A DNA stretch of 64,000 nucleotides. It comes from Bacillota bacterium (GTDB taxonomy: Bacteria; Bacillota_C; Negativicutes; JAEYSJ01). Location of the stretch: positions 1-64,000 of the forward strand of contig JAEYSJ010000096.1 of NCBI GenBank assembly GCA_023434855.1, in the 5' to 3' direction. Under the pieces are notes generated by a model. That model was not told the DNA's origin. It saw only the letters and a program-made list of their open reading frames with translations, and did not search any database. Position 1 is the first letter of the stretch, and every line of letters starts with the position of its first letter. The translations under genes were made by a program, and so were the position numbers. This document shows positions 1-64,000 of the stretch, piece after piece.

Positions 1-2
1 AT

Positions 3-1040
3 ATTGAAGAAATGGATTTCCCCATTACGTCTGCCGACCATAAAAATAAAATCTTGTGTGATGAACTTGATGAATGGGGTATATTGCTATATGCCAAGAT
101 CGGGTCGAAAATTATCGGCACATTAAGAATCAATATTGGACGGTCCCAAGACTTTCCTTCCAGCTTAGCGACTTCCATTTGTTTTGGTAGATTCAAAAAA
201 TATCTAAAAGATAACCAAAAAATAGCTTATGCTTCAAAAGGTATGATATCTTCGCTATACCGAGGTTCTGAAGCACATTATTTACTAGCAACAGAAAGTT
301 ATAAATTGTATTGTGAAAAGCAAGTACAGCTTTGCTTCTGCAACTGCCAATTATATTTACTCCCATTTCATGAACATTACGGATACCGTCGTTTTGGTCA
401 AAGTTTCGTAGACCATGACTTTGGCGTGGAGGCTTGCTTAGTTATGTTGGTCGATGATATCAACCATTTGCGTAAAGTGCGTTCTCCTTTGTTTAACGTT
501 GCCAGAAAAAGAAATATAGTAAGCACTAAACTTACTGGGTGGTTCAATTCAGAATTTCCTGAAGCCGAAAAAACTATAAACAGTCGAATAGTAACTGAGA
601 AACAACTTTGGTCAACATTGAGTGACCGGTTAAAAGATACACCTAATAAAGCTATACCTCTCCTGCATGAGCTATCTGAAGCCGAAGCAAAGAAATTGCT
701 ACATTACGCAGGTGTCATTATTCATTGTCCAGCACACAGTTGTATCGTAGCTGGCGGTAATGAAAGCCGTGAGCTCAATATATTACTTTCAGGAAAATTG
801 CATTTTTCTGATTCTGCCGATATAGCCAATATAAAGCCAGGTCAACAATTCGGTGTAGTTGGCTTAGTTTATCCGACAAAACATTTATCAGATATTATAG
901 CCGCAACTGATGCAGAAATATTAGTACTATCCAGCCATTATTTTGGGAAATTTTGCAAACACTATCCTGATATCGCCAACAAGATTTTAAGAAGTTTACT
1001 AAAAGTTAGCATAAGTAATATGAAAATATCTTACAGATAG
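3..1040 (+). CDS. N-acyl amino acid synthase (FeeM-like GNAT) fused to cyclic-nucleotide-binding domain, 5' end outside window
   Basis: The frame is open to the left edge of the window. The residues before the first ATG (position 12) align with the interior of the paralogue at 1364-2500 (IEEMDF against VEEMSK), so about 45 N-terminal residues are missing and the ATG at 12 is not the start. The N-terminal half carries the DELDEWGILLYAKIG and RINIG pattern of FeeM/LuxI-fold acyltransferases, which make N-acyl amino acids or acyl-homoserine lactones. The C-terminal ~120 residues look like a CRP-type cNMP-binding beta-roll (NILLSGKL, PGQQFGVVGLV). I infer a cytoplasmic lipid-amino-acid synthase gated by a small ligand; substrate and ligand are unknown. 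No hydrophobic segment is seen. Confidence 0.75.
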   Translation: MEEMDFPITSADHKNKILCDELDEWGILLYAKIGSKIIGTLRINIGRSQDFPSSLATSICFGRFKKYLKDNQKIAYASKGMISSLYRGSEAHYLLATESYKLYCEKQVQLCFCNCQLYLLPFHEHYGYRRFGQSFVDHDFGVEACLVMLVDDINHLRKVRSPLFNVARKRNIVSTKLTGWFNSEFPEAEKTINSRIVTEKQLWSTLSDRLKDTPNKAIPLLHELSEAEAKKLLHYAGVIIHCPAHSCIVAGGNESRELNILLSGKLHFSDSADIANIKPGQQFGVVGLVYPTKHLSDIIAATDAEILVLSSHYFGKFCKHYPDIANKILRSLLKVSISNMKISYR

Positions 1041-1152
1041 TGAACGAAAATATAATAGTGTCTCCAGTAATGGAGGTTTAAAAAATTATAGGATATTACA
1101 TACAAAAAGAACGTAGATCTAACATAGAATACAAAAAAGAAGGGGGTGTATA

Positions 1153-1218
1153 ATGCCTAAGTGGTTGACCCGGACGATTTTAAGTATCATAGGTTTCACG
1201 AATTTGAATGTACATTAG
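1153..1218 (+). CDS. possible 21-aa peptide ORF
   Basis: A short ORF starting MPKWLTRTILSIIG follows a very good ribosome binding site (AAGGGGGTG, five bases before ATG). It lies about 110 bases downstream of the acyltransferase gene on the same strand. The peptide is basic and amphipathic, with a hydrophobic middle. I do not recognise it. It may be a real micro-gene or the decayed start of a lost gene. The strong ribosome binding site is the only support. Confidence 0.3.
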   Translation: MPKWLTRTILSIIGFTNLNVH

Positions 1219-1279
1219 GTGCTGGTTGCAAAACGCGAACTGATTGAGTCATTCGGGAGAAAACAGATTAAAGCAATAC

Positions 1280-1322
1280 AACCGCCGTTACATCACTATA
1301 ACGTGAAAGTGTAACGGCGGTT
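1280..1322. terminator. hairpin between convergent acyltransferase genes
   Basis: A perfect 13-base inverted repeat (AACCGCCGTTACA and its complement) with a 17-base loop lies between the two convergent acyltransferase genes. There is no strong T-tract, so its terminator activity is inferred from position. Confidence 0.5.
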
Positions 1323-1363
1323 CCGCTTATAAGTAAACAAACTTGAACTACGTTGTTTTTATT

Positions 1364-2500
1364 CTAGTTTGAGTTGACAATGTTTTGTACAATCTTATGA
1401 GCAATATCCGGCTGGGAGTGATAGAATTTTTGGAAAGCAATACCGGATAATACTAATATATCTGCAGAACTAATAGCGACTATTTCTTCAGTGTGCTTAG
1501 TGTGCTCAGTTAATCCGTTTGCGCCAAAATGTTGCCCAGGTATAACGTATTCTTTAGTCGGGCGCTGAAAAGTCAATGATTTTAGTTTGCCTGAGAGCAA
1601 TATATTAAAGGCGTAACTAACATCCCCTTGACTAGTAACTATATCACCAGAATAACATTGGACAAAAATAGCGCAGCAGTGGAGGAATTTTTTTGCCTCC
1701 GTTACTGATAATTTGTGCAATATGGTAATAGCTTCAGTAGGTGGACAATTTAACCGTTTACACAAAATAGTCCATAATTCTTCTTCCTCAACTATTTGAC
1801 TATTGATAATATCTAAATAGTTGGTGAATTGTGTATGGAACCATTCGACTGATTTTGTGTGCAATACTTTTCTTTTCCTTGCTATGCGAAGAAGAGGAGA
1901 ACGCACTTTACGAAAATGTTGAATATCATCTATAAGCAAAACGATGGGGATCGCTAAACCGTAACCAGGGTAAAAGAAATTTTTGTAATATCTTCGGCAA
2001 CCTAACTTTTCATAGAGATGTAGTAAATGAAAATTACAAATACCGAAGACGAAATGTATGTGGTTATGACAACAAATTTCGTAGCACTGAGCCATAAGCA
2101 TATAAAGTGCAGGCGAGTTTCGATAATCAGGAGCAACCATAACTTTTGTAGTAAAAGCAAATTCAGGATTGCTTTTTTCGTTAATATAATTTTCAAACGT
2201 TTTTAGCGACAGAAAATCTATTATTTTTTGTGGAAAGTATGAAATTGTTCCGATGTTGATTCGTGTAGTGGCAATTATTCTTGAGCCAATCTTAGCATAC
2301 AGCAGTAAAGCCCAATCATCAAGTTCATCGTATAGTAGCTTATTATCGTAGTCTGCTTCTTTAGGATGCTTGGACATTTCTTCCACATAGGTTTGGTAAC
2401 GAAAGCGATATACTTCTCTTTTTTCCGCTGCGGAAATGGCTATGTTAATATTAATCGAACTTTCTGAAGATTCTTTTGAGGACAATGGGTTGTTTATCAT
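1364..2500 (-). CDS. N-acyl amino acid synthase (FeeM-like GNAT) fused to cyclic-nucleotide-binding domain
   Basis: This is a complete paralogue of the truncated gene at the left edge, convergent with it. The start is set at the ATG at 2500 because AAGGGAG lies eight bases upstream; a further ATG at 2518 lies upstream of that ribosome binding site and has none of its own. The N-terminal ~200 residues show the autoinducer-synthase/FeeM pattern (YRFRYQTYVEEM, DELDDWALLLYAKIG, TTRINIG). The last ~120 residues resemble a CRP-type effector domain (AFNILLSGKL, PGQHFGANGL) without a DNA-binding HTH. The likely product is an acylated amino acid or lactone-like signal or lipid made from acyl-ACP or acyl-CoA. 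Coupling to a ligand-binding domain suggests allosteric control. The paralogue pair points to a local duplication. Confidence 0.75.
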   Translation of the reverse strand: MINNPLSSKESSESSININIAISAAEKREVYRFRYQTYVEEMSKHPKEADYDNKLLYDELDDWALLLYAKIGSRIIATTRINIGTISYFPQKIIDFLSLKTFENYINEKSNPEFAFTTKVMVAPDYRNSPALYMLMAQCYEICCHNHIHFVFGICNFHLLHLYEKLGCRRYYKNFFYPGYGLAIPIVLLIDDIQHFRKVRSPLLRIARKRKVLHTKSVEWFHTQFTNYLDIINSQIVEEEELWTILCKRLNCPPTEAITILHKLSVTEAKKFLHCCAIFVQCYSGDIVTSQGDVSYAFNILLSGKLKSLTFQRPTKEYVIPGQHFGANGLTEHTKHTEEIVAISSADILVLSGIAFQKFYHSQPDIAHKIVQNIVNSN

Positions 2501-2666
2501 GTTTTTATCTCCCTTCATACTAGTTATTAACGTAAGACTTTTTGTATTGAAACTTACGTTTTCATAACTATCACCCCCTTATTTGGGAATACGAGGGAAA
2601 AGTCCATATTCCTTGAAAATAATGTAGAAGTATGGATTATAAGGTAAAAATTTATAATTTAGGCAC

Positions 2667-2715
2667 AAAAAAAGGCCCTTTTTCAGGAGCGCAATTTGCT
2701 CACTGAAAAAGGGTC
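2667..2715 (-). terminator. intrinsic terminator of the PAS kinase gene
   Basis: A 13-base stem (CCCTTTTTCAG with CTGAAAAAGGG plus flanks) is followed on the minus strand by a run of T (A-run at 2667-2673 on the plus strand). It lies just downstream of the kinase stop codon. Confidence 0.85.
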
Positions 2716-2736
2716 AAGATAATTAAATTTATGTGG

Positions 2737-4398
2737 TTATGGCGGACTAAAATAAACCGAAAATGTAGTTCCATCATCGCCGGTATTAATTCTAATACTG
2801 GCATTATGTCTGTGTGCTATTTGGTAACAGATTGGAAGTCCCAAACCTGTTCCCGTATCCTTAGTAGTAACGAATGGTGTACCCAATTTATCAAGTATAT
2901 GCGAAGGTATTCCCGAGCCCTGGTCGCTGATGGACAAAACAACCTTGTCATCTTCCGGGAAAGTCCGAATATCAAGGTTACCTCCTGATGGCATGGCTTC
3001 AATACTATTACGAGCTAGATTAAGTAATAACTGACGAATTTCGCTTTCATCAAGCTGTAATTCGGGGATAGGTACAAGGTCAAGGTTTGCATACACCTTT
3101 GCAGAAGTAGCGTCCGCCTGGATCAAAGGGAATAATGCTTCTATAATACTGTTTAAGGAGCATTTTTTCAAACTTACTAACTTTTCCCGGGATAAAGAAA
3201 GATACTCGCGAATAATATCGTTGGCTCTATCTAACTCCCCGATCATTAATTTAAATTTTTCTTTATCTGTTTGATATTTTTCTTTTTTTCCTAATAACTG
3301 CAAGTAACCGCGGACTGTAGTCATAGGATTTCTAATTTCATGAGCGACAGTTGCCGCCATACTGCCGACCACATTCATCCGGTCAAGCAATGACGACATT
3401 TCTTCTAGTTTTTTCCGATGCGTGATATCTCGGATAATACCTTTCAGTGCTACAAGACGTCCTTCTTCATCATAAATAGGGACACATTTTTGTTCAAACC
3501 ACAGGACGGTTTTATTTTTTTGAACTAAACGTACTGTCAGTGGTAAATCAACAGAGCGAGGTAGATTTTTGATGAAATCATCAATTAAGGAATGATCGTC
3601 AGGATGTACCAAACTAAAAATTAATCTATTGTTTACGTAATATTCTTCAGGGGTATAGCCGGTGACTGCGAAAACGGCGGGGCTTATATATTTAATTTTG
3701 GCTTCAGGCAATAGTTGATGATAATAGATTACATCAGCTGCATTTTCTGCCAATAGTTTATATTCCATTTTTTTAGTAACCAAATCTGTCCTGGTTTTTT
3801 CAAAGTATACCATTAAAGTGCCAACCGCGATGAATAGACGCAGTATTCCGCCGATAGCATAGCCCCAAGGAAGAATCCACGAGCCATACATTATAAAAGG
3901 TGTGGAAAAATTGATAAGACTTAGTAGGATATAAGCATAGCCTGTGACTAAACGACCGAAATTCTGTCTTTTCAAATTGCGTATAAAAGTTAAACCAACC
4001 CATATTCCTGCTAAAGAGCAGACGTAGACGGGGAATAGCAATTTATAAACCAAAGATGAAGATAAAACATTCAATGTAGTACTTATAATGAAAGTACTAA
4101 TTGCGCCATATAGCCACCATTTATTAAGTGGCCTATTTACAAAGTTGTAAGTGCTCCATACAATCATAAAAACAGCAATGAAAGTCAATAATTGATATAT
4201 TGTCAAGCCTAATGTGGACTGTTTCCATGGTAATAAGCCAGAATCCAAGGTAGCATATCGTGTGAAAAAAACAAGCCAGCTTACTGCCCATATACCCATG
4301 TAGCGTTCCCGATATAATACGTATAGATAAATGGAAACCAGAACTATCGCTATCGTTCCAATTAATGAACCCATTACGGATAAATAAATAAAATCCAT
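2737..4398 (-). CDS. membrane-bound PAS sensor histidine kinase (Spo0-type orphan kinase)
   Basis: The 553-residue protein starts at the ATG at 4398, six bases after AGGAG; an ATG at 4431 lacks a ribosome binding site. Residues ~1-200 hold about six or seven hydrophobic segments, ~212-330 a PAS/PAC domain (PDDH, IIRDITHRK), then a HisKA dimerisation helix with phospho-acceptor H353 in HEIRNPMTTVRG, then a HATPase with the GTGLGL G-box. No response regulator is adjacent. The HEIRNPMTTVRGYLQ block is typical of the KinA-E type kinases that feed the Spo0A phosphorelay, and the same block occurs in the kinase at 23790. I infer an orphan sporulation or stationary-phase kinase; the signal is unknown. 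Confidence 0.85.
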   Translation of the reverse strand: MDFIYLSVMGSLIGTIAIVLVSIYLYVLYRERYMGIWAVSWLVFFTRYATLDSGLLPWKQSTLGLTIYQLLTFIAVFMIVWSTYNFVNRPLNKWWLYGAISTFIISTTLNVLSSSLVYKLLFPVYVCSLAGIWVGLTFIRNLKRQNFGRLVTGYAYILLSLINFSTPFIMYGSWILPWGYAIGGILRLFIAVGTLMVYFEKTRTDLVTKKMEYKLLAENAADVIYYHQLLPEAKIKYISPAVFAVTGYTPEEYYVNNRLIFSLVHPDDHSLIDDFIKNLPRSVDLPLTVRLVQKNKTVLWFEQKCVPIYDEEGRLVALKGIIRDITHRKKLEEMSSLLDRMNVVGSMAATVAHEIRNPMTTVRGYLQLLGKKEKYQTDKEKFKLMIGELDRANDIIREYLSLSREKLVSLKKCSLNSIIEALFPLIQADATSAKVYANLDLVPIPELQLDESEIRQLLLNLARNSIEAMPSGGNLDIRTFPEDDKVVLSISDQGSGIPSHILDKLGTPFVTTKDTGTGLGLPICYQIAHRHNASIRINTGDDGTTFSVYFSPP

Positions 4399-4562
4399 AG
4401 ATAACTCCTGTAAAAAAATAATTCGTAGCATTTTTTTACATATAAATTAATTATTCTCTTAAAAACATAAAGTTCCTTCCTTACAGGTAAGTTAACCCTT
4501 CAAAAAGTAACCTGAATGTAACTCATTGTATTACAAACAGAATTTTCGTGATGGTATAAAAT

Positions 4563-4694
4563 TTATCCTCCAAATTGCGATAAGGGCCGGGTGGATTTGA
4601 GGCCGTCAACTAGGTAGTTTTGACGATAGACCGATTTCAGCTTATCTATTTCTATTAAGAAACGTATCTGTTGTTCAAAACGCAAATTGTTCAT
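4563..4694 (-). pseudogene. 5' remnant of an HD-domain phosphohydrolase
   Basis: A good ribosome binding site (GAAGGAG) precedes an ORF starting MNNLRFEQQIRFLIEIDKLK and running to YRQNYLVDG. This is the usual N-terminus of YfbR-like HD hydrolases. The expected continuation, with the metal-binding HD motif (ENDAEHSW), is replaced by an unrelated 14-residue tail and a stop. Only the first ~30 residues of the family survive, so no catalytic activity is possible. Confidence 0.65.
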
Positions 4695-4865
4695 ACTGTC
4701 TCCTTCACAATGCCATTATACCATACCAAACATTTTTGCATGTTGGATTGTCAACACTTTTTGGAATAACTTTTACAAAAAGGTAAATTCATAATGAACT
4801 GGAGTGAAACTCATGAGCCGCCAATTCTTATTAAAGTTGAGGTAGAAGAACAACAATAAAAACTA

Positions 4866-4888
4866 GGCCCGCACGTGTACGAGCCTAA
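4866..4888 (-). terminator. hairpin terminator of the 49-aa gene
   Basis: An AGGC...GCCT imperfect palindrome overlaps the stop codon of the small gene at 4885 and is followed on the minus strand by TAGTTTTTATT. Confidence 0.6.
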
Positions 4889-5034
4889 TTTTCTAATAGA
4901 TCATAATGTTCAAGTAGCCGTAAGATCTCGGTTATTGGTATAGTCACTTCTCCTTGCTCTAAGTAAATACTTATCATAGCACGAATTCCGTCTACGAACA
5001 GAAACGCTACTGGTTCCTTTTCCGTCGGCCCCAT
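4885..5034 (-). CDS. small hypothetical protein, 49 aa
   Basis: The ORF begins MGPTEKEPVAFLFVDGIRAM and ends in a leucine-rich helix (ITEILRLLEHYDLLEN). It has a GGGAGG ribosome binding site five bases before ATG and a hairpin at its 3' end, which together make a complete gene unit. It is acidic, soluble and probably alpha-helical. I do not recognise the family. It is flanked by an HD-hydrolase remnant and by spore-associated DUF421 genes, which gives no clear functional hint. Confidence 0.55.
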   Translation of the reverse strand: MGPTEKEPVAFLFVDGIRAMISIYLEQGEVTIPITEILRLLEHYDLLEN

Positions 5035-5217
5035 GTGACCTCCCTTAAAAAATGTAGTTCCTTTATATATACATATTCTTTAAACAGAGTAGAAGTGTTG
5101 TAGTAAATCCTTAAAATTATAACATTTTTAATAAACTAGAACGAATAGGATAACATGTTTTATATCAATTTTGGCTTTAAGCATCAAAATAACATCATAC
5201 TCTTAAAAATTTGCCAA

Positions 5218-5955
5218 TTACCGTGGCCTATCTTTTTTACTACTATGTTGATTGTTACTATAGTTTGAGTGAGTTTTCCGATTGATAAACAGTTGTCCTT
5301 TAGAATCAATTGCCGCATAGGTTACTTCAGATACGTCGACAATTCCGTTGTTCCTTAGTTGTTGTTGCAACCAGGCTTTGGAGCGTTTTTGATTATCTAA
5401 ATTTCGTTCAATAACTACTCCATCCATGATTAGTTCTATCGGAAACGAAGGATCGGGTATATGAATGTTAAAATCGGTTTTTGTTAACGGCTGGTAGTCG
5501 GCTTTTTTTATTACACTTAGTTCCCCCGAAGTTTCTAAAATGGCATATTGCACTTCGTTAGGGTCAAGGACGCCTTGTTGGCGCAATTGACCGTTTAACT
5601 CATCAATATCGTAGCGCATGCCTTGCATGTTTTCTTCAATAATACGCCCGTTTTCAATCACAATTGTCGGGGAACCCTCAATTAATTTTCTGAGGGGACG
5701 ACTTTTTATTGTAATAACTGATACCAAGTAGGTCAGAACTACAAATAAGACAAGGTCATAGTAATCACTCCACACTTTGTCAGGGTCGGAGGCTGCAACG
5801 GTAGCAGCGATAGAACCGATGGTAATGCCGCTAATATATTCATAGAATGTCAATTGTCCGACCTGCGTTTTACCAAGGAACCTCGTAAAAACTAGTAGGC
5901 TGAAAAATACCAAAGCTGTCTGCCAAGTATCGCGTACAATTCCCTGCCAATCCAT
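5218..5955 (-). CDS. DUF421/YetF-family membrane protein
   Basis: Start at the ATG at 5955, eight bases after GGAGG; a second ATG at 5973 lies before that site. About 245 residues: two to three N-terminal membrane segments with the family's RFLGKTQVGQLTFYEYISG motif, then a soluble region with the GRIIEENM and LRQQGVLDPNEVQYAILETSGELSV blocks of the DUF421 fold. It stands upstream on the map but downstream in transcription of the spoVA-like operon and is separated from it by a terminator, so it is probably a separate unit. DUF421 proteins occur in spore inner membranes, and one member (2Duf) affects spore wet-heat resistance. I infer a related spore-membrane role. Unlike the copy at 8328 it lacks a C-terminal DUF1657 segment. 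Confidence 0.8.
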   Translation of the reverse strand: MDWQGIVRDTWQTALVFFSLLVFTRFLGKTQVGQLTFYEYISGITIGSIAATVAASDPDKVWSDYYDLVLFVVLTYLVSVITIKSRPLRKLIEGSPTIVIENGRIIEENMQGMRYDIDELNGQLRQQGVLDPNEVQYAILETSGELSVIKKADYQPLTKTDFNIHIPDPSFPIELIMDGVVIERNLDNQKRSKAWLQQQLRNNGIVDVSEVTYAAIDSKGQLFINRKTHSNYSNNQHSSKKDRPR

Positions 5956-6041
5956 ATTCTTTTCCTCCGTCATAAGCTTGCAAAGTAGTATAGGTAGACA
6001 AAGATAAGATAGTTTATTAATGAGGTATCACAAGTCAAAAT

Positions 6042-6073
6042 AAAAAATGGACGTTTCGCGCGTCCATTTTTTT
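6042..6073 (-). terminator. terminator of the spoVA-like operon
   Basis: Stem AAAAAATGGACG with CGTCCATTTTTT around a seven-base loop, with T-runs on both strands. It closes the spoVA-like operon and could act in both directions. Confidence 0.8.
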
Positions 6074-6074
6074 G

Positions 6075-6185
6075 CTGTATCAGAATTTATAACTTTTCGG
6101 GGTGACTGCAAACAGCTAATTACTCGCAGTCTATCCGAAAAGTAACTTAAATTCTTCACTGTTCGAAAACGGAACGTTTTTCTTA
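6075..6185. repeat. dispersed ~111-bp structured repeat, copy A
   Basis: About 111 bases are nearly identical to 55665-55774; I count only a handful of differences. The element holds a long imperfect palindrome (GAATTTATAACTTTTCGG ... CCGAAAAGTaacTTaAATTC) with an inner ACTGC/GCAGT stem, then a small GTTC...GAAC hairpin followed by GTTTTTCTT. Both copies start directly after a terminator T-run. It could be a MITE-like or REP-like element, or an exported structured RNA; no ORF is seen in it. Confidence 0.7.
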
Positions 6186-6228
6186 GTGCTTCATACCGAA
6201 AGAAGGGCGTTTCAGTCCTTATCTAAGT

Positions 6229-6435
6229 CTATTGCTGTTTATACTGGGGTTCCTGCTGCTCTATGTACTTTTGTCTACCTTTTAAGGTTTCAACTGCATT
6301 GTCAAGGGTCTGTGCTAATTGTTCAAATGTTTGTTTTGTCTGCTGATCCTGGGTCTCTAGCGAAAATGTCTTCATAGTCGCCGCGGCATTTTGAACAGTT
6401 GCAATGGCTTGCGTCATTTGCGTACCTACTGTCAT
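6229..6435 (-). CDS. DUF1657 domain protein, last gene of spoVA-like operon
   Basis: Start at the ATG at 6435 after GGAGGTGAAAAAA. The 68-residue product (MTVGTQMTQAIATVQNAAAT ... EPQYKQQ) is a helical DUF1657 protein with the family pattern: a short helix, then FSLETQDQQTKQTFEQLAQTL. It resembles the DUF1657 protein at 9204, including the terminal EPQYK. It lies 27 bases after spoVAEb and before the operon terminator. The family is small, soluble and found with spoVA2mob genes in spore formers; the molecular role is unknown. Confidence 0.85.
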   Translation of the reverse strand: MTVGTQMTQAIATVQNAAATMKTFSLETQDQQTKQTFEQLAQTLDNAVETLKGRQKYIEQQEPQYKQQ

Positions 6436-6462
6436 TTTTTTCACCTCCTTTAGCAACCATTT

Positions 6463-6816
6463 TTATCCCTTTGGTTTAAATAATAAAGCCGACAAAAATC
6501 CGAATATAATTGCTGCAGAAATGCCAGCGCTAGTAATTTTAAAAATACCTGTCAACACGCCGACAAGGCCGGTTTTTTGAGCCTCCTGAAGGGCTCCCTT
6601 CACTAATTGATTTCCAAAGCTGCTTATAGGAACGGAAGCTCCGGCGCCGGCAAACTTAACTAAATCGTCGTAAATGCCAAATCCCCCTAAAATAGCTCCG
6701 GAGACTACCAGTGTAACCATCGTATGTGCAGGAGTTAGTTTCAGTCCGTCCATAAGGAGTTGTCCAAGTACACATATAGTTCCGCCAACGACGAACGCCA
6801 AAATAAATTTTTCCAA
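6463..6816 (-). CDS. spoVAEb: stage V sporulation protein AE (SpoVAEb)
   Basis: A 117-residue membrane protein with about four hydrophobic segments and the SpoVAE/SpoVAC-type [21 protein letters not shown] and [20 protein letters not shown] motifs. The start is TTG at 6816 after GGAGGCTTCTATT. SpoVA proteins sit in the spore inner membrane and move Ca-dipicolinate during sporulation and germination. It follows spoVAD by 16 bases and is translationally clustered with it. Confidence 0.92.
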
Positions 6817-6832
6817 ATAGAAGCCTCCTTAT

Positions 6833-7834
6833 TTACATTTCTATTGATACCGCATGAGCAACACACGGTATGGTTTCCTTTTGCTGGTAAGACATGGGGG
6901 AGAGCAAAACGCCTGTGGCGATGACCAGAATTCGTTTTAGTTCCTTTCTTCGCATACGATTTAAAAGATGACCAAAGGTAGTTGTGGCAACACAGGCACA
7001 GCCACTGCCTCCGGAGAAAACCGGCTGTTCTTCTTTGTACATTAAAATACCGCAGTCGGTCAATTTTTCTACAGGAATGTTCAGTCCATGCTTTGTTAGT
7101 AAGTCTCCGGCTATCCGGTGACCTACTTTGCCTAAGTCGCCGGTCGCGATAAGGTCATAATCTGACGGTATTATATTTAAATCCCTGAAATGGGCTTCTA
7201 TTGTGTCAACTGCAGCCGGCGCCATGGCTGCTCCCATGTTAAAAGGGTCAGAAAGCCCCATGTCTATTACGCGTCCAATAGTAGCTGTTGTAACACGCGG
7301 CCCATTTCCTCGCTGGGCAATAACGGCAGCACCTGCTCCTGTAACAGTCCACTGTGCTGTGGGCGGTTTCTGCGCACCATATTCAGTAGGATACCTGTAT
7401 TGTTTTTCAGCAGCTGCGTTGTGGCTGGATGTACCCACAATTGCATTTTGTGCGAACCCGTTATCCACAATAAGAGCGGCTAAGGAAAGACCTTCTATTG
7501 CGCTGGTGCATGCTCCATAAATACCTAAATAGGGAACGGCAAGTGTACGGGCGGTAAAACTGCTGGGAATAATCTGATTAATTAAATCCCCACTAAGGAA
7601 AAACTGGATATCTTCTTTTTTAAGTCCGGCTTTTTTAATCGCGGTTTCACAAGCTTGTTCCAAGAATTTTTGTTCTGCTTTTTCATAACTATCCTGTCCA
7701 AGCCATATATCACCGTGAAGCAAGTCGAAATCCTTTGCCAAGTTGCCCTGGGCTTCAAATGGTCCGCCAATAGCCGCAGAACCAATAATTACGGGCTGTG
7801 ATCCAAAAATCCATGTTTGATGACCTTGCAGCAT
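6833..7834 (-). CDS. spoVAD: stage V sporulation protein AD (SpoVAD)
   Basis: 333 residues with a thiolase-like fold, close to the usual ~338. Recognisable SpoVAD blocks are GHQTWIFGSQPVIIGSAAIG at the N-terminus, LGIYGACTSAIEGL, and the C-terminal FSGGSGCACVATTTFGH. SpoVAD binds dipicolinic acid on the outer face of the spore inner membrane. The ATG at 7834 follows the SpoVAC stop codon directly (TAA then ATG), so the two are translationally coupled; the ribosome binding site GGTGGAG lies within the spoVAC end. Confidence 0.94.
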   Translation of the reverse strand: MLQGHQTWIFGSQPVIIGSAAIGGPFEAQGNLAKDFDLLHGDIWLGQDSYEKAEQKFLEQACETAIKKAGLKKEDIQFFLSGDLINQIIPSSFTARTLAVPYLGIYGACTSAIEGLSLAALIVDNGFAQNAIVGTSSHNAAAEKQYRYPTEYGAQKPPTAQWTVTGAGAAVIAQRGNGPRVTTATIGRVIDMGLSDPFNMGAAMAPAAVDTIEAHFRDLNIIPSDYDLIATGDLGKVGHRIAGDLLTKHGLNIPVEKLTDCGILMYKEEQPVFSGGSGCACVATTTFGHLLNRMRRKELKRILVIATGVLLSPMSYQQKETIPCVAHAVSIEM

Positions 7835-8314
7835 TTATACTCCACCTAACGATGTAATGATTACTTTTACAATAGCGACAATAAAAGCGGAAAAGACACC
7901 AAATACAACAACTGGCCCGGCAATTTTAAACATGTTTCCCCCGACACCTAAAACAAACCCTTCACTTTTATGGTCAAGAGAAGCCGATGTAATTGTGTTT
8001 GCAAATCCTGTAACCGGAACTGCGCTTCCGGCGCCACCCCATTGGGCAACATGATCATACAATCCAAAGCTTGTAAGAATCGCTGATATCAAAATTAGCA
8101 CAGCAACAGTAGGATCACCAGCTGTTTTTTCGTCGAAATTAAAATAGGTCATGAAGAACCATTGTATTCCCTGACCCAACGTACAAATAATTCCTCCTGT
8201 AATAAAAGCCCGTATGCAGTTAACTAGTATTGGACGCTGGGGTTCTCTTGCTCGCGCAAAGTCCTGATACTGCTGCTGCAACGGGGTTAGGTTCTTTCTT
8301 TTAATACTTGACAT
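7835..8314 (-). CDS. spoVAC: stage V sporulation protein AC (SpoVAC)
   Basis: 159 residues. A soluble N-terminal stretch (LTPLQQQYQDFARAREPQRP) is followed by about four membrane segments with GGIICTLGQGIQWFF, SFGLYDHVAQWGGAGSAVPV and FKIAGPVVVFGVFSAF, all diagnostic of SpoVAC. In Bacillus, SpoVAC is a mechanosensitive DPA channel component. Ribosome binding site AGAAGGTG. It lies between the 2Duf-like gene and spoVAD, the order found in mobile spoVA2mob operons rather than in the chromosomal spoVAA-AF operon. Confidence 0.94.
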   Translation of the reverse strand: MSSIKRKNLTPLQQQYQDFARAREPQRPILVNCIRAFITGGIICTLGQGIQWFFMTYFNFDEKTAGDPTVAVLILISAILTSFGLYDHVAQWGGAGSAVPVTGFANTITSASLDHKSEGFVLGVGGNMFKIAGPVVVFGVFSAFIVAIVKVIITSLGGV

Positions 8315-8327
8315 AGACAGTCACCTT

Positions 8328-9188
8328 CTATCGCAATAAATACGGCTTAAGCTTTTCTAAAAGTTGTTTTAACTTTTTAGCATGAGCTGAATACATTCTT
8401 TTGGCTGCTTCATTTTTGGTCTCAAGCGCAAAAGACATGAGGTCAGCCTGGCTTTTTTCAAAATTTGCATATAGCATTTCCTTAATTTGGGGTTGTGGCA
8501 ATTGTACCTTGTCATCAAATAGATCAAGGTATAAATCGCCTGACGAGTCAACCTGCCCGATAAAAACGTTATCCAGCGACACTCCCATGGTTTCCAGTTG
8601 GATACCTAACCATTCCCGGTTAACCCCCAAGGAAGAGAGCGGTTCGTTTAAAATATTGCCATCAAGTATAACTGTCTGCGGTTCGGTTTGTGGCGCCACT
8701 TTCATTCCTAAATCATATGAGGATACAGGCTTTTTGTGGGATTTTAAAAATACACTTATATCTCCGGTATCTTCCATTACAGCAAATTCTACATCAGCAA
8801 GATTAAAAGCGTTTTTAGAACGAAGCTCTCGCAAAAGTTCCTCTCCGGTTAGCCTTGTTTGGAGAAGATTCTCCTCCATAATTTTTCCATGCTTGATTAA
8901 CACGGTTTCCTTGCCGTTAACAACATCATAAACCCACTTGCTTTTTATGGACAAATAATCCAATGCTATAGGAAACAGTACCCAAACCGCAAGAGCAATA
9001 TATCCGAAGGCTAGATTTGGAATTAGATTTAGTGACATCAATGCGGCAATTACTGCAATTACTATGTAGCATACAAACCGGAAAGGCGTTATGCGGGCAA
9101 TATTCCTTTTACCCATTAGCCTTATCAAGAGTAATAGCGAAAAGAATAATGAAACCGAACTAAGCAATATCTGTATCCATGGCTGCAT
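8328..9188 (-). CDS. 2Duf-like protein (DUF421 membrane domain plus C-terminal DUF1657 segment)
   Basis: 286 residues. Residues ~1-85 hold three hydrophobic segments, ~85-225 the DUF421 soluble domain (GKIMEENL, LRSKNAFNLADVEFAVMED), and ~235-286 a helical region matching DUF1657 (LMSFALETKNEAAKRMY against LRLYALQTGDEETRLVY of the neighbouring DUF1657 protein). That two-domain layout is the 2Duf protein of Bacillus spoVA2mob operons, where 2Duf contributes most to the gain in spore wet-heat resistance. Start ATG 9188 after AGGAG. Function by homology only. Confidence 0.85.
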   Translation of the reverse strand: MQPWIQILLSSVSLFFSLLLLIRLMGKRNIARITPFRFVCYIVIAVIAALMSLNLIPNLAFGYIALAVWVLFPIALDYLSIKSKWVYDVVNGKETVLIKHGKIMEENLLQTRLTGEELLRELRSKNAFNLADVEFAVMEDTGDISVFLKSHKKPVSSYDLGMKVAPQTEPQTVILDGNILNEPLSSLGVNREWLGIQLETMGVSLDNVFIGQVDSSGDLYLDLFDDKVQLPQPQIKEMLYANFEKSQADLMSFALETKNEAAKRMYSAHAKKLKQLLEKLKPYLLR

Positions 9189-9203
9189 TTCTCAATCTCC
9201 TGA

Positions 9204-9410
9204 CTAGTTTCCTTTATATTGTGGCTCTTGGTATTCCAAAGTCTGCAACCTTTTCTCAAGGTCGTTTATAATTACCCCCACAGTTTCCAATGCTTCATTG
9301 TAAACTAACCTGGTTTCTTCATCACCTGTCTGTAAGGCGTATAATCTTAATGTACCCTGATTACCTTTGAGGGTAGCTAAAGTTTTTTTGACCTGAGAAG
9401 CAACTGTCAT
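9204..9410 (-). CDS. DUF1657 domain protein, first gene of spoVA-like operon
   Basis: 68 residues beginning MTVASQVKKTLATLKGNQGT; ends EPQYKGN. The whole protein is one DUF1657 domain with two predicted helices. GGGAGG precedes the ATG at 9410. It opens the six-gene operon, with a possible sporulation promoter just upstream (see 9434-9463). Similar to the closing gene at 6229, so the operon is bracketed by DUF1657 genes. Confidence 0.88.
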   Translation of the reverse strand: MTVASQVKKTLATLKGNQGTLRLYALQTGDEETRLVYNEALETVGVIINDLEKRLQTLEYQEPQYKGN

Positions 9411-9433
9411 GGTATTACCTCCCGTTTACCGTT

Positions 9434-9463
9434 TATTATTGCTTTTATTTTGAACTTAATTCA
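9434..9463 (-). promoter_or_regulatory. possible sigma-G-type promoter of the spoVA-like operon
   Basis: On the minus strand TGAATT is followed after 16 bases by CAATAATA, resembling the forespore sigma-G pattern (TGAATA, ~17-18, CATACTA). It lies about 25-50 bases before the first gene. Position and known sigma-G control of spoVA genes support it; the match is imperfect. Confidence 0.35.
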
Positions 9464-9530
9464 GTTAGGTTACTTGCAATTTATGGATAGTTATCATCAA
9501 TTTTTAAAGCTTTATAATATATTGCGTCAA

Positions 9531-9564
9531 ACAAAAAATGTCTTACACGTTCTTCGTGTAAGAC
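9531..9564 (-). terminator. intrinsic terminator
   Basis: Perfect 10-base stem GTCTTACACG/CGTGTAAGAC, five-base loop, then ATTTTTTGTTT on the minus strand. It ends transcripts coming from the protease gene at 9804. The ~240 bases between that stop codon and this hairpin contain no ORF that I can support. Confidence 0.8.
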
Positions 9565-9803
9565 TACATAAGTTTCCGTAGCAGACATTTATCAGTTATT
9601 ATCGGAGGTCAATAGTCGGAATAATTATCTGCCTTAATATAGTATGGTTGTGTCTTACTTGTCTAATTCAAAATGTCTTATCCAATGAGTCAAGAGGAAG
9701 GGCATACTATGATTATCTGATTACCGGGTTAAGCATTTTATGATGAAAAATATTCGCCTGCGATGTTGTTAGAAATAACAAAATAGCGGGAGTGTAGAAT
9801 TTG

Positions 9804-10640
9804 TTAATGTTCTCTGTCACGACGATCCTGCGGACCATAGGGCAAAGGGATATACTGGACAGAGGGTCGCCTTTGAGCCGGTTGGGGATATAATTCCATT
9901 AAAATGTAAATCTCCTTAGGAAGGTCATTGCTGATTTTTAACCCCATAGATTTTAATTTTTCGCATGTAATTGGATAGTCGTGCGTCCAACGGCCCTCAG
10001 TAAGAGTACGGGAAACTAGCTTAGCTTGCTCTTCCGGCATTTTGCCTATAAGTAATTCAGTAATAAACTCATCTACCTGCTTAATAGCTTTTTCCGCCAT
10101 GTCCGCCATAATAAGTGTCTCGTCATCTACCTTATTGATATCCTTCTTTTTAACGGCGGAAAGGATTGAGACCGCCGGATATTTCCCAAGTTGCGGGTCA
10201 ACCGGGCCTAAAACGGCATTTTCATCCATTATTATCTCATCTGCCGCTAAAGAAATCATTGTACCACCTGACATTGCGTAGTGCGGCACAAAAACTGTTA
10301 CTTTGGATGGGTGCAATAATATAGCCCTGGCAATTTGTTCGGAAGCTAAGACTAATCCTCCCGGTGTATGAAGTATCAAATCAATAGGCATGTCATCAGG
10401 GGTCAGCCTAATCGCTCTTAAAATTTGTTCGGAGTCTTCGACATCTATAAAACGGCTAATAGGTATTCCCAGGATGCTAATAGCTTCTTGCCGATGTATT
10501 AGACTTATTACACGGCTATCCCTTTGCCTTTCAATGCGGTGCAAAAGTCCAAGACGGTTACGATTTATACGTGCCTGCTTATACATCGGCAAAACCGAAA
10601 TTAAAATAAAAAATAGCCAGATAATATCGGTAAAATTCAC
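9804..10640 (-). CDS. SDH/ClpP-fold membrane serine protease (DUF114 family)
   Basis: 278 residues, GTG start at 10640 (weak upstream AAGAGA). One N-terminal membrane helix (residues ~3-20) is followed by a crotonase/ClpP-like protease domain. HTPGG marks the oxyanion strand and AMSGGTMISLAADEIIMDENA carries the nucleophilic Ser, followed by LGPVDPQLG. This matches the serine-dehydrogenase-proteinase family (PF01972), whose members are membrane-anchored proteases related to SppA and ClpP. The protein has a proline/arginine-rich C-terminus. Monocistronic. Substrate unknown. Confidence 0.85.
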   Translation of the reverse strand: MNFTDIIWLFFILISVLPMYKQARINRNRLGLLHRIERQRDSRVISLIHRQEAISILGIPISRFIDVEDSEQILRAIRLTPDDMPIDLILHTPGGLVLASEQIARAILLHPSKVTVFVPHYAMSGGTMISLAADEIIMDENAVLGPVDPQLGKYPAVSILSAVKKKDINKVDDETLIMADMAEKAIKQVDEFITELLIGKMPEEQAKLVSRTLTEGRWTHDYPITCEKLKSMGLKISNDLPKEIYILMELYPQPAQRRPSVQYIPLPYGPQDRRDREH

Positions 10641-10886
10641 GTTATCTCTTGCCTTTCCCTTTCAAAATTAAAGTTGCAATTTTATGATTTATAAAATAAC
10701 CCCCACCGGACGTCTAGGCGGACGTTAAAGTTGGGAAAATTCATGCTAATATTTATGTTTACCAAAGAACCGCGGATTATGCGTCGCTGCCAACAGGCCA
10801 CTAAAAAATCATCCCGCCGCGTGTAGATGGAATAGGAAGGATAAAGCGGCTTACAAACATTATTAAATTATCCCGGCAACGTCCGC

Positions 10887-11306
10887 TTAATCGATGCATA
10901 ATATTACTAGACCAGCTGAAACTATAAGAGCACCGATAACTTTTTGTAAGGACAAGGGGTGACCTAAAAATAGGGAACCTAATATAATTGTCACAAGTGG
11001 AGCACAAGAAATAAAAATTGCAATCTCGTAAACATTTCCTTTTTTAAGAGCATAAAAGTAGGCTAATTCGCCAAGTACAGCTGCGAAAGCTGCTTCCAAG
11101 CTAATCATTACCCAGCTAATTAGTGATAAATTAGTAAATTCAATGTAGGTTCTCGTGACCAGCAACCAGATACCAATAAGACCGGAAGCGATAAATGTTC
11201 GGATTACTAGAGCGGTAACTGGATCGATATTGTAGAGAGCAGATTTTCCGAGTAATGGTGCCAACCCCATACAAAGAACCGCAATGAAAGCATATAGAAA
11301 TATCAC
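10887..11306 (-). CDS. EamA/DMT-family transporter, four-TM half-size protein
   Basis: 139 residues, GTG start at 11306 five bases after GGAGG. Four to five hydrophobic segments; motifs GLAPLLGKSALYNIDPVTAL and LGELAYFYALKKGNVYEIAIFISCAPLVTIILG are typical of single-EamA-domain permeases, which work as dimers. It ends with the PLSLQKVIGALIVSAGLVIL signature. Substrate not predictable. Confidence 0.82.
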   Translation of the reverse strand: MIFLYAFIAVLCMGLAPLLGKSALYNIDPVTALVIRTFIASGLIGIWLLVTRTYIEFTNLSLISWVMISLEAAFAAVLGELAYFYALKKGNVYEIAIFISCAPLVTIILGSLFLGHPLSLQKVIGALIVSAGLVILCID

Positions 11307-11479
11307 AGTAACCTCCAGCTTAATCTTTTTACAATTGTATGCCCTAGGATTAAAAATAGTAGTTCAGGAATTGAAACTTAATAGTCGTCTAAGTACTACA
11401 GCGGAAAACCAACTAAGTAATCAGCAACAATAGGAAGAAGCCGTCTCAAAAGCAATTTTACATTAAAAATGGGCTAAAG
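11307..11479. other. intergenic stretch without a supported gene
   Basis: No ORF with a ribosome binding site is seen. The words AAGCCGTCTCAAAAG near 11446 resemble ends of some insertion sequences, but no transposase is present, so this is only a hint of decayed mobile DNA. Confidence 0.3.
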
Positions 11480-11533
11480 AAAAAACGCTAGCTATTGCAC
11501 TAGAAAAGTAGTGCAATAGCTAGCATTTTTTTT
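11480..11533. terminator. bidirectional intrinsic terminator
   Basis: Perfect 15-base stem CTAGCTATTGCACTA with its complement around a six-base loop, A-run before and T-run after. It could stop transcription in both directions. Confidence 0.8.
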
Positions 11534-11648
11534 GAACGTTTATTTTTTGATATGGCCTTAAGTTAATTTTCCTTTCTAAAGTTCTATGAAAATAAAACAT
11601 AATTTGTTAGAATTTCAAACAGGAATGCTATCAACGTGAAGCTACGCC

Positions 11649-11831
11649 TTATGCTTTACGGTTATCCACGCATAAATGATGAGTTAAGGGGCGATGGTTA
11701 AACGCACGCGCCTGTAATACAGTAATCTGATTTTTCAATTGATCATTTTCCTCTCTCAACCGTTCTATTTCAGCCATCATTAATACCGGATCTGTAATAA
11801 GTGTCTGTCTATATTCATTGGAATATGCCAT
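11649..11831 (-). CDS. small coiled-coil hypothetical protein, 60 aa
   Basis: Start at the ATG at 11831 after AGAGGTG (six-base spacing); the GTG at 11840 is part of that ribosome binding site. The product begins MAYSNEYRQTLITDPVLM and continues with a heptad-like stretch (MMAEIERLREENDQLKNQITVL), then a His-containing tail. It is probably a short dimeric coiled coil. Family not recognised. Confidence 0.55.
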   Translation of the reverse strand: MAYSNEYRQTLITDPVLMMAEIERLREENDQLKNQITVLQARAFNHRPLTHHLCVDNRKA

Positions 11832-11934
11832 GTACTTCACCTCTTTATAAAATACACAATAATGTAATTATCTAGTACCGCATATTAACATTATCGCCAT
11901 TTGTTGAATATTATTTACATTGGAGGTGTTTATT

Positions 11935-12012
11935 ATGGTCATTGCTTTTTTGAGTGCTGCCGCCGTAATCATCGGTGCTACTGTACTTTTTATAAAGTCG
12001 GAACCTTTTTAA
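11935..12012 (+). CDS. small membrane protein, 25 aa
   Basis: The peptide MVIAFLSAAAVIIGATVLFI with a short KSEPF tail is a single transmembrane helix. GGAGG lies eight bases upstream of the ATG. It is comparable in size and design to the 27-residue ORF at 60021. Function unknown; such membrane micro-proteins are often regulators or subunits of larger complexes. Confidence 0.5.
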   Translation: MVIAFLSAAAVIIGATVLFIKSEPF

Positions 12013-12090
12013 GTTGTATAGTTATTCTGACTTTTGGTATATTCTTTTGCGACCGGTAGCAGAAGATATTTTTAAAATTGCCAGTTTTCT

Positions 12091-12150
12091 ATGAGCCAAC
12101 CGAGTCAGGTCTGGGTAACGGATATGGCCTATATTCCTGCGAAGCAAGGC
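12091..12150 (+). pseudogene. IS3-family transposase (orfB) fragment
   Basis: Twenty codons reading SQPSQVWVTDMAYIPAKQG match the start of the rve/DDE integrase core of IS3-group transposases (QVWVTDITYIPT), including the first catalytic Asp. The match stops abruptly before a hairpin. No terminal inverted repeats or second ORF remain. Confidence 0.65.
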
Positions 12151-12163
12151 TGCTCCCAAGCAG

Positions 12164-12216
12164 TAGTTCAGCCCGATGTAGAATACAATCTGCATCGGGC
12201 TGAACTAGCATTTTCC
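12164..12216 (+). terminator. strong hairpin, probable terminator
   Basis: Perfect 15-base stem TAGTTCAGCCCGATG with complement, 14-base loop, followed by GCATTTTCCTTTT on the plus strand. It lies 150 bases after the 25-aa gene, directly behind the transposase scrap. Confidence 0.6.
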
Positions 12217-12349
12217 TTTTACTTCTGTTCTGGAATTTTACAGTGTTCTCTGGAGGGTCACGTTTTTCTATCATTAATATGCGGGTAACATTGGTGAGTA
12301 TTCCCCCGCGTTTAAATCATAAGATTACATCAGATAAGACCAATTTATG

Positions 12350-12390
12350 AAAAAATGAGCACTCTAAAATTGAAGTGCTATTTTTCATTT
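12350..12390 (-). terminator. terminator of the DUF3231 gene
   Basis: AGCACT...AGTGCT hairpin with T-rich flanks on both sides, immediately after the DUF3231 stop codon. Confidence 0.65.
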
Positions 12391-13404
12391 TTACTTACCG
12401 CCACTTAATGCTAATTCTCGATGACTGACAACCTGTGGCGGTGCTTCCATCCACCCATTCTTAATGGCAATATTTATGCCGTCTTCTCCATATTGAATGA
12501 TTTCCGCTTCGAGACGCAGGTAATCAGCGGCAATGTCCGCCCGATTGCTTTGGCCGGCAGCAAGTCCTATGTCGGCTATGCCAATTGAGTTTATCGTTAT
12601 GATGTGACCTATCATTAGTTTATCCGAAAAAGGAGAGATGGTAGAGTTGGTAAGCATGGAGTCCGGACTGGAGGGTATCGGAACATCCTCGTCGCTTAAT
12701 AGGCTGCTTAGTACTTTTATTTGCTTGCCGGAAATTTCCGCCCCCCGCAGGAAAAACTTTTTGGCTTCTTGGTTATGGGCTACTTGGCCAAATCCCGTGA
12801 TAAGCGCCTTACCAATAATATTGTCCAGGATGGAAAGGAAAATATGTGTAACACTTACGACATGAAGCGGACGATGTTCGCCGATGATACTACCGATATA
12901 ACTGGGTTTTTCCACTATATGAGGTGCCGTAGGTATGCTCACAATTGGTGAACGAATCAAAAGTCCTTTATCTAATGCTATCTGAGTCGCCTGTTCGTTT
13001 AATTGCACGCTTGCGGTTATACCCTTTATAAGGAAATTCCTTACGTCCGGGCGAGCAGCCAGGTACAAGGCCGTCGACATTGTGTTTATCACCCATCTTG
13101 TCCTTGAGAGGACGTGATAAAGTGCAAATGTATCCGAGTATAGCCGGGGAGCCTGTATATTTACATCTTTGTCATTATAACCTATTGGAACAGGTACTTT
13201 ACTACTACTAAAAATGGCCGCTATATCGCGGGAGCGTTGCTCCGAGATAGTCTGAGCTTGTAGTAGAACCGTCCGTATTTGATCATCTTCCGCTTTTGCA
13301 ACCATAAATTTTTTTACACACGTAATGAGCGTATCCGCCATATATACCGTCCATAGATTACCTATTTCGGCGGAGGTTAACGGTAAATTAGTTGTATTAG
13401 GCAT
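12391..13404 (-). CDS. DUF3231 family protein
   Basis: 337 residues in two tandem ferritin-like helical repeats (residues ~10-165 and ~180-325), the layout of DUF3231 proteins, which are common in spore-forming Firmicutes. Recognisable repeats are LPLTSAEIGNLWTVYMADTL and, in the second half, PFSDKLMIGHIITINSIGIADIGLA. AAGGAG precedes the ATG at 13404. No signal peptide or membrane segment. Function unproven; association with spores is from the family. Confidence 0.85.
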   Translation of the reverse strand: MPNTTNLPLTSAEIGNLWTVYMADTLITCVKKFMVAKAEDDQIRTVLLQAQTISEQRSRDIAAIFSSSKVPVPIGYNDKDVNIQAPRLYSDTFALYHVLSRTRWVINTMSTALYLAARPDVRNFLIKGITASVQLNEQATQIALDKGLLIRSPIVSIPTAPHIVEKPSYIGSIIGEHRPLHVVSVTHIFLSILDNIIGKALITGFGQVAHNQEAKKFFLRGAEISGKQIKVLSSLLSDEDVPIPSSPDSMLTNSTISPFSDKLMIGHIITINSIGIADIGLAAGQSNRADIAADYLRLEAEIIQYGEDGINIAIKNGWMEAPPQVVSHRELALSGGK

Positions 13405-13566
13405 TGTTTTTCTCCTTAAGATTATTTAACATTTATATCTTGCTCATTAATCGAATAATAAATGCGAATATGCTATCATTTGTGCAAATGGGGATGCTAT
13501 ATCTATAACAACGTAAAGGAACTCAACCGAAGTGGCTATTATAGTGTTTAGCTCATAATTCTTAAC

Positions 13567-14132
13567 CTACCAAAATTTAAACCGTGACAAAAACGGTCGC
13601 TTGCTTGCCTTTTTCTCATGGACTAGCTGAGTTAGTAGATTGTTTTGTTGTTTAAGTAATTCTTTCAATTCTTCATTAGGTTCATCAGCTTCATCGGAAT
13701 AAGGTTTACAGGCAGGGGAAGCTAATAGCGGGGTGGGATGGCGACTTTCTTGAATATCCCTGGCGTGTTGCTCAAACCAAACCAAACTTGGGCACACGTC
13801 ACTCCCCACATGGCTGATGTAAAAAGATTTGAAGCAACTGCCATCCAGGAAATATTGTAGACAGGTAATTTAAATAAAGAACCAACGCTAAATATAATGA
13901 ACCAGACCATAGTTCCAAATGTTGCTGCTTTAAATACGATATACTTACTCCCGATGATTGTAATCAAATATGCAAACAAAACTCCCATAACGGCACCATG
14001 CCCCACTTGAATTACTAAAGGAACAAGCATTTCCCCAAAATATGTAGGAAAATAACCTGGAAAAACTAGACTTACACGGTCAATTATTCTTGACGATGCT
14101 ATTCCAAGCGAAAACGAAAGTAAACTTGATTC
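13567..14132 (-). pseudogene. frameshifted YqhR-like membrane protein gene lacking a start
   Basis: The minus-strand coding sequence enters right after the TAG of the upstream gene (LLSFSLGIASSRIIDRVSLV), passes through MLVPLVIQVGHGAVMG and several hydrophobic segments, then reaches VTCAQVWF. There a 5-base tandem duplication (plus strand CCAAACCAAA, 13774-13787) shifts the frame. Removing one copy restores QVWFEQHARDIQESRHP and runs on to a charged coiled tail (ELKELLKQQNNLLTQLVHEKK). No ATG, GTG or TTG occurs between the upstream stop and the internal ATG at 14030, so the original start also appears lost. Two lesions argue for a pseudogene; the family name is tentative. Confidence 0.7.
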
Positions 14133-14759
14133 CTATTTTTTCTTAACATCATTCTCATCGTCTAAAGGCTTCATGGCTGGCTGAACTACTGATTTCATTT
14201 CAAGTTCAACTGAACACGGTACCGTTTGTTCCAAGCGTAGCAGCCAAAGCATTACGGCCCTCGATAGAGTAGTTAAGAGAATCACCAATATGAAAGTGTA
14301 AAAATAATTCCAGTTATATAAATTCAAGATTCCAGTAGCGGACATTAACGGAAGTAATATAAAAGATAGTGATCCCGTTGCTACTATATTGGAAATAAAA
14401 AATGATTTCCATGATGTACTATATTGGTAAACCAACATATATATTAAAGGGGAAATTGTGAAATCATGAATAAATGGTACGGGAATCATGGGTAAAATAC
14501 GGATGTCATAACTCCAAAGAACAATATTGTTGCCAATTATATCCATTACAATTCGTCCTACAGCAACGAGTGAGCCAAATAGAATTATTTGGATGATACG
14601 TTGTTTATCAACTAACTTCCACCAGACTATATAGGAAATGGTAATCATTATAACTAAGCTCCACCATTGAACTGAAAAAAGTTCTTCTGTTTTCCAGTTA
14701 TTATAAGTCAATTTCCATAATTCAAGTTTTATTTGCTGTACAGTAACTAGATATTCCAC
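14133..14759 (-). CDS. CBO0543-family membrane protein
   Basis: 208 residues with about five hydrophobic segments. GTG start at 14759 after GGAGGTGCTTTT. The pattern WWSLVIMITISYIVWWKLVD, the DIIGNNIVLWSYDIRILPMI stretch and VPFIHDFTISPLIYMLVYQY match the CBO0543 family of Clostridia and Bacilli. It ends in a charged cytoplasmic tail. It directly precedes the membrane pseudogene at 13567; both probably formed one operon. Function unknown. Confidence 0.8.
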   Translation of the reverse strand: MEYLVTVQQIKLELWKLTYNNWKTEELFSVQWWSLVIMITISYIVWWKLVDKQRIIQIILFGSLVAVGRIVMDIIGNNIVLWSYDIRILPMIPVPFIHDFTISPLIYMLVYQYSTSWKSFFISNIVATGSLSFILLPLMSATGILNLYNWNYFYTFILVILLTTLSRAVMLWLLRLEQTVPCSVELEMKSVVQPAMKPLDDENDVKKK

Positions 14760-15344
14760 AAAAGCACCTCCTTAATATAGTCTTAGGTTACCCCATCTAT
14801 TTGATAATCATTAACGTCCGATAATAATAATTACGGAACAAAGAAGGCCAGCATTTTCGCTTGTTCCGCGAGATGCAGGCCAATCTTATGTCATTTATGC
14901 AGTTTTCAAAGCGATATTGTGTATAACCATTCAGGATTCCGGTTAATGAGGTATATTTATTCATGTGATTCTATTTAGGTACTACGCGTTTAGTAGCAGC
15001 GGCGGTTTTTTTCTCTCCCAGTTTTGCCCTGCCTAACAAATCTAGGGGGGATTTTTTTGGCATAGTAATAAAATGACTGCCTAGTCATATTTTTGTCATA
15101 CTTCCAGACGATGCGTTGCGGGAATTTGGGGCCTTGCTGATAGGAATTGCTGCTTCTTCTGAAAAATAGAGAGCTAACTACATTCTCCTTCTTGATGATT
15201 GATGGTAAAAAACATTAAATAAAATCAAGAAAACTGATTAAATTTATCGCTGTGCAATAGAGAAGATATATGATAATATTCAATTAGGATTAGAAATCCG
15301 TTAAAATGTTAATATAATATGCTAAAAATGAATTTTATTGGGTA
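14760..15344. other. long intergenic region before the T-box
   Basis: No complete gene is seen in about 580 bases. A short coding-like scrap (plus strand ~15090-15169, reading FVILPDDALREFGALLIG to a stop) has no start or ribosome binding site and may be a gene remnant. The promoter for the leucine T-box transcript should lie near the 3' end of the region. Confidence 0.35.
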
Positions 15345-15632
15345 GGTTTTATAAGTTATCTGATAGGAAAAGCTGTGAAAAGGAATAGTATCCACAACGT
15401 GATTTCAGAAAGCTGTTGGATGATGCGAAACAGTGTGAACAATGTGGTGAACTCGCCTTGGAGCTTCTGGCTGAAATACAGTAGGTCAAGACGGAATCCC
15501 CCGTTAGCGGGATAGGCATTAGCAGTGCTGATGAGTGTATGTTGATCATGAAATAGAGTGGTACCGCGAGAGCTTTGTCTTTCGTCTCTATAATCCGGTT
15601 TTCCGAATTATGGGGACGGAAGATTTTTTTGT
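15345..15632 (+). promoter_or_regulatory. T-box riboswitch, leucine type
   Basis: The leader has a long stem I region, the T-box core AGAGTGGTACCGCG at 15555-15568, and a terminator hairpin (CGTCTC...GGGACG with an ATAATCCGG/CCGaATTAT inner stem) ending in a T-run at 15626. The word GAACTC around 15449 fits a specifier loop with CUC, a leucine codon, as in the Bacillus ilv-leu leader. Uncharged tRNA-Leu would switch on the downstream leuA-type gene. The specifier assignment was made by eye. Confidence 0.88.
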
Positions 15633-15656
15633 TGCATGCGGTAGAATGGAGGATAT

Positions 15657-17654
15657 ATGAAGAACTTTGAACAATATGAAAGAGCATATTTTATGCCACC
15701 CGCGGTATCTTACGATTGGGTTAGGAGAGATCATATAGATAAACCGCCAATCTGGTGCAGTGTTGATTTAAGAGATGGAAATCAGGCACTTATTGAACCA
15801 ATGAACTTAGAGGAGAAGTTGGAGTTTTTCCAGATGCTGGTGGAAATTGGATTCAAAGAAATCGAGGTGGGCTTCCCGGCGGCATCAGATACAGAATATA
15901 ACTTCTTAAGGGCATTAATAGAGAGAAACATGATACCTAAGGATGTAACCATTCAGGTACTAACGCAGGCCAGGGAGCATATCATAAAAAAAACATTTGA
16001 AGCTATTAAGGGGGCACCGCACGCGGTAATTCATTTATATAATTCCACATCCGTTGCTCAGAGGGAGCAGGTGTTTAGAAAGAGTAAGGAAGAAATCAAG
16101 CAGATTGCTATTGATGGAGCGGCATTATTGAACAAACTGGCAAATGAGACAACTGGTAATTTTTCTTTCCAGTACAGTCCGGAGAGTTTTCCAGGAACGG
16201 AAGTGGATTATGCATTAGAAATATGTAATGCGGTACTGGATGTATGGAAACCGACTTCTGATAACAAGGCAATCATTAACCTGCCGACAACAGTAGAAAA
16301 TGCAATGCCGCACGTATTTGCGGGTCAGGTAGAATTCATGAATAAGAATCTGAAATACAGGGATTCAGTAATTTTGTGTTTGCATCCTCACAATGATAGG
16401 GGCTGCGGTGTTTGTGATGCCGAATTTGGAATGCTTGCAGGTGCTGAGAGAATAGAAGGAACATTATTTGGGAACGGAGAGAGAACAGGAAATGTTGACA
16501 TTATCACACTGGCAATGAACATGTTTTCACATGGCGTTAACCCTAAACTTGACTTTAGCAATATGCCTGGAATATGCCAGAAATATGAGAAATTAACCAG
16601 AATGCAAGTACATGCCCGCCAGCCGTATGCAGGCGAACTGGTATTTACCGCTTTCTCCGGATCACATCAAGATGCGATTGCCAAAGGGATGAATTACAGG
16701 AAAGAAAATAATACCGATATATGGTCAGTGCCATACCTTCCGATTGATCCTAAGGATGTCGGGAGGAAATACGATTCAGATGTTATCAGAATTAACAGTC
16801 AGTCGGGGAAAGGCGGTATTGGTTACATACTCAAACAGCATTATGGAATATCTATTCCTTCTAAGATGCAAGAAGAAGTCGGCTACACTGTCAAAGATGT
16901 TTCCGACAGGGAACAAAAAGAATTATCACCACAGTGGGTATACCAAATATTCGAAGATAAATATGTTAATAACACTCCGTATTTCCATATAGCAGAATTC
17001 CGCTTTAAACAGATTGACGGTATTATGGCACAAGTCACCATATATCATAACGGGCAGGTTAGAACGATTGTTGGAAATGGAAATGGACGATTGGATGCTG
17101 TCAGCAATGCGATTAAACAATATTTTGACATTCATTATGAATTAGCCATTTATGAAGAACATGCACTTTCAAAAGGCTCGTACTCCAAGGCGGTTTCTTA
17201 TGTTGGAGTTAGTTGGCACAACAAATTCTACTGGGGTGTTGGAATTGATGATGATATTATTAAATCTTCGATTAATGCCCTTGTAGTAGCGGTCAATCAA
17301 TTAGACGAAATACATGAGGAAGGTAAATGCATGGATGAAAGAATTAATGAAATAGTGAATTATATTCAGACGAATTATTTAACGGTTACTTTAGGCGAAC
17401 TTTCAGAACAGATGCATTTGTCAACCCCTTATCTGTCTAAATATATCAAAGAAAAATCAGGGGGGACATTTGGCGAAATCGTTAGAAATGTCCGGATGAA
17501 AAAGGCCTGTATTCTTTTGAAAAATGAAAGTATGACAGTTGAAAACATTGCGGATAGCGTAGGTTATCCGAACGTTGAACATTTCAACAGATTATTCAAG
17601 AAAAAATATGGAATGACACCAGTTCAATTCCGCAACAGAAAGCAGACGCAGTGA
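15657..17654 (+). CDS. leuA: 2-isopropylmalate synthase fused to C-terminal AraC-type HTH domain
   Basis: 665 residues, ATG after GGAGG. Residues ~30-310 form the DRE-TIM barrel with DLRDGNQ (37-43) and metal-binding HPHNDRG (243-249), plus GNGERTGN (272-279). Residues ~430-550 are the LeuA dimer/regulatory domain. From residue 559 a complete AraC/XylS double HTH follows ([49 protein letters not shown]). No stop or frameshift separates them. LeuA condenses 2-ketoisovalerate with acetyl-CoA at the first step of leucine synthesis. The fused DNA-binding part suggests a self- or pathway-regulating enzyme. AGGAAGG lies seven bases before the Met559 codon (17331), so a separate 107-residue regulator could also be made. 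No other leu gene follows. Confidence 0.9.
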
Positions 17655-17773
17655 TGTCAGGCTTGAGAAATTCCTATTTATTAAGACACTAGCTGTGTAG
17701 GAGAAAGATGATAGTAAAGATTAGAAAATTGAAGAAAATTCTGTTAGGTATCTTAAAGGCTCAATATTATAAG

Positions 17774-18565
17774 TTAAATGTCAGGAAAGCTATCAATTTT
17801 CGATGCATTCTTTTTTGGGCGAAAATAATTGATAAGGGAATAATACAAGGGTATCGTTAAAAATAGAACCCAGGCTGGATGCCACAATTTATAAAGAAAG
17901 CCCAGGCTGAGATATATGGCGGTGACAAGAACGGGGTAGGGTAGTAACTTCCAATTTTTATGTTGAATAGCTGAAGTAATTCCGTGGCTTAGGGGAATGA
18001 GCAGGAAGACTAGCCAAGTGGGGTGCCAGATATTATATAATACACCAATGGATATATAGAAAAAGACGGCAATCAGGACAATGGGAAATTTGGCGGCATG
18101 ATGGTATTTATGCCCCCATTTTTCATGGGCTTCTTGGAAAGTATAGTCTTGCCCGTTGATCGTAATGTGGGATGTGTCTTTGATATGCATCTTTTCCTGC
18201 TTGGCAAAATCGGTAGCATAGATGCCGTTCTGTCCAATATGGAGTTCACCATCATTGCCTATTAGATGGATACCGTTGAATTTGTGCGAACATTCTTTTT
18301 CGCTGGGCTGTTCGGTAGTAGGCGAGTCATTACTAGATGATTCGTCGGTTGTGGTAGGAGTATCTTCGATTAATAGCAATTCATCGAGGGATATCTTATA
18401 GATTTTAGCCAATAAAATTAGATTATCGGTATCAGGAGAAGCTTCAGCTCTTTCCCATTTGCTGACAGCCTGGCGGCTGATACCAAGCTTTTCGGCCAAG
18501 GCTTCTTGTGAAAGACCGTTATTTTTTCTTAAATTAACTAAGCGGTTGGCAATTTCAATATTCAT
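17774..18565 (-). CDS. XRE-family regulator with C-terminal membrane segments
   Basis: Start at ATG 18565 after AGGAG (a TTG three bases upstream is also possible). Residues ~5-62 are a Cro/CI HTH (LSQEALAEKLGISRQAVSKWERAEASP). A polar, Ser/Thr-rich linker and a soluble central part follow. About four hydrophobic stretches containing the repeated phrase LWHPxW fill residues ~155-250. This is a membrane-tethered transcription regulator of the type that senses envelope conditions. No partner gene adjacent. Confidence 0.8.
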   Translation of the reverse strand: MNIEIANRLVNLRKNNGLSQEALAEKLGISRQAVSKWERAEASPDTDNLILLAKIYKISLDELLLIEDTPTTTDESSSNDSPTTEQPSEKECSHKFNGIHLIGNDGELHIGQNGIYATDFAKQEKMHIKDTSHITINGQDYTFQEAHEKWGHKYHHAAKFPIVLIAVFFYISIGVLYNIWHPTWLVFLLIPLSHGITSAIQHKNWKLLPYPVLVTAIYLSLGFLYKLWHPAWVLFLTIPLYYSLINYFRPKKNASKIDSFPDI

Positions 18566-18735
18566 CAAGCATTGCTCCTTTTTATCTGAATCTAGATTAT
18601 GAACTTTTGTAAGTCATATTCTGGCTCTTATTATAGAAAAAAAGGGGCGATTGCACTATACATTTTGCTTTTCGCTTGCCGCAACTATTGGTTGCAACGA
18701 TTGAAAAACACCCCTATAACAGGTTGCTGCTTTTT

Positions 18736-18853
18736 ATAAATTCTATCACCTACCCCGTACTGAGCTACGGCGACTTCATGACTATTGACCTCGGCGATCA
18801 GATCATCGAGCTCCGTCATGCCCGCCATTCCCACACCGAAGGTGACATGGTAG
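18736..18853 (+). pseudogene. metallo-beta-lactamase-fold hydrolase fragment
   Basis: About forty codons read MTIDLGDQIIELRHARHSHTEGDMV, the strand-loop segment of MBL-fold hydrolases with the H-S-H-TEGD metal-site motif. The sequence runs directly into a terminator hairpin. No beginning or end of the gene remains. The patch is more GC-rich than its surroundings. Confidence 0.6.
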
Positions 18854-18892
18854 ACAAATACCACTCTGGTTGGAGTGGTATTTGTTATTTTT
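18854..18892 (+). terminator. intrinsic terminator
   Basis: Perfect 13-base stem ACAAATACCACTC with complement, six-base loop, then TATTTTTAT. Probably the original terminator of the decayed MBL gene. Confidence 0.75.
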
Positions 18893-18959
18893 ATCGATAG
18901 CAAAATCGCTAGTAGGATTTGTTTTTATAAAAGTTTTACCTTTAATGCTGATTTCACTG

Positions 18960-19178
18960 TTAAATACTTTTTAAAAAGACAACACGATCTTGGCCGAGCC
19001 CAGCATAGTTTCTAACAACAGGGATACCTTCTTCATTTTGCTCTCCTTGCAAAACCATACCAAGGCTTTTATGAAAATTAATTGATTTTTCATTTTTACT
19101 AGAAGTAATAGCCTTAATAAATTTATAGCCATTTAGTTTCGCTTTTGCAATAAAATATTCATACAGCAATGTCGCCAA
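18960..19178 (-). pseudogene. C-terminal fragment of a GNAT acetyltransferase
   Basis: The reading frame gives LATLLYEYFIAKAKLNGYKF and SSKNEKSINFHKSLGMV, the last two motifs of GNAT N-acetyltransferases (acetyl-CoA loop helix and the N-x-x-S-x-x-F/H-x-x-x-G-F block). An in-frame stop precedes it and no ribosome binding site is present. The N-terminal half is missing, so the fragment is not expected to work. Confidence 0.6.
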
Positions 19179-19239
19179 TCTCTATTTTTTGTACCAGAAC
19201 CCAAAGATTCTTGATGTTAGATTCGCTGACACTATGACG

Positions 19240-19506
19240 TTAGGATTTTTGAGCGAAAATACCCGCTTTATTCTTTTTGGCCCACATAATCATCCTAACA
19301 CACATAAGAATTATAAATAAAAACGTTATACACCCAGAAATTAATAACATTTTATGATTCGGGTTACTCAGATTAAAAGCTACTATAGGCTTATTAATAG
19401 ATTCAAATATACCTTCTGCAAAACCTCCGGAAATAAGCATACTAACAAGTAAAATTCTAAAGATCCAATCTGAAAATATAGTTTTTCTTTTCGGGGTTGG
19501 CATCAT
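19240..19506 (-). CDS. small two-TM membrane protein, 88 aa
   Basis: Start at ATG 19506 after GGAGGAATAATT. The product begins MMPTPKRKTIFSDWIFRILL and has two hydrophobic segments (residues ~18-35 and ~55-75), then a basic tail. No known domain is recognised. Single-gene unit. Confidence 0.55.
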   Translation of the reverse strand: MMPTPKRKTIFSDWIFRILLVSMLISGGFAEGIFESINKPIVAFNLSNPNHKMLLISGCITFLFIILMCVRMIMWAKKNKAGIFAQKS

Positions 19507-19524
19507 AATTATTCCTCCATTCAA

Positions 19525-19975
19525 TTTTTAAAGGGTAGCCACTGGGAATGACAACCATTTTTCCATTATAACATATTTTAGTTATTTTTTTACTAAATTT
19601 ACTATCTTCTTATAACAAAGTAGAAAACTGACACAAAGTTAAACCGTCAAAAATTGAACCTGTTAACAAGGTAGCCTATTAATTTAAATGGTTTAATTGC
19701 TGATTGATTTAATATGCTGTCAATCACTTCGATTCCCAATATGTCTTCTTGCTTTGCGGGTTGTGACAGCTTCGCTGGTACTGGTCCTATATGACACGCT
19801 TGCTGGTACTACCCTACTTCGTCCGCTAATAAGGCTTTACGTAAATAAACCATAGAAGAGTATGTATTTTACAATTGTGAAAGGATTTTATTATTGTACG
19901 ACGAAATTACAAAATATCACAATTTCATATATAACACATTCATACATATGGTGAACTATTTTTGTGGAGGTAACG
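19525..19975. other. intergenic region with a coding-like remnant
   Basis: On the minus strand ~19646-19815 reads PAKLSQPAKQEDILGIEVID and continues to a stop, with plausible amino-acid composition but a stop codon just upstream and no start. I cannot name it. The remaining sequence is AT-rich and contains the presumed grpB promoter. Confidence 0.3.
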
Positions 19976-20551
19976 ATGAGACAGGATTTCTCAAATGTAA
20001 CAAAGAAAATGCTTTCGGAATTATTTCCAGTTTTACTGGAATCGCATAATCCTGCGTGGATAGATTATTTTTTAGTTGAAAGAGATTTCTTAAATTCTAT
20101 TTTTGGTGATAAAATTTTAAGAATCAGCCATATTGGAAGCTCTTCTGTACCCGGACTTATCGCAAAGCCTACTATTGATATATTGCTGGAGATTTCACAA
20201 GAAATTGACTTATCAGCAATTACCGAAAAAATGGAAGATGAGGGCTATTGTATCAATACTCCTAAAAAAGACATCATTTTATACTTAAAAGGATATACGC
20301 CACACGGTTTTGAAGGGCAATGTGTGCATATTCATGTCAGGCATTACGGTGATTGGGATGAGCTATATTTTAGAGATTATTTAATTTTACATCCTGATGT
20401 TGCTCATGAATATGGAAAGCTAAAACTTATGCTGAAAGAAGAATATACTTATGATAGAGACGGATACACTGAAGCAAAAGGGGATTTTATTAGAAAATAC
20501 TCAGAACTTGCACGCGCAGAATTTCCTAACAGATATACTCCAGAAAAATGA
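19976..20551 (+). CDS. GrpB family (UPF0157) nucleotidyltransferase-like protein
   Basis: 191 residues from the ATG at 19976, four bases after GGAGG (a GTG at 19964 overlaps the ribosome binding site). The UPF0157 signature is clear: ISHIGSSSVPGLIAKPTIDI (the nucleotidyltransferase GS motif and acidic residue), HIHVRHYGDWDELYFRDYL and the final EYxxLKxxL-type helix followed by YTEAKGDFIRK. Family members are soluble proteins of the nucleotidyltransferase superfamily, often of unknown substrate. Standalone gene. Confidence 0.9.
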   Translation: MRQDFSNVTKKMLSELFPVLLESHNPAWIDYFLVERDFLNSIFGDKILRISHIGSSSVPGLIAKPTIDILLEISQEIDLSAITEKMEDEGYCINTPKKDIILYLKGYTPHGFEGQCVHIHVRHYGDWDELYFRDYLILHPDVAHEYGKLKLMLKEEYTYDRDGYTEAKGDFIRKYSELARAEFPNRYTPEK

Positions 20552-20846
20552 GCATAAACCTTAGCAGCCAATAAAATTTTACCGCGAAATGAAGAAAGCC
20601 AGCGTCGTCGGCATTGTCGTGCCTAGCAGGCTGGCCATTTTTATGATTTGATGTAACAGGTAGCTTCTATTAACTTGACTTTCCAGGACTTCAGAGCCAT
20701 ATAGCGGGGACGGTGAGTTAATGCTTCCGTCCGCTCTTCTTTTGCCCAGGAAGAGCGCAAAAGCACCAGTGAAAATATATAGACTCACCGCTTTCCAATG
20801 CAACAAAGAATTGTATAGTTACCTTTGTACAAGAAAAATTGAAATA
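20552..20846. other. intergenic region without a supported gene
   Basis: A minus-strand open frame of 75 codons exists here but has a TTG start, no ribosome binding site and no recognisable motif. I see no RNA or repeat other than the terminator that follows. Confidence 0.3.
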
Positions 20847-20896
20847 CTAAAAAAATAAGTAAAACCAGTTAGTACTGGTTTTACTTATTTTTTTAG
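20847..20896. terminator. long perfect palindromic terminator
   Basis: A 23-base perfect inverted repeat around the four-base loop TAGT, with seven-base A and T runs at its ends. It works on either strand. The stop codon of the minus-strand 45-aa gene lies inside the stem. Confidence 0.85.
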
Positions 20897-21022
20897 TGTT
20901 TGGTAGTTATGCCAAAGAATTTCTAATTTCCGCACTAATTTCTCTTTTTCTATTAAATTATCATTACTCAAAATCTCGAGAGACAATTCATTCACTTTTT
21001 TATAGAAGTCTTTTTTACTCAT
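20885..21022 (-). CDS. small hypothetical helical protein, 45 aa
   Basis: MSKKDFYKKVNELSLEILSN followed by a leucine/lysine-rich helix ending LEILWHNYQTLKK. GGAGG lies nine bases before the ATG at 21022. Two amphipathic helices resembling the size and layout of Spo0E-like Asp-phosphatases, but the diagnostic SQELD motif is absent, so that assignment is not made. Its 3' end merges with the terminator. Confidence 0.55.
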   Translation of the reverse strand: MSKKDFYKKVNELSLEILSNDNLIEKEKLVRKLEILWHNYQTLKK

Positions 21023-21403
21023 CGTAAATAACCTCCCCAAAAGCATAATTAGTAAAGTAAGGTTATTTATATCTAACTATATAATTATATAAAAATAGCA
21101 AAATTCCTTTCAAATCAACAAATAATTACAAATATTTTAGTACTACTACAGCGATGTATGGCTGCCTTTGGGTTTGATATGACGACTCTATTTTACGTCG
21201 CCAGAGGGCAAATCCAGAGCCGATAATGCAAAAAGCTTTAATACCGGACGAGGAATATAAGATGATAACTGTACTTAAATTGGTTATTTCATATGTTATG
21301 AAATAAAGGAAGATAATTTGTAATTCCCTTTTACTCCTTAAGGGATTTTCCTATTAGTTCTAGCAACATAATATGCGAACAATGCCCAAATATAAAGAAA
21401 ATT
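21023..21403. other. intergenic region without a supported gene
   Basis: AT-rich. A short coding-like stretch near 21157-21226 (MAAFGFDMTTLFYVARGQIQ) has no ribosome binding site and no identifiable family. No hairpin other than the one ending at 21423 is seen. Confidence 0.25.
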
Positions 21404-21427
21404 AGGAAGCCAGATGGCTTCCTTTTC
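21404..21427 (+). terminator. short intrinsic terminator
   Basis: AGGAAGCC/GGCTTCCT stem with a four-base loop followed by TTTTCTG. Confidence 0.55.
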
Positions 21428-21544
21428 TGTCGTCCGTTTTATCGAGGTGAAGCTCTTGGAAAGCAAAAATCTGAAGGCCTCAGTATTTAATGGACTATTT
21501 GCTAGTAAAACCGGGAGACCGTCAATTGCGACGACCTCTTTTTT

Positions 21545-21718
21545 CTAACGACGAGGGCGGCAAACATGAGGTTTCGGGGGACAGGGTTTTGGAAAACAAG
21601 CTGTTGATGGAATGCAAATTGATGTGGGCAAACAAGCTAGCGGAGTACATGCTTTTGTGTAATTCATTGAATCTTCCCATTCGACTATCTCGGGATATTC
21701 CCACCGAGAAGAAAGCAT
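21545..21718 (-). CDS. Cys/Pro-rich small protein, 57 aa
   Basis: An ORF with a strong ribosome binding site (GGAGGTGAATATAA before ATG 21718) encodes MLSSRWEYPEIVEWEDSMNY followed by a Cys/Pro-rich tail (CTPLACLP, CIPSTACFP, KPCPPKPHVC) and RPRR. Six cysteines at 4-6-residue spacing with prolines recall small spore-coat or metal-binding peptides. No family recognised. The overlapping plus-strand frame lacks a ribosome binding site, so this strand is preferred. Confidence 0.5.
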   Translation of the reverse strand: MLSSRWEYPEIVEWEDSMNYTKACTPLACLPTSICIPSTACFPKPCPPKPHVCRPRR

Positions 21719-21885
21719 TTATATTCACCTCCATTCTGTTTATATTATATGTCAACAGAACGCAAGGTGGTAAATGCTGAAAAGCTACCTGATAGTAATG
21801 GTCTATTCTTGAGAATTATTTTTGTTGGCATATTTATTAAAACTAGCACGTAATAATAAAAAAACTGCTAGAAGAGGCGACAGGC

Positions 21886-22599
21886 TTGGTGAGATTTTAT
21901 AGGTTTACGCTGTGTTCTGTAGTAATCGTCATGGCACTGCTTGCTGGGCTTGAGATGAAGGAAGAGTTAACTGCCCAAATAGTAAAAAAAGTGCCAACAA
22001 CTCACAAAGTAGTGGCATTGACTTTTGACGATGGCCCTAGCTATCAAACCACTGAACAAATTTTGAGTATTCTTAAAGAAAAGAAAGTGAAAGCTACTTT
22101 TTTCGTAGTTGGTGAAAACGTTGAACTACTTCCCAGCGTGTTGACGCATGAGGCGCAAGATGGACATGAAATCGGTATTCACACTTATGATCATAAATCA
22201 TTGCCCACATTAAGCAAAGATAGAATCAAAGAAGAACTGGAAAAATCAGAGAAGGCGGTTGCTTTAGCGACAGTAAAACCGACCTTGTTTCGTCCGCCCG
22301 GTGGCGCGTACAACAAAACTGTGCTGAATGTGGCCAGGGATATGGGCTATACCGTAGTATTGTGGTCAGTTGATCCGCGCGATTGGCGCAAACCTCCCGT
22401 AAACACTATAGTGGACGATGTTATAAACAATATAAAGCCAGGAAGCATTGTGCTACTGCATGACTTAAAATATCCATCAACTACTCCCGCAGCACTTAGC
22501 ATCATAATTGACCGTTTAAGGGAACTAGGTTACGAGTTTGTTACCGTAGACGAATTACTGCAATATTATGAAATTCGAACTTCATATGATTTGACTTAG
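21886..22599 (+). CDS. polysaccharide deacetylase (NodB family), membrane-anchored or secreted
   Basis: 237 residues, TTG start at 21886 (GTG at 21889 possible). A hydrophobic N-terminal segment (residues ~5-23) acts as signal anchor. The NodB domain shows motif 1 TFDDGP, motif 2 HEIGIHTYDHKSLP (H-x3-H zinc ligands), motif 3 FRPPGGAYN, and motifs 4/5 WSVDPRDW and IVLLHD. Such enzymes remove acetyl groups from peptidoglycan or other N-acetyl-glucosamine polymers; in spore formers PdaA-like members act on cortex peptidoglycan. Single gene with its own terminator. Confidence 0.92.
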   Translation: MVRFYRFTLCSVVIVMALLAGLEMKEELTAQIVKKVPTTHKVVALTFDDGPSYQTTEQILSILKEKKVKATFFVVGENVELLPSVLTHEAQDGHEIGIHTYDHKSLPTLSKDRIKEELEKSEKAVALATVKPTLFRPPGGAYNKTVLNVARDMGYTVVLWSVDPRDWRKPPVNTIVDDVINNIKPGSIVLLHDLKYPSTTPAALSIIIDRLRELGYEFVTVDELLQYYEIRTSYDLT

Positions 22600-22600
22600 C

Positions 22601-22633
22601 GGCCACCAGTAGTTAACTGGCGGTCTTTTTTTA
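22601..22633 (+). terminator. terminator of the deacetylase gene
   Basis: GGCCACCAGT...ACTGGCGGTC stem directly after the stop codon, followed by seven T. Confidence 0.75.
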
Positions 22634-22656
22634 TTGCTAAAAACGAGGTGGATTAT

Positions 22657-22818
22657 ATGGATAAATGTTGGGCTTTGGGGGTCGGTTCAACCTATAAGCT
22701 TGTAAATAAGGTAAATTCATGGGCTGCGGGGTTTGAAACAGTTGTAAAATGGGACGTTTTCAAAAATTCAGTTTTCAACTTTTTGCGAAAAAGCTGGTTG
22801 CCAGGCGGGACGGGCTGA
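22657..22818 (+). CDS. small hypothetical protein, 53 aa
   Basis: ATG at 22657 after GAGGTGG. The product starts MDKCWALGVGSTYKLVNKVN and ends RKSWLPGGTG. Four tryptophans and no clear membrane helix. It sits between the deacetylase terminator and the toxin-antitoxin promoter. Not recognised; may be spurious. Confidence 0.35.
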   Translation: MDKCWALGVGSTYKLVNKVNSWAAGFETVVKWDVFKNSVFNFLRKSWLPGGTG

Positions 22819-22820
22819 TC

Positions 22821-22877
22821 TTGACGCTGGGGAATTACAGGAGTAAAATAAGCATATGATAAGAGTATTATTTTACT
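22821..22877 (+). promoter_or_regulatory. promoter and operator of the toxin-antitoxin pair
   Basis: TTGACG (22821-22826) and TAAAAT (22844-22849) are separated by 17 bases, a good sigma-A promoter. A 10-base inverted repeat AGTAAAATAA ... TTATTTTACT (22842-22851 and 22868-22877) covers the -10 element and start site, as expected for autorepression by a Phd-type antitoxin. Confidence 0.65.
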
Positions 22878-22896
22878 ACTGCGGAGGCGTTTTGAG

Positions 22897-23181
22897 ATGA
22901 ATATTAAACCGTCGGCGGCGATACGCAAAAACTACAATGAAATATCCGCGCTTTGCAAAGCCACCAAAGAACCTGTTTTTCTGACGAAAAATGGGGAGGG
23001 TGATTTAGTGGTCATGGATATCGATACATTTTCTCGGCGCGAAAGTATGCTGAAGCTGCGGGAACAGCTTGTTGCGGTTGAAGAAGATAGGTTAATGGGT
23101 AAAAAAGGCTTTTCAATCGACGAAGTGGACGAAATGATGAAAAAAGCCATTAAGGATTCTGTTAATGAGCAGCGACGATAA
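22897..23181 (+). CDS. type II antitoxin, Phd/YefM family
   Basis: 94 residues, GGAGG upstream of ATG 22897. N-terminal Phd fold: INIKPSAAIRKNYNEISALC and EPVFLTKNGEGDLVVMDID, then a helical, disordered toxin-wrapping tail rich in Lys/Glu. The gene overlaps the toxin start by 17 bases, the usual translational coupling. It should neutralise the RelE-like protein at 23165 and repress the promoter at 22821. Confidence 0.88.
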   Translation: MNIKPSAAIRKNYNEISALCKATKEPVFLTKNGEGDLVVMDIDTFSRRESMLKLREQLVAVEEDRLMGKKGFSIDEVDEMMKKAIKDSVNEQRR

Positions 23182-23482
23182 ACGGTATCGCGTCATCATC
23201 TCGGAAAGAGCGGGAGAAATGCTTGTGCAGCACACCCGCTTTATAGCTCAGGTCAGCCTCCAGGCGGCAGATAAACTTAGGATGGATATAGTTGAGGCTG
23301 CAAAATCCCTGCAAGAGTATCCGGAACGTGGTTCCTGGATTGTTGATCCCGTATTGCCCGCAAACGTATACAAAAAGTTGGTTGTGGACAAACGATATTT
23401 GCTTATCTATAAAATCAAAGATGGCACAGTGTACATTGACTACATAGTGGATTGCCGCCAGGAGTATTCCTGGCTGATTTAA
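23165..23482 (+). CDS. type II toxin, RelE/ParE superfamily
   Basis: 105 residues. Start ATG inside the antitoxin gene, AAGGA eight bases upstream. Pattern YRVIISERAGEMLVQHTRFI, then PERGSWIVDP, YKKLVVDKRYLLIYKIKDGTVYIDYIVDCRQEY is the RelE/ParE fold, with the basic/aromatic strand residues (R, Y) of ribosome-dependent RNases. Whether it cleaves mRNA (RelE) or inhibits gyrase (ParE) cannot be told. Confidence 0.85.
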   Translation: MSSDDKRYRVIISERAGEMLVQHTRFIAQVSLQAADKLRMDIVEAAKSLQEYPERGSWIVDPVLPANVYKKLVVDKRYLLIYKIKDGTVYIDYIVDCRQEYSWLI

Positions 23483-23701
23483 TCAAATTAAATACAGCAA
23501 TCCAATATAAATAATATAAAGAACGAACATAGCGCTAACCACTAACTTTATATAGTCAAATGTCTTCTTCTTAATACCATAAATTCTCAATGTATCATAT
23601 ACTGGATCGTGCTTGTCTCGTACGGTTATGTACAAATATTGGCATACTACCCAAAATATTAAGAGTAAGCAAGAGAATAATATGAATAATAATGGAAACA
23701 A
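23483..23701 (-). CDS. small two-TM membrane protein, uncertain start
   Basis: 72 residues from TTG 23701 (FPLLFILFSCLLLIFWVVCQ ... KKTFDYIKLVVSAMFVLYII). Two hydrophobic helices separated by a basic loop. No ribosome binding site is visible and the frame stays open upstream (SQFRRKCSYL), so the 5' end may be rearranged. Convergent with the toxin gene, starting right after its stop. Confidence 0.4.
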   Translation of the reverse strand: MFPLLFILFSCLLLIFWVVCQYLYITVRDKHDPVYDTLRIYGIKKKTFDYIKLVVSAMFVLYIIYIGLLYLI

Positions 23702-23789
23702 ATAACTACATTTTCGTCTAAATTGCGATGAGGGCTGGGGGAGTGTAGGTAATATCTTACAGAAAAAAGGAGATCAAAACGCTATCCAT

Positions 23790-26468
23790 TTAAGCATTTG
23801 TATTAAACTTGACAAGAAATGTTGTACCTTGCGGACCTGTAGCGACATCGATAACGGCCTTATGCCTGACGACAATACCGTAACACACAGCCAGCCCCAG
23901 TCCTGTGCCGTTATCCTTAGTAGACAAAAACGGGGTACCAAGTTTATTGATAACCTTATTCGAAATACCTGGGCCTTCATCTCGGACTGATAATACGACT
24001 TCTTTTCCTTGACAGAAGGTAGTTATCATTAGCTTTTTTCCGCAAATGGACATAGCCTCCAACCCATTGCGGCACAAGTTCAAAATCAGCTGGCGGATTT
24101 CGCTGTCATCTAATAGTATCTTTGGCACGTTCTGCAAATCGAAGATAATTTCCTTATCTAACTTTAATGCTTCTGCGTTTAACAACGGGCTTAAAGCAAG
24201 AAGGATGTCATTAATATCCTGAAACTTGAAATTGGCACTCCGTGGTTTGGCGACCGATAAATATTCTGTCAGAATATTATTTGCCCTGTCCAGTTCGCTC
24301 AGCATCAATTCATAATACTCATGATATTTGGCATTATGTTCTTTTTGGCTCAGCAGTTGTAAAAATCCCCTTACTGTGGTCATAGGATTGCGGACCTCAT
24401 GGCTAATGCCTGCTGCCATTTGTCCGATAAGGTTCAGGCGGTCTAAGCGCGCTATTTCTTTTTCCATATTTTTTTGTTCGGTAATATCCTTATTAAATTC
24501 CAGCACTCCGATAGGATTGCTATATGCATCCCGCTTGAGTAGCCAGCAGCTTCTGACAATCACTTGACTGCCATCCCGCCTGGTTTGAGTCAGTTCACCC
24601 ATCCAGCGCCCATTGCGCATAAGTTCTTCATTGATTTCCTGCAGTGGTCGGGGAAACTGCGTCCTCAGTAGCAGAGCGGCTTCCTTGCCTACAGCCTCGT
24701 CCTTTGTCCAATTGTATCCCAGCTCAGCGCCGTGATTCCAAAATACGATGGCCCCATCAAGGTTCCGTTCGATAGTGTAATCAGGGTCAAGATCCAGCAG
24801 CCGTACCTGTTCTTTTAGCATCTCCGTATATTCCATTATTTTCTCTTCAGCCTGCTTTCGATCCTGGATATTGCGGAGAAAAACGGAAACCCCGCCATGC
24901 GCAGGATAAGCGTTAACCTCCAGCCATAGTCCCAATCGGTCGCAGAAGGTTTCAAAATGGACCGGGACTTGGCTGCTTACCATTCGATGGTAGTACCGAT
25001 ATAACCGGGACTCCTCAAAAACAGGGAATACATCCCACACCACTTTACCTAGCAGCTGCTCTTGCGGCTTATGCCACAAACGCTCAGCTTCTTTGTTAAA
25101 GTAAGTAAACCGGCCTTCGCTGTCAAGGGCAAAAAATCCTTCGGTGATACTTTCAAGAATATGTCTTATTTTATCATTGCTGTACTGTAGTTCCGCTGAT
25201 AAGTTTTCCAAAGTGGTATAAGATCGCGAAAACCTTGTGGATAAAGCCAGCGACTGAAAAAAAATAAACACAAACAGTCCCACCGGCACCATTTCCCCGG
25301 TGAAAATTAGACCATTGGCATACAGAATGTCATTGACCACAGTAGCGACTAAGATCGCCACACCCAGGACGAAATTCTCTGCGCCTTCTTTTCTTGCTAT
25401 TACGGCTTTGACCAAAATTGTGCCAACATGCAAACAAGCCAACAGCGTAAAGAAATCATACCATAGTAAAGTACGGCCAAAGAATTTAACCGGCGTTAAA
25501 ACTACCGGTATGCTAAACAGCAGGCCAATTGTGATAAAAGCATTCGGTATTTTAGCTGGCGTATCGGAATCGTATAAATGGTAAATAAACATGACAAAAA
25601 CGGGTACTGATAAATAATAAGATAAGTATTCGATTTTCAGGAGCAATTCCCACTGCAGAGTAGGAAACATCCTCATGATAACCATCCCGCCGGTAGTCAT
25701 GGTTCTTATGGCAATCAACAGACAGAACAGCCCAAAATATAAAGCCGGCTTATCTTGTCTGCGCAGCATATAGAATCCGAAATGATATAGGGACATAATG
25801 AGAAAGATGCCCAATAAAAACATTTCGAAGCCTATCTGCTTTTCTTGCAGCTTTTGCACTGTTTCCTCACGGCCAAACTGCAAAATGGACTTGATCCCGC
25901 CTTTGTGATGCGCGAAATTCGATACCTGAATAATAAGTTCAATATTCGGACTGTCGGTGTAAAAATTCACAATCTGCGGCAAATATTGCGGCTTACTCTC
26001 GGCTGGTGACTGACCGATTACCCCTACTGAGCGTAACAGTTGCCCGTTTATGTATAAATTATACGCGGTGGCTATATCCGGTACTTTTATCGCCACATAT
26101 TGGTTCGGTGCTGGAAGCCTGATATTCAAGCGGTATGTTGCGAACCCATCACCAGTTGGACTGATTCCGGATTTATAATTATTCCACATATCAGGCACCG
26201 CAAAGAAGTCAACCTGGAGTGGCCTTTTTTCATCACTGAAATCAGACGGTCCCAAAAACTGCCACCAATAAAATTCCCATTGACCATTCAGGTTGACAGT
26301 CTCGCCACCATCTAAATCCCATCGTGATAAATCAATTACGCCATTGACGGCCTGAGGAGGTTTGGCATGCATGGTTTCATAGTTGAAATAGTTAAATAAG
26401 CCAATGGCTACTATTATTACGCTAGCCATTGGCAGACGCCAATATTTATTTTCTACGGTCTTCCACAT
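23790..26468 (-). CDS. 7TMR-DISM sensor histidine kinase with two PAS domains
   Basis: 892 residues; ATG 26468 with GAGG upstream. Residues ~10-25 signal/membrane segment, ~45-190 extracytoplasmic 7TMR-DISMED2-like jelly roll (IDLSRWDLDGGETVNLNGQW), ~205-405 seven membrane helices, ~440-560 PAS-1 (SITEGFFALDSEGRFTYFNK), ~575-680 PAS-2, HisKA with the acceptor His near residue 690 in SHEVRNPMTTVRG, and a C-terminal HATPase with GTGLGL. The kinase core closely resembles that at 2737 and the Spo0 kinases; no response regulator is nearby. Inferred sporulation-phosphorelay input, perhaps sensing a carbohydrate-like ligand outside. Confidence 0.9.
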   Translation of the reverse strand: MWKTVENKYWRLPMASVIIVAIGLFNYFNYETMHAKPPQAVNGVIDLSRWDLDGGETVNLNGQWEFYWWQFLGPSDFSDEKRPLQVDFFAVPDMWNNYKSGISPTGDGFATYRLNIRLPAPNQYVAIKVPDIATAYNLYINGQLLRSVGVIGQSPAESKPQYLPQIVNFYTDSPNIELIIQVSNFAHHKGGIKSILQFGREETVQKLQEKQIGFEMFLLGIFLIMSLYHFGFYMLRRQDKPALYFGLFCLLIAIRTMTTGGMVIMRMFPTLQWELLLKIEYLSYYLSVPVFVMFIYHLYDSDTPAKIPNAFITIGLLFSIPVVLTPVKFFGRTLLWYDFFTLLACLHVGTILVKAVIARKEGAENFVLGVAILVATVVNDILYANGLIFTGEMVPVGLFVFIFFQSLALSTRFSRSYTTLENLSAELQYSNDKIRHILESITEGFFALDSEGRFTYFNKEAERLWHKPQEQLLGKVVWDVFPVFEESRLYRYYHRMVSSQVPVHFETFCDRLGLWLEVNAYPAHGGVSVFLRNIQDRKQAEEKIMEYTEMLKEQVRLLDLDPDYTIERNLDGAIVFWNHGAELGYNWTKDEAVGKEAALLLRTQFPRPLQEINEELMRNGRWMGELTQTRRDGSQVIVRSCWLLKRDAYSNPIGVLEFNKDITEQKNMEKEIARLDRLNLIGQMAAGISHEVRNPMTTVRGFLQLLSQKEHNAKYHEYYELMLSELDRANNILTEYLSVAKPRSANFKFQDINDILLALSPLLNAEALKLDKEIIFDLQNVPKILLDDSEIRQLILNLCRNGLEAMSICGKKLMITTFCQGKEVVLSVRDEGPGISNKVINKLGTPFLSTKDNGTGLGLAVCYGIVVRHKAVIDVATGPQGTTFLVKFNTNA

Positions 26469-26673
26469 TACTACGGTATCCTCTCTTTAGCGATTGCTGG
26501 AACGCTTACTTGTTTTTTCCCCATCCTATTACAGTAAATACTAAATTTTTACATTGTTGTATAATTCCATAATTTATTGAATACTCCTGCATTATGACGG
26601 TGCGTGGATTTAAAACTTTATTATTCTGGATTTATGATCTATGTCATAATGAGTCAAAGTTGCAATAAAGATC
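26469..26673. other. divergent promoter region
   Basis: AT-rich spacer between the divergent kinase and amidinotransferase genes. No ORF seen. The kinase promoter should lie here. Confidence 0.3.
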
Positions 26674-26714
26674 AAAACACCTTATCCTGGTTTTTATCAG
26701 GATAAGGTGTTTTT
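26674..26714 (+). terminator. hairpin with T-run ahead of the amidinotransferase gene
   Basis: Perfect 16-base stem AAAACACCTTATCCTG with complement and eight-base loop, followed by T. It lies about 90 bases before the gene on the same strand although no gene precedes it on that strand, so it either ends a short leader RNA or is left from a lost gene. Confidence 0.6.
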
Positions 26715-26800
26715 GATTTGTTTAAAGCAGTATATACTGTTACTGGTATTGGAGACAATATACATATTATATTACGCAAAGCAAAGCACGGAGGTAGGAA

Positions 26801-27718
26801 GTGACCTTATTATCAACTTATGGTGCAGAAAATTTCGGTAGGCTAAAAACGGTGATGCTGCACAGACCGTTTCATTCAATACTTGATATCAACTCTATAA
26901 CGATGGGCTATTATTTGTTTGATGCCATACCAGATGCAGAAAGGTACATGGATGAACATGACCAGTATAGGAAACTCTTGCAAAAGCAAGATATTTCCAC
27001 TTTGGAACTGAGTGATTTCGTTTATGAAAACAGAAATCTAATGGATACTCTGGCCAGTTTACCCTATCTTAACGATAGTTCGGTAATATCACGGTTCGGA
27101 ACGATTTTATCACAAATGGGTGGCGGGCGACAGGGTGAGGAAATAGTTGTCAGGGAGGCATTAACCAACCTGGGAATACCGATTGTTTTTGAATTTTCTC
27201 CAATAGATCACTTTGAAGGCTGCCTTATTTTACCGGAACGGCTTTTTATTGCTTGTACTGAACGCCATCGCCGTGCATCAATTGAAAAATTTTTACCAAC
27301 GGCGGTGTCATTATTTGGGGAAGTAATTTATGTTGAGTGCCCCAAAGCCAGGCGCTTCATGCATGCTGACATGGTTTACGGCCAGATAAATGAAAATCTT
27401 GCTTTGGCTTTCCTGCCTGCCTTTCTTGAAACGTACAGTATCACCGATAAAGGTGCAAAAGAAATAGATTTTACAAAGCATATGTTCGAAAATGGTATAG
27501 AAATAATAAGCATATCTGACCAGGAACAAAAAAACTGGGGCTGCTCTTTCGTTCCTTTAGACCCCCGTCGAATCATCCACTACGATATTGCCCTTTCTGT
27601 GCAAACCAGTAAGGCCCTAAGCGCGAAAGGTGTTGAGGTAATTGAATTTCATCCCAACGCCCTTTTGGCAGGTGGTGGTAGTTTACGATGTTTGACATTA
27701 CAAATCTTAAGAGAATAG
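26801..27718 (+). CDS. amidinotransferase / arginine deiminase-fold hydrolase
   Basis: 305 residues, GTG start at 26801 after GGAGGTAGGAA. The pentein fold is recognised from DHFEGCLILP, FMHADMVYG (catalytic His region) and the C-terminal GGGSLRCLTL, where Cys is the nucleophile. Members deiminate arginine or hydrolyse methylated arginine, or transfer the amidino group. The FEGG-D substrate-binding motif of typical arginine deiminases is FEGC here, so the substrate may differ. Single gene. Confidence 0.8.
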   Translation: MTLLSTYGAENFGRLKTVMLHRPFHSILDINSITMGYYLFDAIPDAERYMDEHDQYRKLLQKQDISTLELSDFVYENRNLMDTLASLPYLNDSSVISRFGTILSQMGGGRQGEEIVVREALTNLGIPIVFEFSPIDHFEGCLILPERLFIACTERHRRASIEKFLPTAVSLFGEVIYVECPKARRFMHADMVYGQINENLALAFLPAFLETYSITDKGAKEIDFTKHMFENGIEIISISDQEQKNWGCSFVPLDPRRIIHYDIALSVQTSKALSAKGVEVIEFHPNALLAGGGSLRCLTLQILRE

Positions 27719-27874
27719 TTGATAATTACTGACTTCGTCGTAACGAGTTCAATTTTAGATGAGGGGTGAACTCTGAGACGGCATTTTACGGATCATAAGG
27801 CGAAATATAGTCTCAGAAACTCGGAGAACTGCAAATGAATTTCTTTTTATTAGTTCTATATGTGCGCGGTAGCA
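27719..27874. other. intergenic region without a supported gene
   Basis: No ORF or repeat supported. Confidence 0.3.
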
Positions 27875-27921
27875 AAGTAAAACACCTGCTGAATTGTATA
27901 ATGGCAGGTGTTTTACTTGCT
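27875..27921 (+). terminator. hairpin terminator
   Basis: Perfect 15-base stem AAGTAAAACACCTGC with complement, 14-base loop; the right arm contains TTTT. Probably ends the amidinotransferase transcript. Confidence 0.55.
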
Positions 27922-27933
27922 TACAAGCCTATG

Positions 27934-28098
27934 TCAACGTGGAATTGTTAGCATCTCAAAGGTATCAGGGATCATTGCCGGTCGACCGCTTTGTTTGGTA
28001 GTAGAACTCATCTTAGCGGTAACAGTGTAGATATTATGGTTCTTAGGATCGAGCGCAAAAAGTCCGCGCACGCTCTGGCTTTGTTCTTTGCGTGGATG
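27934..28098 (-). pseudogene. unidentified C-terminal gene remnant
   Basis: A minus-strand open frame reads VRGLFALDPKNHNIYTVTAK and continues to PDTFEMLTIPR and a stop. Composition looks like real protein, but a stop lies just upstream and there is no start or ribosome binding site. The family is not recognised. Confidence 0.35.
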
Positions 28099-28240
28099 TG
28101 CTTAATATAGTTTTACACTGGGGAGAATGTGTTTCGCCCGTGTGAAGGAAATTGAGAAAGGTAAGTTGAATTTTCTGAGTGGAGAAGTAAAAGCTGGGTC
28201 GGGGGTCCAGCTCAGTAATATAGAAAAGGAGAAAGTAATT

Positions 28241-29086
28241 ATGCTAAAAAAGTTAAGAAGTTCTATAGTATCTAAATATATAGAACAACTAGCTTGTAGA
28301 TATAGGGATGATGAATTAGCATCAATGAGTGCCCAAATCGCCTATTACTTGATACTAGCATTCCCTCCTTTTTTGTTTTTCCTGATAAATTTATTAAGTT
28401 TTACCCCGCTAACAAATAGATTGTTAATTGCAAACTTTAATACCATTCTCCCTAAAGATACTGCCGTTTTGGTAAAAAATATGTTGGTACAGACTGCGCA
28501 GGCAAATGGTACACCGCTTTTACTTTTGGGCATGATCGGAAGCCTTTGGGCTGCATCGCAAGGAATGTCTGCTATTATACGAGGGCTTAATCATTCCTAT
28601 GGTGTGAAGGAAACTCGAAATTATATTAAACGTAATCTTATAGCTTTGATTTCCACCACAGGCGTGTCAGCTATGATAATATTTTCGTTTTTCATGATTG
28701 TATTTGGAAGAGTTATAGGATCAAATATTTTTGGGCTAATCGAAAAAAAATCTTTATTCTATACCTTTTGGCCATTTTTACAATATGGTATTTCTCTTGC
28801 CTTTATGCTAGTCACATTTTATTTAATATATAAGTATTTGCCGAATAGACAATTGAATGGTAATAGTATTATAGCAGGAACTATTTTTGCAACTTTTAGT
28901 TGGGTTTGCGCGTCGTTATTATTTTCTTTCTATGTAAATAATTTTTCGAGTTTTGAACAGGTTTACGGAAGTTTGGGCGGGGTTTTTGCTTTAATTATCT
29001 GGCTATACATTAGCGCTTTAATTACCCTCCTTGGGGGAGAATTGAATGCTATTATAGATAATTTTCAAGACAAGGAAAAGCCTTAG
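28241..29086 (+). CDS. YihY/BrkB-family inner-membrane protein
   Basis: 281 residues from ATG 28241, where AGGAG lies nine bases upstream (an upstream ATG at 28127 has no ribosome binding site). About six membrane segments. Motifs: DDELASMSAQIAYYLILAFP, GSLWAASQGMSAIIRGLNHSYG, YKYLPN, and QVYGSLGGVFALIIWLYISA near the C-terminus, all characteristic of YihY/RNase-BN-like (BrkB) proteins. The family is integral to the membrane; its function is unsettled, and older RNase BN annotations are wrong. Confidence 0.9.
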   Translation: MLKKLRSSIVSKYIEQLACRYRDDELASMSAQIAYYLILAFPPFLFFLINLLSFTPLTNRLLIANFNTILPKDTAVLVKNMLVQTAQANGTPLLLLGMIGSLWAASQGMSAIIRGLNHSYGVKETRNYIKRNLIALISTTGVSAMIIFSFFMIVFGRVIGSNIFGLIEKKSLFYTFWPFLQYGISLAFMLVTFYLIYKYLPNRQLNGNSIIAGTIFATFSWVCASLLFSFYVNNFSSFEQVYGSLGGVFALIIWLYISALITLLGGELNAIIDNFQDKEKP

Positions 29087-29174
29087 AAATTAAGTGTGGG
29101 CTAGGCACAATAAGTATTACTGTATTTTCTTAGCGTACGTTTTGCGCGTTTTGTTGGCGCGACCCCTATAAGTC

Positions 29175-29228
29175 AAAAAAAGGCGTCATGGTGGTTTCCC
29201 ACTATAACGCCTTTTTTGAATTTAATCG
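29175..29228. terminator. bidirectional terminator between yihY-like and mosA
   Basis: Long hairpin AAAAAAAGGCGT ... ACGCCTTTTTT with an inner GTGG/CCAC stem; A- and T-runs serve both convergent genes. Confidence 0.85.
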
Positions 29229-29236
29229 TTTAGGTC

Positions 29237-30070
29237 TTATGGGCGCGCTGCACCGGTACGAATAATGGTTCCTACATGCTGTCCACGCAGAGCTGCAGTG
29301 AGTCGGCCCGGCACCAGTCCGTTAACAATTTGCACTTTTTGAATGTGGCGCGCGTTTGCCATGACTTCAAGAAGAGTACGGTCGACCGGCAATGTGCCTG
29401 TTTGTTTCGCAAGTTCGTCATAACTTATTTCGTCAATAAGCTTCGCGTTCTTTCCTTCAGGGCCATTGGGGTCGGAGCTGTAGACCCCATCCACATCCTC
29501 AACAATCGTAAGACCGGCTGCTCCAAGCGCATCCGCGATAAGGAAAGCGCCGGTGTCCGACTGGTGTATCGGTAAACGGGAGGTCGTAAACTCATGGTTG
29601 TGGTAAGGCGGAAAGGCGCTACCCACGACTGCCGGGGCACTGGCAAGGTGGATCGCTAGTTGGCTTGAGATGGTGGGTTTCTCGACGTAGGAAACGAAGT
29701 TCTGCGCGAGCAACTCTGCCAGGATATGACCGTTCTGACCCGCTTCACTGGCGGCAAGAGGAGCCAGCGAACCAACCGGAAGGCCGAGATCAAGACCGAC
29801 ACCGTAAAGATGACGGGCGCGGATACCGGCCCCAGTCAGAATGAGCAGGCGATGTTCCGGAAGGACTTTCCGGATCTCATCCACAATGGGAAGGATCGCA
29901 TCCCGGCCACGGTCAAAGATGGAGCGCCCTCCGAGCTTTATGACCTGCAGCCAGGGGAGAAGCTGCATAGGGCGCACACCCGCGACGGGGCAGGTGAGCG
30001 ATCCGTCGAGGAGAGTCTGCCGAGCGAGCGCAGAAGAAACGTGTTTAATATTGTTAGCTGTGTTTGTCAT
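29237..30070 (-). CDS. mosA: molybdenum storage protein subunit alpha
   Basis: 277 residues, amino-acid-kinase (UMP-kinase-like) fold. The N-terminus resembles Azotobacter MosA closely ([31 protein letters not shown]), with [48 protein letters not shown] and the C-terminal [20 protein letters not shown]. MosA and MosB form an (alpha-beta)3 cage that stores polyoxomolybdate or tungstate clusters with ATP. GGAGG before ATG 30070; only 13 bases after mosB. The gene pair is much more GC-rich than its surroundings, suggesting transfer. Confidence 0.92.
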
Positions 30071-30083
30071 TTATAGTACCTCC

Positions 30084-30896
30084 TTAATCTGCAGTTATAA
30101 TGGTTCCGACGTGCTCGCCAGCGAGCGCGCGTGTCAGGTTGCCGGGAACAAGGCCGTTCACGATCTGCACCTGGCGGACATGGCGGGCTTCCTTGAGAAG
30201 GTCAAGTACAGGAAACTCAAGGATAGAATCCTGTAATCCCTTCGCCTTCATCTCATCCACCGAGATCTTCGGGATAAATGTTGCGCCTTTTGTTGTCTTG
30301 GGATTGGCGGTATAAAGGCCGTTTTCATCCTTTACATAGATCATCGCCTTGCACCCAAACTGTTCCGCAACAAGGAAGCAACCGGCATCAGTGCGGTAGG
30401 GTGGAATGACATTTTCGGTAGCCGGCCGTATCCAGAGGCCGTATGGGGGCATGCCGCTGAAGATAACTGCATTCACTTCAGCCAGGTAAAGCGGAATCGC
30501 AGAGAGTCCGGCGTTGCCGACCGATGAAATGCCGTATTTGGCAAGAAGTTGTCCAAGCATCTCAGCGTTCTGATTTGCGACCGAGGCGCCCAGTTCTGAG
30601 AGTACACCGGCAGGCAGGTTGAGACCGGACGCAATCGAGTAGAGATGCCGGGCCCGTGTCCCTGCGCCTGTTCCGATCATCATTTTGTGATTCTTGCGAG
30701 CCGCGACAATCTCATCAACAAGCGGGTAAACAGCCGCCCGTCCGCGGTCAATGAAGCTCTGGCCGCCGATCTTTACAACCGTTGCGTCCGGCAGAATCCG
30801 GTAGTCTTCCGCACGCTCCGCCGCTTCGCGGAGCTCCGGATCGGACAGATGCCTCTGTTTCAAAAGCTCTTCGAGTTCTATTATAGTGTTATCCAT
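30084..30896 (-). CDS. mosB: molybdenum storage protein subunit beta
   Basis: 270 residues, the same length as Azotobacter MosB, with VVKIGGQSFIDRGRAAVYPL, MIGTGAGTRARHLYSIA, SGMPPYGLWIRPA, RTDAGCFLVAEQFGCKAMIY and GLVPGNLTRALAGEHVGTII. AAGGAGG precedes the ATG at 30896. First gene of the mosBA operon. The beta subunit carries most metal-cluster contacts in the known cage. No nitrogenase gene or molybdate ABC transporter is in the window. Confidence 0.92.
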   Translation of the reverse strand: MDNTIIELEELLKQRHLSDPELREAAERAEDYRILPDATVVKIGGQSFIDRGRAAVYPLVDEIVAARKNHKMMIGTGAGTRARHLYSIASGLNLPAGVLSELGASVANQNAEMLGQLLAKYGISSVGNAGLSAIPLYLAEVNAVIFSGMPPYGLWIRPATENVIPPYRTDAGCFLVAEQFGCKAMIYVKDENGLYTANPKTTKGATFIPKISVDEMKAKGLQDSILEFPVLDLLKEARHVRQVQIVNGLVPGNLTRALAGEHVGTIITAD

Positions 30897-31282
30897 AGAA
30901 AAGCCTCCTTAAAGTATAAATTTATAATTAAGATGGTGCTGTTTGAAGCACTCTCTACTCCATATAATAGCAGCAAAGTTATCATATGTATAATTGTATA
31001 TTGATATGGTTGTCATAGGGGAAAACCTATACATTACATCCTGGTATATATTAAAGCGTCTCGCTATAAGCAAAATGTGAGAAAAGAGAAGAGAAAAGAA
31101 AAGATAAAAATCCATCATTAGGCTTGCAACAGATAGGACAAATGAACGAGTTACCTGGATAGTCCATTAACCAGTGGAAGAGGGCCAGGTAATCTGGTAA
31201 TTCGGGTTGTAACAGAGGATGATGGTGAATATCGAAGTGAGAAGGAGTAAGATTTTGTGGTACGATAAATTTTACATATGCA
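30897..31282. other. upstream region of mosBA
   Basis: AT-rich mosB promoter region, then a purine-rich run (31080-31106) and an inverted repeat TTACCTGG ... CCAGGTAA (31151-31189). I could not match a Moco riboswitch or a convincing ModE site. No gene seen. Confidence 0.3.
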
Positions 31283-31318
31283 AAGACGCCCTTCAGCTTG
31301 AAGTGGCGTCTTCTTTAT
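31283..31318. terminator. hairpin terminator
   Basis: AAGACGCC/GGCGTCTT outer stem with an inner CTTCA/TGAAG stem; followed by CTTTATATTTT. Lies just after the minus-strand chagasin-like gene. Confidence 0.6.
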
Positions 31319-31347
31319 ATTTTAAAAATTTGTATTCATTTTATTGG

Positions 31348-31704
31348 TTATTTGATTTCTTTAACTACTTTTATTTTAATAATGTCAGTCTTTACGGGGA
31401 TAGTCTCATTTTTATGATAAAGTTCAAATTTTATTTGTCCCTGCCCTTCCTTTAATCCAATGAATTTCCAAATTCTTTTTCCCGGGAGCCAAGTTTCACC
31501 AGCATTACCTGTGGAATGATATAACGAGGTACCTTCAACCAGTTTATAAATTCCGGAAAAATCATCTTTATAGACCCATCTATAGAGACGTAAATAATTC
31601 TCATCTACTATATACCATCCTAGCTGACCATTTAACGGTATTTCATTAACAGTTAAAACATCAAGTAGGATACCATTTTCGTGTAAAATATTATTTTCTT
31701 TCAT
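31348..31704 (-). CDS. chagasin-like peptidase inhibitor (I42 family)
   Basis: 118 residues, GGGGG before ATG 31704. The beta-rich pattern with GWYIVDENYLRLYRW, GETWLPGKRIWKFIGLKEGQ and GQIKFELYHK corresponds to the DE, and FG loops of chagasin-type inhibitors of papain-like cysteine proteases. The first loop motif (NPTTGY) is degenerate (IPLNGQLGWY). No signal peptide is visible, unusual for the family, so the target may be intracellular. Confidence 0.6.
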   Translation of the reverse strand: MKENNILHENGILLDVLTVNEIPLNGQLGWYIVDENYLRLYRWVYKDDFSGIYKLVEGTSLYHSTGNAGETWLPGKRIWKFIGLKEGQGQIKFELYHKNETIPVKTDIIKIKVVKEIK

Positions 31705-32303
31705 ATAAACCCCCGAATTTTATTGGTATAACAAGATAAACACGGTTACTTGTTATACTTAAATATATTACATTATCCGCCAGGAAGCCGTCATTTCACG
31801 AATATATGACTAGTTAACATATTGCTGTTGGTCTTAAAATCACCGCCAGTAAATAATGGGCTGATCTATTCTATGCGAAATAATGAGTATTGGCGAAAAT
31901 AACAAATTTATTGCTTATAAAAATCACTGTTCAAAAAACAGAGCATATGCGATGGAAGTTAGCTATATCCTATAACCCAATAGAGTTACTATCGGGAAAA
32001 GGTTTGCTTCCTATATATTTTAGAGGATTTTTGTGTTATGGGATTGAAAGTTTTGATAAGTGACCATCTTACAGCTCGACTAAACTTCAGTTGTGGTTAA
32101 GACCGCACATGAAGTTAAGTCTCTCTTTATAAGATCGCGGTGTTTTCTTTTGCATCCGGAAGAACTATCGAACCGCCCGCGATACAGGCCCAGCAATGCA
32201 TCGTGATGTGCGTGGGGGAGCATATAACAGTGATTTTTGTAGAAGATATTACTACAAGCTTTAGTAAAAGTGTGTTTTTACGACAGAGAGGAGGAATATT
32301 TCT
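31705..32303. other. intergenic region before the phosphohexomutase gene
   Basis: About 600 bases with no ORF that has a ribosome binding site. A minus-strand frame near 32127-32468 overlaps the mutase start and looks spurious. No repeat or recognised RNA. Confidence 0.35.
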
Positions 32304-33707
32304 ATGATAAAGTTCGGCACGGACGGGTGGCGCGGGGTAATAGGCGAGGATTACACATTTAACAATGTTCGTTTGGTAGCTGAAGCCATCGCGGGGTACA
32401 TAGAGGCACGGGGCGAAGCAGACAAGGGCATTGTTGTCGGTTATGATGCGCGGTTCTTGAGCCGGCAATTTGCGGAGGACTGTGCGGCAGTTCTGGCCGC
32501 CAAGGGGATTAGAACCTGGCTTTCAGACTCTATTCTGCCTACGCCTGCGCTCACCTGGCAGGTTAAGGACCGGCAGGCGGCAGGAGGGGTAATGATCACC
32601 GCCAGCCATAATCCTTACGAATACAACGGCCTTAAATTTAAAGCTTCTTATGGCGGTTCGGCATCACCGGAGATCGTAGCGGAGATAGAGAAGTATGTAG
32701 AGCCGCTTGAGAAAAGCGGTCGCCTGTTTTCAAAGATTCCGCTCAGTGGGAAGGTGGAGTTCTATTCTCCGCGGCAGGTGTATATCGAGCATGTCAGGCA
32801 GATGCTCAACGCGGAGACATTAAGCAAGCTACGCGGCAAGGTAATTTTCGACATGATGCACGGGGCATCCCAGGGATATGCTCACGAGCTGGGTAAAGAA
32901 TATGGGCTCGATCTCATGGAAATTCGCAGCGATTACAATCCGTCGTTTGGCGGGGTAAATCCCGAACCGATCGAGAAGAACCTTGGCTCACTGAAGGACG
33001 CGGTATTAAAATATAAGCCAGTGCTGGCCTTGGCCACCGATGGTGATGGAGACAGGATTGGCGCCATGGATTCGGAAGGCCGCTATATCAACGCCCACCA
33101 GATAATCGCCTTGCTGATTAAACATCTCGTTGAAAAGCGCGGGCTGCGCGGCGGTGTGGTACAAACGTTGACCATTTCAGAACTGGTGAAACGGGTGGCC
33201 GCAAAATATGGTCTTAAGTTGTATGAAACGCCTGTCGGGTTTAAATACGTCACTGAGCTTATGCTGACTGAGGATATCCTGATTGGCGGCGAAGAGGCAG
33301 GCGGTATCGGCGTCAAGGGATATATTCCCGAACGGGATGGATTGCTCCTCGGTTTCCTGCTAATCGAAATGGTGGCTGCTTATGGCAAGCCCCTTGGTCA
33401 GATCCTGGATGCGATGATGGACGAGTTGGGCTGGTTTTACTATAGCCGGTCCGATCTCCATCTTTCTATGGAACAGAAGGATCGCCTAATGCATAGACTG
33501 AAAACTGATCCTCCGACATCACTTGGAAATATACAGGTAATGAACGCAAGCTGCTTTGATGGCTGCAAACTATCCTTTGCAAAGGGATGGACTATTTTCC
33601 GGGCTTCAGGGACTGAACCACTTGTAAGAATTTATTCGGAAGCGGACGATAAGAGGACCCTGGACGAGATACAACAGTTTTCCCGAAATTATGCAAAAAA
33701 AGCATAG
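32304..33707 (+). CDS. phosphoglucomutase/phosphomannomutase family protein
   Basis: 467 residues, GAGAGGAGG before ATG. All four signature loops are present: GTDGWRG at the N-terminus, phospho-Ser loop TASHNP, metal-binding DGDGDR, sugar-binding GGEEAGGIG, and phosphate-binding RASGTEPLVRIY near the end. It interconverts hexose 1- and 6-phosphates; the exact sugar (glucose, mannose or glucosamine) cannot be set from sequence. Likely feeds envelope polysaccharide synthesis. Confidence 0.93.
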   Translation: MIKFGTDGWRGVIGEDYTFNNVRLVAEAIAGYIEARGEADKGIVVGYDARFLSRQFAEDCAAVLAAKGIRTWLSDSILPTPALTWQVKDRQAAGGVMITASHNPYEYNGLKFKASYGGSASPEIVAEIEKYVEPLEKSGRLFSKIPLSGKVEFYSPRQVYIEHVRQMLNAETLSKLRGKVIFDMMHGASQGYAHELGKEYGLDLMEIRSDYNPSFGGVNPEPIEKNLGSLKDAVLKYKPVLALATDGDGDRIGAMDSEGRYINAHQIIALLIKHLVEKRGLRGGVVQTLTISELVKRVAAKYGLKLYETPVGFKYVTELMLTEDILIGGEEAGGIGVKGYIPERDGLLLGFLLIEMVAAYGKPLGQILDAMMDELGWFYYSRSDLHLSMEQKDRLMHRLKTDPPTSLGNIQVMNASCFDGCKLSFAKGWTIFRASGTEPLVRIYSEADDKRTLDEIQQFSRNYAKKA

Positions 33708-33723
33708 TGGGAACGTTCAACTA

Positions 33724-33762
33724 AAAAACAAATCCTCAACCTACTGCACAAAAGTTGAGGAT
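33724..33762 (-). terminator. terminator of the RNase II gene
   Basis: ATCCTCAAC/GTTGAGGAT stem with T-rich downstream sequence on the minus strand (TTTGTTTTTTAG). Confidence 0.7.
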
Positions 33763-33792
33763 CATCGCATTAAAGATGTGATTCTAATTTTA

Positions 33793-35268
33793 TTAATCTA
33801 TTCTCTTAAAATCGATATAGCCATGTTCGACATCGGTATGGATCAATTTTACTCTAAGTCTATTGCCTACAGCCTGACCAGAAAAGTGTTCCACAAGCTT
33901 TCCCTCGACAGGCAAGTGCAACAGTCGAACCCATACCCCTTTTTCAGCTGCACCGGTTATGATCGCGTCGAACTTTTCCCCTATTCTTGCTTCTAGAAGG
34001 ATTGCCGCTGCCGATTTTGCCACCTGCCGTTCCACTTTTTGCACAACATTTTCGGTTTGGGTGCAGTGTTGGGCAAGCAACTCTAGCTCATCAATTGTAT
34101 AGGGAATCGGGTCGCCTGCTAATGCGGCCTTTAATAATCGCTGGGTGATTAGATCCGGATATCTGCGGTTTGGGGCGGTGGAATGCTCGTAATTTTTGAC
34201 TGCAAGGCCGAAGTGACCAAGTGGGGTTTCTCCCGGTTGCTCAACGACATATTCTCCTGCACCCATTAGTTTGATAATACTGAGAGAGAGATCAGGAAAG
34301 CGAAGCGGATCGGCTGCTTTTGCCACTGCCAAAAATTGAGCTAACGCTTTCGAATCAGCATCCATGGGCAATCTGTAATTATGCTGCGCAGCAATCTCGA
34401 CTATGCGGTCCCATTTTTTCGGTACACGCACTACGCGCCTGAGTGATGGAAACTTTTTTTTCTCAAGATAACGTGCGGTTACTCCGTTAGCGGTGATCAT
34501 AAAGTCCTCAATAATTTCTCTTGCGGTATTGCGTTTTTGGACTTCCAGATCTCTAATTTGTTCTTCTTCAAATATAGGGCGAGCTTCTATTGTCTCAAAA
34601 TCAAGTGCACCATGCATATGACGGAGAGACTTTAGTTTTTTTGCCACTCGATACTGTAGCTGGAGGTTATCGGCAAGCCCAGCAACTTTACTGACAGCTT
34701 CCGGCATTGGCCCATAACCGTCAAGCCATGCAGCTATGCTGTCGTAAGCTAGCTTTGCTCGATTGCGAACAACTGCCCGGTAGATATTTGAACTTAACAT
34801 TTCTCCTTCCACCGAAATGACAATTTCGACCACCAAGGCAAGCCGATCCTCTTCATAATTTAAAGATGTAAGATCATAGGAAAGCCTTTCAGGCAGCATA
34901 GTAAATATCTGAGCTGCTGTATAAATCGAGGTGGTATTATGTCTTGCATGCTCATCGATAGCCGAGGATTTTTTCACAAGGGCATCTACATCGGCGATAG
35001 CAACAAGGATTTTTATACTTTCTCTCGGCAACTCAGCGGCAACCGTAAGCTGGTCCAGGTCTTGCGAATCATCGTTGTCAATCGAACACCACAACAAATC
35101 GCGTAAGTCGTGAACAGAGTTATCAAGTTTAGGAATATTGTCGGGAAATGCATCTACCTCGGCCATAGCTTGCGTGGAAAAGTCCGGCAGAAGCTTTTTC
35201 TCGAGCATTACCATATGTGCGATTTGTTGTAATCTGGAACGATGATGACTATCATTTGTGTTTCTCAT
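33793..35268 (-). CDS. RNase II/RNR-family exoribonuclease (RNB domain)
   Basis: 491 residues from ATG 35268 after AGGAAGG. The RNB domain begins near residue 50 and shows CSIDNDDSQDLDQL with the catalytic Asp cluster, VAIADVDALV, TMLPERLSYDLTSLN, and GHFGLAVKNYEHSTAPNRRYPDLITQRLL. A short C-terminal S1-like region closes the protein. There is no long N-terminal cold-shock region, so it is shorter than RNase R (~700-800). It should degrade RNA 3' to 5'. Confidence 0.9.
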   Translation of the reverse strand: MRNTNDSHHRSRLQQIAHMVMLEKKLLPDFSTQAMAEVDAFPDNIPKLDNSVHDLRDLLWCSIDNDDSQDLDQLTVAAELPRESIKILVAIADVDALVKKSSAIDEHARHNTTSIYTAAQIFTMLPERLSYDLTSLNYEEDRLALVVEIVISVEGEMLSSNIYRAVVRNRAKLAYDSIAAWLDGYGPMPEAVSKVAGLADNLQLQYRVAKKLKSLRHMHGALDFETIEARPIFEEEQIRDLEVQKRNTAREIIEDFMITANGVTARYLEKKKFPSLRRVVRVPKKWDRIVEIAAQHNYRLPMDADSKALAQFLAVAKAADPLRFPDLSLSIIKLMGAGEYVVEQPGETPLGHFGLAVKNYEHSTAPNRRYPDLITQRLLKAALAGDPIPYTIDELELLAQHCTQTENVVQKVERQVAKSAAAILLEARIGEKFDAIITGAAEKGVWVRLLHLPVEGKLVEHFSGQAVGNRLRVKLIHTDVEHGYIDFKRID

Positions 35269-35392
35269 AGTGCACCTTCCTGTGTAATCAGTTGTAATCA
35301 TGTTTAATTTGGCCAAATAGTGGATTAAACACTAGGCCTATTATTTCGTTTCCCGGTATTATTTTTCCTGCGAAAGGCATAATTTTTTCGCT

Positions 35393-35494
35393 TTAATATA
35401 TGATATGCGGAAAAGCTCCCTGACGGAGGATATTAGATAACTGTTCAGGGCCCTTAATTTCCCAATCTGTACGACGTATGTGATACTTTTGCAT
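35393..35494 (-). pseudogene. 5' remnant of a pyridoxamine-phosphate-oxidase-like gene
   Basis: GGTAGGAG precedes ATG 35494; the 33-codon ORF reads MQKYHIRRTDWEIKGPEQLS and continues NILRQGAFPHIIY. It resembles the N-terminus of NimA/PNPOx-like flavoproteins (RRxDREIxDxEEIxxIL). The remaining ~120 residues are missing, so it is a remnant or a mini-protein. Confidence 0.5.
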
Positions 35495-35636
35495 GATAAC
35501 ATCTCCTACCTGTTGTCTTTTGCTTTTTATCTCCCATTACACGAAATTCGAGAGGATTTTGTGTATTTGTATGGAAGATTAATCTTAAGCATTTTAGCTA
35601 TTAAGTGTATAGTTAGAATAGAAAGGGGTTGGCTGT

Positions 35637-36197
35637 ATGAAGGTTACAGAAAGTATTAATGGAAGAAGAAGTATAAGATCTTTTACTGATCAAGCAATAC
35701 CGTCAGAAGTAATTGACAGTTTAGTTACATTAGGAACGAAGGCTGCTACCGGTTCAGGGCAGCAAGCATGGGGTTTTGTCATTATAACAGATAAAAACGA
35801 AATGAAGAGGTTATCGGATGAAACAAAAAAGTACTTGGGTGAAAACCTTGAAAAGTTTCCGTATATGCAGCAATACAAAACCTGGATAATGGATGAGAGC
35901 TATAATATTTTTTATGATGCCCCTTGTTTATTGATAATTTATGGTGACACTAATTCACATTGGTATGTTTATGATTGCACTTTAGCCGCTGGCAATATTA
36001 TGCTTGCAACCGGCGAATATGGATTAGGTACATGCTGGATCGGTTTTGCAGAATATGTATGTGATACTGCAGGATTTAAATTAAAATACAATGTACCTGA
36101 TAATTACAAATTAGTGTGTCCGATGGTTGTGGGTTATCCTACAGATCAACTGCCGCCGCCCAGTAGAAAGCCTGCTCCTATATTCTTTCGCGGGTAA
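35637..36197 (+). CDS. nitroreductase family protein
   Basis: 186 residues, AGGGG upstream of ATG. N-terminal INGRRSIRSFTDQAIP and AATGSGQQAWGFVIIT mark the FMN-binding site; GEYGLGTCWIGFAE and MVVGYP complete the fold. It uses NAD(P)H and FMN to reduce nitro, quinone or similar compounds. Sits near the HxlR/HMA pair; HxlR-type regulators often control nitroreductases, so a link is possible. Confidence 0.9.
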   Translation: MKVTESINGRRSIRSFTDQAIPSEVIDSLVTLGTKAATGSGQQAWGFVIITDKNEMKRLSDETKKYLGENLEKFPYMQQYKTWIMDESYNIFYDAPCLLIIYGDTNSHWYVYDCTLAAGNIMLATGEYGLGTCWIGFAEYVCDTAGFKLKYNVPDNYKLVCPMVVGYPTDQLPPPSRKPAPIFFRG

Positions 36198-36231
36198 TAT
36201 TTCTGGTAAATTTATTACGTGTATTATTTTG

Positions 36232-36256
36232 GCCCAGACGTTGTTTGGGCTTTTTT
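36232..36256 (+). terminator. terminator of the nitroreductase gene
   Basis: GCCCA...TGGGC hairpin followed by six T. Confidence 0.65.
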
Positions 36257-36320
36257 CCGTTGGTAGGCATTTAATCCGAATTAGTAATATAGTTTTCGGG
36301 AAAGAACAAAAAACAGCCCG

Positions 36321-36365
36321 TGATTGAAGTTCCCCCTGTCTACTTGACAGGGGGAACTTCAATCA
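36321..36365. repeat. 20-bp perfect inverted repeat without T-run
   Basis: TGATTGAAGTTCCCCCTGTC, five-base spacer, and its exact complement. GC-rich centre, no T-tract on the plus strand and only a distant T-run on the minus strand. Could be a terminator, a protein site or a small mobile palindrome. Confidence 0.6.
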
Positions 36366-36452
36366 CCTTGACCGGCTTTAATTATTTCAAAATCACAAAC
36401 ATATTATTGAGAATGATATCAATAAACTCAATTTAGATATAGGTCGCCGTAC

Positions 36453-36917
36453 TTAGTCATTGCATGAGCAATTATCGCCGCATGAACAATGGTCGCCGCA
36501 CGAACAATTATCAGCCGAAGTTACGTAAATTTCTTTAGTAGCAACATTTTCGATAGCATCAATTACTTCTTGTTTCTTCAGAATTTTATTATATTCAATT
36601 ATCCATTCAAATACAGCAGTCAAGATAGGAACAAAACTTTGGCCGATATCTGTTAATGAATATTCAACTTTTGGAGGTATTTCTTTGTATATTTCCCTAT
36701 GCACGATTCCATCACGTTCAAGTTCCCGCAACTGTTGTGTGAGTATTCCTTGTGAAATGTTGGGCAACTGTTTTTGAAGTTCACCAAATCGTCGTGTTCC
36801 TTCGCTTAAACGCCATAAAATTGCAAATTTCCATTTGCCTGCTACTAATCTTTGGATAACTGCCATTTGGGAGGCTGTCACTGGACAAAGGCTTCTAAAC
36901 GGTTGTACTTTTGCCAT
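36453..36917 (-). CDS. HxlR-family regulator with Cys-rich C-terminal tail
   Basis: 154 residues; ATG 36917, AAAGGAG upstream. Residues ~10-110 are the HxlR winged helix: [20 protein letters not shown] with the conserved redox Cys11, [26 protein letters not shown], and [16 protein letters not shown]. The last ~20 residues ([13 protein letters not shown] then CSCND) form three CSC clusters with Asp and His, absent from ordinary HxlR proteins (~110-120 aa). I infer metal or redox sensing through the tail. Divergent from the HMA gene across a shared operator-like site (37093-37109). Confidence 0.85.
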
Positions 36918-37092
36918 TCGGTATGCGCTCCTTTCGTAATAGAGTGTGTTTTAAAAACACACTTTCCTTCTTTTAAACTGTTACAGAATACCCCAATGTT
37001 AAACTACCGGAAAGTTGCACAGCGGGCATACCCGATTTCTACGCTGAAAGGCTCAACGGCAAAGAAGGGTATTTTGTAACAGCCTCTGATAG

Positions 37093-37109
37093 TACTATTT
37101 ACCGTAGTA
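37093..37109. promoter_or_regulatory. HxlR/YodB-like operator
   Basis: Palindrome TACTATTTACCGTAGTA (5-base arms, 7-base centre) resembles known YodB-type boxes (TACTA...TAGTA). It lies between the divergent hxlR-like and HMA genes. Confidence 0.5.
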
Positions 37110-37132
37110 TATAACATAAAAATGCGTACTTG

Positions 37133-37147
37133 TAATGATTTCCATTA
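37133..37147. promoter_or_regulatory. palindrome at the HMA promoter
   Basis: TAATGATTTCCATTA overlaps a TTGTAA...TATAAT promoter-like pair. It could be a metal-regulator site (Fur-like), but the match is loose. Confidence 0.3.
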
Positions 37148-37315
37148 TAATATAATATTATGTTAAAATCAACATGCATTAACATAATTCAACAATGGAT
37201 ATCGGAATTCTTTAAGTTATGCTTGTTTAAATGTTTATCATATTATTTTGTATGGTTGATATACCCATTAATTGGGTTTGGTTTCCGAATATTTTTAAGG
37301 AAAGGAAATGAATCA

Positions 37316-37528
37316 ATGAAGAATTCTAATCAGATTAAATTGAAGATTGAGGGTATGTCGTGCGGTATGTGCACTGGAAAGGTGGGAAAAACTCTTCAAG
37401 GTATTTCCGGGGTTAGTGAAGTAAGTGTTGATCTGGCGAAAAAGGAAGCAATCATAATTGGAGCAGTTAATCTTGCCGAGTGTATTCAGGCAATAGAAAA
37501 ACTCGGCTTTAAAGTGGAAAATGATTAA
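37316..37528 (+). CDS. heavy-metal-associated domain protein (CopZ-like metallochaperone)
   Basis: 70 residues from ATG 37316 (AAGGAAAGG upstream; the open frame to 37160 has no ribosome binding site). Single HMA ferredoxin-like fold with the metal motif GMSCGMCTGKV, then ISGVSEVSVDLAKKEAII and LGFKVEN. It binds Cu+ or another soft metal through the CxxC pair. No P-type ATPase adjacent; it stands just before the TonB receptor cluster on the same strand. Confidence 0.88.
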   Translation: MKNSNQIKLKIEGMSCGMCTGKVGKTLQGISGVSEVSVDLAKKEAIIIGAVNLAECIQAIEKLGFKVEND

Positions 37529-37574
37529 ATTTATGGCCAAGTCTATGAAAAACTGAATTCTTTTTAAAAGCATT

Positions 37575-37672
37575 TGGTCAATTCCTTTGGTATTTAGTAT
37601 CAGGTGTGATGAACGGTAAAGGATGTTAACATCTTCGGTGATTCAACTAAAGAGTAAACACCAAAGGAATCA
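37575..37672 (+). promoter_or_regulatory. structured leader RNA upstream of the TonB receptor
   Basis: ATTCCTTTGGTATTTA (37577-37592) pairs with TAAACACCAAAGGAAT (37657-37672) over 16 positions with one mismatch. The ~64-base interior contains GATGTTAACATC and other short complementarities. The structure ends a few bases before the ribosome binding site of the receptor gene. It matches no riboswitch class I can recognise; cobalamin and Moco signatures are not seen. Confidence 0.5.
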
Positions 37673-37700
37673 CTAGAGAGGGGAGAGAAAACTGACAAAT

Positions 37701-39992
37701 TTGCTACGATCATTATTTTGCAGCATTGCACTTGTTTTGACCTTGGCCTTATGGAGTCCTGGTGTAGTTAGAGCCGACCCCGAACAATCACAGACGGAGA
37801 GTACAGAAACTGCAGATGCTGAGCAGGCAAATAAGGCCCAAAGTCAAAATACTGATAAGTCTAAGGAGGAAAAAAATAAAACAATAACTGCAGGCAACAC
37901 ATCTCAACAAACCGCTATTACGGTTATCGAAGTGGAGGTCAATGCGAATAAGTATCAGGATCTGACAATTGGTCAACAAAAAAACGCTGAAGGCGTGAAT
38001 AATTATGTGGTAACCCAAAGCTCCACCGGGAGCAAATCGGATGTTGCCAATAAAGATTTGCCCCAATCAATCACCGTTGTGGGCCAAAAAATCATGAAAG
38101 ATCAGAATAACCTGACCGCGAGCGAAGCGTTGTCCAACGTCGCCGGGGTAAGGACGCAGCAATACCCTTCCTATGCCGACACACTCCTCGCTTTCTACAT
38201 CCGCGGTTTTGACGCCGGTTCCTATGTCTATACCGACGGACTATGGGATCCGTGTACTACATATTCAGGCTGGATCGGCAATGTTGACCGCATTGAGGTG
38301 CTTAAAGGTCCGGCATCGGTGCTTTACGGGAACGGGACGGCAGGTGGCCTTATCAACTACGTTACGAAAAAACCGCTTCCTTACTGGGCTTTTGCCTACG
38401 GCGCGGAGTATGGCTCCCGGGGGACGAAATCAGTGGACGCCGACATGTCCATTCCCCTGACCGAGGATAAAAAATGGCTTTCCCGCACTATTATTCAGAA
38501 TACTGATTACGCATCCTTTCAACGGGGCGCGGACCCTTACAAGCGCTTTAATGGCAGTTTTATCGTGCAAGGCCAGCCGGTTAAAAATACGACATACACT
38601 TTCGAGACCCAGTTTAATGATTACTACGGACCTTCAAGCAGCTTGCTGCCGCTGAAAGGCACGATCAATCCACCCTACGGCCTGGTGCCTTATGATGCGA
38701 ATTATTATGATCCCAGGTACAAGTCGCATACCATCGGGCGCGCCTTCTCCACCCGGGTCGACCATAAAATCAATGATATCTGGACTGTTCACTCAGGCTT
38801 GCGGTACAGTTTCTACGCCTATCAGTCGGAAACCAGAGGCGGAAGCACGCTGGTCCTGAACAGCGCAAACCCAAGTCTGAGTACGGTATCCCAAAGTTAT
38901 GGATCGATGCTCCGGTTTAACAATGCTATCGCCTGGGATACAACAGCAAATGCCAAGTTTCAAACCGGTGAGCTGGGCCACGATTTGACGACAGGCATTA
39001 CCTGGGCTCATTTTAACCAATACATTCCTTATTTTCTCCGGGGCTCCTCCGCCGCAGTCAATGTTCTGGATCCCGTCTTCGCGGGCGAGCCGACTCTAAG
39101 CAAGTTTGGCATGGGCATGGGCGGGCGGCATTCCGAGAGTGAAAGGTACGGCGCATATCTATCTGATGTGGTTGCGCTGTCGCCGAAATTCAAGGTGAAT
39201 CTGGGTGAAAGCCTGACAATGCAGTCAAGCAGCATTGACGGCTCTTACCGCAGGCATAATTCCGGCAGCGCGAGGCGGATTGGGACGACATATGAGACCT
39301 CACCCGGGGTGACCTGGTTTGCCGGCACCGAAACTTACTATGAACCACAAGTTCCCCGAAACGACGGTTACCAATATATATACTTCCCCCCCGAAACCGG
39401 CGACCAGGTCGAAGGCGGCGTGAAAGTGGATGTCAGCGACCGCGCCAGTGTTACCTTGTCTGTTTACCGTATCAACCGGGAAAATATCGTTTACGGAGTC
39501 CAGGATCCGTACGACGTACTTCATACGATATATAGTCTTGTCGGCAAACAGCGCAGCAAGGGGTTTGACCTTGACGCCAGCTATGTTATTAGGCCGGGGT
39601 GGAATGTGTCACTGGCTTATTCCCATTGTGATGCCCGGGTTCTTTCAAGTGACTCCTACGCCTCCAACAGCGTGGTTCCCAACGTGCCGCTCAATTCCGT
39701 CAAGCTTTGGAGTACCTATGAATATCAGGACGGGCCGCGGAAGGGATGGGGCTTTGGCGGCGGCCTGACCTTTGCCGGAAAACGCACAGTTGATACTAAT
39801 AACAGTCTGGGATGGATGGACGGTTATACTGTATTTGATGCCGTAGTCTATTATAAAACCAAAGATTGGCGGTATTCGCTGAATGTCTATAACCTGACCA
39901 ACGAGAAATACTGGGAATCGGGCAGTTCGTCCGGCGTTTATGCAGGCACTCCCCGCAGCTTTGTCCTCCGTATCGAAAGAAGTTTCTTTTAA
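37701..39992 (+). CDS. TonB-dependent outer-membrane receptor (siderophore-receptor type)
   Basis: 763 residues, TTG start at 37701; GGGGAGAG upstream. Signal peptide residues 1-25 (LFCSIALVLTLALW, cleavage near VRA-D). A Ser/Gln/Lys-rich linker and possible TonB box (TAITVIEVEVN) precede the plug domain (~115-235: DLPQSITVVGQKIMKDQNN, FYIRGFD, RIEVLKGPASVLYGNGTAGG). A 22-strand barrel follows, ending GTPRSFVLRIERSFF with the outer-membrane terminal Phe. It imports a metal complex across an outer membrane, which shows that the host is diderm. No tonB-exbBD genes nearby. Confidence 0.93.
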   Translation: MLRSLFCSIALVLTLALWSPGVVRADPEQSQTESTETADAEQANKAQSQNTDKSKEEKNKTITAGNTSQQTAITVIEVEVNANKYQDLTIGQQKNAEGVNNYVVTQSSTGSKSDVANKDLPQSITVVGQKIMKDQNNLTASEALSNVAGVRTQQYPSYADTLLAFYIRGFDAGSYVYTDGLWDPCTTYSGWIGNVDRIEVLKGPASVLYGNGTAGGLINYVTKKPLPYWAFAYGAEYGSRGTKSVDADMSIPLTEDKKWLSRTIIQNTDYASFQRGADPYKRFNGSFIVQGQPVKNTTYTFETQFNDYYGPSSSLLPLKGTINPPYGLVPYDANYYDPRYKSHTIGRAFSTRVDHKINDIWTVHSGLRYSFYAYQSETRGGSTLVLNSANPSLSTVSQSYGSMLRFNNAIAWDTTANAKFQTGELGHDLTTGITWAHFNQYIPYFLRGSSAAVNVLDPVFAGEPTLSKFGMGMGGRHSESERYGAYLSDVVALSPKFKVNLGESLTMQSSSIDGSYRRHNSGSARRIGTTYETSPGVTWFAGTETYYEPQVPRNDGYQYIYFPPETGDQVEGGVKVDVSDRASVTLSVYRINRENIVYGVQDPYDVLHTIYSLVGKQRSKGFDLDASYVIRPGWNVSLAYSHCDARVLSSDSYASNSVVPNVPLNSVKLWSTYEYQDGPRKGWGFGGGLTFAGKRTVDTNNSLGWMDGYTVFDAVVYYKTKDWRYSLNVYNLTNEKYWESGSSSGVYAGTPRSFVLRIERSFF

Positions 39993-40095
39993 AGCCCGGT
40001 TAATAATAAATGCAATCCGATGCCGGACCGGGTGGGTCAGAAGGACAGGCCAGCCTGGCATTGCCTGTGGAAAACGGGAGCAAGGAGTATAGGAA

Positions 40096-41844
40096 TTGAA
40101 ACAGAAGATCGGAAAAGCATGGATTTTTTTGCGTGATGTATCAGGAATTCTGCTTCCTTACTGGCGTTCCGGTGAAAGCCGGCTAGCGGGCGCGATGGTT
40201 GCCGGCGTATTGGGCCTAGTTGTCGGGCGGATCTATTTGGATGTTCAAATCACCAACTGGTGGAAGGGTTTTTTCGACGCCATTCAATCGTTGGATTATG
40301 CCGGATATGTCCACCAGTTACTTAGGTACGCCTTATTGTCGCTTCTTGTTTTTCCGTTGCAGGGCTGTATCATTTATCTGCAGGGGCTCTTAAAGATACG
40401 CTGGCGCCGCTGGTTATCAGAGCGATATGTCGGCCAATGGCTGAACGAAGTCAATTATTATCGTGTCCAATACGTTGACGGCACGGATAATCCCGACCAG
40501 CGGATCGCCGAGGATCTTCGGATTCTTGCGGAAAGGACGGTTGAGCTGGTACTGGACTTTGTTTCGACATTGGGCTCGTTGGCAGCATTTTCGGTTGTGC
40601 TGTGGAATTCGCAGTGGGTGTTTGCAGTTGGCGAAGTAAGGATTCCCGGGGCCATGCTATGGCTGGCCGCATTCTATTCCCTTGCCGGAACATGGGTTAA
40701 TCATACCATGGGGAAGGCACTGGCCGCCTTAACCTGGGAAAAGCAAAAGTGGGAGGCAAATTACCGGTTCGCGCTGATGCGGCTAAGAGAAAACGCTGAG
40801 CTAGTCGCCGTCTACGGCGGTGAAGTCCGGGAAAAATATGGCTTAACCGGAAGGCTTGCGCAAATCGTTGCTACCCAGTTACAGATTATTCATCGCAATA
40901 AAAGGCTGGACTGGTTTTTCCGCGGCTACTTTCAATTGTCACAAGTTTTGCCGTATTTACCGCTGGCGCCGCTGTACATCGCGGGGAGTATCAGCCTGGG
41001 CGATATGCAGCAGGCTGCTTCCGCTTTTGCCAGGTTGAGGATGTCATTTTCGTGGTTCATTATGAATTACGAGAAGTTAGCGGAGTGGAAAGCGACCGCC
41101 GACAGAGTGATTGGTCTGGAAAAAGCTATGATTCAAACCGCGGCGCTGCAGGTGGGCGGGGTAATCCGCGCGACTGGACCGTATAGGGAAGGCCTCCGGG
41201 TTGCTCAGCTTGACCTGTGGCTTCCGGACGGCAAGCCGCTGCTAAAGGGAATCACCATGGATATTCTGCCAGGTGACCGGTTATTGATTTCCGGTCCGCC
41301 GGGCTGTGGAAAAACGGCTTTCTTTCACGCCATTAACGGGTTATGGCCGTTTTGCCGCGGAACCATAACACTGCCGGCGGCGGCCCGGTTGTTGTTTATT
41401 CCGCAAAAACCGTTTCTGCCGATTGACACACTCAGGCAAGCACTGGTTTATCCTGATTCGGCGGACGACTACGATACGGAGCTTATCAGGCAGACGCTAA
41501 AGGATTGCGGACTGTCCCGGCTAGGCGGCCGGCTTGACGAAGAACGGCACTGGCAGCAGGAACTTTCCCCCGGGGAACAGCAGCGGTTTGCTTTCGCCCG
41601 GGCGATGCTGCTCAGGCCGCAATGGCTCTTTCTTGACGAAACAACCTCGGCGCTGGATGAGGCCAGCGAGGCTGCTCTATACCGGCTGCTTGCGGATACT
41701 TTGCCCCAAACGGCGGTTGTGAGTATTGCGCACAGAGCTTCGCTGATTCGCTTTCACGAGCATTGGCTGGATTTTGCCAACAAGGCAGGGGGTTACGCGG
41801 GAGGCATGCCGCAAGATAAGCTTTTTATGAATATGACTTACTAG
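40096..41844 (+). CDS. YddA/SbmA-like ABC transporter, fused permease and ATPase (first copy)
   Basis: 582 residues, TTG start after AAGGAG. N-terminal ~330 residues hold about six membrane helices with the SbmA/BacA_like pattern (RWRRWLSERYVGQWL, DNPDQRIAEDLR). ABC domain: Walker A GPPGCGKT near residue 400, signature LSPGEQQ near 490, Walker B WLFLDETTSALDE near 511. Family members move peptides, bleomycin, B12 or related compounds. 103 bases after the TonB receptor. Paralogue of the protein at 42696; together they could form a heterodimer. Confidence 0.88.
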   Translation: MKQKIGKAWIFLRDVSGILLPYWRSGESRLAGAMVAGVLGLVVGRIYLDVQITNWWKGFFDAIQSLDYAGYVHQLLRYALLSLLVFPLQGCIIYLQGLLKIRWRRWLSERYVGQWLNEVNYYRVQYVDGTDNPDQRIAEDLRILAERTVELVLDFVSTLGSLAAFSVVLWNSQWVFAVGEVRIPGAMLWLAAFYSLAGTWVNHTMGKALAALTWEKQKWEANYRFALMRLRENAELVAVYGGEVREKYGLTGRLAQIVATQLQIIHRNKRLDWFFRGYFQLSQVLPYLPLAPLYIAGSISLGDMQQAASAFARLRMSFSWFIMNYEKLAEWKATADRVIGLEKAMIQTAALQVGGVIRATGPYREGLRVAQLDLWLPDGKPLLKGITMDILPGDRLLISGPPGCGKTAFFHAINGLWPFCRGTITLPAAARLLFIPQKPFLPIDTLRQALVYPDSADDYDTELIRQTLKDCGLSRLGGRLDEERHWQQELSPGEQQRFAFARAMLLRPQWLFLDETTSALDEASEAALYRLLADTLPQTAVVSIAHRASLIRFHEHWLDFANKAGGYAGGMPQDKLFMNMTY

Positions 41845-41873
41845 AACAATTAACAAGTTTGGAGGATATTCCA

Positions 41874-42629
41874 ATGGAGAAAATTGATGCTATGGAACCG
41901 GTCGGGGAAGTAATCAGTGAATGGGAGGAAGAGGTCCGCGTCATAAAAATCAGGCCGGAATATTTGCCGGCAACGCAGCGGATGGCAGAACACGGCTATT
42001 TTTGGATTTTGTCCTGGTTTCATAAGGCAAACAGAAGCTTGCTGAAAATGCATTTTACCGCTATCGACAAAACATACGGGGTATTTGGTGTCCGTACACC
42101 GGGAAGGCCGAATCCCATCGCATTATCGCTTGTTAAACTGGTTAGGGTGGCCGGAGATGAAATTCATGTTACCGGACTGGATGCGGCCCAGGGGACACCG
42201 GTGCTGGATATCAAACCCTATTTTGAAGCAGATATCGTATTTTCGCCGCCAACACCACATATGCATATGCATTCGAACGACGAGGTATTCCGGAAGCAAG
42301 CCTTGGCGCATCACGGTGAAGTTTGCCAAGGACTGGAACTGGCAGTGAAAATGGCATTATTGGCGGAGAAACACTTCGGGCAGATACAGGCGCCTGACTT
42401 GAAGCTTGTGATTACAGGCGATCCCTGCTTAGCCGATGTTCTGCAGGGGCTGACCCGGGCTCGTTTGGCAAATCCCGGACGGCTGATTTATAAGGGAGAG
42501 GCGGAAAAAACAGAAGTAATCTGGCAAAAAAACGGCAGAACCATGCATGTGACTGTGCCTTCGGAACTGAGTATAGACGAAATCAAGCAAAAAGACGGAG
42601 AAACGTTATTTGCAGTAAAAATCCTATGA
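41874..42629 (+). CDS. TrmO-like (UPF0066) domain fused to FmdE-like domain
   Basis: Start probably ATG 41874 after GGAGG (ATG is codon 6 of a longer open frame from 41859). Residues ~5-135: TrmO/TsaA SAM-binding beta-barrel (PVGEVISEW, FWILSWFHKA, GVFGVRTPGRPNPIALSLV). Residues ~140-250: FmdE-like domain (AHHGEVCQGLELAVKMALLA, TGDPCLADVLQGLTRARLAN), with His/Cys positions like the FmdE metal site though HGEVCQG replaces HGHLCPG. TrmO methylates tRNA t6A, but the FmdE fusion and metal context suggest a different, metal- or ligand-linked methyl transfer. Tightly spaced between the two ABC genes. Confidence 0.8.
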   Translation: MEKIDAMEPVGEVISEWEEEVRVIKIRPEYLPATQRMAEHGYFWILSWFHKANRSLLKMHFTAIDKTYGVFGVRTPGRPNPIALSLVKLVRVAGDEIHVTGLDAAQGTPVLDIKPYFEADIVFSPPTPHMHMHSNDEVFRKQALAHHGEVCQGLELAVKMALLAEKHFGQIQAPDLKLVITGDPCLADVLQGLTRARLANPGRLIYKGEAEKTEVIWQKNGRTMHVTVPSELSIDEIKQKDGETLFAVKIL

Positions 42630-42695
42630 TTTAATAAGCCGGTGGCAAGCCATTTTTGGCACTATTATTTTGGACAAAGGAGTTACCTAGAGGCG

Positions 42696-44408
42696 ATGGC
42701 GGCTAAAACAACATCTTTTTATCGCGATTTATGGGGAATCATTCGTCCTTTTTGGCGGACGAGGGAAGGCCGGGTGGCGGGAGCACTGCTGGCAGGCGCG
42801 TTGGCCCTGACCGTTTTCCGGCTTTATGTGAATGTGCTGCTTAATGAATGGCAGAAGCTTTTTTTCAACGCCATCCAGTTAATGAACACCGCTGAGTTCA
42901 CCCATCAGCTTCTTCGGTTTGGCGGCCTGTCCTTGCTGTTTTTGCCGCTTAACGGCTGCCAGAGATATTTGCTGGGACTTGCGCAAATCCGCTGGCGCCA
43001 GTGGTCGTCGGAGAATTATACCAATAGATTGCTAAAAGGGCGAAACTATTACCGTCTTCGGTACGCAGCCGGCGACATGGACAATCCTGACCAGCGTATC
43101 GCCGAGGACTTGCGGCTATTTCCCGTGGATACAGTCAACATGGCTTTCGGTTTTATTGAAGCAATGGGATCGCTTACGGCATTCTCTATGATATTGTGGA
43201 ATTCTCCGGGATCGCCGGAATTAGGCGGGATGATAATACCCGGGTTTCTGTTCTGGCTGGCCTTCTTCTTTTCACTGGCTGGCTCTTGGGCCAATCATCT
43301 TATGGGAAAGATCCTCAGCATATTTAAACGCGAGCAACAAAAATATGAGGCAAATTACCGGTTTTCTCTGGTGTGGCTGCGGGAGCATGCCGAGTCAATC
43401 GCCGCATACAGCGGTGAGGAGCGGGAAAAGGAAGTTCTCGCCGACCGCTTCGGCAGCATTGCCGGAATGTGGCGAAGCATTTTGCGCCGGAATAGAACTC
43501 TGGATTGGTTTTTCAGTGGCTATAATCAGTTGTCGTTCATCTTGCCCTATTTGGTGTTGGCTTCACGCTTTTTTGCCGGGGCGATTTTACTCGGTGACGT
43601 GCAACAATCCGCCAACGCATTTTCCCAGACCAGAATGGCATTTTCCTGGTTCATCTACAATTACGGGTCGCTGGCGGAGTGGAAAGCCACGGTCGACCGG
43701 CTCATCGGTTTTGAAAAGGCGATGGCGGCAACCGAAGCGTTGCAGCCAACCCAATTAAGCTGCAAGAGCGGGCCGGCAGCAAAAGGACTGCGCGTTGCCG
43801 GACTGGACGTGTGGCTTCCCGACGGCAAGCCGCTACTGCAAGGAATTACCTTCACGCTTCAGCCAGGCAGCCGAACTTTAGTTTCCGGGCCTCCGGGTTG
43901 TGGAAAAACCACTCTTTTTCACGCGATCAACGGATTATGGCCGTTTTGCCGGGGAAATATCACGCTGCCTACAGGCGCACGGATGTTATTTATTCCGCAA
44001 AAACCGTTTCTGCCGATTGGCACGCTGCAACAGGCAATGGTTTATCCAGATGCAATAGTCGGTTATGAAACAGATCTCCTTCGACAGGCGCTGGTGGATT
44101 GCGGGCTGCCTCAGTTATATGGTCAATTGGACGCAGAACTGCACTGGGAGCAGCAACTTTCGTCCGGCGAGCAACAACGGCTGGCTTTCGCCCGCGCCTT
44201 GTTGCTTCGGCCTCAATGGCTTTTTCTTGATGAAGCGACATCGGCGCTGGACGAGTTAAGTGAAAACCAACTCTACCGGCTTCTTTTGGACAGGCTGCCA
44301 GATACAGCAATAATCAGTATCGCCCATAAGCCTTCTCTAAAGAAGTTTCATGAACGAATAATAGATCTTTACCAACCGGCAGGTTTGGCTTTCGTCGGCG
44401 AAAAGTAA
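42696..44408 (+). CDS. YddA/SbmA-like ABC transporter, fused permease and ATPase (second copy)
   Basis: About 570 residues from ATG 42696, which matches the length of the first copy; a GTG at 42642 would add 18 residues. Upstream AAGGAG is 13 bases away. Same domain order as the 40096 gene: RWRQWSSENYTNRLL, DNPDQRIAEDLR, Walker A GPPGCGKTTL, signature LSSGEQQRLAFARAL, Walker B WLFLDEATSALDE. It has a canonical EATSALD Walker B, whereas copy 1 has ETTSALD. Export of a synthesised metallophore or inner-membrane import step are both possible. Confidence 0.88.
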   Translation: MAAKTTSFYRDLWGIIRPFWRTREGRVAGALLAGALALTVFRLYVNVLLNEWQKLFFNAIQLMNTAEFTHQLLRFGGLSLLFLPLNGCQRYLLGLAQIRWRQWSSENYTNRLLKGRNYYRLRYAAGDMDNPDQRIAEDLRLFPVDTVNMAFGFIEAMGSLTAFSMILWNSPGSPELGGMIIPGFLFWLAFFFSLAGSWANHLMGKILSIFKREQQKYEANYRFSLVWLREHAESIAAYSGEEREKEVLADRFGSIAGMWRSILRRNRTLDWFFSGYNQLSFILPYLVLASRFFAGAILLGDVQQSANAFSQTRMAFSWFIYNYGSLAEWKATVDRLIGFEKAMAATEALQPTQLSCKSGPAAKGLRVAGLDVWLPDGKPLLQGITFTLQPGSRTLVSGPPGCGKTTLFHAINGLWPFCRGNITLPTGARMLFIPQKPFLPIGTLQQAMVYPDAIVGYETDLLRQALVDCGLPQLYGQLDAELHWEQQLSSGEQQRLAFARALLLRPQWLFLDEATSALDELSENQLYRLLLDRLPDTAIISIAHKPSLKKFHERIIDLYQPAGLAFVGEK

Positions 44409-44425
44409 TGATTAGAGGTGAGAGC

Positions 44426-44884
44426 ATGGGAAAACAAAATGCCCCGTCGCCGAACCTTATGATAGTAGAAGGTGATGAAGAAGCGGGAGCATATATCAAA
44501 CTAAGACTGTGGCAGTACAGCATGTCCCAAGTTCGCTATGACAGGGAGCGGGTCATCGAATCGGTTTACCTTATGCTAAAAGACCCGGACAAACAAATCA
44601 TGGGTGGCTTAGTCGCTTATATCGATACTTATTGGCGAAGTTGCCACATTAATATTTTGTGGATTGAGGAACAGTATCGGAATTTAGGTTATGGCAGTCA
44701 ATTGCTTCGTAAACTGGAGGAGATTGTCCAAAAGAGAAAGTGCGGTCTTATCACCCTAAACACTGCCAGTTTTTACGCGCCCGAGTTCTATGCCAAACAC
44801 GAATATGAATTATGCGGAGCAATAAATAATTATCCGCCGGGTCACTCGCTATATTATTTCAAGAAAACTATTACCTCTAAATAA
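44426..44884 (+). CDS. GNAT-family acetyltransferase
   Basis: 152 residues from ATG 44426 (AGAGGTG six bases upstream). The GNAT core is visible as IMGGLVAYIDTYWRSCHINI, WIEEQYRNLGYGSQLLRKLE (acetyl-CoA pyrophosphate loop) and TASFYAPEFYAKHEYELCGA. It starts 17 bases after the second ABC gene. In this context it could acylate a small ligand or the transported compound; this is inferred only from position. Confidence 0.85.
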   Translation: MGKQNAPSPNLMIVEGDEEAGAYIKLRLWQYSMSQVRYDRERVIESVYLMLKDPDKQIMGGLVAYIDTYWRSCHINILWIEEQYRNLGYGSQLLRKLEEIVQKRKCGLITLNTASFYAPEFYAKHEYELCGAINNYPPGHSLYYFKKTITSK

Positions 44885-44907
44885 TCTTAAAAAGGAGAGT
44901 GTATTTC

Positions 44908-45639
44908 ATGTCCATGCTGGAAGAAGCCAGAACACGGTTGAGGAACATAATCGTAAATAATGGATGGAATGAGACTGAAAAAATATACATTGTATCGGCG
45001 CGCGATCTTACTCCGGTCGAAGCGATCGGGAAACCGGACCGTGACGATTATCCTTTGCTCAACGGGAAAGAAGTGATGCTGGAATCGCGTTTCCGGGAGG
45101 CCGCAGGACAGGCGTTTACCGACCAGCCGGGCCAATTTGAAGGTACCTTGGATGATGTGTTACATATGCCTCTCAATACAAATTTCCGGCGGGCGGTTTT
45201 CGTTTCAACGTTGAATGCGGTAATGCGGTATTTAAAACAGGCAGAGGCAACAATTCATTGTAAAGACAAAGAACCGGCGCTTTGCGCCCAGAAGTTGCCG
45301 AAATATATTCGAAAACATTATGGTCAACCAAAGATAGCATTTATCGGATTTCAGCCTGCTATGATCCAAGTTTTGAGTGATGAGGGATTTGACTTGCGAG
45401 CAACTGATCTTAATCCGGCTAATGTAGGCCAAATTCGAAGCGGTACTTACATTTATGATGCGAATCTTAATGCGGAACATACTCGTTGGGCAGATATTGT
45501 GTTGGCTACTGGCACTATACTAGTGAATGATACTTACCGTGAGTTGCAGCAGGGAAAACCAATAATATATTACGGCGTAACCGTAGCTGGTTTGGCTGAA
45601 ATGTTTAATTTGACGAGAATTTGTTTTTATGGACATTAG
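44908..45639 (+). CDS. DUF364 (putative heavy-metal chelation) protein
   Basis: 243 residues, ATG 44908 after AAAGGAG. N-terminal DUF4213-like part, then the DUF364 Rossmann-like half with KIAFIGFQPAMIQVL, FDLRATDLNPANVGQ, HTRWADIVLATGTILVNDTY and IIYYGVTVAGLAEMFNLTRI. Related proteins occur next to metal ABC transporters and FmdE-like genes in anaerobes and are annotated as putative heavy-metal chelation proteins. Last gene of the cluster. No strong terminator is visible behind it. Confidence 0.85.
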   Translation: MSMLEEARTRLRNIIVNNGWNETEKIYIVSARDLTPVEAIGKPDRDDYPLLNGKEVMLESRFREAAGQAFTDQPGQFEGTLDDVLHMPLNTNFRRAVFVSTLNAVMRYLKQAEATIHCKDKEPALCAQKLPKYIRKHYGQPKIAFIGFQPAMIQVLSDEGFDLRATDLNPANVGQIRSGTYIYDANLNAEHTRWADIVLATGTILVNDTYRELQQGKPIIYYGVTVAGLAEMFNLTRICFYGH

Positions 45640-45886
45640 TATAGCAAAAACAAAAAAGGCGGAATCACCGAGCATTCTTACTAAATACCCCTATGTAAAA
45701 GCAGCGGGGATTTCCCTGTTCCTTGTTAAAAAGTTCTCTCATACTTTTGGGTGATGCTTTTCAAATAGCAATAGCTGTAAAATTGAAACAAGACAGTGGT
45801 AATCTTGGCTTCTGAAGCAAACAATTTTTTGTCAATTGGTAAAAGAGTATCACTTTTGGCATTTATATAAAGATGGGGTGATTTTT

Positions 45887-46822
45887 ATGAGAGAGAAGAT
45901 TAATCAAACAACAACGGCGATATTAATGGCTTATTTACGTGGCTACCATGCTGCATGCGATTTTCCGAAGATATTTGATGATTATCTAGCTTATCAAATG
46001 ATAGGAGAAGAGGTGTGTACATTCTACGAGCAACAATATACAAGTCTGCGGAGTCTCCAGTTTTTAGAGTATCTTGGCTTTAAAGGCAGTGCACAGAATG
46101 ATAATAAAGCAGCTACCTTGGCCATGGCAATTCATGGCTATTCCCCTTTACCTCTTCCGGTAAGTCGTTCTCGGTATGCGGAAGACAATCTGGAACAAGC
46201 TGTGAGGCAAGGCATACGGCAATATGTAATTCTCGGGGCTGGGTTGGATACGTTCGCATTCCGTCGGCCATCAATGCTGGAAGAGCTGCAGGTATTTGAA
46301 GTCGATCACCCCAATATGCAGGAATATAAGCGGCGCCGTCTTAGCGAACTAGGCTGGAGTTTACCTGCACAACTGCATTTTGTTCCGGTTGATCTTGTAC
46401 AAGAAAGTCTAAGCACAGCACTTAGCTGTTCTTCATATGACCCGCAGTCTCCAAGTTTTTTTAACTGGCTAGGCGTAACTTATTATTTGACCCGGGATGC
46501 AGTGTTCAACACCTTGTCAACCATTTCTCAGTTTGCTCCTTCAGGAAGCATTATTGTATTTGACTATGCTCATAAAGACGTATTTGTTCCGGAGAAAACC
46601 TCTGAGCTTATGCAAATTGGATTAAAGTTTTGTAAGGAGCAGGGTGAACCATGGCTCACTGGCTTTGACCCGTCTGAGCTTGCTACAGAACTTGCATCAA
46701 TAGGCTTACGTGTTCAAGAAGATTTGACCCCACACGATATTCAAGAACGCTTCTTTCAGGGACGCACAGATAACTATCATGCATATGAACTTGTACATTT
46801 TTTATCGGCAATAGTTGAATAA
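45887..46822 (+). CDS. class I SAM methyltransferase, leucine-carboxyl-methyltransferase-like
   Basis: 311 residues from ATG 45887 after GGGGTG. Motifs of the LCM/TIGR00027 family: N-terminal MAYLRGYHA, PVSRSRYAEDNLEQAV, the SAM site YVILGAGLDTFAFRRPS, VFEVDHPNMQEYKRRRL, and FFNWLGVTYYLTRDAVFNTL. In related clusters such enzymes O-methylate small molecules or polyketides. Separate from the metal cluster by ~250 bases. Confidence 0.88.
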   Translation: MREKINQTTTAILMAYLRGYHAACDFPKIFDDYLAYQMIGEEVCTFYEQQYTSLRSLQFLEYLGFKGSAQNDNKAATLAMAIHGYSPLPLPVSRSRYAEDNLEQAVRQGIRQYVILGAGLDTFAFRRPSMLEELQVFEVDHPNMQEYKRRRLSELGWSLPAQLHFVPVDLVQESLSTALSCSSYDPQSPSFFNWLGVTYYLTRDAVFNTLSTISQFAPSGSIIVFDYAHKDVFVPEKTSELMQIGLKFCKEQGEPWLTGFDPSELATELASIGLRVQEDLTPHDIQERFFQGRTDNYHAYELVHFLSAIVE

Positions 46823-46899
46823 TTTAGGAAGAAAAAAAGCGGAAAGCAAACGCCTTCACGCCTAAGTGTAGTTAAAATAGTTATTATTATCCAATATTT

Positions 46900-47304
46900 C
46901 TAATCTTTGAAAAACCGGCTGATGGCTGAACGATAACGGTCAAACATATTATCTAACGTGCTGACTTCATCCGCAAATTCAACTGAGTAATTAGCATCCG
47001 TGGTCTGGACGTTAAAGGAGTAGTTAGCGCCTGTGTTGTTGTCCCAATTGTTGGCGGAATCTTTAAAGCAAACGTTTAAGCTGTCGGCATGATGCGGAAT
47101 AGAAACAGAAGTTTCAAAACCATGGGGAGTTTTTTTCATTTTGTGATCTGAGATGTCTTCCCATTTTTGGCCGTAGCCGATGTGGGCATATACCTCAGTT
47201 GCACCACTTGTGGAAAGTAAACCGTTATAAGTGATTTTGGCTGTACTTCGAGTCGAAGGGACCTCAGGGCTTACTAATACACCATTAGCATGATATTTTG
47301 CCAT
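46900..47304 (-). CDS. CBM25-like starch-binding domain protein
   Basis: 134 residues, AAAGGAGGG before ATG 47304. One CBM25/26-type beta-sandwich (TAKITYNGLLSTSGATEVYA, HIGYGQKWEDISDHKMKK, VCFKDSANNWDNNTGANYSF with the aromatic/Asn binding residues), then a short helical tail. No signal peptide or catalytic domain, so it may bind intracellular alpha-glucan, for example glycogen-like storage in spore formers. Confidence 0.8.
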   Translation of the reverse strand: MAKYHANGVLVSPEVPSTRSTAKITYNGLLSTSGATEVYAHIGYGQKWEDISDHKMKKTPHGFETSVSIPHHADSLNVCFKDSANNWDNNTGANYSFNVQTTDANYSVEFADEVSTLDNMFDRYRSAISRFFKD

Positions 47305-47417
47305 TGAATGCCCTCCTTTTATTTTACAAAGTAAAAGAAACTAATTTATTGTTTGTCAAAATAGATAATAACATACCTGTAAATCTTTGCCGTTCATGCT
47401 TTATATGCCTTGAAGAA

Positions 47418-48410
47418 TTATTTAAACCATTTGATAACACTGGAGGCCCAGGTTAGGCCACCGCCAAATCCTACTAACACGATTACATCGCCATTTTTAA
47501 TTTTGCCGCTTTGGACCGCTTCAGCAAGAGCAATTGGAATGGAAGCCGCTGAAGTATTGCCATATTTATCAACATTGACAATAACTTTATCCATTGGCAA
47601 GCCAAGACGTTTAGCTGCCGCTTGAATAATGCGAATATTAGCTTGGTGCGGTACAAGATAAGCTATATCTGCCGGAGAAATATTCGCATTTTCAAGGGCT
47701 TTAATTGCAGCTTCTCCCATAATTTTGACTGCGAATTTAAAAACTTCAGCACCGTTCATGCTAATAAAATGCAGACGTTGAGATACTGTTTCTTCAGATG
47801 CGGGCTGCCGAGAACCGCCAGCAGGCACTTTTAAGAGGTCACCACCCATGCCGTCCGCTCCCAAATTCATTCCGAGAATTCCGAAACCAGACGGGGTCTC
47901 ACCCAAAACAACTGCCCCTGATCCGTCTCCAAACACGATGCTCGTATTACGGTCAGTCCAGTCCGTGATTTTCGATAGGGTTTCCGCACCAATGACTAAA
48001 ACTTTACGATAAGTGCCTGACTTAATAAATTGGCTACCGATAACCAGTCCATATACAAAACCGGAACAAACAGCAGTAATATCAAAAGCGGCTGCGTTCG
48101 TTGCTCGTAGATTGTTTTGTACCAGACAAGCAACGGAGGGAAAGGGCATATCCGGTGTGACAGTAGCGACAACTATTAAATCGATTTCCTTGGCACTGAC
48201 CCCCGCGTCCACTAAAGCCATCTGAGCCGCTTTAGTGGCTAAATCCGATGTAGCTTCACCCTCGTAAACAATACGTCTTTCGCGGATTCCAGTTCGCGCG
48301 ATAATCCATTCATCAGTTGTATCTACCATTTTCTCAAGATCTTTATTGGTGACAACCGTTTCCGGAACATACGATCCCAGCCCTAAAATGCCTACAAATT
48401 TTTCATCCAT
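47418..48410 (-). CDS. fabH: beta-ketoacyl-ACP synthase III
   Basis: 330 residues. Catalytic triad visible: Cys in ITAVCSGFVYGL (near residue 115), His in VPHQANIRI and Asn in DKYGNTSAAS. N-terminal ILGLGSYVPETVVTNKDLEK and TTDEWIIARTGIRERRI are diagnostic. It starts fatty-acid synthesis from acetyl-CoA and malonyl-ACP. Isolated from other fab genes, so it may be a second copy that supplies a special primer. Confidence 0.93.
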   Translation of the reverse strand: MDEKFVGILGLGSYVPETVVTNKDLEKMVDTTDEWIIARTGIRERRIVYEGEATSDLATKAAQMALVDAGVSAKEIDLIVVATVTPDMPFPSVACLVQNNLRATNAAAFDITAVCSGFVYGLVIGSQFIKSGTYRKVLVIGAETLSKITDWTDRNTSIVFGDGSGAVVLGETPSGFGILGMNLGADGMGGDLLKVPAGGSRQPASEETVSQRLHFISMNGAEVFKFAVKIMGEAAIKALENANISPADIAYLVPHQANIRIIQAAAKRLGLPMDKVIVNVDKYGNTSAASIPIALAEAVQSGKIKNGDVIVLVGFGGGLTWASSVIKWFK

Positions 48411-48594
48411 GTTATTGGCAAAACCCTTCTTTCATTATTTTTATAACTCGCATAGACCTTTATTATAACCGGTTTTTGCTTGTTAGAATAGGTGGCTGGA
48501 TAAATTATGCAGGGGGATGGCCACACCGACCAAGCTGAAGCTGACGGCCGTGAATGAAAATGAGATATATTGCGAGGAATATATTTTGAAGAAA
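48411..48594. other. intergenic region upstream of fabH
   Basis: Contains the presumed fabH promoter (minus strand). Short plus-strand frames starting near 48499 and 48517 lack a properly spaced ribosome binding site and run into the hairpin. Confidence 0.3.
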
Positions 48595-48645
48595 TGTAAA
48601 AAGAAACGAGTACTGAAGATCTTCGGTACTCGTTTCTTTTTACAT
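48595..48645 (+). terminator. long hairpin terminator
   Basis: TGTAAAAAGAAACGAGTAC with its complement plus an inner GAAG/CTTC; right arm is T-rich. One of the longest stems in the window. Confidence 0.7.
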
Positions 48646-48792
48646 TGCCAGCGAGTTGATATATACGTGTTTTTTCAAATCGTTCATCACTCATTGCGCC
48701 CTGTTGCAAAATGAATTGCACTATTGGCGACACGAGGGATTGCGCCTTATAGTTCGGGATGCTAGGAGGGAATCTTCACTCATTTATCTACG

Positions 48793-49089
48793 TTACCACC
48801 ACCAGTGGTGGCAGGAATGATGATGATGGAATGGATATGGAAAAGGGAATGGTATGGGATATGGAACGGGAAATGCTACCGGAAAACCGGTTACCGGAAA
48901 ACCGGCTACCGGAAAATCAGTTGCTGGAAAACCAGCTACTGGAAATCCAGCTACTGGAAATCCATTTACCGATGTCACCGATGCCACTGCGTTGGGGCTG
49001 GTTGCGGTTCCCAGCGTGCCGGTAGGCTGGCCCATCGGATGGCATGAATTTTGTTGTTGCTGGGGTTGCCGCCAGTATCCATAGTACAT
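48793..49089 (-). CDS. repeat-rich small protein with VAGFP repeats and His/Trp tail
   Basis: 98 residues, GGAGG seven bases before ATG 49089. N-terminus MYYGYWRQPQQQQNSCHPMG, then five-residue repeats (VNGFP, VAGFP twice, ATDFP, VAGFP, VTGFP), a Pro/Phe run, and the tail HHHHSCHHWWW. Low complexity with aromatic, His and Gln content recalls spore-coat or exosporium proteins. It lies directly upstream of, and divergent from, the ycaO gene. Its MYYxY start resembles the other repeat protein at 51243. Metal binding by the His tail is plausible. Confidence 0.7.
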   Translation of the reverse strand: MYYGYWRQPQQQQNSCHPMGQPTGTLGTATSPNAVASVTSVNGFPVAGFPVAGFPATDFPVAGFPVTGFPVAFPVPYPIPFPFPYPFHHHHSCHHWWW

Positions 49090-49346
49090 TTTATTACCTC
49101 CTCGACAATATACTTTGTATATTTTATGTCAATTCTCCCAATAATGTTCCTTCAAAATAGGATGTGGCAGGAATATAGCATGTCATCATTTCTGGTGGTA
49201 CCGGAATTTTTTCGGGTGAAAAAGCCTGTAGTCTCCAGAACTCGTTCATTCTGCAATCACAATCCATGATTTAGGGTCATATATTAAAAAAGAATCGGAA
49301 TATTTAACATGACAATTCCCTTTAGTCATGGTGCGAGGTGTAATGC

Positions 49347-51164
49347 ATGGACTCAGCAGATATGAAGTACAAGGACGAAACGCCCATCAAAACGATTAAC
49401 CAGGTAAGGAATATTCTTGGTGAGATGGGCCTTCTCACGGTGGAAACCTCCTGGAAAAATACGGTGAATGGTTTTTACTCGGTGAGTGTGATGATCGACA
49501 ATACGGTTCTGATGACCAATGGAAAAGGAACTTCGGTTGAATTCGCCCTAGCCAGCGCATATGGCGAGATGATGGAACGTCTGCAAAATTTTTGCCATTA
49601 TAGACTAAGTCTGGATTTGGATTCCAAGGTTATGGAATACCTTGGCTTTTATTATGCCCCGGACGAGAAACCAATGAGTACCGACGAGTTCCTTGTCAGT
49701 GGCGAAGACTGGATTAAAACCCAATTGTCCAGAATGAACCCTACGCTGGACAAACGGGAACTTCTGGCAAAATGGCAGACGGTGTCTTATGAGAAAGTGC
49801 CCGCCGATTTTATCGCTCTACCTTATTGCAATCTTAACAGCAAGCGTATTTCTCATATCCCGATAAAAATGGTCTCGCTGATGTACATGTCGAATGGCAT
49901 GTGTGCCGGCAATTCGCCCGAAGAGGCTTTGGTTCAGGGAATATCCGAGATCATGGAACGCTACGCCAACAAGAGAATCCTTAGGGAGAGAATAGTACCG
50001 CCCACTATCCCGCGGCGTTATATCGCAAAGTTTCCCAAGATTGAGGCGATGATTGCCGAACTCGAAAAAAGCGGCAATTTCGAAGTTGTCGTCAAAGACT
50101 GCTCGCTGGGACAAAAGTTGCCAGTTGTAGGCGTTATCCTGGTTAATAAGAATGACCAGAATTATTTTGTAAAATTTGGTGCTCATCCTAAATTTGAAAT
50201 AGCGGCAGAGCGGACATTGACCGAACTTCTTCAGGGGCAGGACATCAAATTGATGATGGGAGTCAGGGAGTTTTGCGTCAGGAGTACGACGGACGATCCG
50301 GAAAACTACAGGAGCATACTGGTGACCGGCTCAGGGCTTTATCCCACGGAATTTTTCAGCCGAAACTTCAGTTATCAGTTCAACGAATTCGAAGAAACTG
50401 CGATAACTACCAACAAGGAAATGCTGGCTTATATGGTCGACCTGCTGGCTCAAATAGGCTACGAGACATATGTACGTGATGTTTCGTTCCTGGGCTTTCC
50501 GAGCTTTCATGTTATTGTTCCCGGCTTGAGCGAAGTCTCGGGATTTGATGAGTTAAACCCCATTAGCGACTATGCTGCCTTCAACACCTTCAAAAGACTG
50601 GTTAAAAAAATCGACTGCCTCGATGACGCCGGTGCCGCCACGATCATCAGTTTTTTGCAAAACATGAATTATACTCCTGACGCTACAGTCATGGATCTGA
50701 TCAATCTACCGGTACGTAGTAAAGCGTTTCCCTGGTATTATGCTAATGTTGACTTATTTGTCACTGCGCTAAACTACTGGAAAGGCGACATCGACAAAGC
50801 CTATGAGACCTTTACCAAATTTCTAAGTTATGCCCAGCGAGCCAATCCACAGCGCCAAGTGTTAACGTATTACAAGTGCGTTCGGGATTTTCTGGCGAGC
50901 AGGCTTGAAGGACTTGCGGAAAATGAGGCGATAAGCACACTGAGTATGTTTTACCCGCAGGAGGTAATCCGGGAGGTCGTGATTGAATTCAGCTCGCCGG
51001 CGGAAATTATCAGTTACCAAGGACAATTAAATTGCTTCGATTGCGAGAAATGCCAGTTCTTAAAACAGTGCCTTTATCCGCCGATGGAAGGGATTTACAA
51101 AATACTTAAGGAGCGGTATGCCTCCGGCGGAATAGATCAGAACAATCTCAAGGAGCTGGTATAA
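49347..51164 (+). CDS. YcaO-family ATP-dependent enzyme, long form with C-terminal Cys cluster
   Basis: 605 residues; GAGGTG six bases before ATG. Nucleotide-binding motifs: S70-x3-E74-x2-E77-R78 (SAYGEMMERL), a second helix GISEIMERYANK near residue 200, and AAERTLTELLQG near 285. The overall layout (SNGMCAGN, CSLGQKLPVVG, FGAHPKFEIA) follows E. coli YcaO (586 aa), including the helical TPR-like C-terminal part. It lacks the PxPxP end of azoline cyclodehydratases and instead has CFDCEKCQFLKQC near residues 561-573. YcaO enzymes use ATP to activate peptide backbone amides; E. coli YcaO assists RimO in modifying S12. Flanking Cys-rich repeat proteins are possible substrates. Confidence 0.88.
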   Translation: MDSADMKYKDETPIKTINQVRNILGEMGLLTVETSWKNTVNGFYSVSVMIDNTVLMTNGKGTSVEFALASAYGEMMERLQNFCHYRLSLDLDSKVMEYLGFYYAPDEKPMSTDEFLVSGEDWIKTQLSRMNPTLDKRELLAKWQTVSYEKVPADFIALPYCNLNSKRISHIPIKMVSLMYMSNGMCAGNSPEEALVQGISEIMERYANKRILRERIVPPTIPRRYIAKFPKIEAMIAELEKSGNFEVVVKDCSLGQKLPVVGVILVNKNDQNYFVKFGAHPKFEIAAERTLTELLQGQDIKLMMGVREFCVRSTTDDPENYRSILVTGSGLYPTEFFSRNFSYQFNEFEETAITTNKEMLAYMVDLLAQIGYETYVRDVSFLGFPSFHVIVPGLSEVSGFDELNPISDYAAFNTFKRLVKKIDCLDDAGAATIISFLQNMNYTPDATVMDLINLPVRSKAFPWYYANVDLFVTALNYWKGDIDKAYETFTKFLSYAQRANPQRQVLTYYKCVRDFLASRLEGLAENEAISTLSMFYPQEVIREVVIEFSSPAEIISYQGQLNCFDCEKCQFLKQCLYPPMEGIYKILKERYASGGIDQNNLKELV

Positions 51165-51168
51165 TACA

Positions 51169-51202
51169 GTCAAAGCCAAAGCCGAAAGGCTTTGGCTTTG
51201 AC
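51169..51202. terminator. hairpin after ycaO
   Basis: Perfect 15-base stem GTCAAAGCCAAAGCC with a GAAA tetraloop five bases after the stop codon. No T-run; it may stabilise the mRNA end or terminate weakly. Confidence 0.55.
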
Positions 51203-51242
51203 CATTTCCACTCATAAAAGCCGCATGTTACTGACTATTACG

Positions 51243-51569
51243 TTACCGCCTGCACTTCATACAATGGCAGGAGTGGCAGGAATGGCAGCTCTTAAACGGG
51301 AAGCAGGACTGGCAACTACCCATCGGGAAGCAGGAATGACAGCTCTTACATGGGAAGCAAGACTGACAGCTACCCATCGGGAAGCAAGACTGACAGCTAC
51401 CCATCGGGAAGCAGGACTGGCAGCTACCCATCGAGAAGCAAGACTCGCAGCTACCCATCGGGAAGCAGGAATGGCAGCTACCCATTGAGAAACAGGACTG
51501 GCAACTACTCATCGAGTAGCGGCCACTATACATAATGTCGTCATCGTCATCGTCATAGTCATAATACAT
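51243..51569 (-). CDS. Cys/Ser nine-residue repeat protein (coat-like or precursor peptide)
   Basis: 108 residues from ATG 51569; GGAG is 11 bases upstream. An acidic leader-like N-terminus (MYYDYDDDDDDIMYSGRYSM) is followed by eight tandem copies of S-C-x-S-C-F-x-x-G/K (for example SCQSCFPMG) and a basic Cys/His end (CHSCHCMKCRR). Twenty-one or so cysteines, all in CxxC spacing. Convergent with ycaO. Reading: spore-coat or metallothionein-like protein, or substrate for the YcaO enzyme, since Cys and Ser are the residues YcaO cyclodehydratases heterocyclise. The acidic leader plus repeats resembles a multi-core RiPP precursor, but this is inference. Confidence 0.7.
   Translation of the reverse strand: MYYDYDDDDDDIMYSGRYSMSSCQSCFSMGSCHSCFPMGSCESCFSMGSCQSCFPMGSCQSCFPMGSCQSCFPCKSCHSCFPMGSCQSCFPFKSCHSCHSCHCMKCRR
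51265..51515. repeat. 27-bp tandem repeat inside the Cys-rich gene
   Basis: About eight to nine imperfect copies with a 27-base period (for example units around CCCATCGGGAAGCAGGACTG). In frame with the protein repeats, so slippage would change the repeat number without breaking the gene. Confidence 0.8.
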
Positions 51570-51846
51570 TAAACAATCATCTCCATATATAATTTGTAGG
51601 TAACCTATTAACATAATATGACGACGCCGTGTAAGATGTTACAACGTAAAGGGTATTTTTTCTTAATATCATTATAAATGGCAGCTATGATATCAGACAC
51701 ACCGGATATTTGGGACATTTTAGAAAATACAACAATATAATATAGCGGAAATATCTTATGAAAGCTAAACAAAAGATAAACGAGAAAGTCAATTGTTTCA
51801 TAGAATACCCAAATGCTAAATAAGATTAAGATTAGGAGAGATATTG

Positions 51847-53220
51847 ATGGAACGTAATATACAGCTAACCGGAAGGGTCATCTTCAGGGGAGAACTAGGG
51901 TATGAACAGGCGCGTAAAAATTGGAACCCATATGTAGATACATTTCCTTTCGTATTCGTCTTCGCGCAAAGCACAGAGGATGTAAAAAAAGCCATAAAAT
52001 GGGCACGTGAGAACTGTGTACCCATTCGAATTCGAAGCGGACGTCATGCCCTGGACAAAAATCTTTCAGAGGTAAGAGATGGAGTTGTTATTGATGTAAG
52101 CAATATGAATAAGGCCTGGCTAAATAGTAATGAAAGAGTGGCTATCGTCCAGACTGGTTTCCATGTAGGACATCTCGTAAAGTGGTTAGCGCAGAAAGGC
52201 TTCATGGCCCCTTTTGGAGACAGTCCGACCGTTGGGATCGGCGGAATTACAATGGGGGGAGGAATTGGGCTGCTGCTGCGGTCAGTTGGTCTTGTCAGCG
52301 ACAATCTAGTTGGACTGGAAATGGTTGACTACAACGGATGCGTTATCGAAGCCGATGAATACAATAATTCGGATCTTTTATGGGCTTCGCGCGGTGGTGG
52401 CGGTGGTAATTTCGGGGTTAATACTGAATACAAATTCAAGGTGCGTTGTGCTCCTTCCCAAGCGACGGTATTTGAAATTATTTGGCCATGGAACCAACTG
52501 GAAATAGTTTTCGAGGCATGGCAATGCTGGGCTCCTTTTGTTGATGAAAGATTAGGCTCTTATTTGGAGATTTTTAGTAAAGTAAGTGGCTTAGTCCATA
52601 CAAAAGGACTATTTCTCGGTTCAAAAAGAGAGCTGATTTGCTTGTTGGAACCTTTAATGAGCGCAGGCACTCCAACCAAGGTGGATATCAAAACATTATC
52701 CTATCCGGATGTTGTTGAATATTTAATACCAGATGAACCAATTCCGGGAAGAGCTGATCAGAAGAATAAATTTTCATCAGCTTGGGCACATGATCTATTG
52801 CCGTGTGAGGCGATTAAGATTATGCGTCGCTTCCTGGAAGAAGCCACCGGAACAGAATCTAATTTCTTTTTTCTGAACTGGGGTGGCGCTGCGAGCCGTA
52901 TCTCCCCCGAGGAGACTGCATTCTTTTGGCGATATCCCAAATTTTATTTAGAATGGAATGCAACTTGGACTAAAGACTCTGATGCCCAGAGAAACATTAC
53001 TTCGGTTGAAAGAATCCGCTGGGAGTTGAGGCCTTTTGTTGAGGGGTCCTATATTAATGTTCCGGATCAGTATATTGAGGACTTCGGTCCGGCGTATTAT
53101 GGAACAAACTACGGCAGACTTCGAGAAGTGAAAGAAAAGTATGATCCTGAGAACGTATTTAATTTTCCACAAAGTATACCTCCTGCCTGTTGTCGACCAG
53201 AGAAACCTGACCGAAAATAG
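51847..53220 (+). CDS. FAD-dependent oxidoreductase, berberine-bridge (BBE) type
   Basis: 457 residues from ATG 51847 after AGGAGAG. FAD_binding_4 domain: RSGRHAL contains the His that attaches FAD covalently; SPTVGIGGITMGGGIGLLLR and GGGGGNFGV follow. The C-terminal BBE segment is YYGTNYGRLREVKEKYDPEN with VFNFPQSIP. The second covalent Cys of bicovalent family members is replaced by Ser (FGDSPTVG), so attachment should be through His only. Family members oxidise sugars, alcohols or specialised metabolites. Single gene with a terminator region behind it. Confidence 0.9.
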   Translation: MERNIQLTGRVIFRGELGYEQARKNWNPYVDTFPFVFVFAQSTEDVKKAIKWARENCVPIRIRSGRHALDKNLSEVRDGVVIDVSNMNKAWLNSNERVAIVQTGFHVGHLVKWLAQKGFMAPFGDSPTVGIGGITMGGGIGLLLRSVGLVSDNLVGLEMVDYNGCVIEADEYNNSDLLWASRGGGGGNFGVNTEYKFKVRCAPSQATVFEIIWPWNQLEIVFEAWQCWAPFVDERLGSYLEIFSKVSGLVHTKGLFLGSKRELICLLEPLMSAGTPTKVDIKTLSYPDVVEYLIPDEPIPGRADQKNKFSSAWAHDLLPCEAIKIMRRFLEEATGTESNFFFLNWGGAASRISPEETAFFWRYPKFYLEWNATWTKDSDAQRNITSVERIRWELRPFVEGSYINVPDQYIEDFGPAYYGTNYGRLREVKEKYDPENVFNFPQSIPPACCRPEKPDRK

Positions 53221-53380
53221 CTTTCATTCACTTTTCGGAATACTAGTGTAATCTAAAAAATGGTATCATAAATGAACAGTTGAAAAATAATAAAGTTAGC
53301 TTGAAATAGAGAGAGTCAGGGGATGGTTCTGTGACTCTATATTACTTATATGGTATAATTTTTCTAGAATATTGAGTAAC
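53221..53380. other. intergenic region after the BBE gene
   Basis: AT-rich and without an ORF. It leads into the hairpin at 53381. Confidence 0.3.
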
Positions 53381-53422
53381 GCACGAAATGAGTCGAAGAA
53401 CCGTGCTTTGACTCTTTTTTCT
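53381..53422 (+). terminator. probable terminator
   Basis: GAGTC (53390) pairs with GACTC (53410) before six T; an alternative GCACG/CGTGC pairing overlaps it, so two mutually exclusive hairpins are possible. Confidence 0.5.
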
Positions 53423-53505
53423 TGCCATAAAGGAAGATCTTTCATACCTATTTACATAAAATTTTATGCGGCCTTGATAAACTTTGCGTTATATAAACAA
53501 ACTAG

Positions 53506-53531
53506 GCCCAGAACCGGCAAGAGTTCTGGGC
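53506..53531 (-). terminator. terminator of the B12-binding-domain gene
   Basis: GCCCAGAAC/GTTCTGGGC stem just past the stop codon, followed on the minus strand by CTAGTTTGTTT. Confidence 0.6.
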
Positions 53532-53547
53532 TTTAAGGGGTAGCTTT

Positions 53548-53916
53548 TCAAGCAGACTTAAAATTTTCAATGATTAATTTTGAAACATCTTCTATTGTTT
53601 CAGCAAAAGCATCCGCACCGACACTCGCCGCAAGTTCTCCTGTAACAAATTGCCCTCCAAATACTATAAAAGAATTTCGATCTTCCATTCGTATTTTGTC
53701 GATCGTTGCTGCCACCATCTTGTTTGATTTCGTCATACCAGCTGTTAAAACAATATTATTCGTTTTATATACTTTCATGGCTTGAATTATTACATCAACA
53801 GGAACATTTACCCCTAAATCAAAAACTTCGATGCTATTCTTCTTCATATCATCTTTTGCAAGATCTTTCCCTACAGTATGTTTATCGCCTTCTACTACAG
53901 CTATAATGGCTTTCAT
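53548..53916 (-). CDS. stand-alone corrinoid (B12)-binding domain protein
   Basis: 122 residues, AAGGGGAG before ATG 53916. Flavodoxin-like B12-binding fold with the DxHxxG signature as DKHTVG (residues ~11-16), then VFDLGVNVPVDVIIQAMKVY, IVLTAGMTKSNKMVAATID and FIVFGGQFVTGELAASVGAD, where GG binds the nucleotide tail. The N-terminal helical cap of MtaC/MtbC-type proteins (~90 residues) is absent. No methyltransferase partner adjacent. Likely a corrinoid carrier or B12-dependent sensor module. Confidence 0.85.
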   Translation of the reverse strand: MKAIIAVVEGDKHTVGKDLAKDDMKKNSIEVFDLGVNVPVDVIIQAMKVYKTNNIVLTAGMTKSNKMVAATIDKIRMEDRNSFIVFGGQFVTGELAASVGADAFAETIEDVSKLIIENFKSA

Positions 53917-54188
53917 TTAATCTCCCCTTTTCTTAAGTTAAATATATTTTCCCTTCGTGTATGTATATAAAAATTATACTGTTTGGTTATTTGTAAGTAA
54001 AGTGAACCCGCTCCTTTGTTATGGCAGCCTTTTGCTATGGGCGCCGCGCGAAGCCGGAAAGGGGCACCAAACCTAAAAACCTGAATTTTTCCCGTGCTGG
54101 CAGGGTTTTGGTTTTTCCATGGTAAAATATACAGTGTATATAGTAAAATAGTGTTAGTTTTATACAAATCAAAAGAGGAGTGAAAAAG

Positions 54189-54695
54189 ATGGCAAAAAAA
54201 ATGTTCTGTTTCCGAACGTTTTTGGGAATTTCAATACTATTCTTATTGATGTCCGGTTCAATATGTAGTGCTGATCCAGGCACAGGTGCAGCTGTTGGTA
54301 ATGTAATGCCGCAGTTTACCTTGAACGCTTTGAACGGACAAGGCATTACGGTAGCTCCATCAGATAAAATAACAATCCTTAACTTCTGGGCGACGTGGTG
54401 TCCGCCTTGCCGGGGAGAAATGCCTGAACTCAATGATTTTTTCGGGGAATATGGTGATAAAGTCGTATTTTATGCGATAAATTTACGGGAAGAAGCGGGT
54501 TTCGTAAATGATTTTATGTATAAGAACGGGTATTCCATTCCGACATTGTTGGATTCAAATGGTGAAACCGGAAATCTATTCCAGATAAAATTTGTTCCGA
54601 CCACTATTGTAGTTGATCGTAGCGGTATTATTCGATTTCGTAAAAGTGGGGCAATAACAAAAACTGAATTGGAAAATGTAGTTAAAAGCATCTAA
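54189..54695 (+). CDS. TlpA/ResA-like thiol-disulfide oxidoreductase
   Basis: 168 residues from ATG 54189 after AGAGGAG. Signal peptide or lipoprotein-like leader (FLGISILFLLMSGSICSADP), then a thioredoxin fold with the active site FWATWCPPCRGEMPELN and the cis-Pro loop FVPTTIVVDRSG. It acts outside the cytoplasmic membrane. Eleven bases upstream of ccdA, so the two form an operon where CcdA passes electrons to it, for cytochrome c maturation or, as with StoA/CcdA in Bacillus, for spore cortex synthesis. Confidence 0.92.
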   Translation: MAKKMFCFRTFLGISILFLLMSGSICSADPGTGAAVGNVMPQFTLNALNGQGITVAPSDKITILNFWATWCPPCRGEMPELNDFFGEYGDKVVFYAINLREEAGFVNDFMYKNGYSIPTLLDSNGETGNLFQIKFVPTTIVVDRSGIIRFRKSGAITKTELENVVKSI

Positions 54696-54705
54696 GGAGA
54701 AAATT

Positions 54706-55425
54706 ATGATTGATACGCATATTTCATTACTAGCTGCTTTTATTGCCGGAATTGTATCCCTCTTTTCCCCGTGTGTTTTACCATTATTACCAACCTATTT
54801 TGCTTTTTTGGGCGGCAATAGCGGCGGCGTAACAAATGAACAGTCCTCAAACCGGTGGCGCTTGTGCATAAACGCCTTGTTTTTCCTTTGTGGATTTACC
54901 ATTGTATTTGTAATGGCTGGAGCCAGTGCATCTTATATTGGGCAACTATTTTTTAATTATCAGGTGATTATTCGAAAATTCAGTGCCATTTTTATGATGA
55001 TAATGGGGATTCAATTATCCGGATTGCTATCTATTCAGCTTTTGCAGCAAGAGCACCGGCCATTATTAAATTATACTTTTCAGGGCCCTTTTGGGGCCTT
55101 CGTCTTCGGAATTGCAGTAACGGCCGGTTGGACTCCCTGTATCGGTCCTATTCTTGCATCTATTCTGATGTACGCTGGTACGGGGGAAACGATCAATCGT
55201 GGTGCTTTATTGCTTTTTGTTTATGCAATGGGATTTTGTCTTCCGTTTATGCTGCTGGCATTTCTGTGCAATAATTTTTTGTCTCGGTTTTCCTCGATTT
55301 ACTCTTGGCTGCCATGGATACAACGAATATCAGGTATCGTAATTATTTTAGTAGGAATTGCAATCTATTTTGATTTATTGAATGCCTTACTGGCAATTAT
55401 AGAAAGCTTTTCATCTAATTTTTGA
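54706..55425 (+). CDS. ccdA: cytochrome c biogenesis / thiol-reducing membrane protein CcdA
   Basis: 239 residues with six hydrophobic segments; AAGGAG before ATG. DsbD_beta/CcdA family: FSPCVLPLLPTYFAFLGG and VTAGWTPCIGPILASILMYA contain the two redox Cys. It transfers reducing equivalents from thioredoxin across the membrane to the TlpA-like partner encoded just upstream. Confidence 0.93.
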   Translation: MIDTHISLLAAFIAGIVSLFSPCVLPLLPTYFAFLGGNSGGVTNEQSSNRWRLCINALFFLCGFTIVFVMAGASASYIGQLFFNYQVIIRKFSAIFMMIMGIQLSGLLSIQLLQQEHRPLLNYTFQGPFGAFVFGIAVTAGWTPCIGPILASILMYAGTGETINRGALLLFVYAMGFCLPFMLLAFLCNNFLSRFSSIYSWLPWIQRISGIVIILVGIAIYFDLLNALLAIIESFSSNF

Positions 55426-55435
55426 ATTGTCATTG

Positions 55436-55597
55436 ATGGCTTCCGTAACCTGGACGTTAGCCTTTTCCACTGTCGTTGACTGGCCGACCGGGATAATAGC
55501 TGTCGTGTCGGTGATTGCAATCTTCAAATATAATGTGAATAGTACTTGGCTAATTCTGGCAGGTGGGTTAATTGGGTTGCTGAAGATTATGCATTAG
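55436..55597 (+). pseudogene. C-terminal fragment of a chromate transporter
   Basis: The frame reads MASVTWTLAFSTVVDWPTGI and continues IAIFKYNVNSTWLILAGGLI and a stop, the last two helices of a CHR-family chromate transporter. The rest of the gene is missing and there is no ribosome binding site, so it is a remnant. Confidence 0.65.
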
Positions 55598-55632
55598 AAG
55601 GTTAGGTTAGAATAGGCAGAATGGAAGGGTTG

Positions 55633-55662
55633 GAACTCGTGTATACGGGTTCTAATTTTTTT
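55633..55662 (+). terminator. intrinsic terminator
   Basis: GAACTCGTG...TACGGGTTC stem followed by seven T; directly precedes copy B of the dispersed repeat. Confidence 0.75.
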
Positions 55663-55664
55663 AT

Positions 55665-55774
55665 CTGTATCAGAATTTATAACTTTTCGGGTGACTGCAA
55701 ACAGCTAATTAGCTGCAGTTTAGCCGAAAAGTAACTTAAATTCTTCACTGTTCGAAAACGGAACGTTTTTCTTA
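55665..55774. repeat. dispersed ~111-bp structured repeat, copy B
   Basis: Nearly identical to 6075-6185 over its full length, same orientation. Here it lies between a terminator and the hemerythrin-like gene. The inner stem is better paired than in copy A (AGCTAATTAGCT core), showing compensating structure around the centre. Confidence 0.7.
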
Positions 55775-55895
55775 AGCATGTTACCCAGCACATTTGATTG
55801 GTTACGGAATAAGTTGAATATAGAGAGCAAAAGAATTAGGGCGGTACTGGCTAGGAATCGTCCAGTTACAATTGAATAAAATGGAGGGGATAAAC

Positions 55896-56531
55896 TTGTC
55901 ACCCAATGTGAGCGAAGATAATCAGCTTGCAATAAGTCCTACGGAAGATTTGATGCGGGAACATGGTGTACTTAAGCGGATACTTTTAATCTATGGTGAA
56001 GTAAAAGGCCTTTTAAAATATGAAAATCTGTGCCAGCAATCCTTTATATACCAGTTAACCATTGATACAGCTCAAATTGCGGCACAATTCATCGAAAACT
56101 ATCACCAAAAGCTCGAAGCGGACTACGTATTTCCGGAGTTTTTGCAGGAGCAACGGTATGTTAAATTAGTGCATACATTACAGGAACAACATAATGCGGC
56201 ACGAGAGTTGACCAAACTTATAAAACATTCGGCCAGAATGCAGAGCCCTTTCGATTTATATCAGCTGTTATCCGCGTATATCCATATGTACGAGCCTCAT
56301 TCAGCACGCGAAGATACGGTTGTATTTCCCGCTTTCCGGCAATTAGTTAGCCCGAAGCGGCTTGACCAGTTGGGACAGAGGTTTGAGGAAATTGAAGAAC
56401 AAAATTTTGGAGAACATGGCTTTGAAAATATTGTTAAGAACATAGCTCAAATAGAAAAGGATTTAGGAATTTATGACTTATCCCAGTTTACACCATCCTA
56501 TAAACAGACTGGATTCTGTTTTGAGATATAG
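55896..56531 (+). CDS. hemerythrin-like HHE domain protein
   Basis: 211 residues, TTG start at 55896 with GGAGGGG six bases upstream (an earlier in-frame TTG at 55872 lies before that site). Four-helix bundle with iron-ligand pattern REHGVLKR, NYHQKLEADYVFPEF, EQHNAAREL and EPHSAREDTVVFPAF. Such proteins bind a di-iron centre and sense or store O2, or protect Fe-S clusters in anaerobes. Cytoplasmic. Confidence 0.92.
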   Translation: MSPNVSEDNQLAISPTEDLMREHGVLKRILLIYGEVKGLLKYENLCQQSFIYQLTIDTAQIAAQFIENYHQKLEADYVFPEFLQEQRYVKLVHTLQEQHNAARELTKLIKHSARMQSPFDLYQLLSAYIHMYEPHSAREDTVVFPAFRQLVSPKRLDQLGQRFEEIEEQNFGEHGFENIVKNIAQIEKDLGIYDLSQFTPSYKQTGFCFEI

Positions 56532-56673
56532 ATGAATTTGGACGTCTCCGTGCTTTCGCCATTTAGCTAATTTGTGAAATAATGGATGTTGCAGAGGAAT
56601 CCTTAAGTGTGATTTCGAATGGAGAAGTGAGTAAAATATATAACATCCCTAATCGTCTATGGGAGGTAATACT

Positions 56674-56913
56674 ATGCCGTGGTGTCCAAACTGTAGGGTA
56701 GAGTATCGAGAAGGTTACAAAACCTGCAGCGATTGCAATATTGAACTGGTAACCGAGTCAGAGCCGATTGTGGAAAATAGCGGTTTGGTATCTTACCCCA
56801 TAAGAGGGGGGAGGTCGATGAATGCATTATTTGGTTTGGCTGCCATGCCTGACAAAAACTGTTCATTGTTGAAACCGAGGCTCTCTTGTAAAATAAACAA
56901 TATAATAATTTAA
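56674..56913 (+). CDS. zinc-ribbon protein, C-terminal part altered
   Basis: 79 residues from ATG 56674 after GGGAGG. MPWCPNCRVEYREGYKTCSD gives a CxxC-x(12-14)-CxxC zinc ribbon as found at the N-terminus of DUF2007-type and related membrane proteins. Beyond residue ~35 the sequence (IRGGRSMNALFGLAAMPDKN) no longer resembles the family and ends in KINNIII. Probably truncated or frameshifted; could still make a free zinc finger. Confidence 0.55.
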   Translation: MPWCPNCRVEYREGYKTCSDCNIELVTESEPIVENSGLVSYPIRGGRSMNALFGLAAMPDKNCSLLKPRLSCKINNIII

Positions 56914-56925
56914 GGAGGTCGTTTT

Positions 56926-58164
56926 ATGTCTCAGTCTCAGTCGCCATTTTCTGACCTGCTTAATAATCTCTCTCCGGGGAGACTATTGGCGTTGTTCATT
57001 GTAATAATTCTTATTACAGGTAGTATCCATTTTGTTAACAATCATCCAAAGATTGAGGCAAAACCGGCCTCTGCGAGTATAAGTTTACCAGGGCAATTTG
57101 CAGTAACTTTCCCACAACAAGGTGAATCTGCTGTCGGTACAGACAATCTTGGTGTAATTGCATCGACACCTGACCAATCTCCAGTTCCAATTGCTAGTGT
57201 TACCAAAATCATGACAGCTTATCTGGTACTCCAGACGCATCCTTTAAAGCCAGGCGAAAATGGTCCTACATTAACCATGACTGCAGAAGATGTTGCTAAT
57301 TACAAAAGTGATTGCGCAAATGACTACTCCGTCATGGAAGTCAAAGAAGGAGACCAATTAAATGAGAAGCAGCTTCTGGAAGCGTTGATGCTTCCTTCCG
57401 CAGACAACATCGCGACTACTTTAGCCCGTTGGGTTGCTGGATCAGATGATGCATTCATCGCCAAAATGAATGATACTGCCCACTCCTTGGGTATGACCTC
57501 GACACATTATGCTGATGTTAGTGGTGTTAGCGAATCAACAGTAAGTAATGCAGTGGATCAAATAAAGCTCGCCCAGGCAGCCATGCAAAACCCAGTTTTT
57601 CGCGAAATCGTTGCTATGCCGCAAGCTACCTTCAAGACTGCGGGAACTGTGTATAACGTTAACAGTTTGCTTGGACAGCATGAATTTGTTGGCATTAAAA
57701 CAGGTTCTACTCTGGCAGCCGGCGGTTGTTTTGTAGGAGCTTCTTCTATATCCTCCGGGTCTGAACATCATTATATTATTTCGGCTGTACTAGGGCAAAA
57801 GACTTCCCAATCCCTGCAAAGTGCTTTAGATGCGAATACACTAATTCAAGATCAGGCACGCACTCAGATTAAGTTGTATGCCATGCCCACTGAAAATGGT
57901 CTAGGGCGGTTGATAGCTCCGTGGAGCGGCAGTGGGACTAGCGCTTTGAATTCTTCAAAGCCAGCTCAGTTTTGGGGATATCCCGGCATGACTGCAAATC
58001 TTTCAATTGCCGTTAAGGATATTCAGTTACCGATACCATCTGGTACTGAAATAGCAACCTTAAAAGTTCAGTCTGAGCAGTCCGTTCAGGAAATTCCGCT
58101 CCAAGATACTGAGCAAATCAGTGAACCGGGTTTTTTGTGGCGCTTATTCCGTAATTGGGTTTAA
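56926..58164 (+). CDS. D-alanyl-D-alanine carboxypeptidase (peptidase S11)
   Basis: 412 residues, AAGGAGG before ATG. A short polar N-terminus, one membrane segment (residues ~21-40), then the penicillin-binding domain: SxxK as SVTKIM, SxN as SADN, KTG in GIKTGSTLAAGG. A C-terminal beta-domain follows. It trims the terminal D-Ala of peptidoglycan stem peptides; the spore former's DacF/DacB types are similar. N-terminal anchoring rather than a C-terminal amphipathic helix is notable. Confidence 0.9.
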   Translation: MSQSQSPFSDLLNNLSPGRLLALFIVIILITGSIHFVNNHPKIEAKPASASISLPGQFAVTFPQQGESAVGTDNLGVIASTPDQSPVPIASVTKIMTAYLVLQTHPLKPGENGPTLTMTAEDVANYKSDCANDYSVMEVKEGDQLNEKQLLEALMLPSADNIATTLARWVAGSDDAFIAKMNDTAHSLGMTSTHYADVSGVSESTVSNAVDQIKLAQAAMQNPVFREIVAMPQATFKTAGTVYNVNSLLGQHEFVGIKTGSTLAAGGCFVGASSISSGSEHHYIISAVLGQKTSQSLQSALDANTLIQDQARTQIKLYAMPTENGLGRLIAPWSGSGTSALNSSKPAQFWGYPGMTANLSIAVKDIQLPIPSGTEIATLKVQSEQSVQEIPLQDTEQISEPGFLWRLFRNWV

Positions 58165-58186
58165 TCATATCTCTGGAATCGGCATT

Positions 58187-58249
58187 CTAGTAAATAAAAC
58201 AAGTAGGGATGACCAACTATTGGCCATCCCTACTTGTTTTATTTACTAG
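58187..58249. terminator. very long palindromic terminator
   Basis: Arms of about 29 bases (CTAGTAAATAAAACAAGTAG...) pair with one mismatch across 63 bases. T- and A-rich sections lie inside the arms. It ends the carboxypeptidase transcript. Confidence 0.75.
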
Positions 58250-58296
58250 AATAAGTAGAACGTGATTCTCTCGATCCCTGTTATGGGAAAATTTTC

Positions 58297-58325
58297 TTGC
58301 AATATCTAGACGACTGGTCTAATAT
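58297..58325 (+). promoter_or_regulatory. tetR promoter with internal operator, leaderless transcript predicted
   Basis: TTGCAA (58297-58302) and TAATAT (58320-58325) are 17 bases apart. The palindrome TAGACGACTGGTCTA (58307-58321) fills the spacer. The expected start point, seven bases after the -10, falls on the A of the ATG at 58332, and no Shine-Dalgarno exists, so the mRNA would be leaderless. Confidence 0.6.
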
Positions 58326-58331
58326 ATAATT

Positions 58332-58913
58332 ATGAAATACAATGACACTAGACAGAAAACAATTGAAATAGGAACTCAAATTATCCTTGCCAAAGGCTAC
58401 CATGCGGTCGGGCTGCAGGAAATATTAACAGCAGCAGGCGTACCCAAGGGATCATTTTATCATTATTTCCGGTCTAAGGAGGATTTTGGCATCGCTATTG
58501 TGGAGTATTATGGGCGATTGCGTTCTGAAATGATGGCACCGATTTTGAATAATCAAGATTTATCGCCAAAACAGAAGTTAAAAGAGATGTTCGTCATTGG
58601 ACGCGACTATCGTGTGATACACGGCTGCAATGCAGTGTGTTTGGTCGGGAAGCTGGGCACAGAGATGGCTAACGCCAGCGAACCAATCCGGCTTGCTGTC
58701 AAGAAAGAAGTCGACCGCTGGGTGAATGCTGCTGCCGGTCTCATTGCCGAGGCTCAGGTCCAGGGGGAAATTTCATCTACTTATGACTCCCAGTCTCTTG
58801 CCGAGTTTATTTATGCCGCATGGCAGGGGTCACTTACCAGGATGCAAATCAATAAAGATTTAAGATCATTAGATATTTTTTTGACACAAATATTTGACAA
58901 TCTTCTAGCCTAG
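58332..58913 (+). CDS. TetR-family transcriptional regulator
   Basis: 193 residues. N-terminal HTH: IILAKGYHAVGLQEILTAAG, VPKGSFYHYFRSKEDFGIAI. C-terminal ligand domain of the AcrR/YxaF (TetR_C_33-like) type with CNAVCLVGKLGTEMANASE. It probably binds TAGACGACTGGTCTA at its own promoter and the near-copy at 58952-58966 in front of the Fe-S gene. Ligand unknown; related regulators control quinone or nitro-compound reductases. Confidence 0.9.
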   Translation: MKYNDTRQKTIEIGTQIILAKGYHAVGLQEILTAAGVPKGSFYHYFRSKEDFGIAIVEYYGRLRSEMMAPILNNQDLSPKQKLKEMFVIGRDYRVIHGCNAVCLVGKLGTEMANASEPIRLAVKKEVDRWVNAAAGLIAEAQVQGEISSTYDSQSLAEFIYAAWQGSLTRMQINKDLRSLDIFLTQIFDNLLA

Positions 58914-58951
58914 TTCGTCAAATATTTGGCTGTTGTCATTGTAATTCATAA

Positions 58952-58966
58952 TATACGACTGGTCTA
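58952..58966 (+). promoter_or_regulatory. second TetR operator
   Basis: TATACGACTGGTCTA matches the upstream operator TAGACGACTGGTCTA at 13 of 15 positions; located 69 bases before the next start codon. Confidence 0.6.
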
Positions 58967-59034
58967 TTATTAATTTAAGGAGGCTGAAATAGCGTTATAG
59001 TTAATCATAAATAAATTTTTAGAGGTGATTGAAT

Positions 59035-59742
59035 ATGGAATTACTAGAAGAAATACGGCAATTAGGCAATTTCCATGGTATAGATTTTATCGGCATAGCT
59101 GCAATAGGACAGTTTAAAAATGAACTTGAAAGTATAGGCGGTTTAATAATCGGAGATTTTCCCAGAGCATTAGCAATAGGAATTGTTTTACCAAAAAGTA
59201 TAGTTAATCTTTTAAAAGATAGAGACGTATATGAAAATATATTTGAATATAAAAGTCATGCCTACAACATCATTAATAACCGTCTTGATAATTTTGCTTC
59301 TATTGTTAGTTCTGTTATTCAGAAAAAAGGTTACCGGGTGCTACCTATTCCAGCGGCAGAGCGCATAGACAACAATAGAGTGTGTGCTTCCATTCCGCAC
59401 AAAGCAACTGCTTATTTAGCTGGTTTCGGTTGGATAGGTAAGAGTTGTCTGCTAATTCATCCTGACCACGGACCACGTATAAGATGGACAACCGTTTTAA
59501 CGAATGCTCCTTTTGCAGAAAACCAAACAATAATGGAGGATAGATGCGGTACGTGTAACCAGTGTGTTAAAGCTTGTCCTGTTCAAGCTATTAAGGGCAG
59601 GAATTTTTTTAAGTTTGAACCTCGTTCCGAAAGATTGGATGTAGCTAAATGCGAAAAATATTTTAAAGAACTTGATACACCAGAAAAGCTAAAAGTATGT
59701 GGTATGTGTCTTTACGCTTGTCCATATGGGAAAATAAATTAG
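59035..59742 (+). CDS. QueG-like 4Fe-4S reductase
   Basis: 235 residues from ATG 59035; AGAGGTG upstream. N-terminal region like epoxyqueuosine reductase and B12-processing reductases (RVCASIPHKATAYLAGFGWI, GKSCLLIHPDHGPRIRWTTV), followed by two 4Fe-4S motifs CGTCNQCVKACP and CGMCLYACPYG. True QueG proteins are ~380 residues with HEAT repeats; this shorter form lacks them and may reduce another substrate. Placed under the TetR operator. Confidence 0.82.
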   Translation: MELLEEIRQLGNFHGIDFIGIAAIGQFKNELESIGGLIIGDFPRALAIGIVLPKSIVNLLKDRDVYENIFEYKSHAYNIINNRLDNFASIVSSVIQKKGYRVLPIPAAERIDNNRVCASIPHKATAYLAGFGWIGKSCLLIHPDHGPRIRWTTVLTNAPFAENQTIMEDRCGTCNQCVKACPVQAIKGRNFFKFEPRSERLDVAKCEKYFKELDTPEKLKVCGMCLYACPYGKIN

Positions 59743-60020
59743 ATAGGTAAGAACCAAAATCTATTTAAGGTCGGGATGAGTAATGACCGCTAATAAACAT
59801 TAAGACGTATTAACGGCACATCAGACTATATTTGGCATATTTTTAACAAACTGGAGGATTTTCGACCGATATTAAAATCCTAATAGGGAAAAGACCTAAA
59901 GAGATAATTGTTGGTAAGGGAAGCGGCTTGAAGGATTTGCGGAATTAGAGTGATTGGGTGGAATATCGATACCATCGCTATCAGCGAAAAATTTCAAGTG
60001 CTAACTAGGAAGGTGACGAC
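59743..60020. other. intergenic region with gene scraps
   Basis: Plus-strand pieces around 59800-59875 (SDYIWHIFNKLEDFRPIL) and 59864-59948 (ILIGKRPKEIIVGKGSGLKD) look protein-like but lie in different frames and lack starts; they may be one frameshifted remnant. Not identified. Confidence 0.3.
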
Positions 60021-60104
60021 GTGAATGCATTTTGGTACTGGGGACTTTGTGTGATCGCCGCCTTGGCTATTTTATTTGCTCCCGCAGTAGGTTTAGTGCG
60101 GTAG
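60021..60104 (+). CDS. small membrane protein, 27 aa
   Basis: GTG start after AGGAAGG; MNAFWYWGLCVIAALAILFA with a short VGLVR end forms one transmembrane helix. Comparable to the 25-aa ORF at 11935. Function unknown. Confidence 0.45.
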   Translation: MNAFWYWGLCVIAALAILFAPAVGLVR

Positions 60105-60254
60105 CTACAGTCGACTAACTGGCGGTAATTGCGGTTGCAATTGGTCTTGATTTGAAAGGATGTCACATTGAAATGGGTCATCTAGCTTCAAAGGATATGA
60201 TCGTTACACACACCTTTTTCATAAGCATCTCGGTTATCTGAGAAAGTACTTATA

Positions 60255-60977
60255 ATGAACGCATATCTCAGGCCGAGTGTCGGAAAAGTTGGAAAGAAGG
60301 GGATGTTAGGAATGCATTTTGATGGTAAAGATGAGTGGCTGGAAGAACGTTTGGCCATATGTGATGAGTGGATTAAGGAAGGGAAAATTCCGACTTCATC
60401 CAAGGTAATCCCTCTGACGGAGTCATTATCAGATCAGCAGTGGGTGCTGCCAACCCAGCAAGTCATTGAAATTTTACGTAATGCAAGATCATTTGCTTTA
60501 GCTCCTTGTGGATGCCGGACACGGTACAAAAGATGCAACAATCCTATGGAGGTTTGTCTGTTTACAAATGATGTAGCTGATAAGATGGTCGCCGAAGGAA
60601 AGGCGCGACACGTCAGTTTGGATGAAGCAAAAGAAAGGCTGAAACTGGCTAATGAACATGGTTTGGTGCATCTAACATTTTATAAACCTGATCAGTATAA
60701 CTTTGCCCTGTGCAGCTGCTGTAAATGCTGCTGCCACGATTTACAGTTCATGACAAAATATCATCGTCCCGACCTCATTGCTCATGCCGACTATGTGGTG
60801 GAAGTAGATGTGAGCGCATGCCTTCAGTGCGGTACTTGTGCTAATCGTTGTGTCTTCGGTGCTCAGGAAAATGAGGGGGAGACAGTGGTGTTTCATCAGG
60901 ATAAATGTTATGGTTGCGGAGTATGCGTTACAACCTGCCCGAGCGGAGCTATCAGAATGAAATTGCGGCGAGAATAA
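60255..60977 (+). CDS. cysteine-rich 4Fe-4S ferredoxin-type protein
   Basis: 240 residues if started at ATG 60255 (GAGAAAG upstream); ATG at 60303 or 60312 is possible. Cys-rich central blocks CGCRTRYKRCNNPMEVC and CSCCKCCCH, then two ferredoxin motifs CLQCGTCANRCVFGA and CYGCGVCVTTCPSGAI near the C-terminus. Resembles the 4Fe-4S proteins of anaerobes that carry an extra Cys-rich domain and pass electrons to reductases. Same strand as the QueG-like gene, with ~500 bases between. Confidence 0.85.
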   Translation: MNAYLRPSVGKVGKKGMLGMHFDGKDEWLEERLAICDEWIKEGKIPTSSKVIPLTESLSDQQWVLPTQQVIEILRNARSFALAPCGCRTRYKRCNNPMEVCLFTNDVADKMVAEGKARHVSLDEAKERLKLANEHGLVHLTFYKPDQYNFALCSCCKCCCHDLQFMTKYHRPDLIAHADYVVEVDVSACLQCGTCANRCVFGAQENEGETVVFHQDKCYGCGVCVTTCPSGAIRMKLRRE

Positions 60978-61192
60978 AAACGCATTATGGGGAGGTACGT
61001 GGTAGCGTATTAACGTATATGCGTCACCATTTGGCTTCAACCGCTTTGAGCCATCACTTTAAGGGCTTCACCTAAAGGTCACACAACGCAAATTTGTAAA
61101 GCTAAGTGAATTTGAAATTTTTAAACAGAACAATGGCGTGTTTTGCTAATATCAAAACATTTTTTGTTGCCTTAACCATATATTTGCCAAAC
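60978..61192. other. intergenic region without a supported gene
   Basis: No ORF with a ribosome binding site and no repeat found. Confidence 0.3.
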
Positions 61193-61238
61193 AAAACCTA
61201 GGAACCGGAGAATGCCCCGGAAATCCTGGGTTTTCTAA
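61193..61238 (+). terminator. hairpin terminator
   Basis: AAAACCTAGGA...TCCTGGGTTTT with an inner CCGG pairing; T-rich right arm. About 215 bases after the ferredoxin gene. Confidence 0.6.
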
Positions 61239-61369
61239 TAAGTTTTTCTCGCATTGGCTTAAGAGGAATTTTATGGAAGATCGTCGAACAATTTTAAAAA
61301 TCCGGCTGTGGCGGTAACTTCTGTATTGCATTTATGTTAAAAAATTTTTTTGAATTATGGGAGGAAACA

Positions 61370-62401
61370 ATGCTTGAATTCTTTACCGAGATAGGAAACA
61401 GAATCATAAACGGCGGTTTTAAAGCGCGTTTGGTGGTTTACTTTATTAGTTTAGCATTGGGAATCATCATACTCCGGTGGGTATTTTCTAAACTGCTCAC
61501 ATTAATCGCTAGAAAAACCAATATCTCTTATTCCCTTCTGCAGCAAACCTTTAGGGGAATACCCACATTGTTGGGCATTATCATTGGCCTTTATGCTTCT
61601 ATGGAAATCCTGGTAATTCCACCGCGGCCGCTATTATTTCTCCAAAAGTTGACCCACTCTCTTATTATTGTATCCCTGTCCCTCATGGTCGCGCATTTAA
61701 GCTCTGGCTATCTTAAGCAAAAGCTTGGGAAAACATCCGAACACTTCGCTTCCACTTCAATTTTGGCCACAACGGTTGACTTGACCGTTTACACCATCGG
61801 CATGTTGATTTTACTTGAATCTTTCGGATTTTCTATCTCGCCGTTAATCACTGCTTTGGGCATTGGTGGCTTGGCTACCGCATTGGCGTTGCAGGACACT
61901 TTGGCAAATTTATTATCCGGCATTAATATTCTGGTATCAAAACAAATTAAGATGGGTGACTTTATTAAACTGTCGACTGGTGAAGAGGGCCAGGTGGTGG
62001 ATACGAACTGGCGCAATACCACAATAAAAACTCCCACGGAAAACATGGTGCTTGTACCCAATCAGAAAATTGCTTCATCCACAATCACTAATTACGCACA
62101 GCCGTTTGCTGAATGCTCTATCGCTATTCCCCTAGGAGTCAGTTATGAAAGTGATTTGGATCATGTGGAAAAAGTTACTACCGAGGTTGCAAAAGAAATT
62201 CTCCAAGAAATCGAGGGAGGGGTCAAAAGTTTTGAACCGTTTATCCGGTACGGGAGTTTCGGTGAATACAGTATTAACTTCAATGTTATCCTACGGGTAA
62301 AGAACGTAACAGCCCAGAGCCTCGTCCGCCACGAATTCATCAAGAAAATTTATGTACGTTACCAACAGGAAGGAATAATAATTCCGTCAACGGTAGAATA
62401 A
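61370..62401 (+). CDS. MscS-family mechanosensitive channel
   Basis: 343 residues from ATG 61370 after GGGAGG (an ATG at 61334 has no ribosome binding site). Four to five membrane segments, the pore-lining helix ALGIGGLATALALQDTLANL, then the cytoplasmic beta domain LSGINILVSKQIKMGDFIKL, GQVVDTNWRNTTIKTPTENM, VPNQKIASSTITNY. It releases solutes on osmotic downshift. Single gene. Confidence 0.92.
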   Translation: MLEFFTEIGNRIINGGFKARLVVYFISLALGIIILRWVFSKLLTLIARKTNISYSLLQQTFRGIPTLLGIIIGLYASMEILVIPPRPLLFLQKLTHSLIIVSLSLMVAHLSSGYLKQKLGKTSEHFASTSILATTVDLTVYTIGMLILLESFGFSISPLITALGIGGLATALALQDTLANLLSGINILVSKQIKMGDFIKLSTGEEGQVVDTNWRNTTIKTPTENMVLVPNQKIASSTITNYAQPFAECSIAIPLGVSYESDLDHVEKVTTEVAKEILQEIEGGVKSFEPFIRYGSFGEYSINFNVILRVKNVTAQSLVRHEFIKKIYVRYQQEGIIIPSTVE

Positions 62402-62561
62402 TTATAAAGGTATAATATGGAAATGATTATTCGCTCACCTTTATGAGGTGGGTGAGGGCCTGTATTTGTCCCTATCGAATAAATTCGTACGATGTCAAAA
62501 CATCAGAATCAGATAAATGGTTTAATGCCATTTGTTTTTTAACAAGTAGAAATAACTATGC

Positions 62562-63455
62562 TTATATACTTTTGCTAGGCTCTACATGAATGAGAATATC
62601 GCAAAATGCAAACTGCGATTTAATTTGCTGCTCAATTTCATCACAAACAACGTGAACCTTTTCAACCGAAAGTTCCTTATCAAATTTAAGATGGACATCA
62701 ATTAAGCACATACTGCCTGAACGACGGGTGCGCAAATGAGTATATCCCTTAACCATTAAATGTTCCTGCAAGATTGCACCAATTACATTTTTGTCTTCTT
62801 CCGTTAAGGTTACATCCATTAACTCGCCAACACTTTTTTGCGTCATAGCAAAGCCGGCTTTGAAAATAATACATGCCACGGCTATGGCCATTACCGGATC
62901 AAGCCAGGGTAAACCAGTCAGCTTTATTGCCAGCAATCCGCCTAAAACACCAACGCTGGTCCAAACATCGGCTTGTAAATGTAAGGCATCTGCCTCTAAA
63001 GCATGGGATTGGGTTTCTTTTGCTATTTGAAACAAGTATTTAGAAACAAAAATGTTTACTACGATAGATACAAGCATGATGATTATACCGTATTCCAATT
63101 TCTCCGGTAAATCTTTTACATGCAGCTTGTGTATTGACTCATAAATAATCCCGCATGCGGCAAAAACAATTAAAACAGCTTCCACAGTGCCTGAAATGTT
63201 TTCAACTTTCCCGTGGCCATAGGGATGTTTCCGATCCGGGGCTTTTCCTGCCATTCTGACTGCACAATAGGCGATCAATGAAGCTGCGAGGTCAACTGCG
63301 GAATGTGCGGCTTCTGAAACTATACTGACTGAACCAGTAAAAAAACCAATTACCAATTTAGATGCTACCAACAGACTATTTGATAAAACAGAAATCTTAG
63401 CGGCTTTCGTTTTCTTTAGACCTAAATGACCACTAGAAACAGACTGAATTGCCAA
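62562..63455 (-). CDS. cation diffusion facilitator (CDF) metal exporter
   Basis: Start taken as TTG 63455, ten bases after GGGAGG; the ATG at 63473 overlaps that site. ~297 residues, about six membrane segments. Metal-site motifs HSAVDLAAS and HALEADALHLQADVW (HxxxD pairs) and the C-terminal cytoplasmic dimer domain (YTHLRTRRSGSMCLIDVHLK, CDEIEQQIKSQF). It exports Zn2+, Co2+, Ni2+, Fe2+ or similar in exchange for protons. Control by a Ni/Co riboswitch (63496-63600) would point to Co/Ni. Confidence 0.9.
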   Translation of the reverse strand: MAIQSVSSGHLGLKKTKAAKISVLSNSLLVASKLVIGFFTGSVSIVSEAAHSAVDLAASLIAYCAVRMAGKAPDRKHPYGHGKVENISGTVEAVLIVFAACGIIYESIHKLHVKDLPEKLEYGIIIMLVSIVVNIFVSKYLFQIAKETQSHALEADALHLQADVWTSVGVLGGLLAIKLTGLPWLDPVMAIAVACIIFKAGFAMTQKSVGELMDVTLTEEDKNVIGAILQEHLMVKGYTHLRTRRSGSMCLIDVHLKFDKELSVEKVHVVCDEIEQQIKSQFAFCDILIHVEPSKSI

Positions 63456-63495
63456 AGTATATCTTCCTCCCATAACGAAATTAGGTAAAAAAAAT

Positions 63496-63600
63496 AAACC
63501 TGTAGAACCGGTTTGGTCCCACAGGTTTTTACCTGCTGCTTTATGAGCCCAGCTACGCCGAATTGATCGGCCGCCTGATCCTCAATATAGTGCTTTGGAA
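63496..63600 (-). promoter_or_regulatory. probable NiCo (czcD) riboswitch with terminator
   Basis: The minus-strand leader of the CDF gene folds into GCCGA/TCGGC and GCTG/CAGC hairpins around AGGCGGCC, GTAGCTGGG and GCAGCAGG blocks that resemble the czcD four-way junction. It ends in ACCTGT...ACAGGT with an eight-base T-run (plus strand A-run 63487-63494). Class assignment is from memory of the motif and gene context; covariance search not run. Confidence 0.55.
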
Positions 63601-63720
63601 ATTAATATACTATATATCCAATTAATTGTCAATAGTAGTAATAATAAACGTTTTGTTATAGTCACATGAGGTAACAGTATTACTGCTAACGTGCTAAATG
63701 GCCTGGGTAATGTGGAATAG

Positions 63721-63981
63721 TGTATTACCTGGGAGGAAAAAAAGGTAAATGGCGAACTTTCACTTCATCAAAAAAAGGTACTTATTCTGGAAAAGGGAAA
63801 ACTTGACCTATCTATTAATATTCCCAAGATGCTTATTAACAGAGAGATGCTTTTTAGCGGCAAAGGAAGAACATTGGTAAGAGGGATCAGGGCTGGAGGA
63901 ACATCAGCTTTATATTACGGTACGTCCTATGATCCCCCAACTGAAATTTTTGCAATGAAAGGAAAGTGTTTTAAATTTTGA
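63721..63981 (+). pseudogene. GMC/FAD-dependent oxidoreductase fragment
   Basis: A frame without a start reads KKVLILEKGKLDLSINIPKM and continues SGKGRTLVRGIRAGGTSALY and YGTSYDPPTEIF before a stop. This is the segment after the FAD Rossmann GxGxxG of GMC-type oxidoreductases. The GxGxxG motif itself and the rest of the protein are missing; a stop precedes it. Remnant only. Confidence 0.65.
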
Positions 63982-64000
63982 ATATATCATACAAGGATTA

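Follow-up and report, generated by a model that had tools for sequence, protein, structure and literature searches.

Within the 64,000-nucleotide stretch of a Negativicutes contig that we analysed (the window), six genes encode a TonB-dependent receptor, two fused YddA-type ABC transporters, a TrmO–FmdE fusion protein, a GNAT acetyltransferase and a DUF364 protein. We propose that these genes form a TonB-dependent line that imports a soluble metal–ligand complex, a reading to which, with its mechanism included, we give a probability of roughly 0.45; that the cluster imports a metal complex is itself probable. The receptor would move the complex across the outer membrane, and one or both YddA-type proteins would carry it across the inner membrane independently of any periplasmic binding protein, by analogy with Rv1819c and cobalamin. 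In the cytosol, TrmO–FmdE, with its SAM-type barrel and Cys/His site, and the DUF364 protein would alter the ligand or receive the metal. An HMA protein may buffer an accompanying soft metal, and an HxlR regulator with a cysteine-rich tail may sense metal or redox state and control the divergent promoter. In this version of the module, the metal would most likely be molybdenum (or tungsten), possibly as a Mo–Cu or thiomolybdate-type species.

A preliminary description of this DNA had reported six same-strand genes and named their families, and Pfam searches bore out both (Table 1). The genes occupy 37701–45639, with intergenic gaps of −1 to 103 bases: 103 between the receptor and the first ABC gene (ABC1), 14 between ABC1 and TrmO–FmdE, 12 between TrmO–FmdE and the second ABC gene (ABC2), −1 between ABC2 and GNAT, and 14 between GNAT and DUF364. 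The GC content of the cluster is 0.494, versus 0.403 for the remainder of the window. The boundary first drawn at 37530 was too tight, as the HMA gene and the divergent HxlR gene also belong; the HMA gene starts at 37316, and the open reading frame listed from 37160 carries an unconserved extension. The probable starts given for TrmO–FmdE and DUF364 follow from the lengths of their database copies (251 and 243 amino acids) and from the upstream bases. The methyltransferase gene begins 196 bases downstream of the cluster; neither it nor GNAT, possibly a passenger, had a match across 13 related loci. A tRNA-borne island was rejected, as the window holds no tRNA genes. So was an Rfam-type regulatory RNA upstream of the cluster: the only Rfam matches in the window were a T-box (15366) and a NiCo riboswitch (63512), with no molybdenum-cofactor riboswitch or other match near the cluster.

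Table 1. Features of the cluster and its surroundings (positions in the window).
Feature	Position	Strand	Evidence or remark
Two molybdenum storage protein subunit genes (context only)	29237..30896	-	match to 2ogx chains
HxlR-type regulator, divergent	36453..36917	-	PF01638, 112.1 bits
Candidate operator TGCGTACTTGTA, between HxlR and HMA	37123..37134	+	intergenic comparison
HMA protein, 70 aa, MSCGMC motif	37316..37528	+	PF00403, 52.3 bits, scored on longer ORF
TonB-dependent receptor, siderophore type	37701..39992	+	TIGR01783, 227.7 bits
ABC1, fused YddA-type ABC transporter	40096..41844	+	PF06472, PF05992, PF00005
Fusion of TrmO-like SAM and FmdE-like domains	41859..42629	+	probable start 41874
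ABC2, fused YddA-type ABC transporter	42642..44408	+	Pfam; motifs kept
GNAT acetyltransferase, possible passenger	44408..44884	+	PF00583, 38.5 bits
DUF364 protein	44899..45639	+	probable start 44908; 31.4 bits
TIGR00027 SAM-dependent methyltransferase, membership uncertain	45836..46822	+	174.6 bits, cut-off 93.55

Relatives of the receptor were found at 13 places in at least 11 of 380 Negativicutes genomes, a lower bound, as the class searches scored two receptor and three ABC1 candidates per genome among the matches listed. These loci, picked by receptor similarity (cut-off 1e-150) and related by descent, form a recurring module. A YddA-type ABC protein was present at 12 of the 13 and so was an intact HMA reading, while TonB was present at 10 (L091, a 6.3-kb contig ending in TrmO–FmdE, leaves its TonB genes beyond view), both ExbB and ExbD at nine, and FecB/FecCD at none. 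TrmO–FmdE occurred in two of these modules and DUF364 in three; in eight (L095–L102), TrmO–FmdE, DUF364 and ModD were all without a match, and we therefore regard these three as accessories. ModA and a separate FmdE had no match in the fetched flanks of the 13. Of the other plain YddA loci (L069–L075), one, L073, adjoins a gene that matches the receptor distantly (25%).

The TrmO-like domain scored 85 bits against the TIGR00104 equivalog for the tRNA methyltransferase TrmO (cut-off 93.25) and has the fold of SAM-bound AF0241 (2nv4). The FmdE-like domain and the DUF364 protein passed the cut-offs of PF02663 and PF04016, respectively, and matched the corresponding folds. We compared 64 of 66 TrmO–FmdE loci, several on short contigs (L025 and L066, in which no anchor gene was called, were dropped); their fused proteins are 39–70% identical to this one. 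ModA/ModB/ModD-like genes lay near 16 of the 64, a metal-type ABC importer near 31, and none of the tested neighbours at 26, with neighbour-cluster labels resting on one annotated representative each. ModD also lies within the S. acidovorans operon. Where such loci carry FecBCD or ModAB, YddA-type transporters take their place here.

DUF364 led to a second link with molybdenum. Orange-protein (ORP)-type genes lay near Negativicutes DUF364 genes at 11 of 18 places (of 19 in all, L144 aside; L160 and L162 end at contig ends), versus none of 66 and none of 24 control loci (the YddA loci L104–L127, among them the module locus L111, were compared with flanks of about 1.5 kb). At L092 they directly adjoin the module, and at L093, L148 and L149 neither an ORP-type nor a DUF134 gene was nearby. 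The window differs from such loci (Orp3/Orp4, Orp8-like, MrpORP) in that queries for Orp3/Orp4, ORP and MrpORP had no match in it and only the DUF364 query did. The cluster of MrpORP is reported to be unlike the Mo–Cu cluster of Orp8-type proteins (PMC6345978). The molybdenum storage protein genes mosBA, previously offered as a clue, are present (486.4 and 435.5 bits to the 2ogx chains), but they lie on the opposite strand with unrelated genes between and were rejected as members of the unit; because a homologue occurs in one of 380 Negativicutes genomes, we give their proximity little weight. Of the metals first suggested (Mo/W, Fe, Ni or Co), Mo/W is the best supported, through the ModA/B/D-like and ORP neighbours. 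However, eight of the 13 related modules are without Mo-linked genes, which lowers the weight we place on it, and we name molybdenum or tungsten as the main metal only tentatively, by association. The original list also lacked copper, which the HMA domain adds.

The receptor has Plug (62.1 bits) and barrel (127.7 bits) domains and passes the TIGR01783 siderophore-receptor model (cut-off 223.5 bits). Its nearest solved chain is the enantio-pyochelin receptor (3qlb, 173.8 bits), followed by pseudopaline and ferrioxamine receptors. Could the cluster then take up a siderophore of iron (or another metal), such as a thiazoline/pyochelin-like ligand, with YddA replacing FecCD and the soluble enzymes dismantling the siderophore? 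YbtPQ and PchHI are ATP-driven inner-membrane importers, and FecBCD siderophore operons and those of YbtPQ/PchHI type share with this cluster a TIGR01783 receptor and such an importer. They differ in that FecB and FecCD queries (one each, by tblastn) matched neither the window nor the 13 related loci, a lack that the preliminary description had noted for the six genes, in that the ABC family is another, and in that the ABC lineages here are solitary elsewhere rather than an obligate pair. In Sporomusa termitida, a gene cluster that includes a TonB receptor is predicted to direct synthesis of a pyochelin-like metallophore (PMC12971057), but no long synthetase gene stood beside the module in the listed loci. 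Fur control was rejected: the best Fur-like site in the window matched at 14 of 19 positions, a score that 13 of 200 shuffles reached, and none was found in the relatives. The links to FmdE, ModD and DUF364–ORP are, moreover, not markers of iron. We consider siderophore uptake unlikely, although it survives best among the alternatives.

An HxlR orthologue was found at eight of the 13 related loci. Its cysteine-rich C-terminal tail, an 18-letter stretch here, is present in six of nine compared HxlR proteins, the window's included. The candidate operator TGCGTACTTGTA is exact in five of nine compared intergenic regions, has its sole exact copy in the window at this position, and across 162 loci was found only upstream of HxlR genes; with two mismatches allowed, its copies in the window showed no excess over shuffles. 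The HMA protein has no evident signal peptide, and its best NCBIfam match, a CopZ family model, reached 64.8 bits on the longer reading frame, below the cut-off of 85. The CxxC motif points to a soft metal rather than molybdate. It may be that the HMA and HxlR proteins mark the true metal, that the system handles a chelate of copper (or another soft metal), and that some Sporomusa-type loci acquired TrmO–FmdE and DUF364 as accessories. The constancy of HMA, which exceeds that of any other tested partner save the YddA-type protein it equals, fits this alternative, as does the scarcity of the two accessories. However, the loci read yielded no copper ATPase, metals other than copper also bind to HMA domains, and the Mo-linked accessories would be left without explanation, so that this reading is also unlikely, and stands next after siderophore uptake.

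ABC1 and ABC2 each carry ABC_membrane_2/SbmA_BacA and ABC_tran domains on one chain, with nucleotide-binding motifs kept. In a tree of Negativicutes sequences only, ABC1 grouped with L001 and L091, and ABC2 with L092 and L093; one lineage accompanies TrmO–FmdE, the other DUF364, and each is solitary elsewhere. The two had been called paralogous. They are homologous, but two supported clades with separate partners rule against recent tandem duplication, and the solitary occurrences against an obligate YbtPQ-like heterodimer. Among solved structures, ABC1 comes closest to 6tqe (276.2 bits), which we take to be Rv1819c; next come chains of the ABCD family, one of them the lysosomal cobalamin transporter ABCD4. 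Rv1819c and ABCD4 are likewise fused ABC_membrane_2-type transporters, but here transporters of this kind occur with an outer-membrane receptor.

Whether the system takes up or exports its ligand had been left open. The HMA–receptor–(TonB–ExbBD)–YddA module without FecB/FecCD favours uptake, and export is less likely. On the export reading, the YddA-type proteins would expel a metallophore or toxic compound and the receptor alone would import. Both proteins have exporter-like type IV architecture, and E. coli YddA is reported as an ABC multidrug exporter (PMC9728188). Another E. coli study, however, suggests YddA-dependent uptake (PMC10971958), and Rv1819c, nearer YddA than SbmA, imports cobalamin as the sole corrinoid transporter and was identified without a binding protein (PMC3603451). 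At the module, the search turned up no further importer of the inner membrane (FecCD at none of the 13 loci), and we judge export improbable.

Operons that pair a YddA homologue with a TonB receptor are established: the Fus operon (FusABCD) of Pectobacterium comprises a TonB receptor, a TonB-like protein, an M16 protease and a YddA-homologous fused ABC transporter (PMC5095587). This operon and E. coli yddA-yddB-pqqL share with our cluster the receptor and fused transporter, and with many of its relatives a TonB-like protein; our cluster differs in its HMA protein, its cytosolic TrmO–FmdE, DUF364 and GNAT proteins and its siderophore-type receptor. Fus-like import, in which a metalloprotein or a fragment of a protein is taken up and YddA hands on the cofactor set free from it, is very improbable: an M16C peptidase gene adjoins the HxlR gene at L094, but this one query had no match at the other 12 related loci or in the window, and the receptor is of siderophore type.

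A bolder version of the import line would have the receptor and YddA-type transporters bring in a whole Mo (or mixed Mo–Cu, thiomolybdate-like) complex, TrmO–FmdE and DUF364 take it apart through changes to the ligand, HMA catch the copper, and molybdenum pass to ORP-type or MoSto proteins, a dedicated TonB-dependent molybdenum route in diderm Firmicutes. We consider it unlikely, between the siderophore and copper alternatives.

Among the papers listed by searches of the open-licence literature, none has a title or abstract opening that describes this gene combination. A 2026 structural paper describes the YddA family as being of unknown function (PMC13316013), and its E. coli member has been put forward both as an exporter and as an importer. 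This compact, recurring operon ties YddA-type proteins to one outer-membrane receptor, to a protein that binds metal and to specific cytosolic enzymes; substrate and direction are therefore testable in culturable Sporomusa. The receptor–YddA–HMA operon with TrmO–FmdE and DUF364 may be a little-known import line of an anaerobic bacterium, whose metal may be molybdenum, perhaps together with copper. The module would place DUF364 and the TrmO–FmdE fusion within a concrete pathway and, if the molybdenum route is true, would assign a class of physiological substrates to the YddA family and a function to DUF364.

The six genes that the preliminary description grouped together were found at the place it gave and share one strand; they are spaced by 103, 14, 12, -1 and 14 bases, and the family names it gave them agree with Pfam and NCBIfam. 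Comparison of predicted with solved structures also backs the TrmO-FmdE and DUF364 families, and both ABC proteins contain Walker A, Q-loop, signature, Walker B and H-loop. As had been noted, FecCD and FecB are absent: neither was matched in the window. Upstream of the receptor lie an HMA gene of 70 residues and a divergently oriented HxlR gene, which belong to its unit, since both recur near its relatives.

Positions of the cluster, related loci and other features
Locus	Position	Strand	Feature	Remark
Window	29237-30896	-	Both MoSto subunit genes	GC 0.54-0.56 vs 40% for the window
Window	36453-36917	-	HxlR
Window	37316		HMA
Window	37701-45639	+	Six-gene cluster
Window	40096-41844	+	ABC1
Window	42642-44408	+	ABC2
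Window	45836-46822	+	TIGR00027 methyltransferase
Window	48793-49089	-	Small repeat protein
Window	49347-51164	+	YcaO, ribosomal S12 accessory type	NF040716 317 bits, below cut-off 700; FAD-linked oxidase gene follows
Window	51243-51614	-	Small repeat protein
Window	63512-63593	-	NiCo riboswitch	40.3 bits (gathering 37)
L094	3746-17653		Expanded version
L095	4087-12270		Two related receptors
L096	1-2809		Genes near module
L098	16198-19950		Genes near module
L102	15219-16430		Genes near module

Relatives of the receptor were found at 13 places in at least 11 of 380 Negativicutes genomes. An intact HMA reading lies near the receptor at 12 of these loci and a YddA-type ABC gene within the same gene run at 12, with tonB at 10, exbB and exbD at 9 and an HxlR orthologue at 8; FecCD and FecB were matched at none of the 13. 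Seven loci (L096-L102, six genomes) share the compact order HMA, receptor, TonB, ExbB, ExbD, ABC. The module is real and recurring, a novel form of the known type in which a TonB receptor is paired with YddA. The exception for both HMA and ABC is L095, a decaying or rebuilt copy, which has only HMA fragments (one with a stop). At the Sporomusa ovata locus (L094), two receptor genes are interspersed with genes for GidB-like methyltransferases, DUF364, ABC, TonB and ExbBD, and HxlR is separated from HMA by a DUF134 gene. Near L096, L098 and L102 lie nitrogenase-component-1-like, URO-D, DUF1638 and HGD-D genes. GNAT and the TIGR00027 gene, which had no match in any of the 13 loci, may be passengers. 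Of the 13 loci for which GC was computed, the window included, 10 have a cluster richer in GC than its flanks (the exceptions are L001, L096 and L098), which suggests horizontal movement.

YddA-like proteins are common (271 of 380 genomes, E 1e-115). The short flanks of 23 sampled plain YddA loci (L104-L110, L112-L127) held no receptor match; L073, from an earlier such sample, gave a distant one. When 25 ABC proteins were placed in a tree, ABC1 clustered with the only ABC protein of the L001 and L091 modules, there followed by TrmO-FmdE, and ABC2 with that of L092 and L093, there followed by DUF364 (support 100/99 each). The window thus combines two cassettes, exchangeable between loci, with a single receptor. 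Homodimers are the simpler interpretation, because each ABC lineage is found elsewhere without the other.

The 12-mer TGCGTACTTGTA lies between HxlR and HMA in five of nine regions compared (window, L001, L091, L092, L098). Among 162 loci it occurs upstream of HxlR genes only, including a second one in L091, and so may be a general HxlR site. Six of nine HxlR proteins (window, L001, L091-L094) have a cysteine-rich tail, and these loci also carry TrmO-FmdE or DUF364; those of L098, L100 and L101 lack it.

TrmO-FmdE relatives gave 66 loci, 64 of them usable. Within six genes lay a metal-type ABC transporter gene at 31, ModA/ModB/ModD-like genes at 16 (representatives above their NCBIfam cut-offs), and none of the tested neighbours at 26. 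DUF364-like genes were present at six, all with ModA- or ModB-like genes, and the S. acidovorans operon itself contains ModD. At a sister locus type in Sporomusa and kin (L003-L006, L008-L010), the partners of TrmO-FmdE are FmdE, a radical SAM protein, FecB and FecCD; most of these loci also have ExbBD-TonB and a different receptor. TrmO-FmdE keeps a SAM-type fold and the invariant H/H/E/C/C set; it falls below the TrmO equivalog cut-off, which makes a tRNA substrate doubtful. The GidB-like genes in S. ovata and the TIGR00027 gene after the window's cluster belong to other SAM methyltransferase families and would fit ligand methylation as a possible theme.

Of 380 genomes, 17 have DUF364, at 19 places in all. 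At 11 of 18 places examined with flanks, ORP-type genes lie within ~8 kb; these are MrpORP, ORP-like genes and Orp3/Orp4-like ferredoxin-ATPases. As controls, the same queries matched none of the 66 TrmO-FmdE loci (1.09 Mb) and none of the 24 YddA loci. L094 and L157 have DUF134 only, L157 also with ModB- and ModA-like genes, L093, L148 and L149 have neither, and the remaining two places are truncated by contig ends. Module copies and L148 form one clade (99/100) beside mostly ORP-linked copies. Orp8 is described as a homologue of proteins that carry an S2MoS2CuS2MoS2 cluster, from which the MrpORP cluster is reported to differ (PMC6345978). DUF364 has been suggested to make or hydrolyse flavin-, pterin- or siderophore-like chelators (PMC2954201).

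The proposal of metal uptake is supported in outline; no particular metal is established. HMA points to a soft metal, e.g. Cu(I), and a Mo-Cu species would reconcile it with the DUF364-ORP links. TrmO-FmdE, DUF364 and ModD had no match in 8 of 13 modules (L095-L102), so the core module's metal could be other than Mo. Although the window has MoSto genes, a homologue was found in just one of 380 genomes, S. ovata, itself with the module, which is too few to weigh. The NiCo riboswitch, the sole metal riboswitch found in the window, is far from the cluster. The small repeat proteins, one with SCQSCFPMG-like units and the other with GFPVA units ending in His and Trp, give an impression of spore-coat proteins.

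Rv1819c provides a precedent for YddA-type import (PMC3603451) and the Fus operon for receptor-YddA pairing (PMC5095587); for E. coli YddA, reports disagree on the direction of transport (PMC10971958; PMC9728188). A metal complex would enter through the receptor, be carried across the inner membrane by the YddA-type ABC and be processed in the cytosol.
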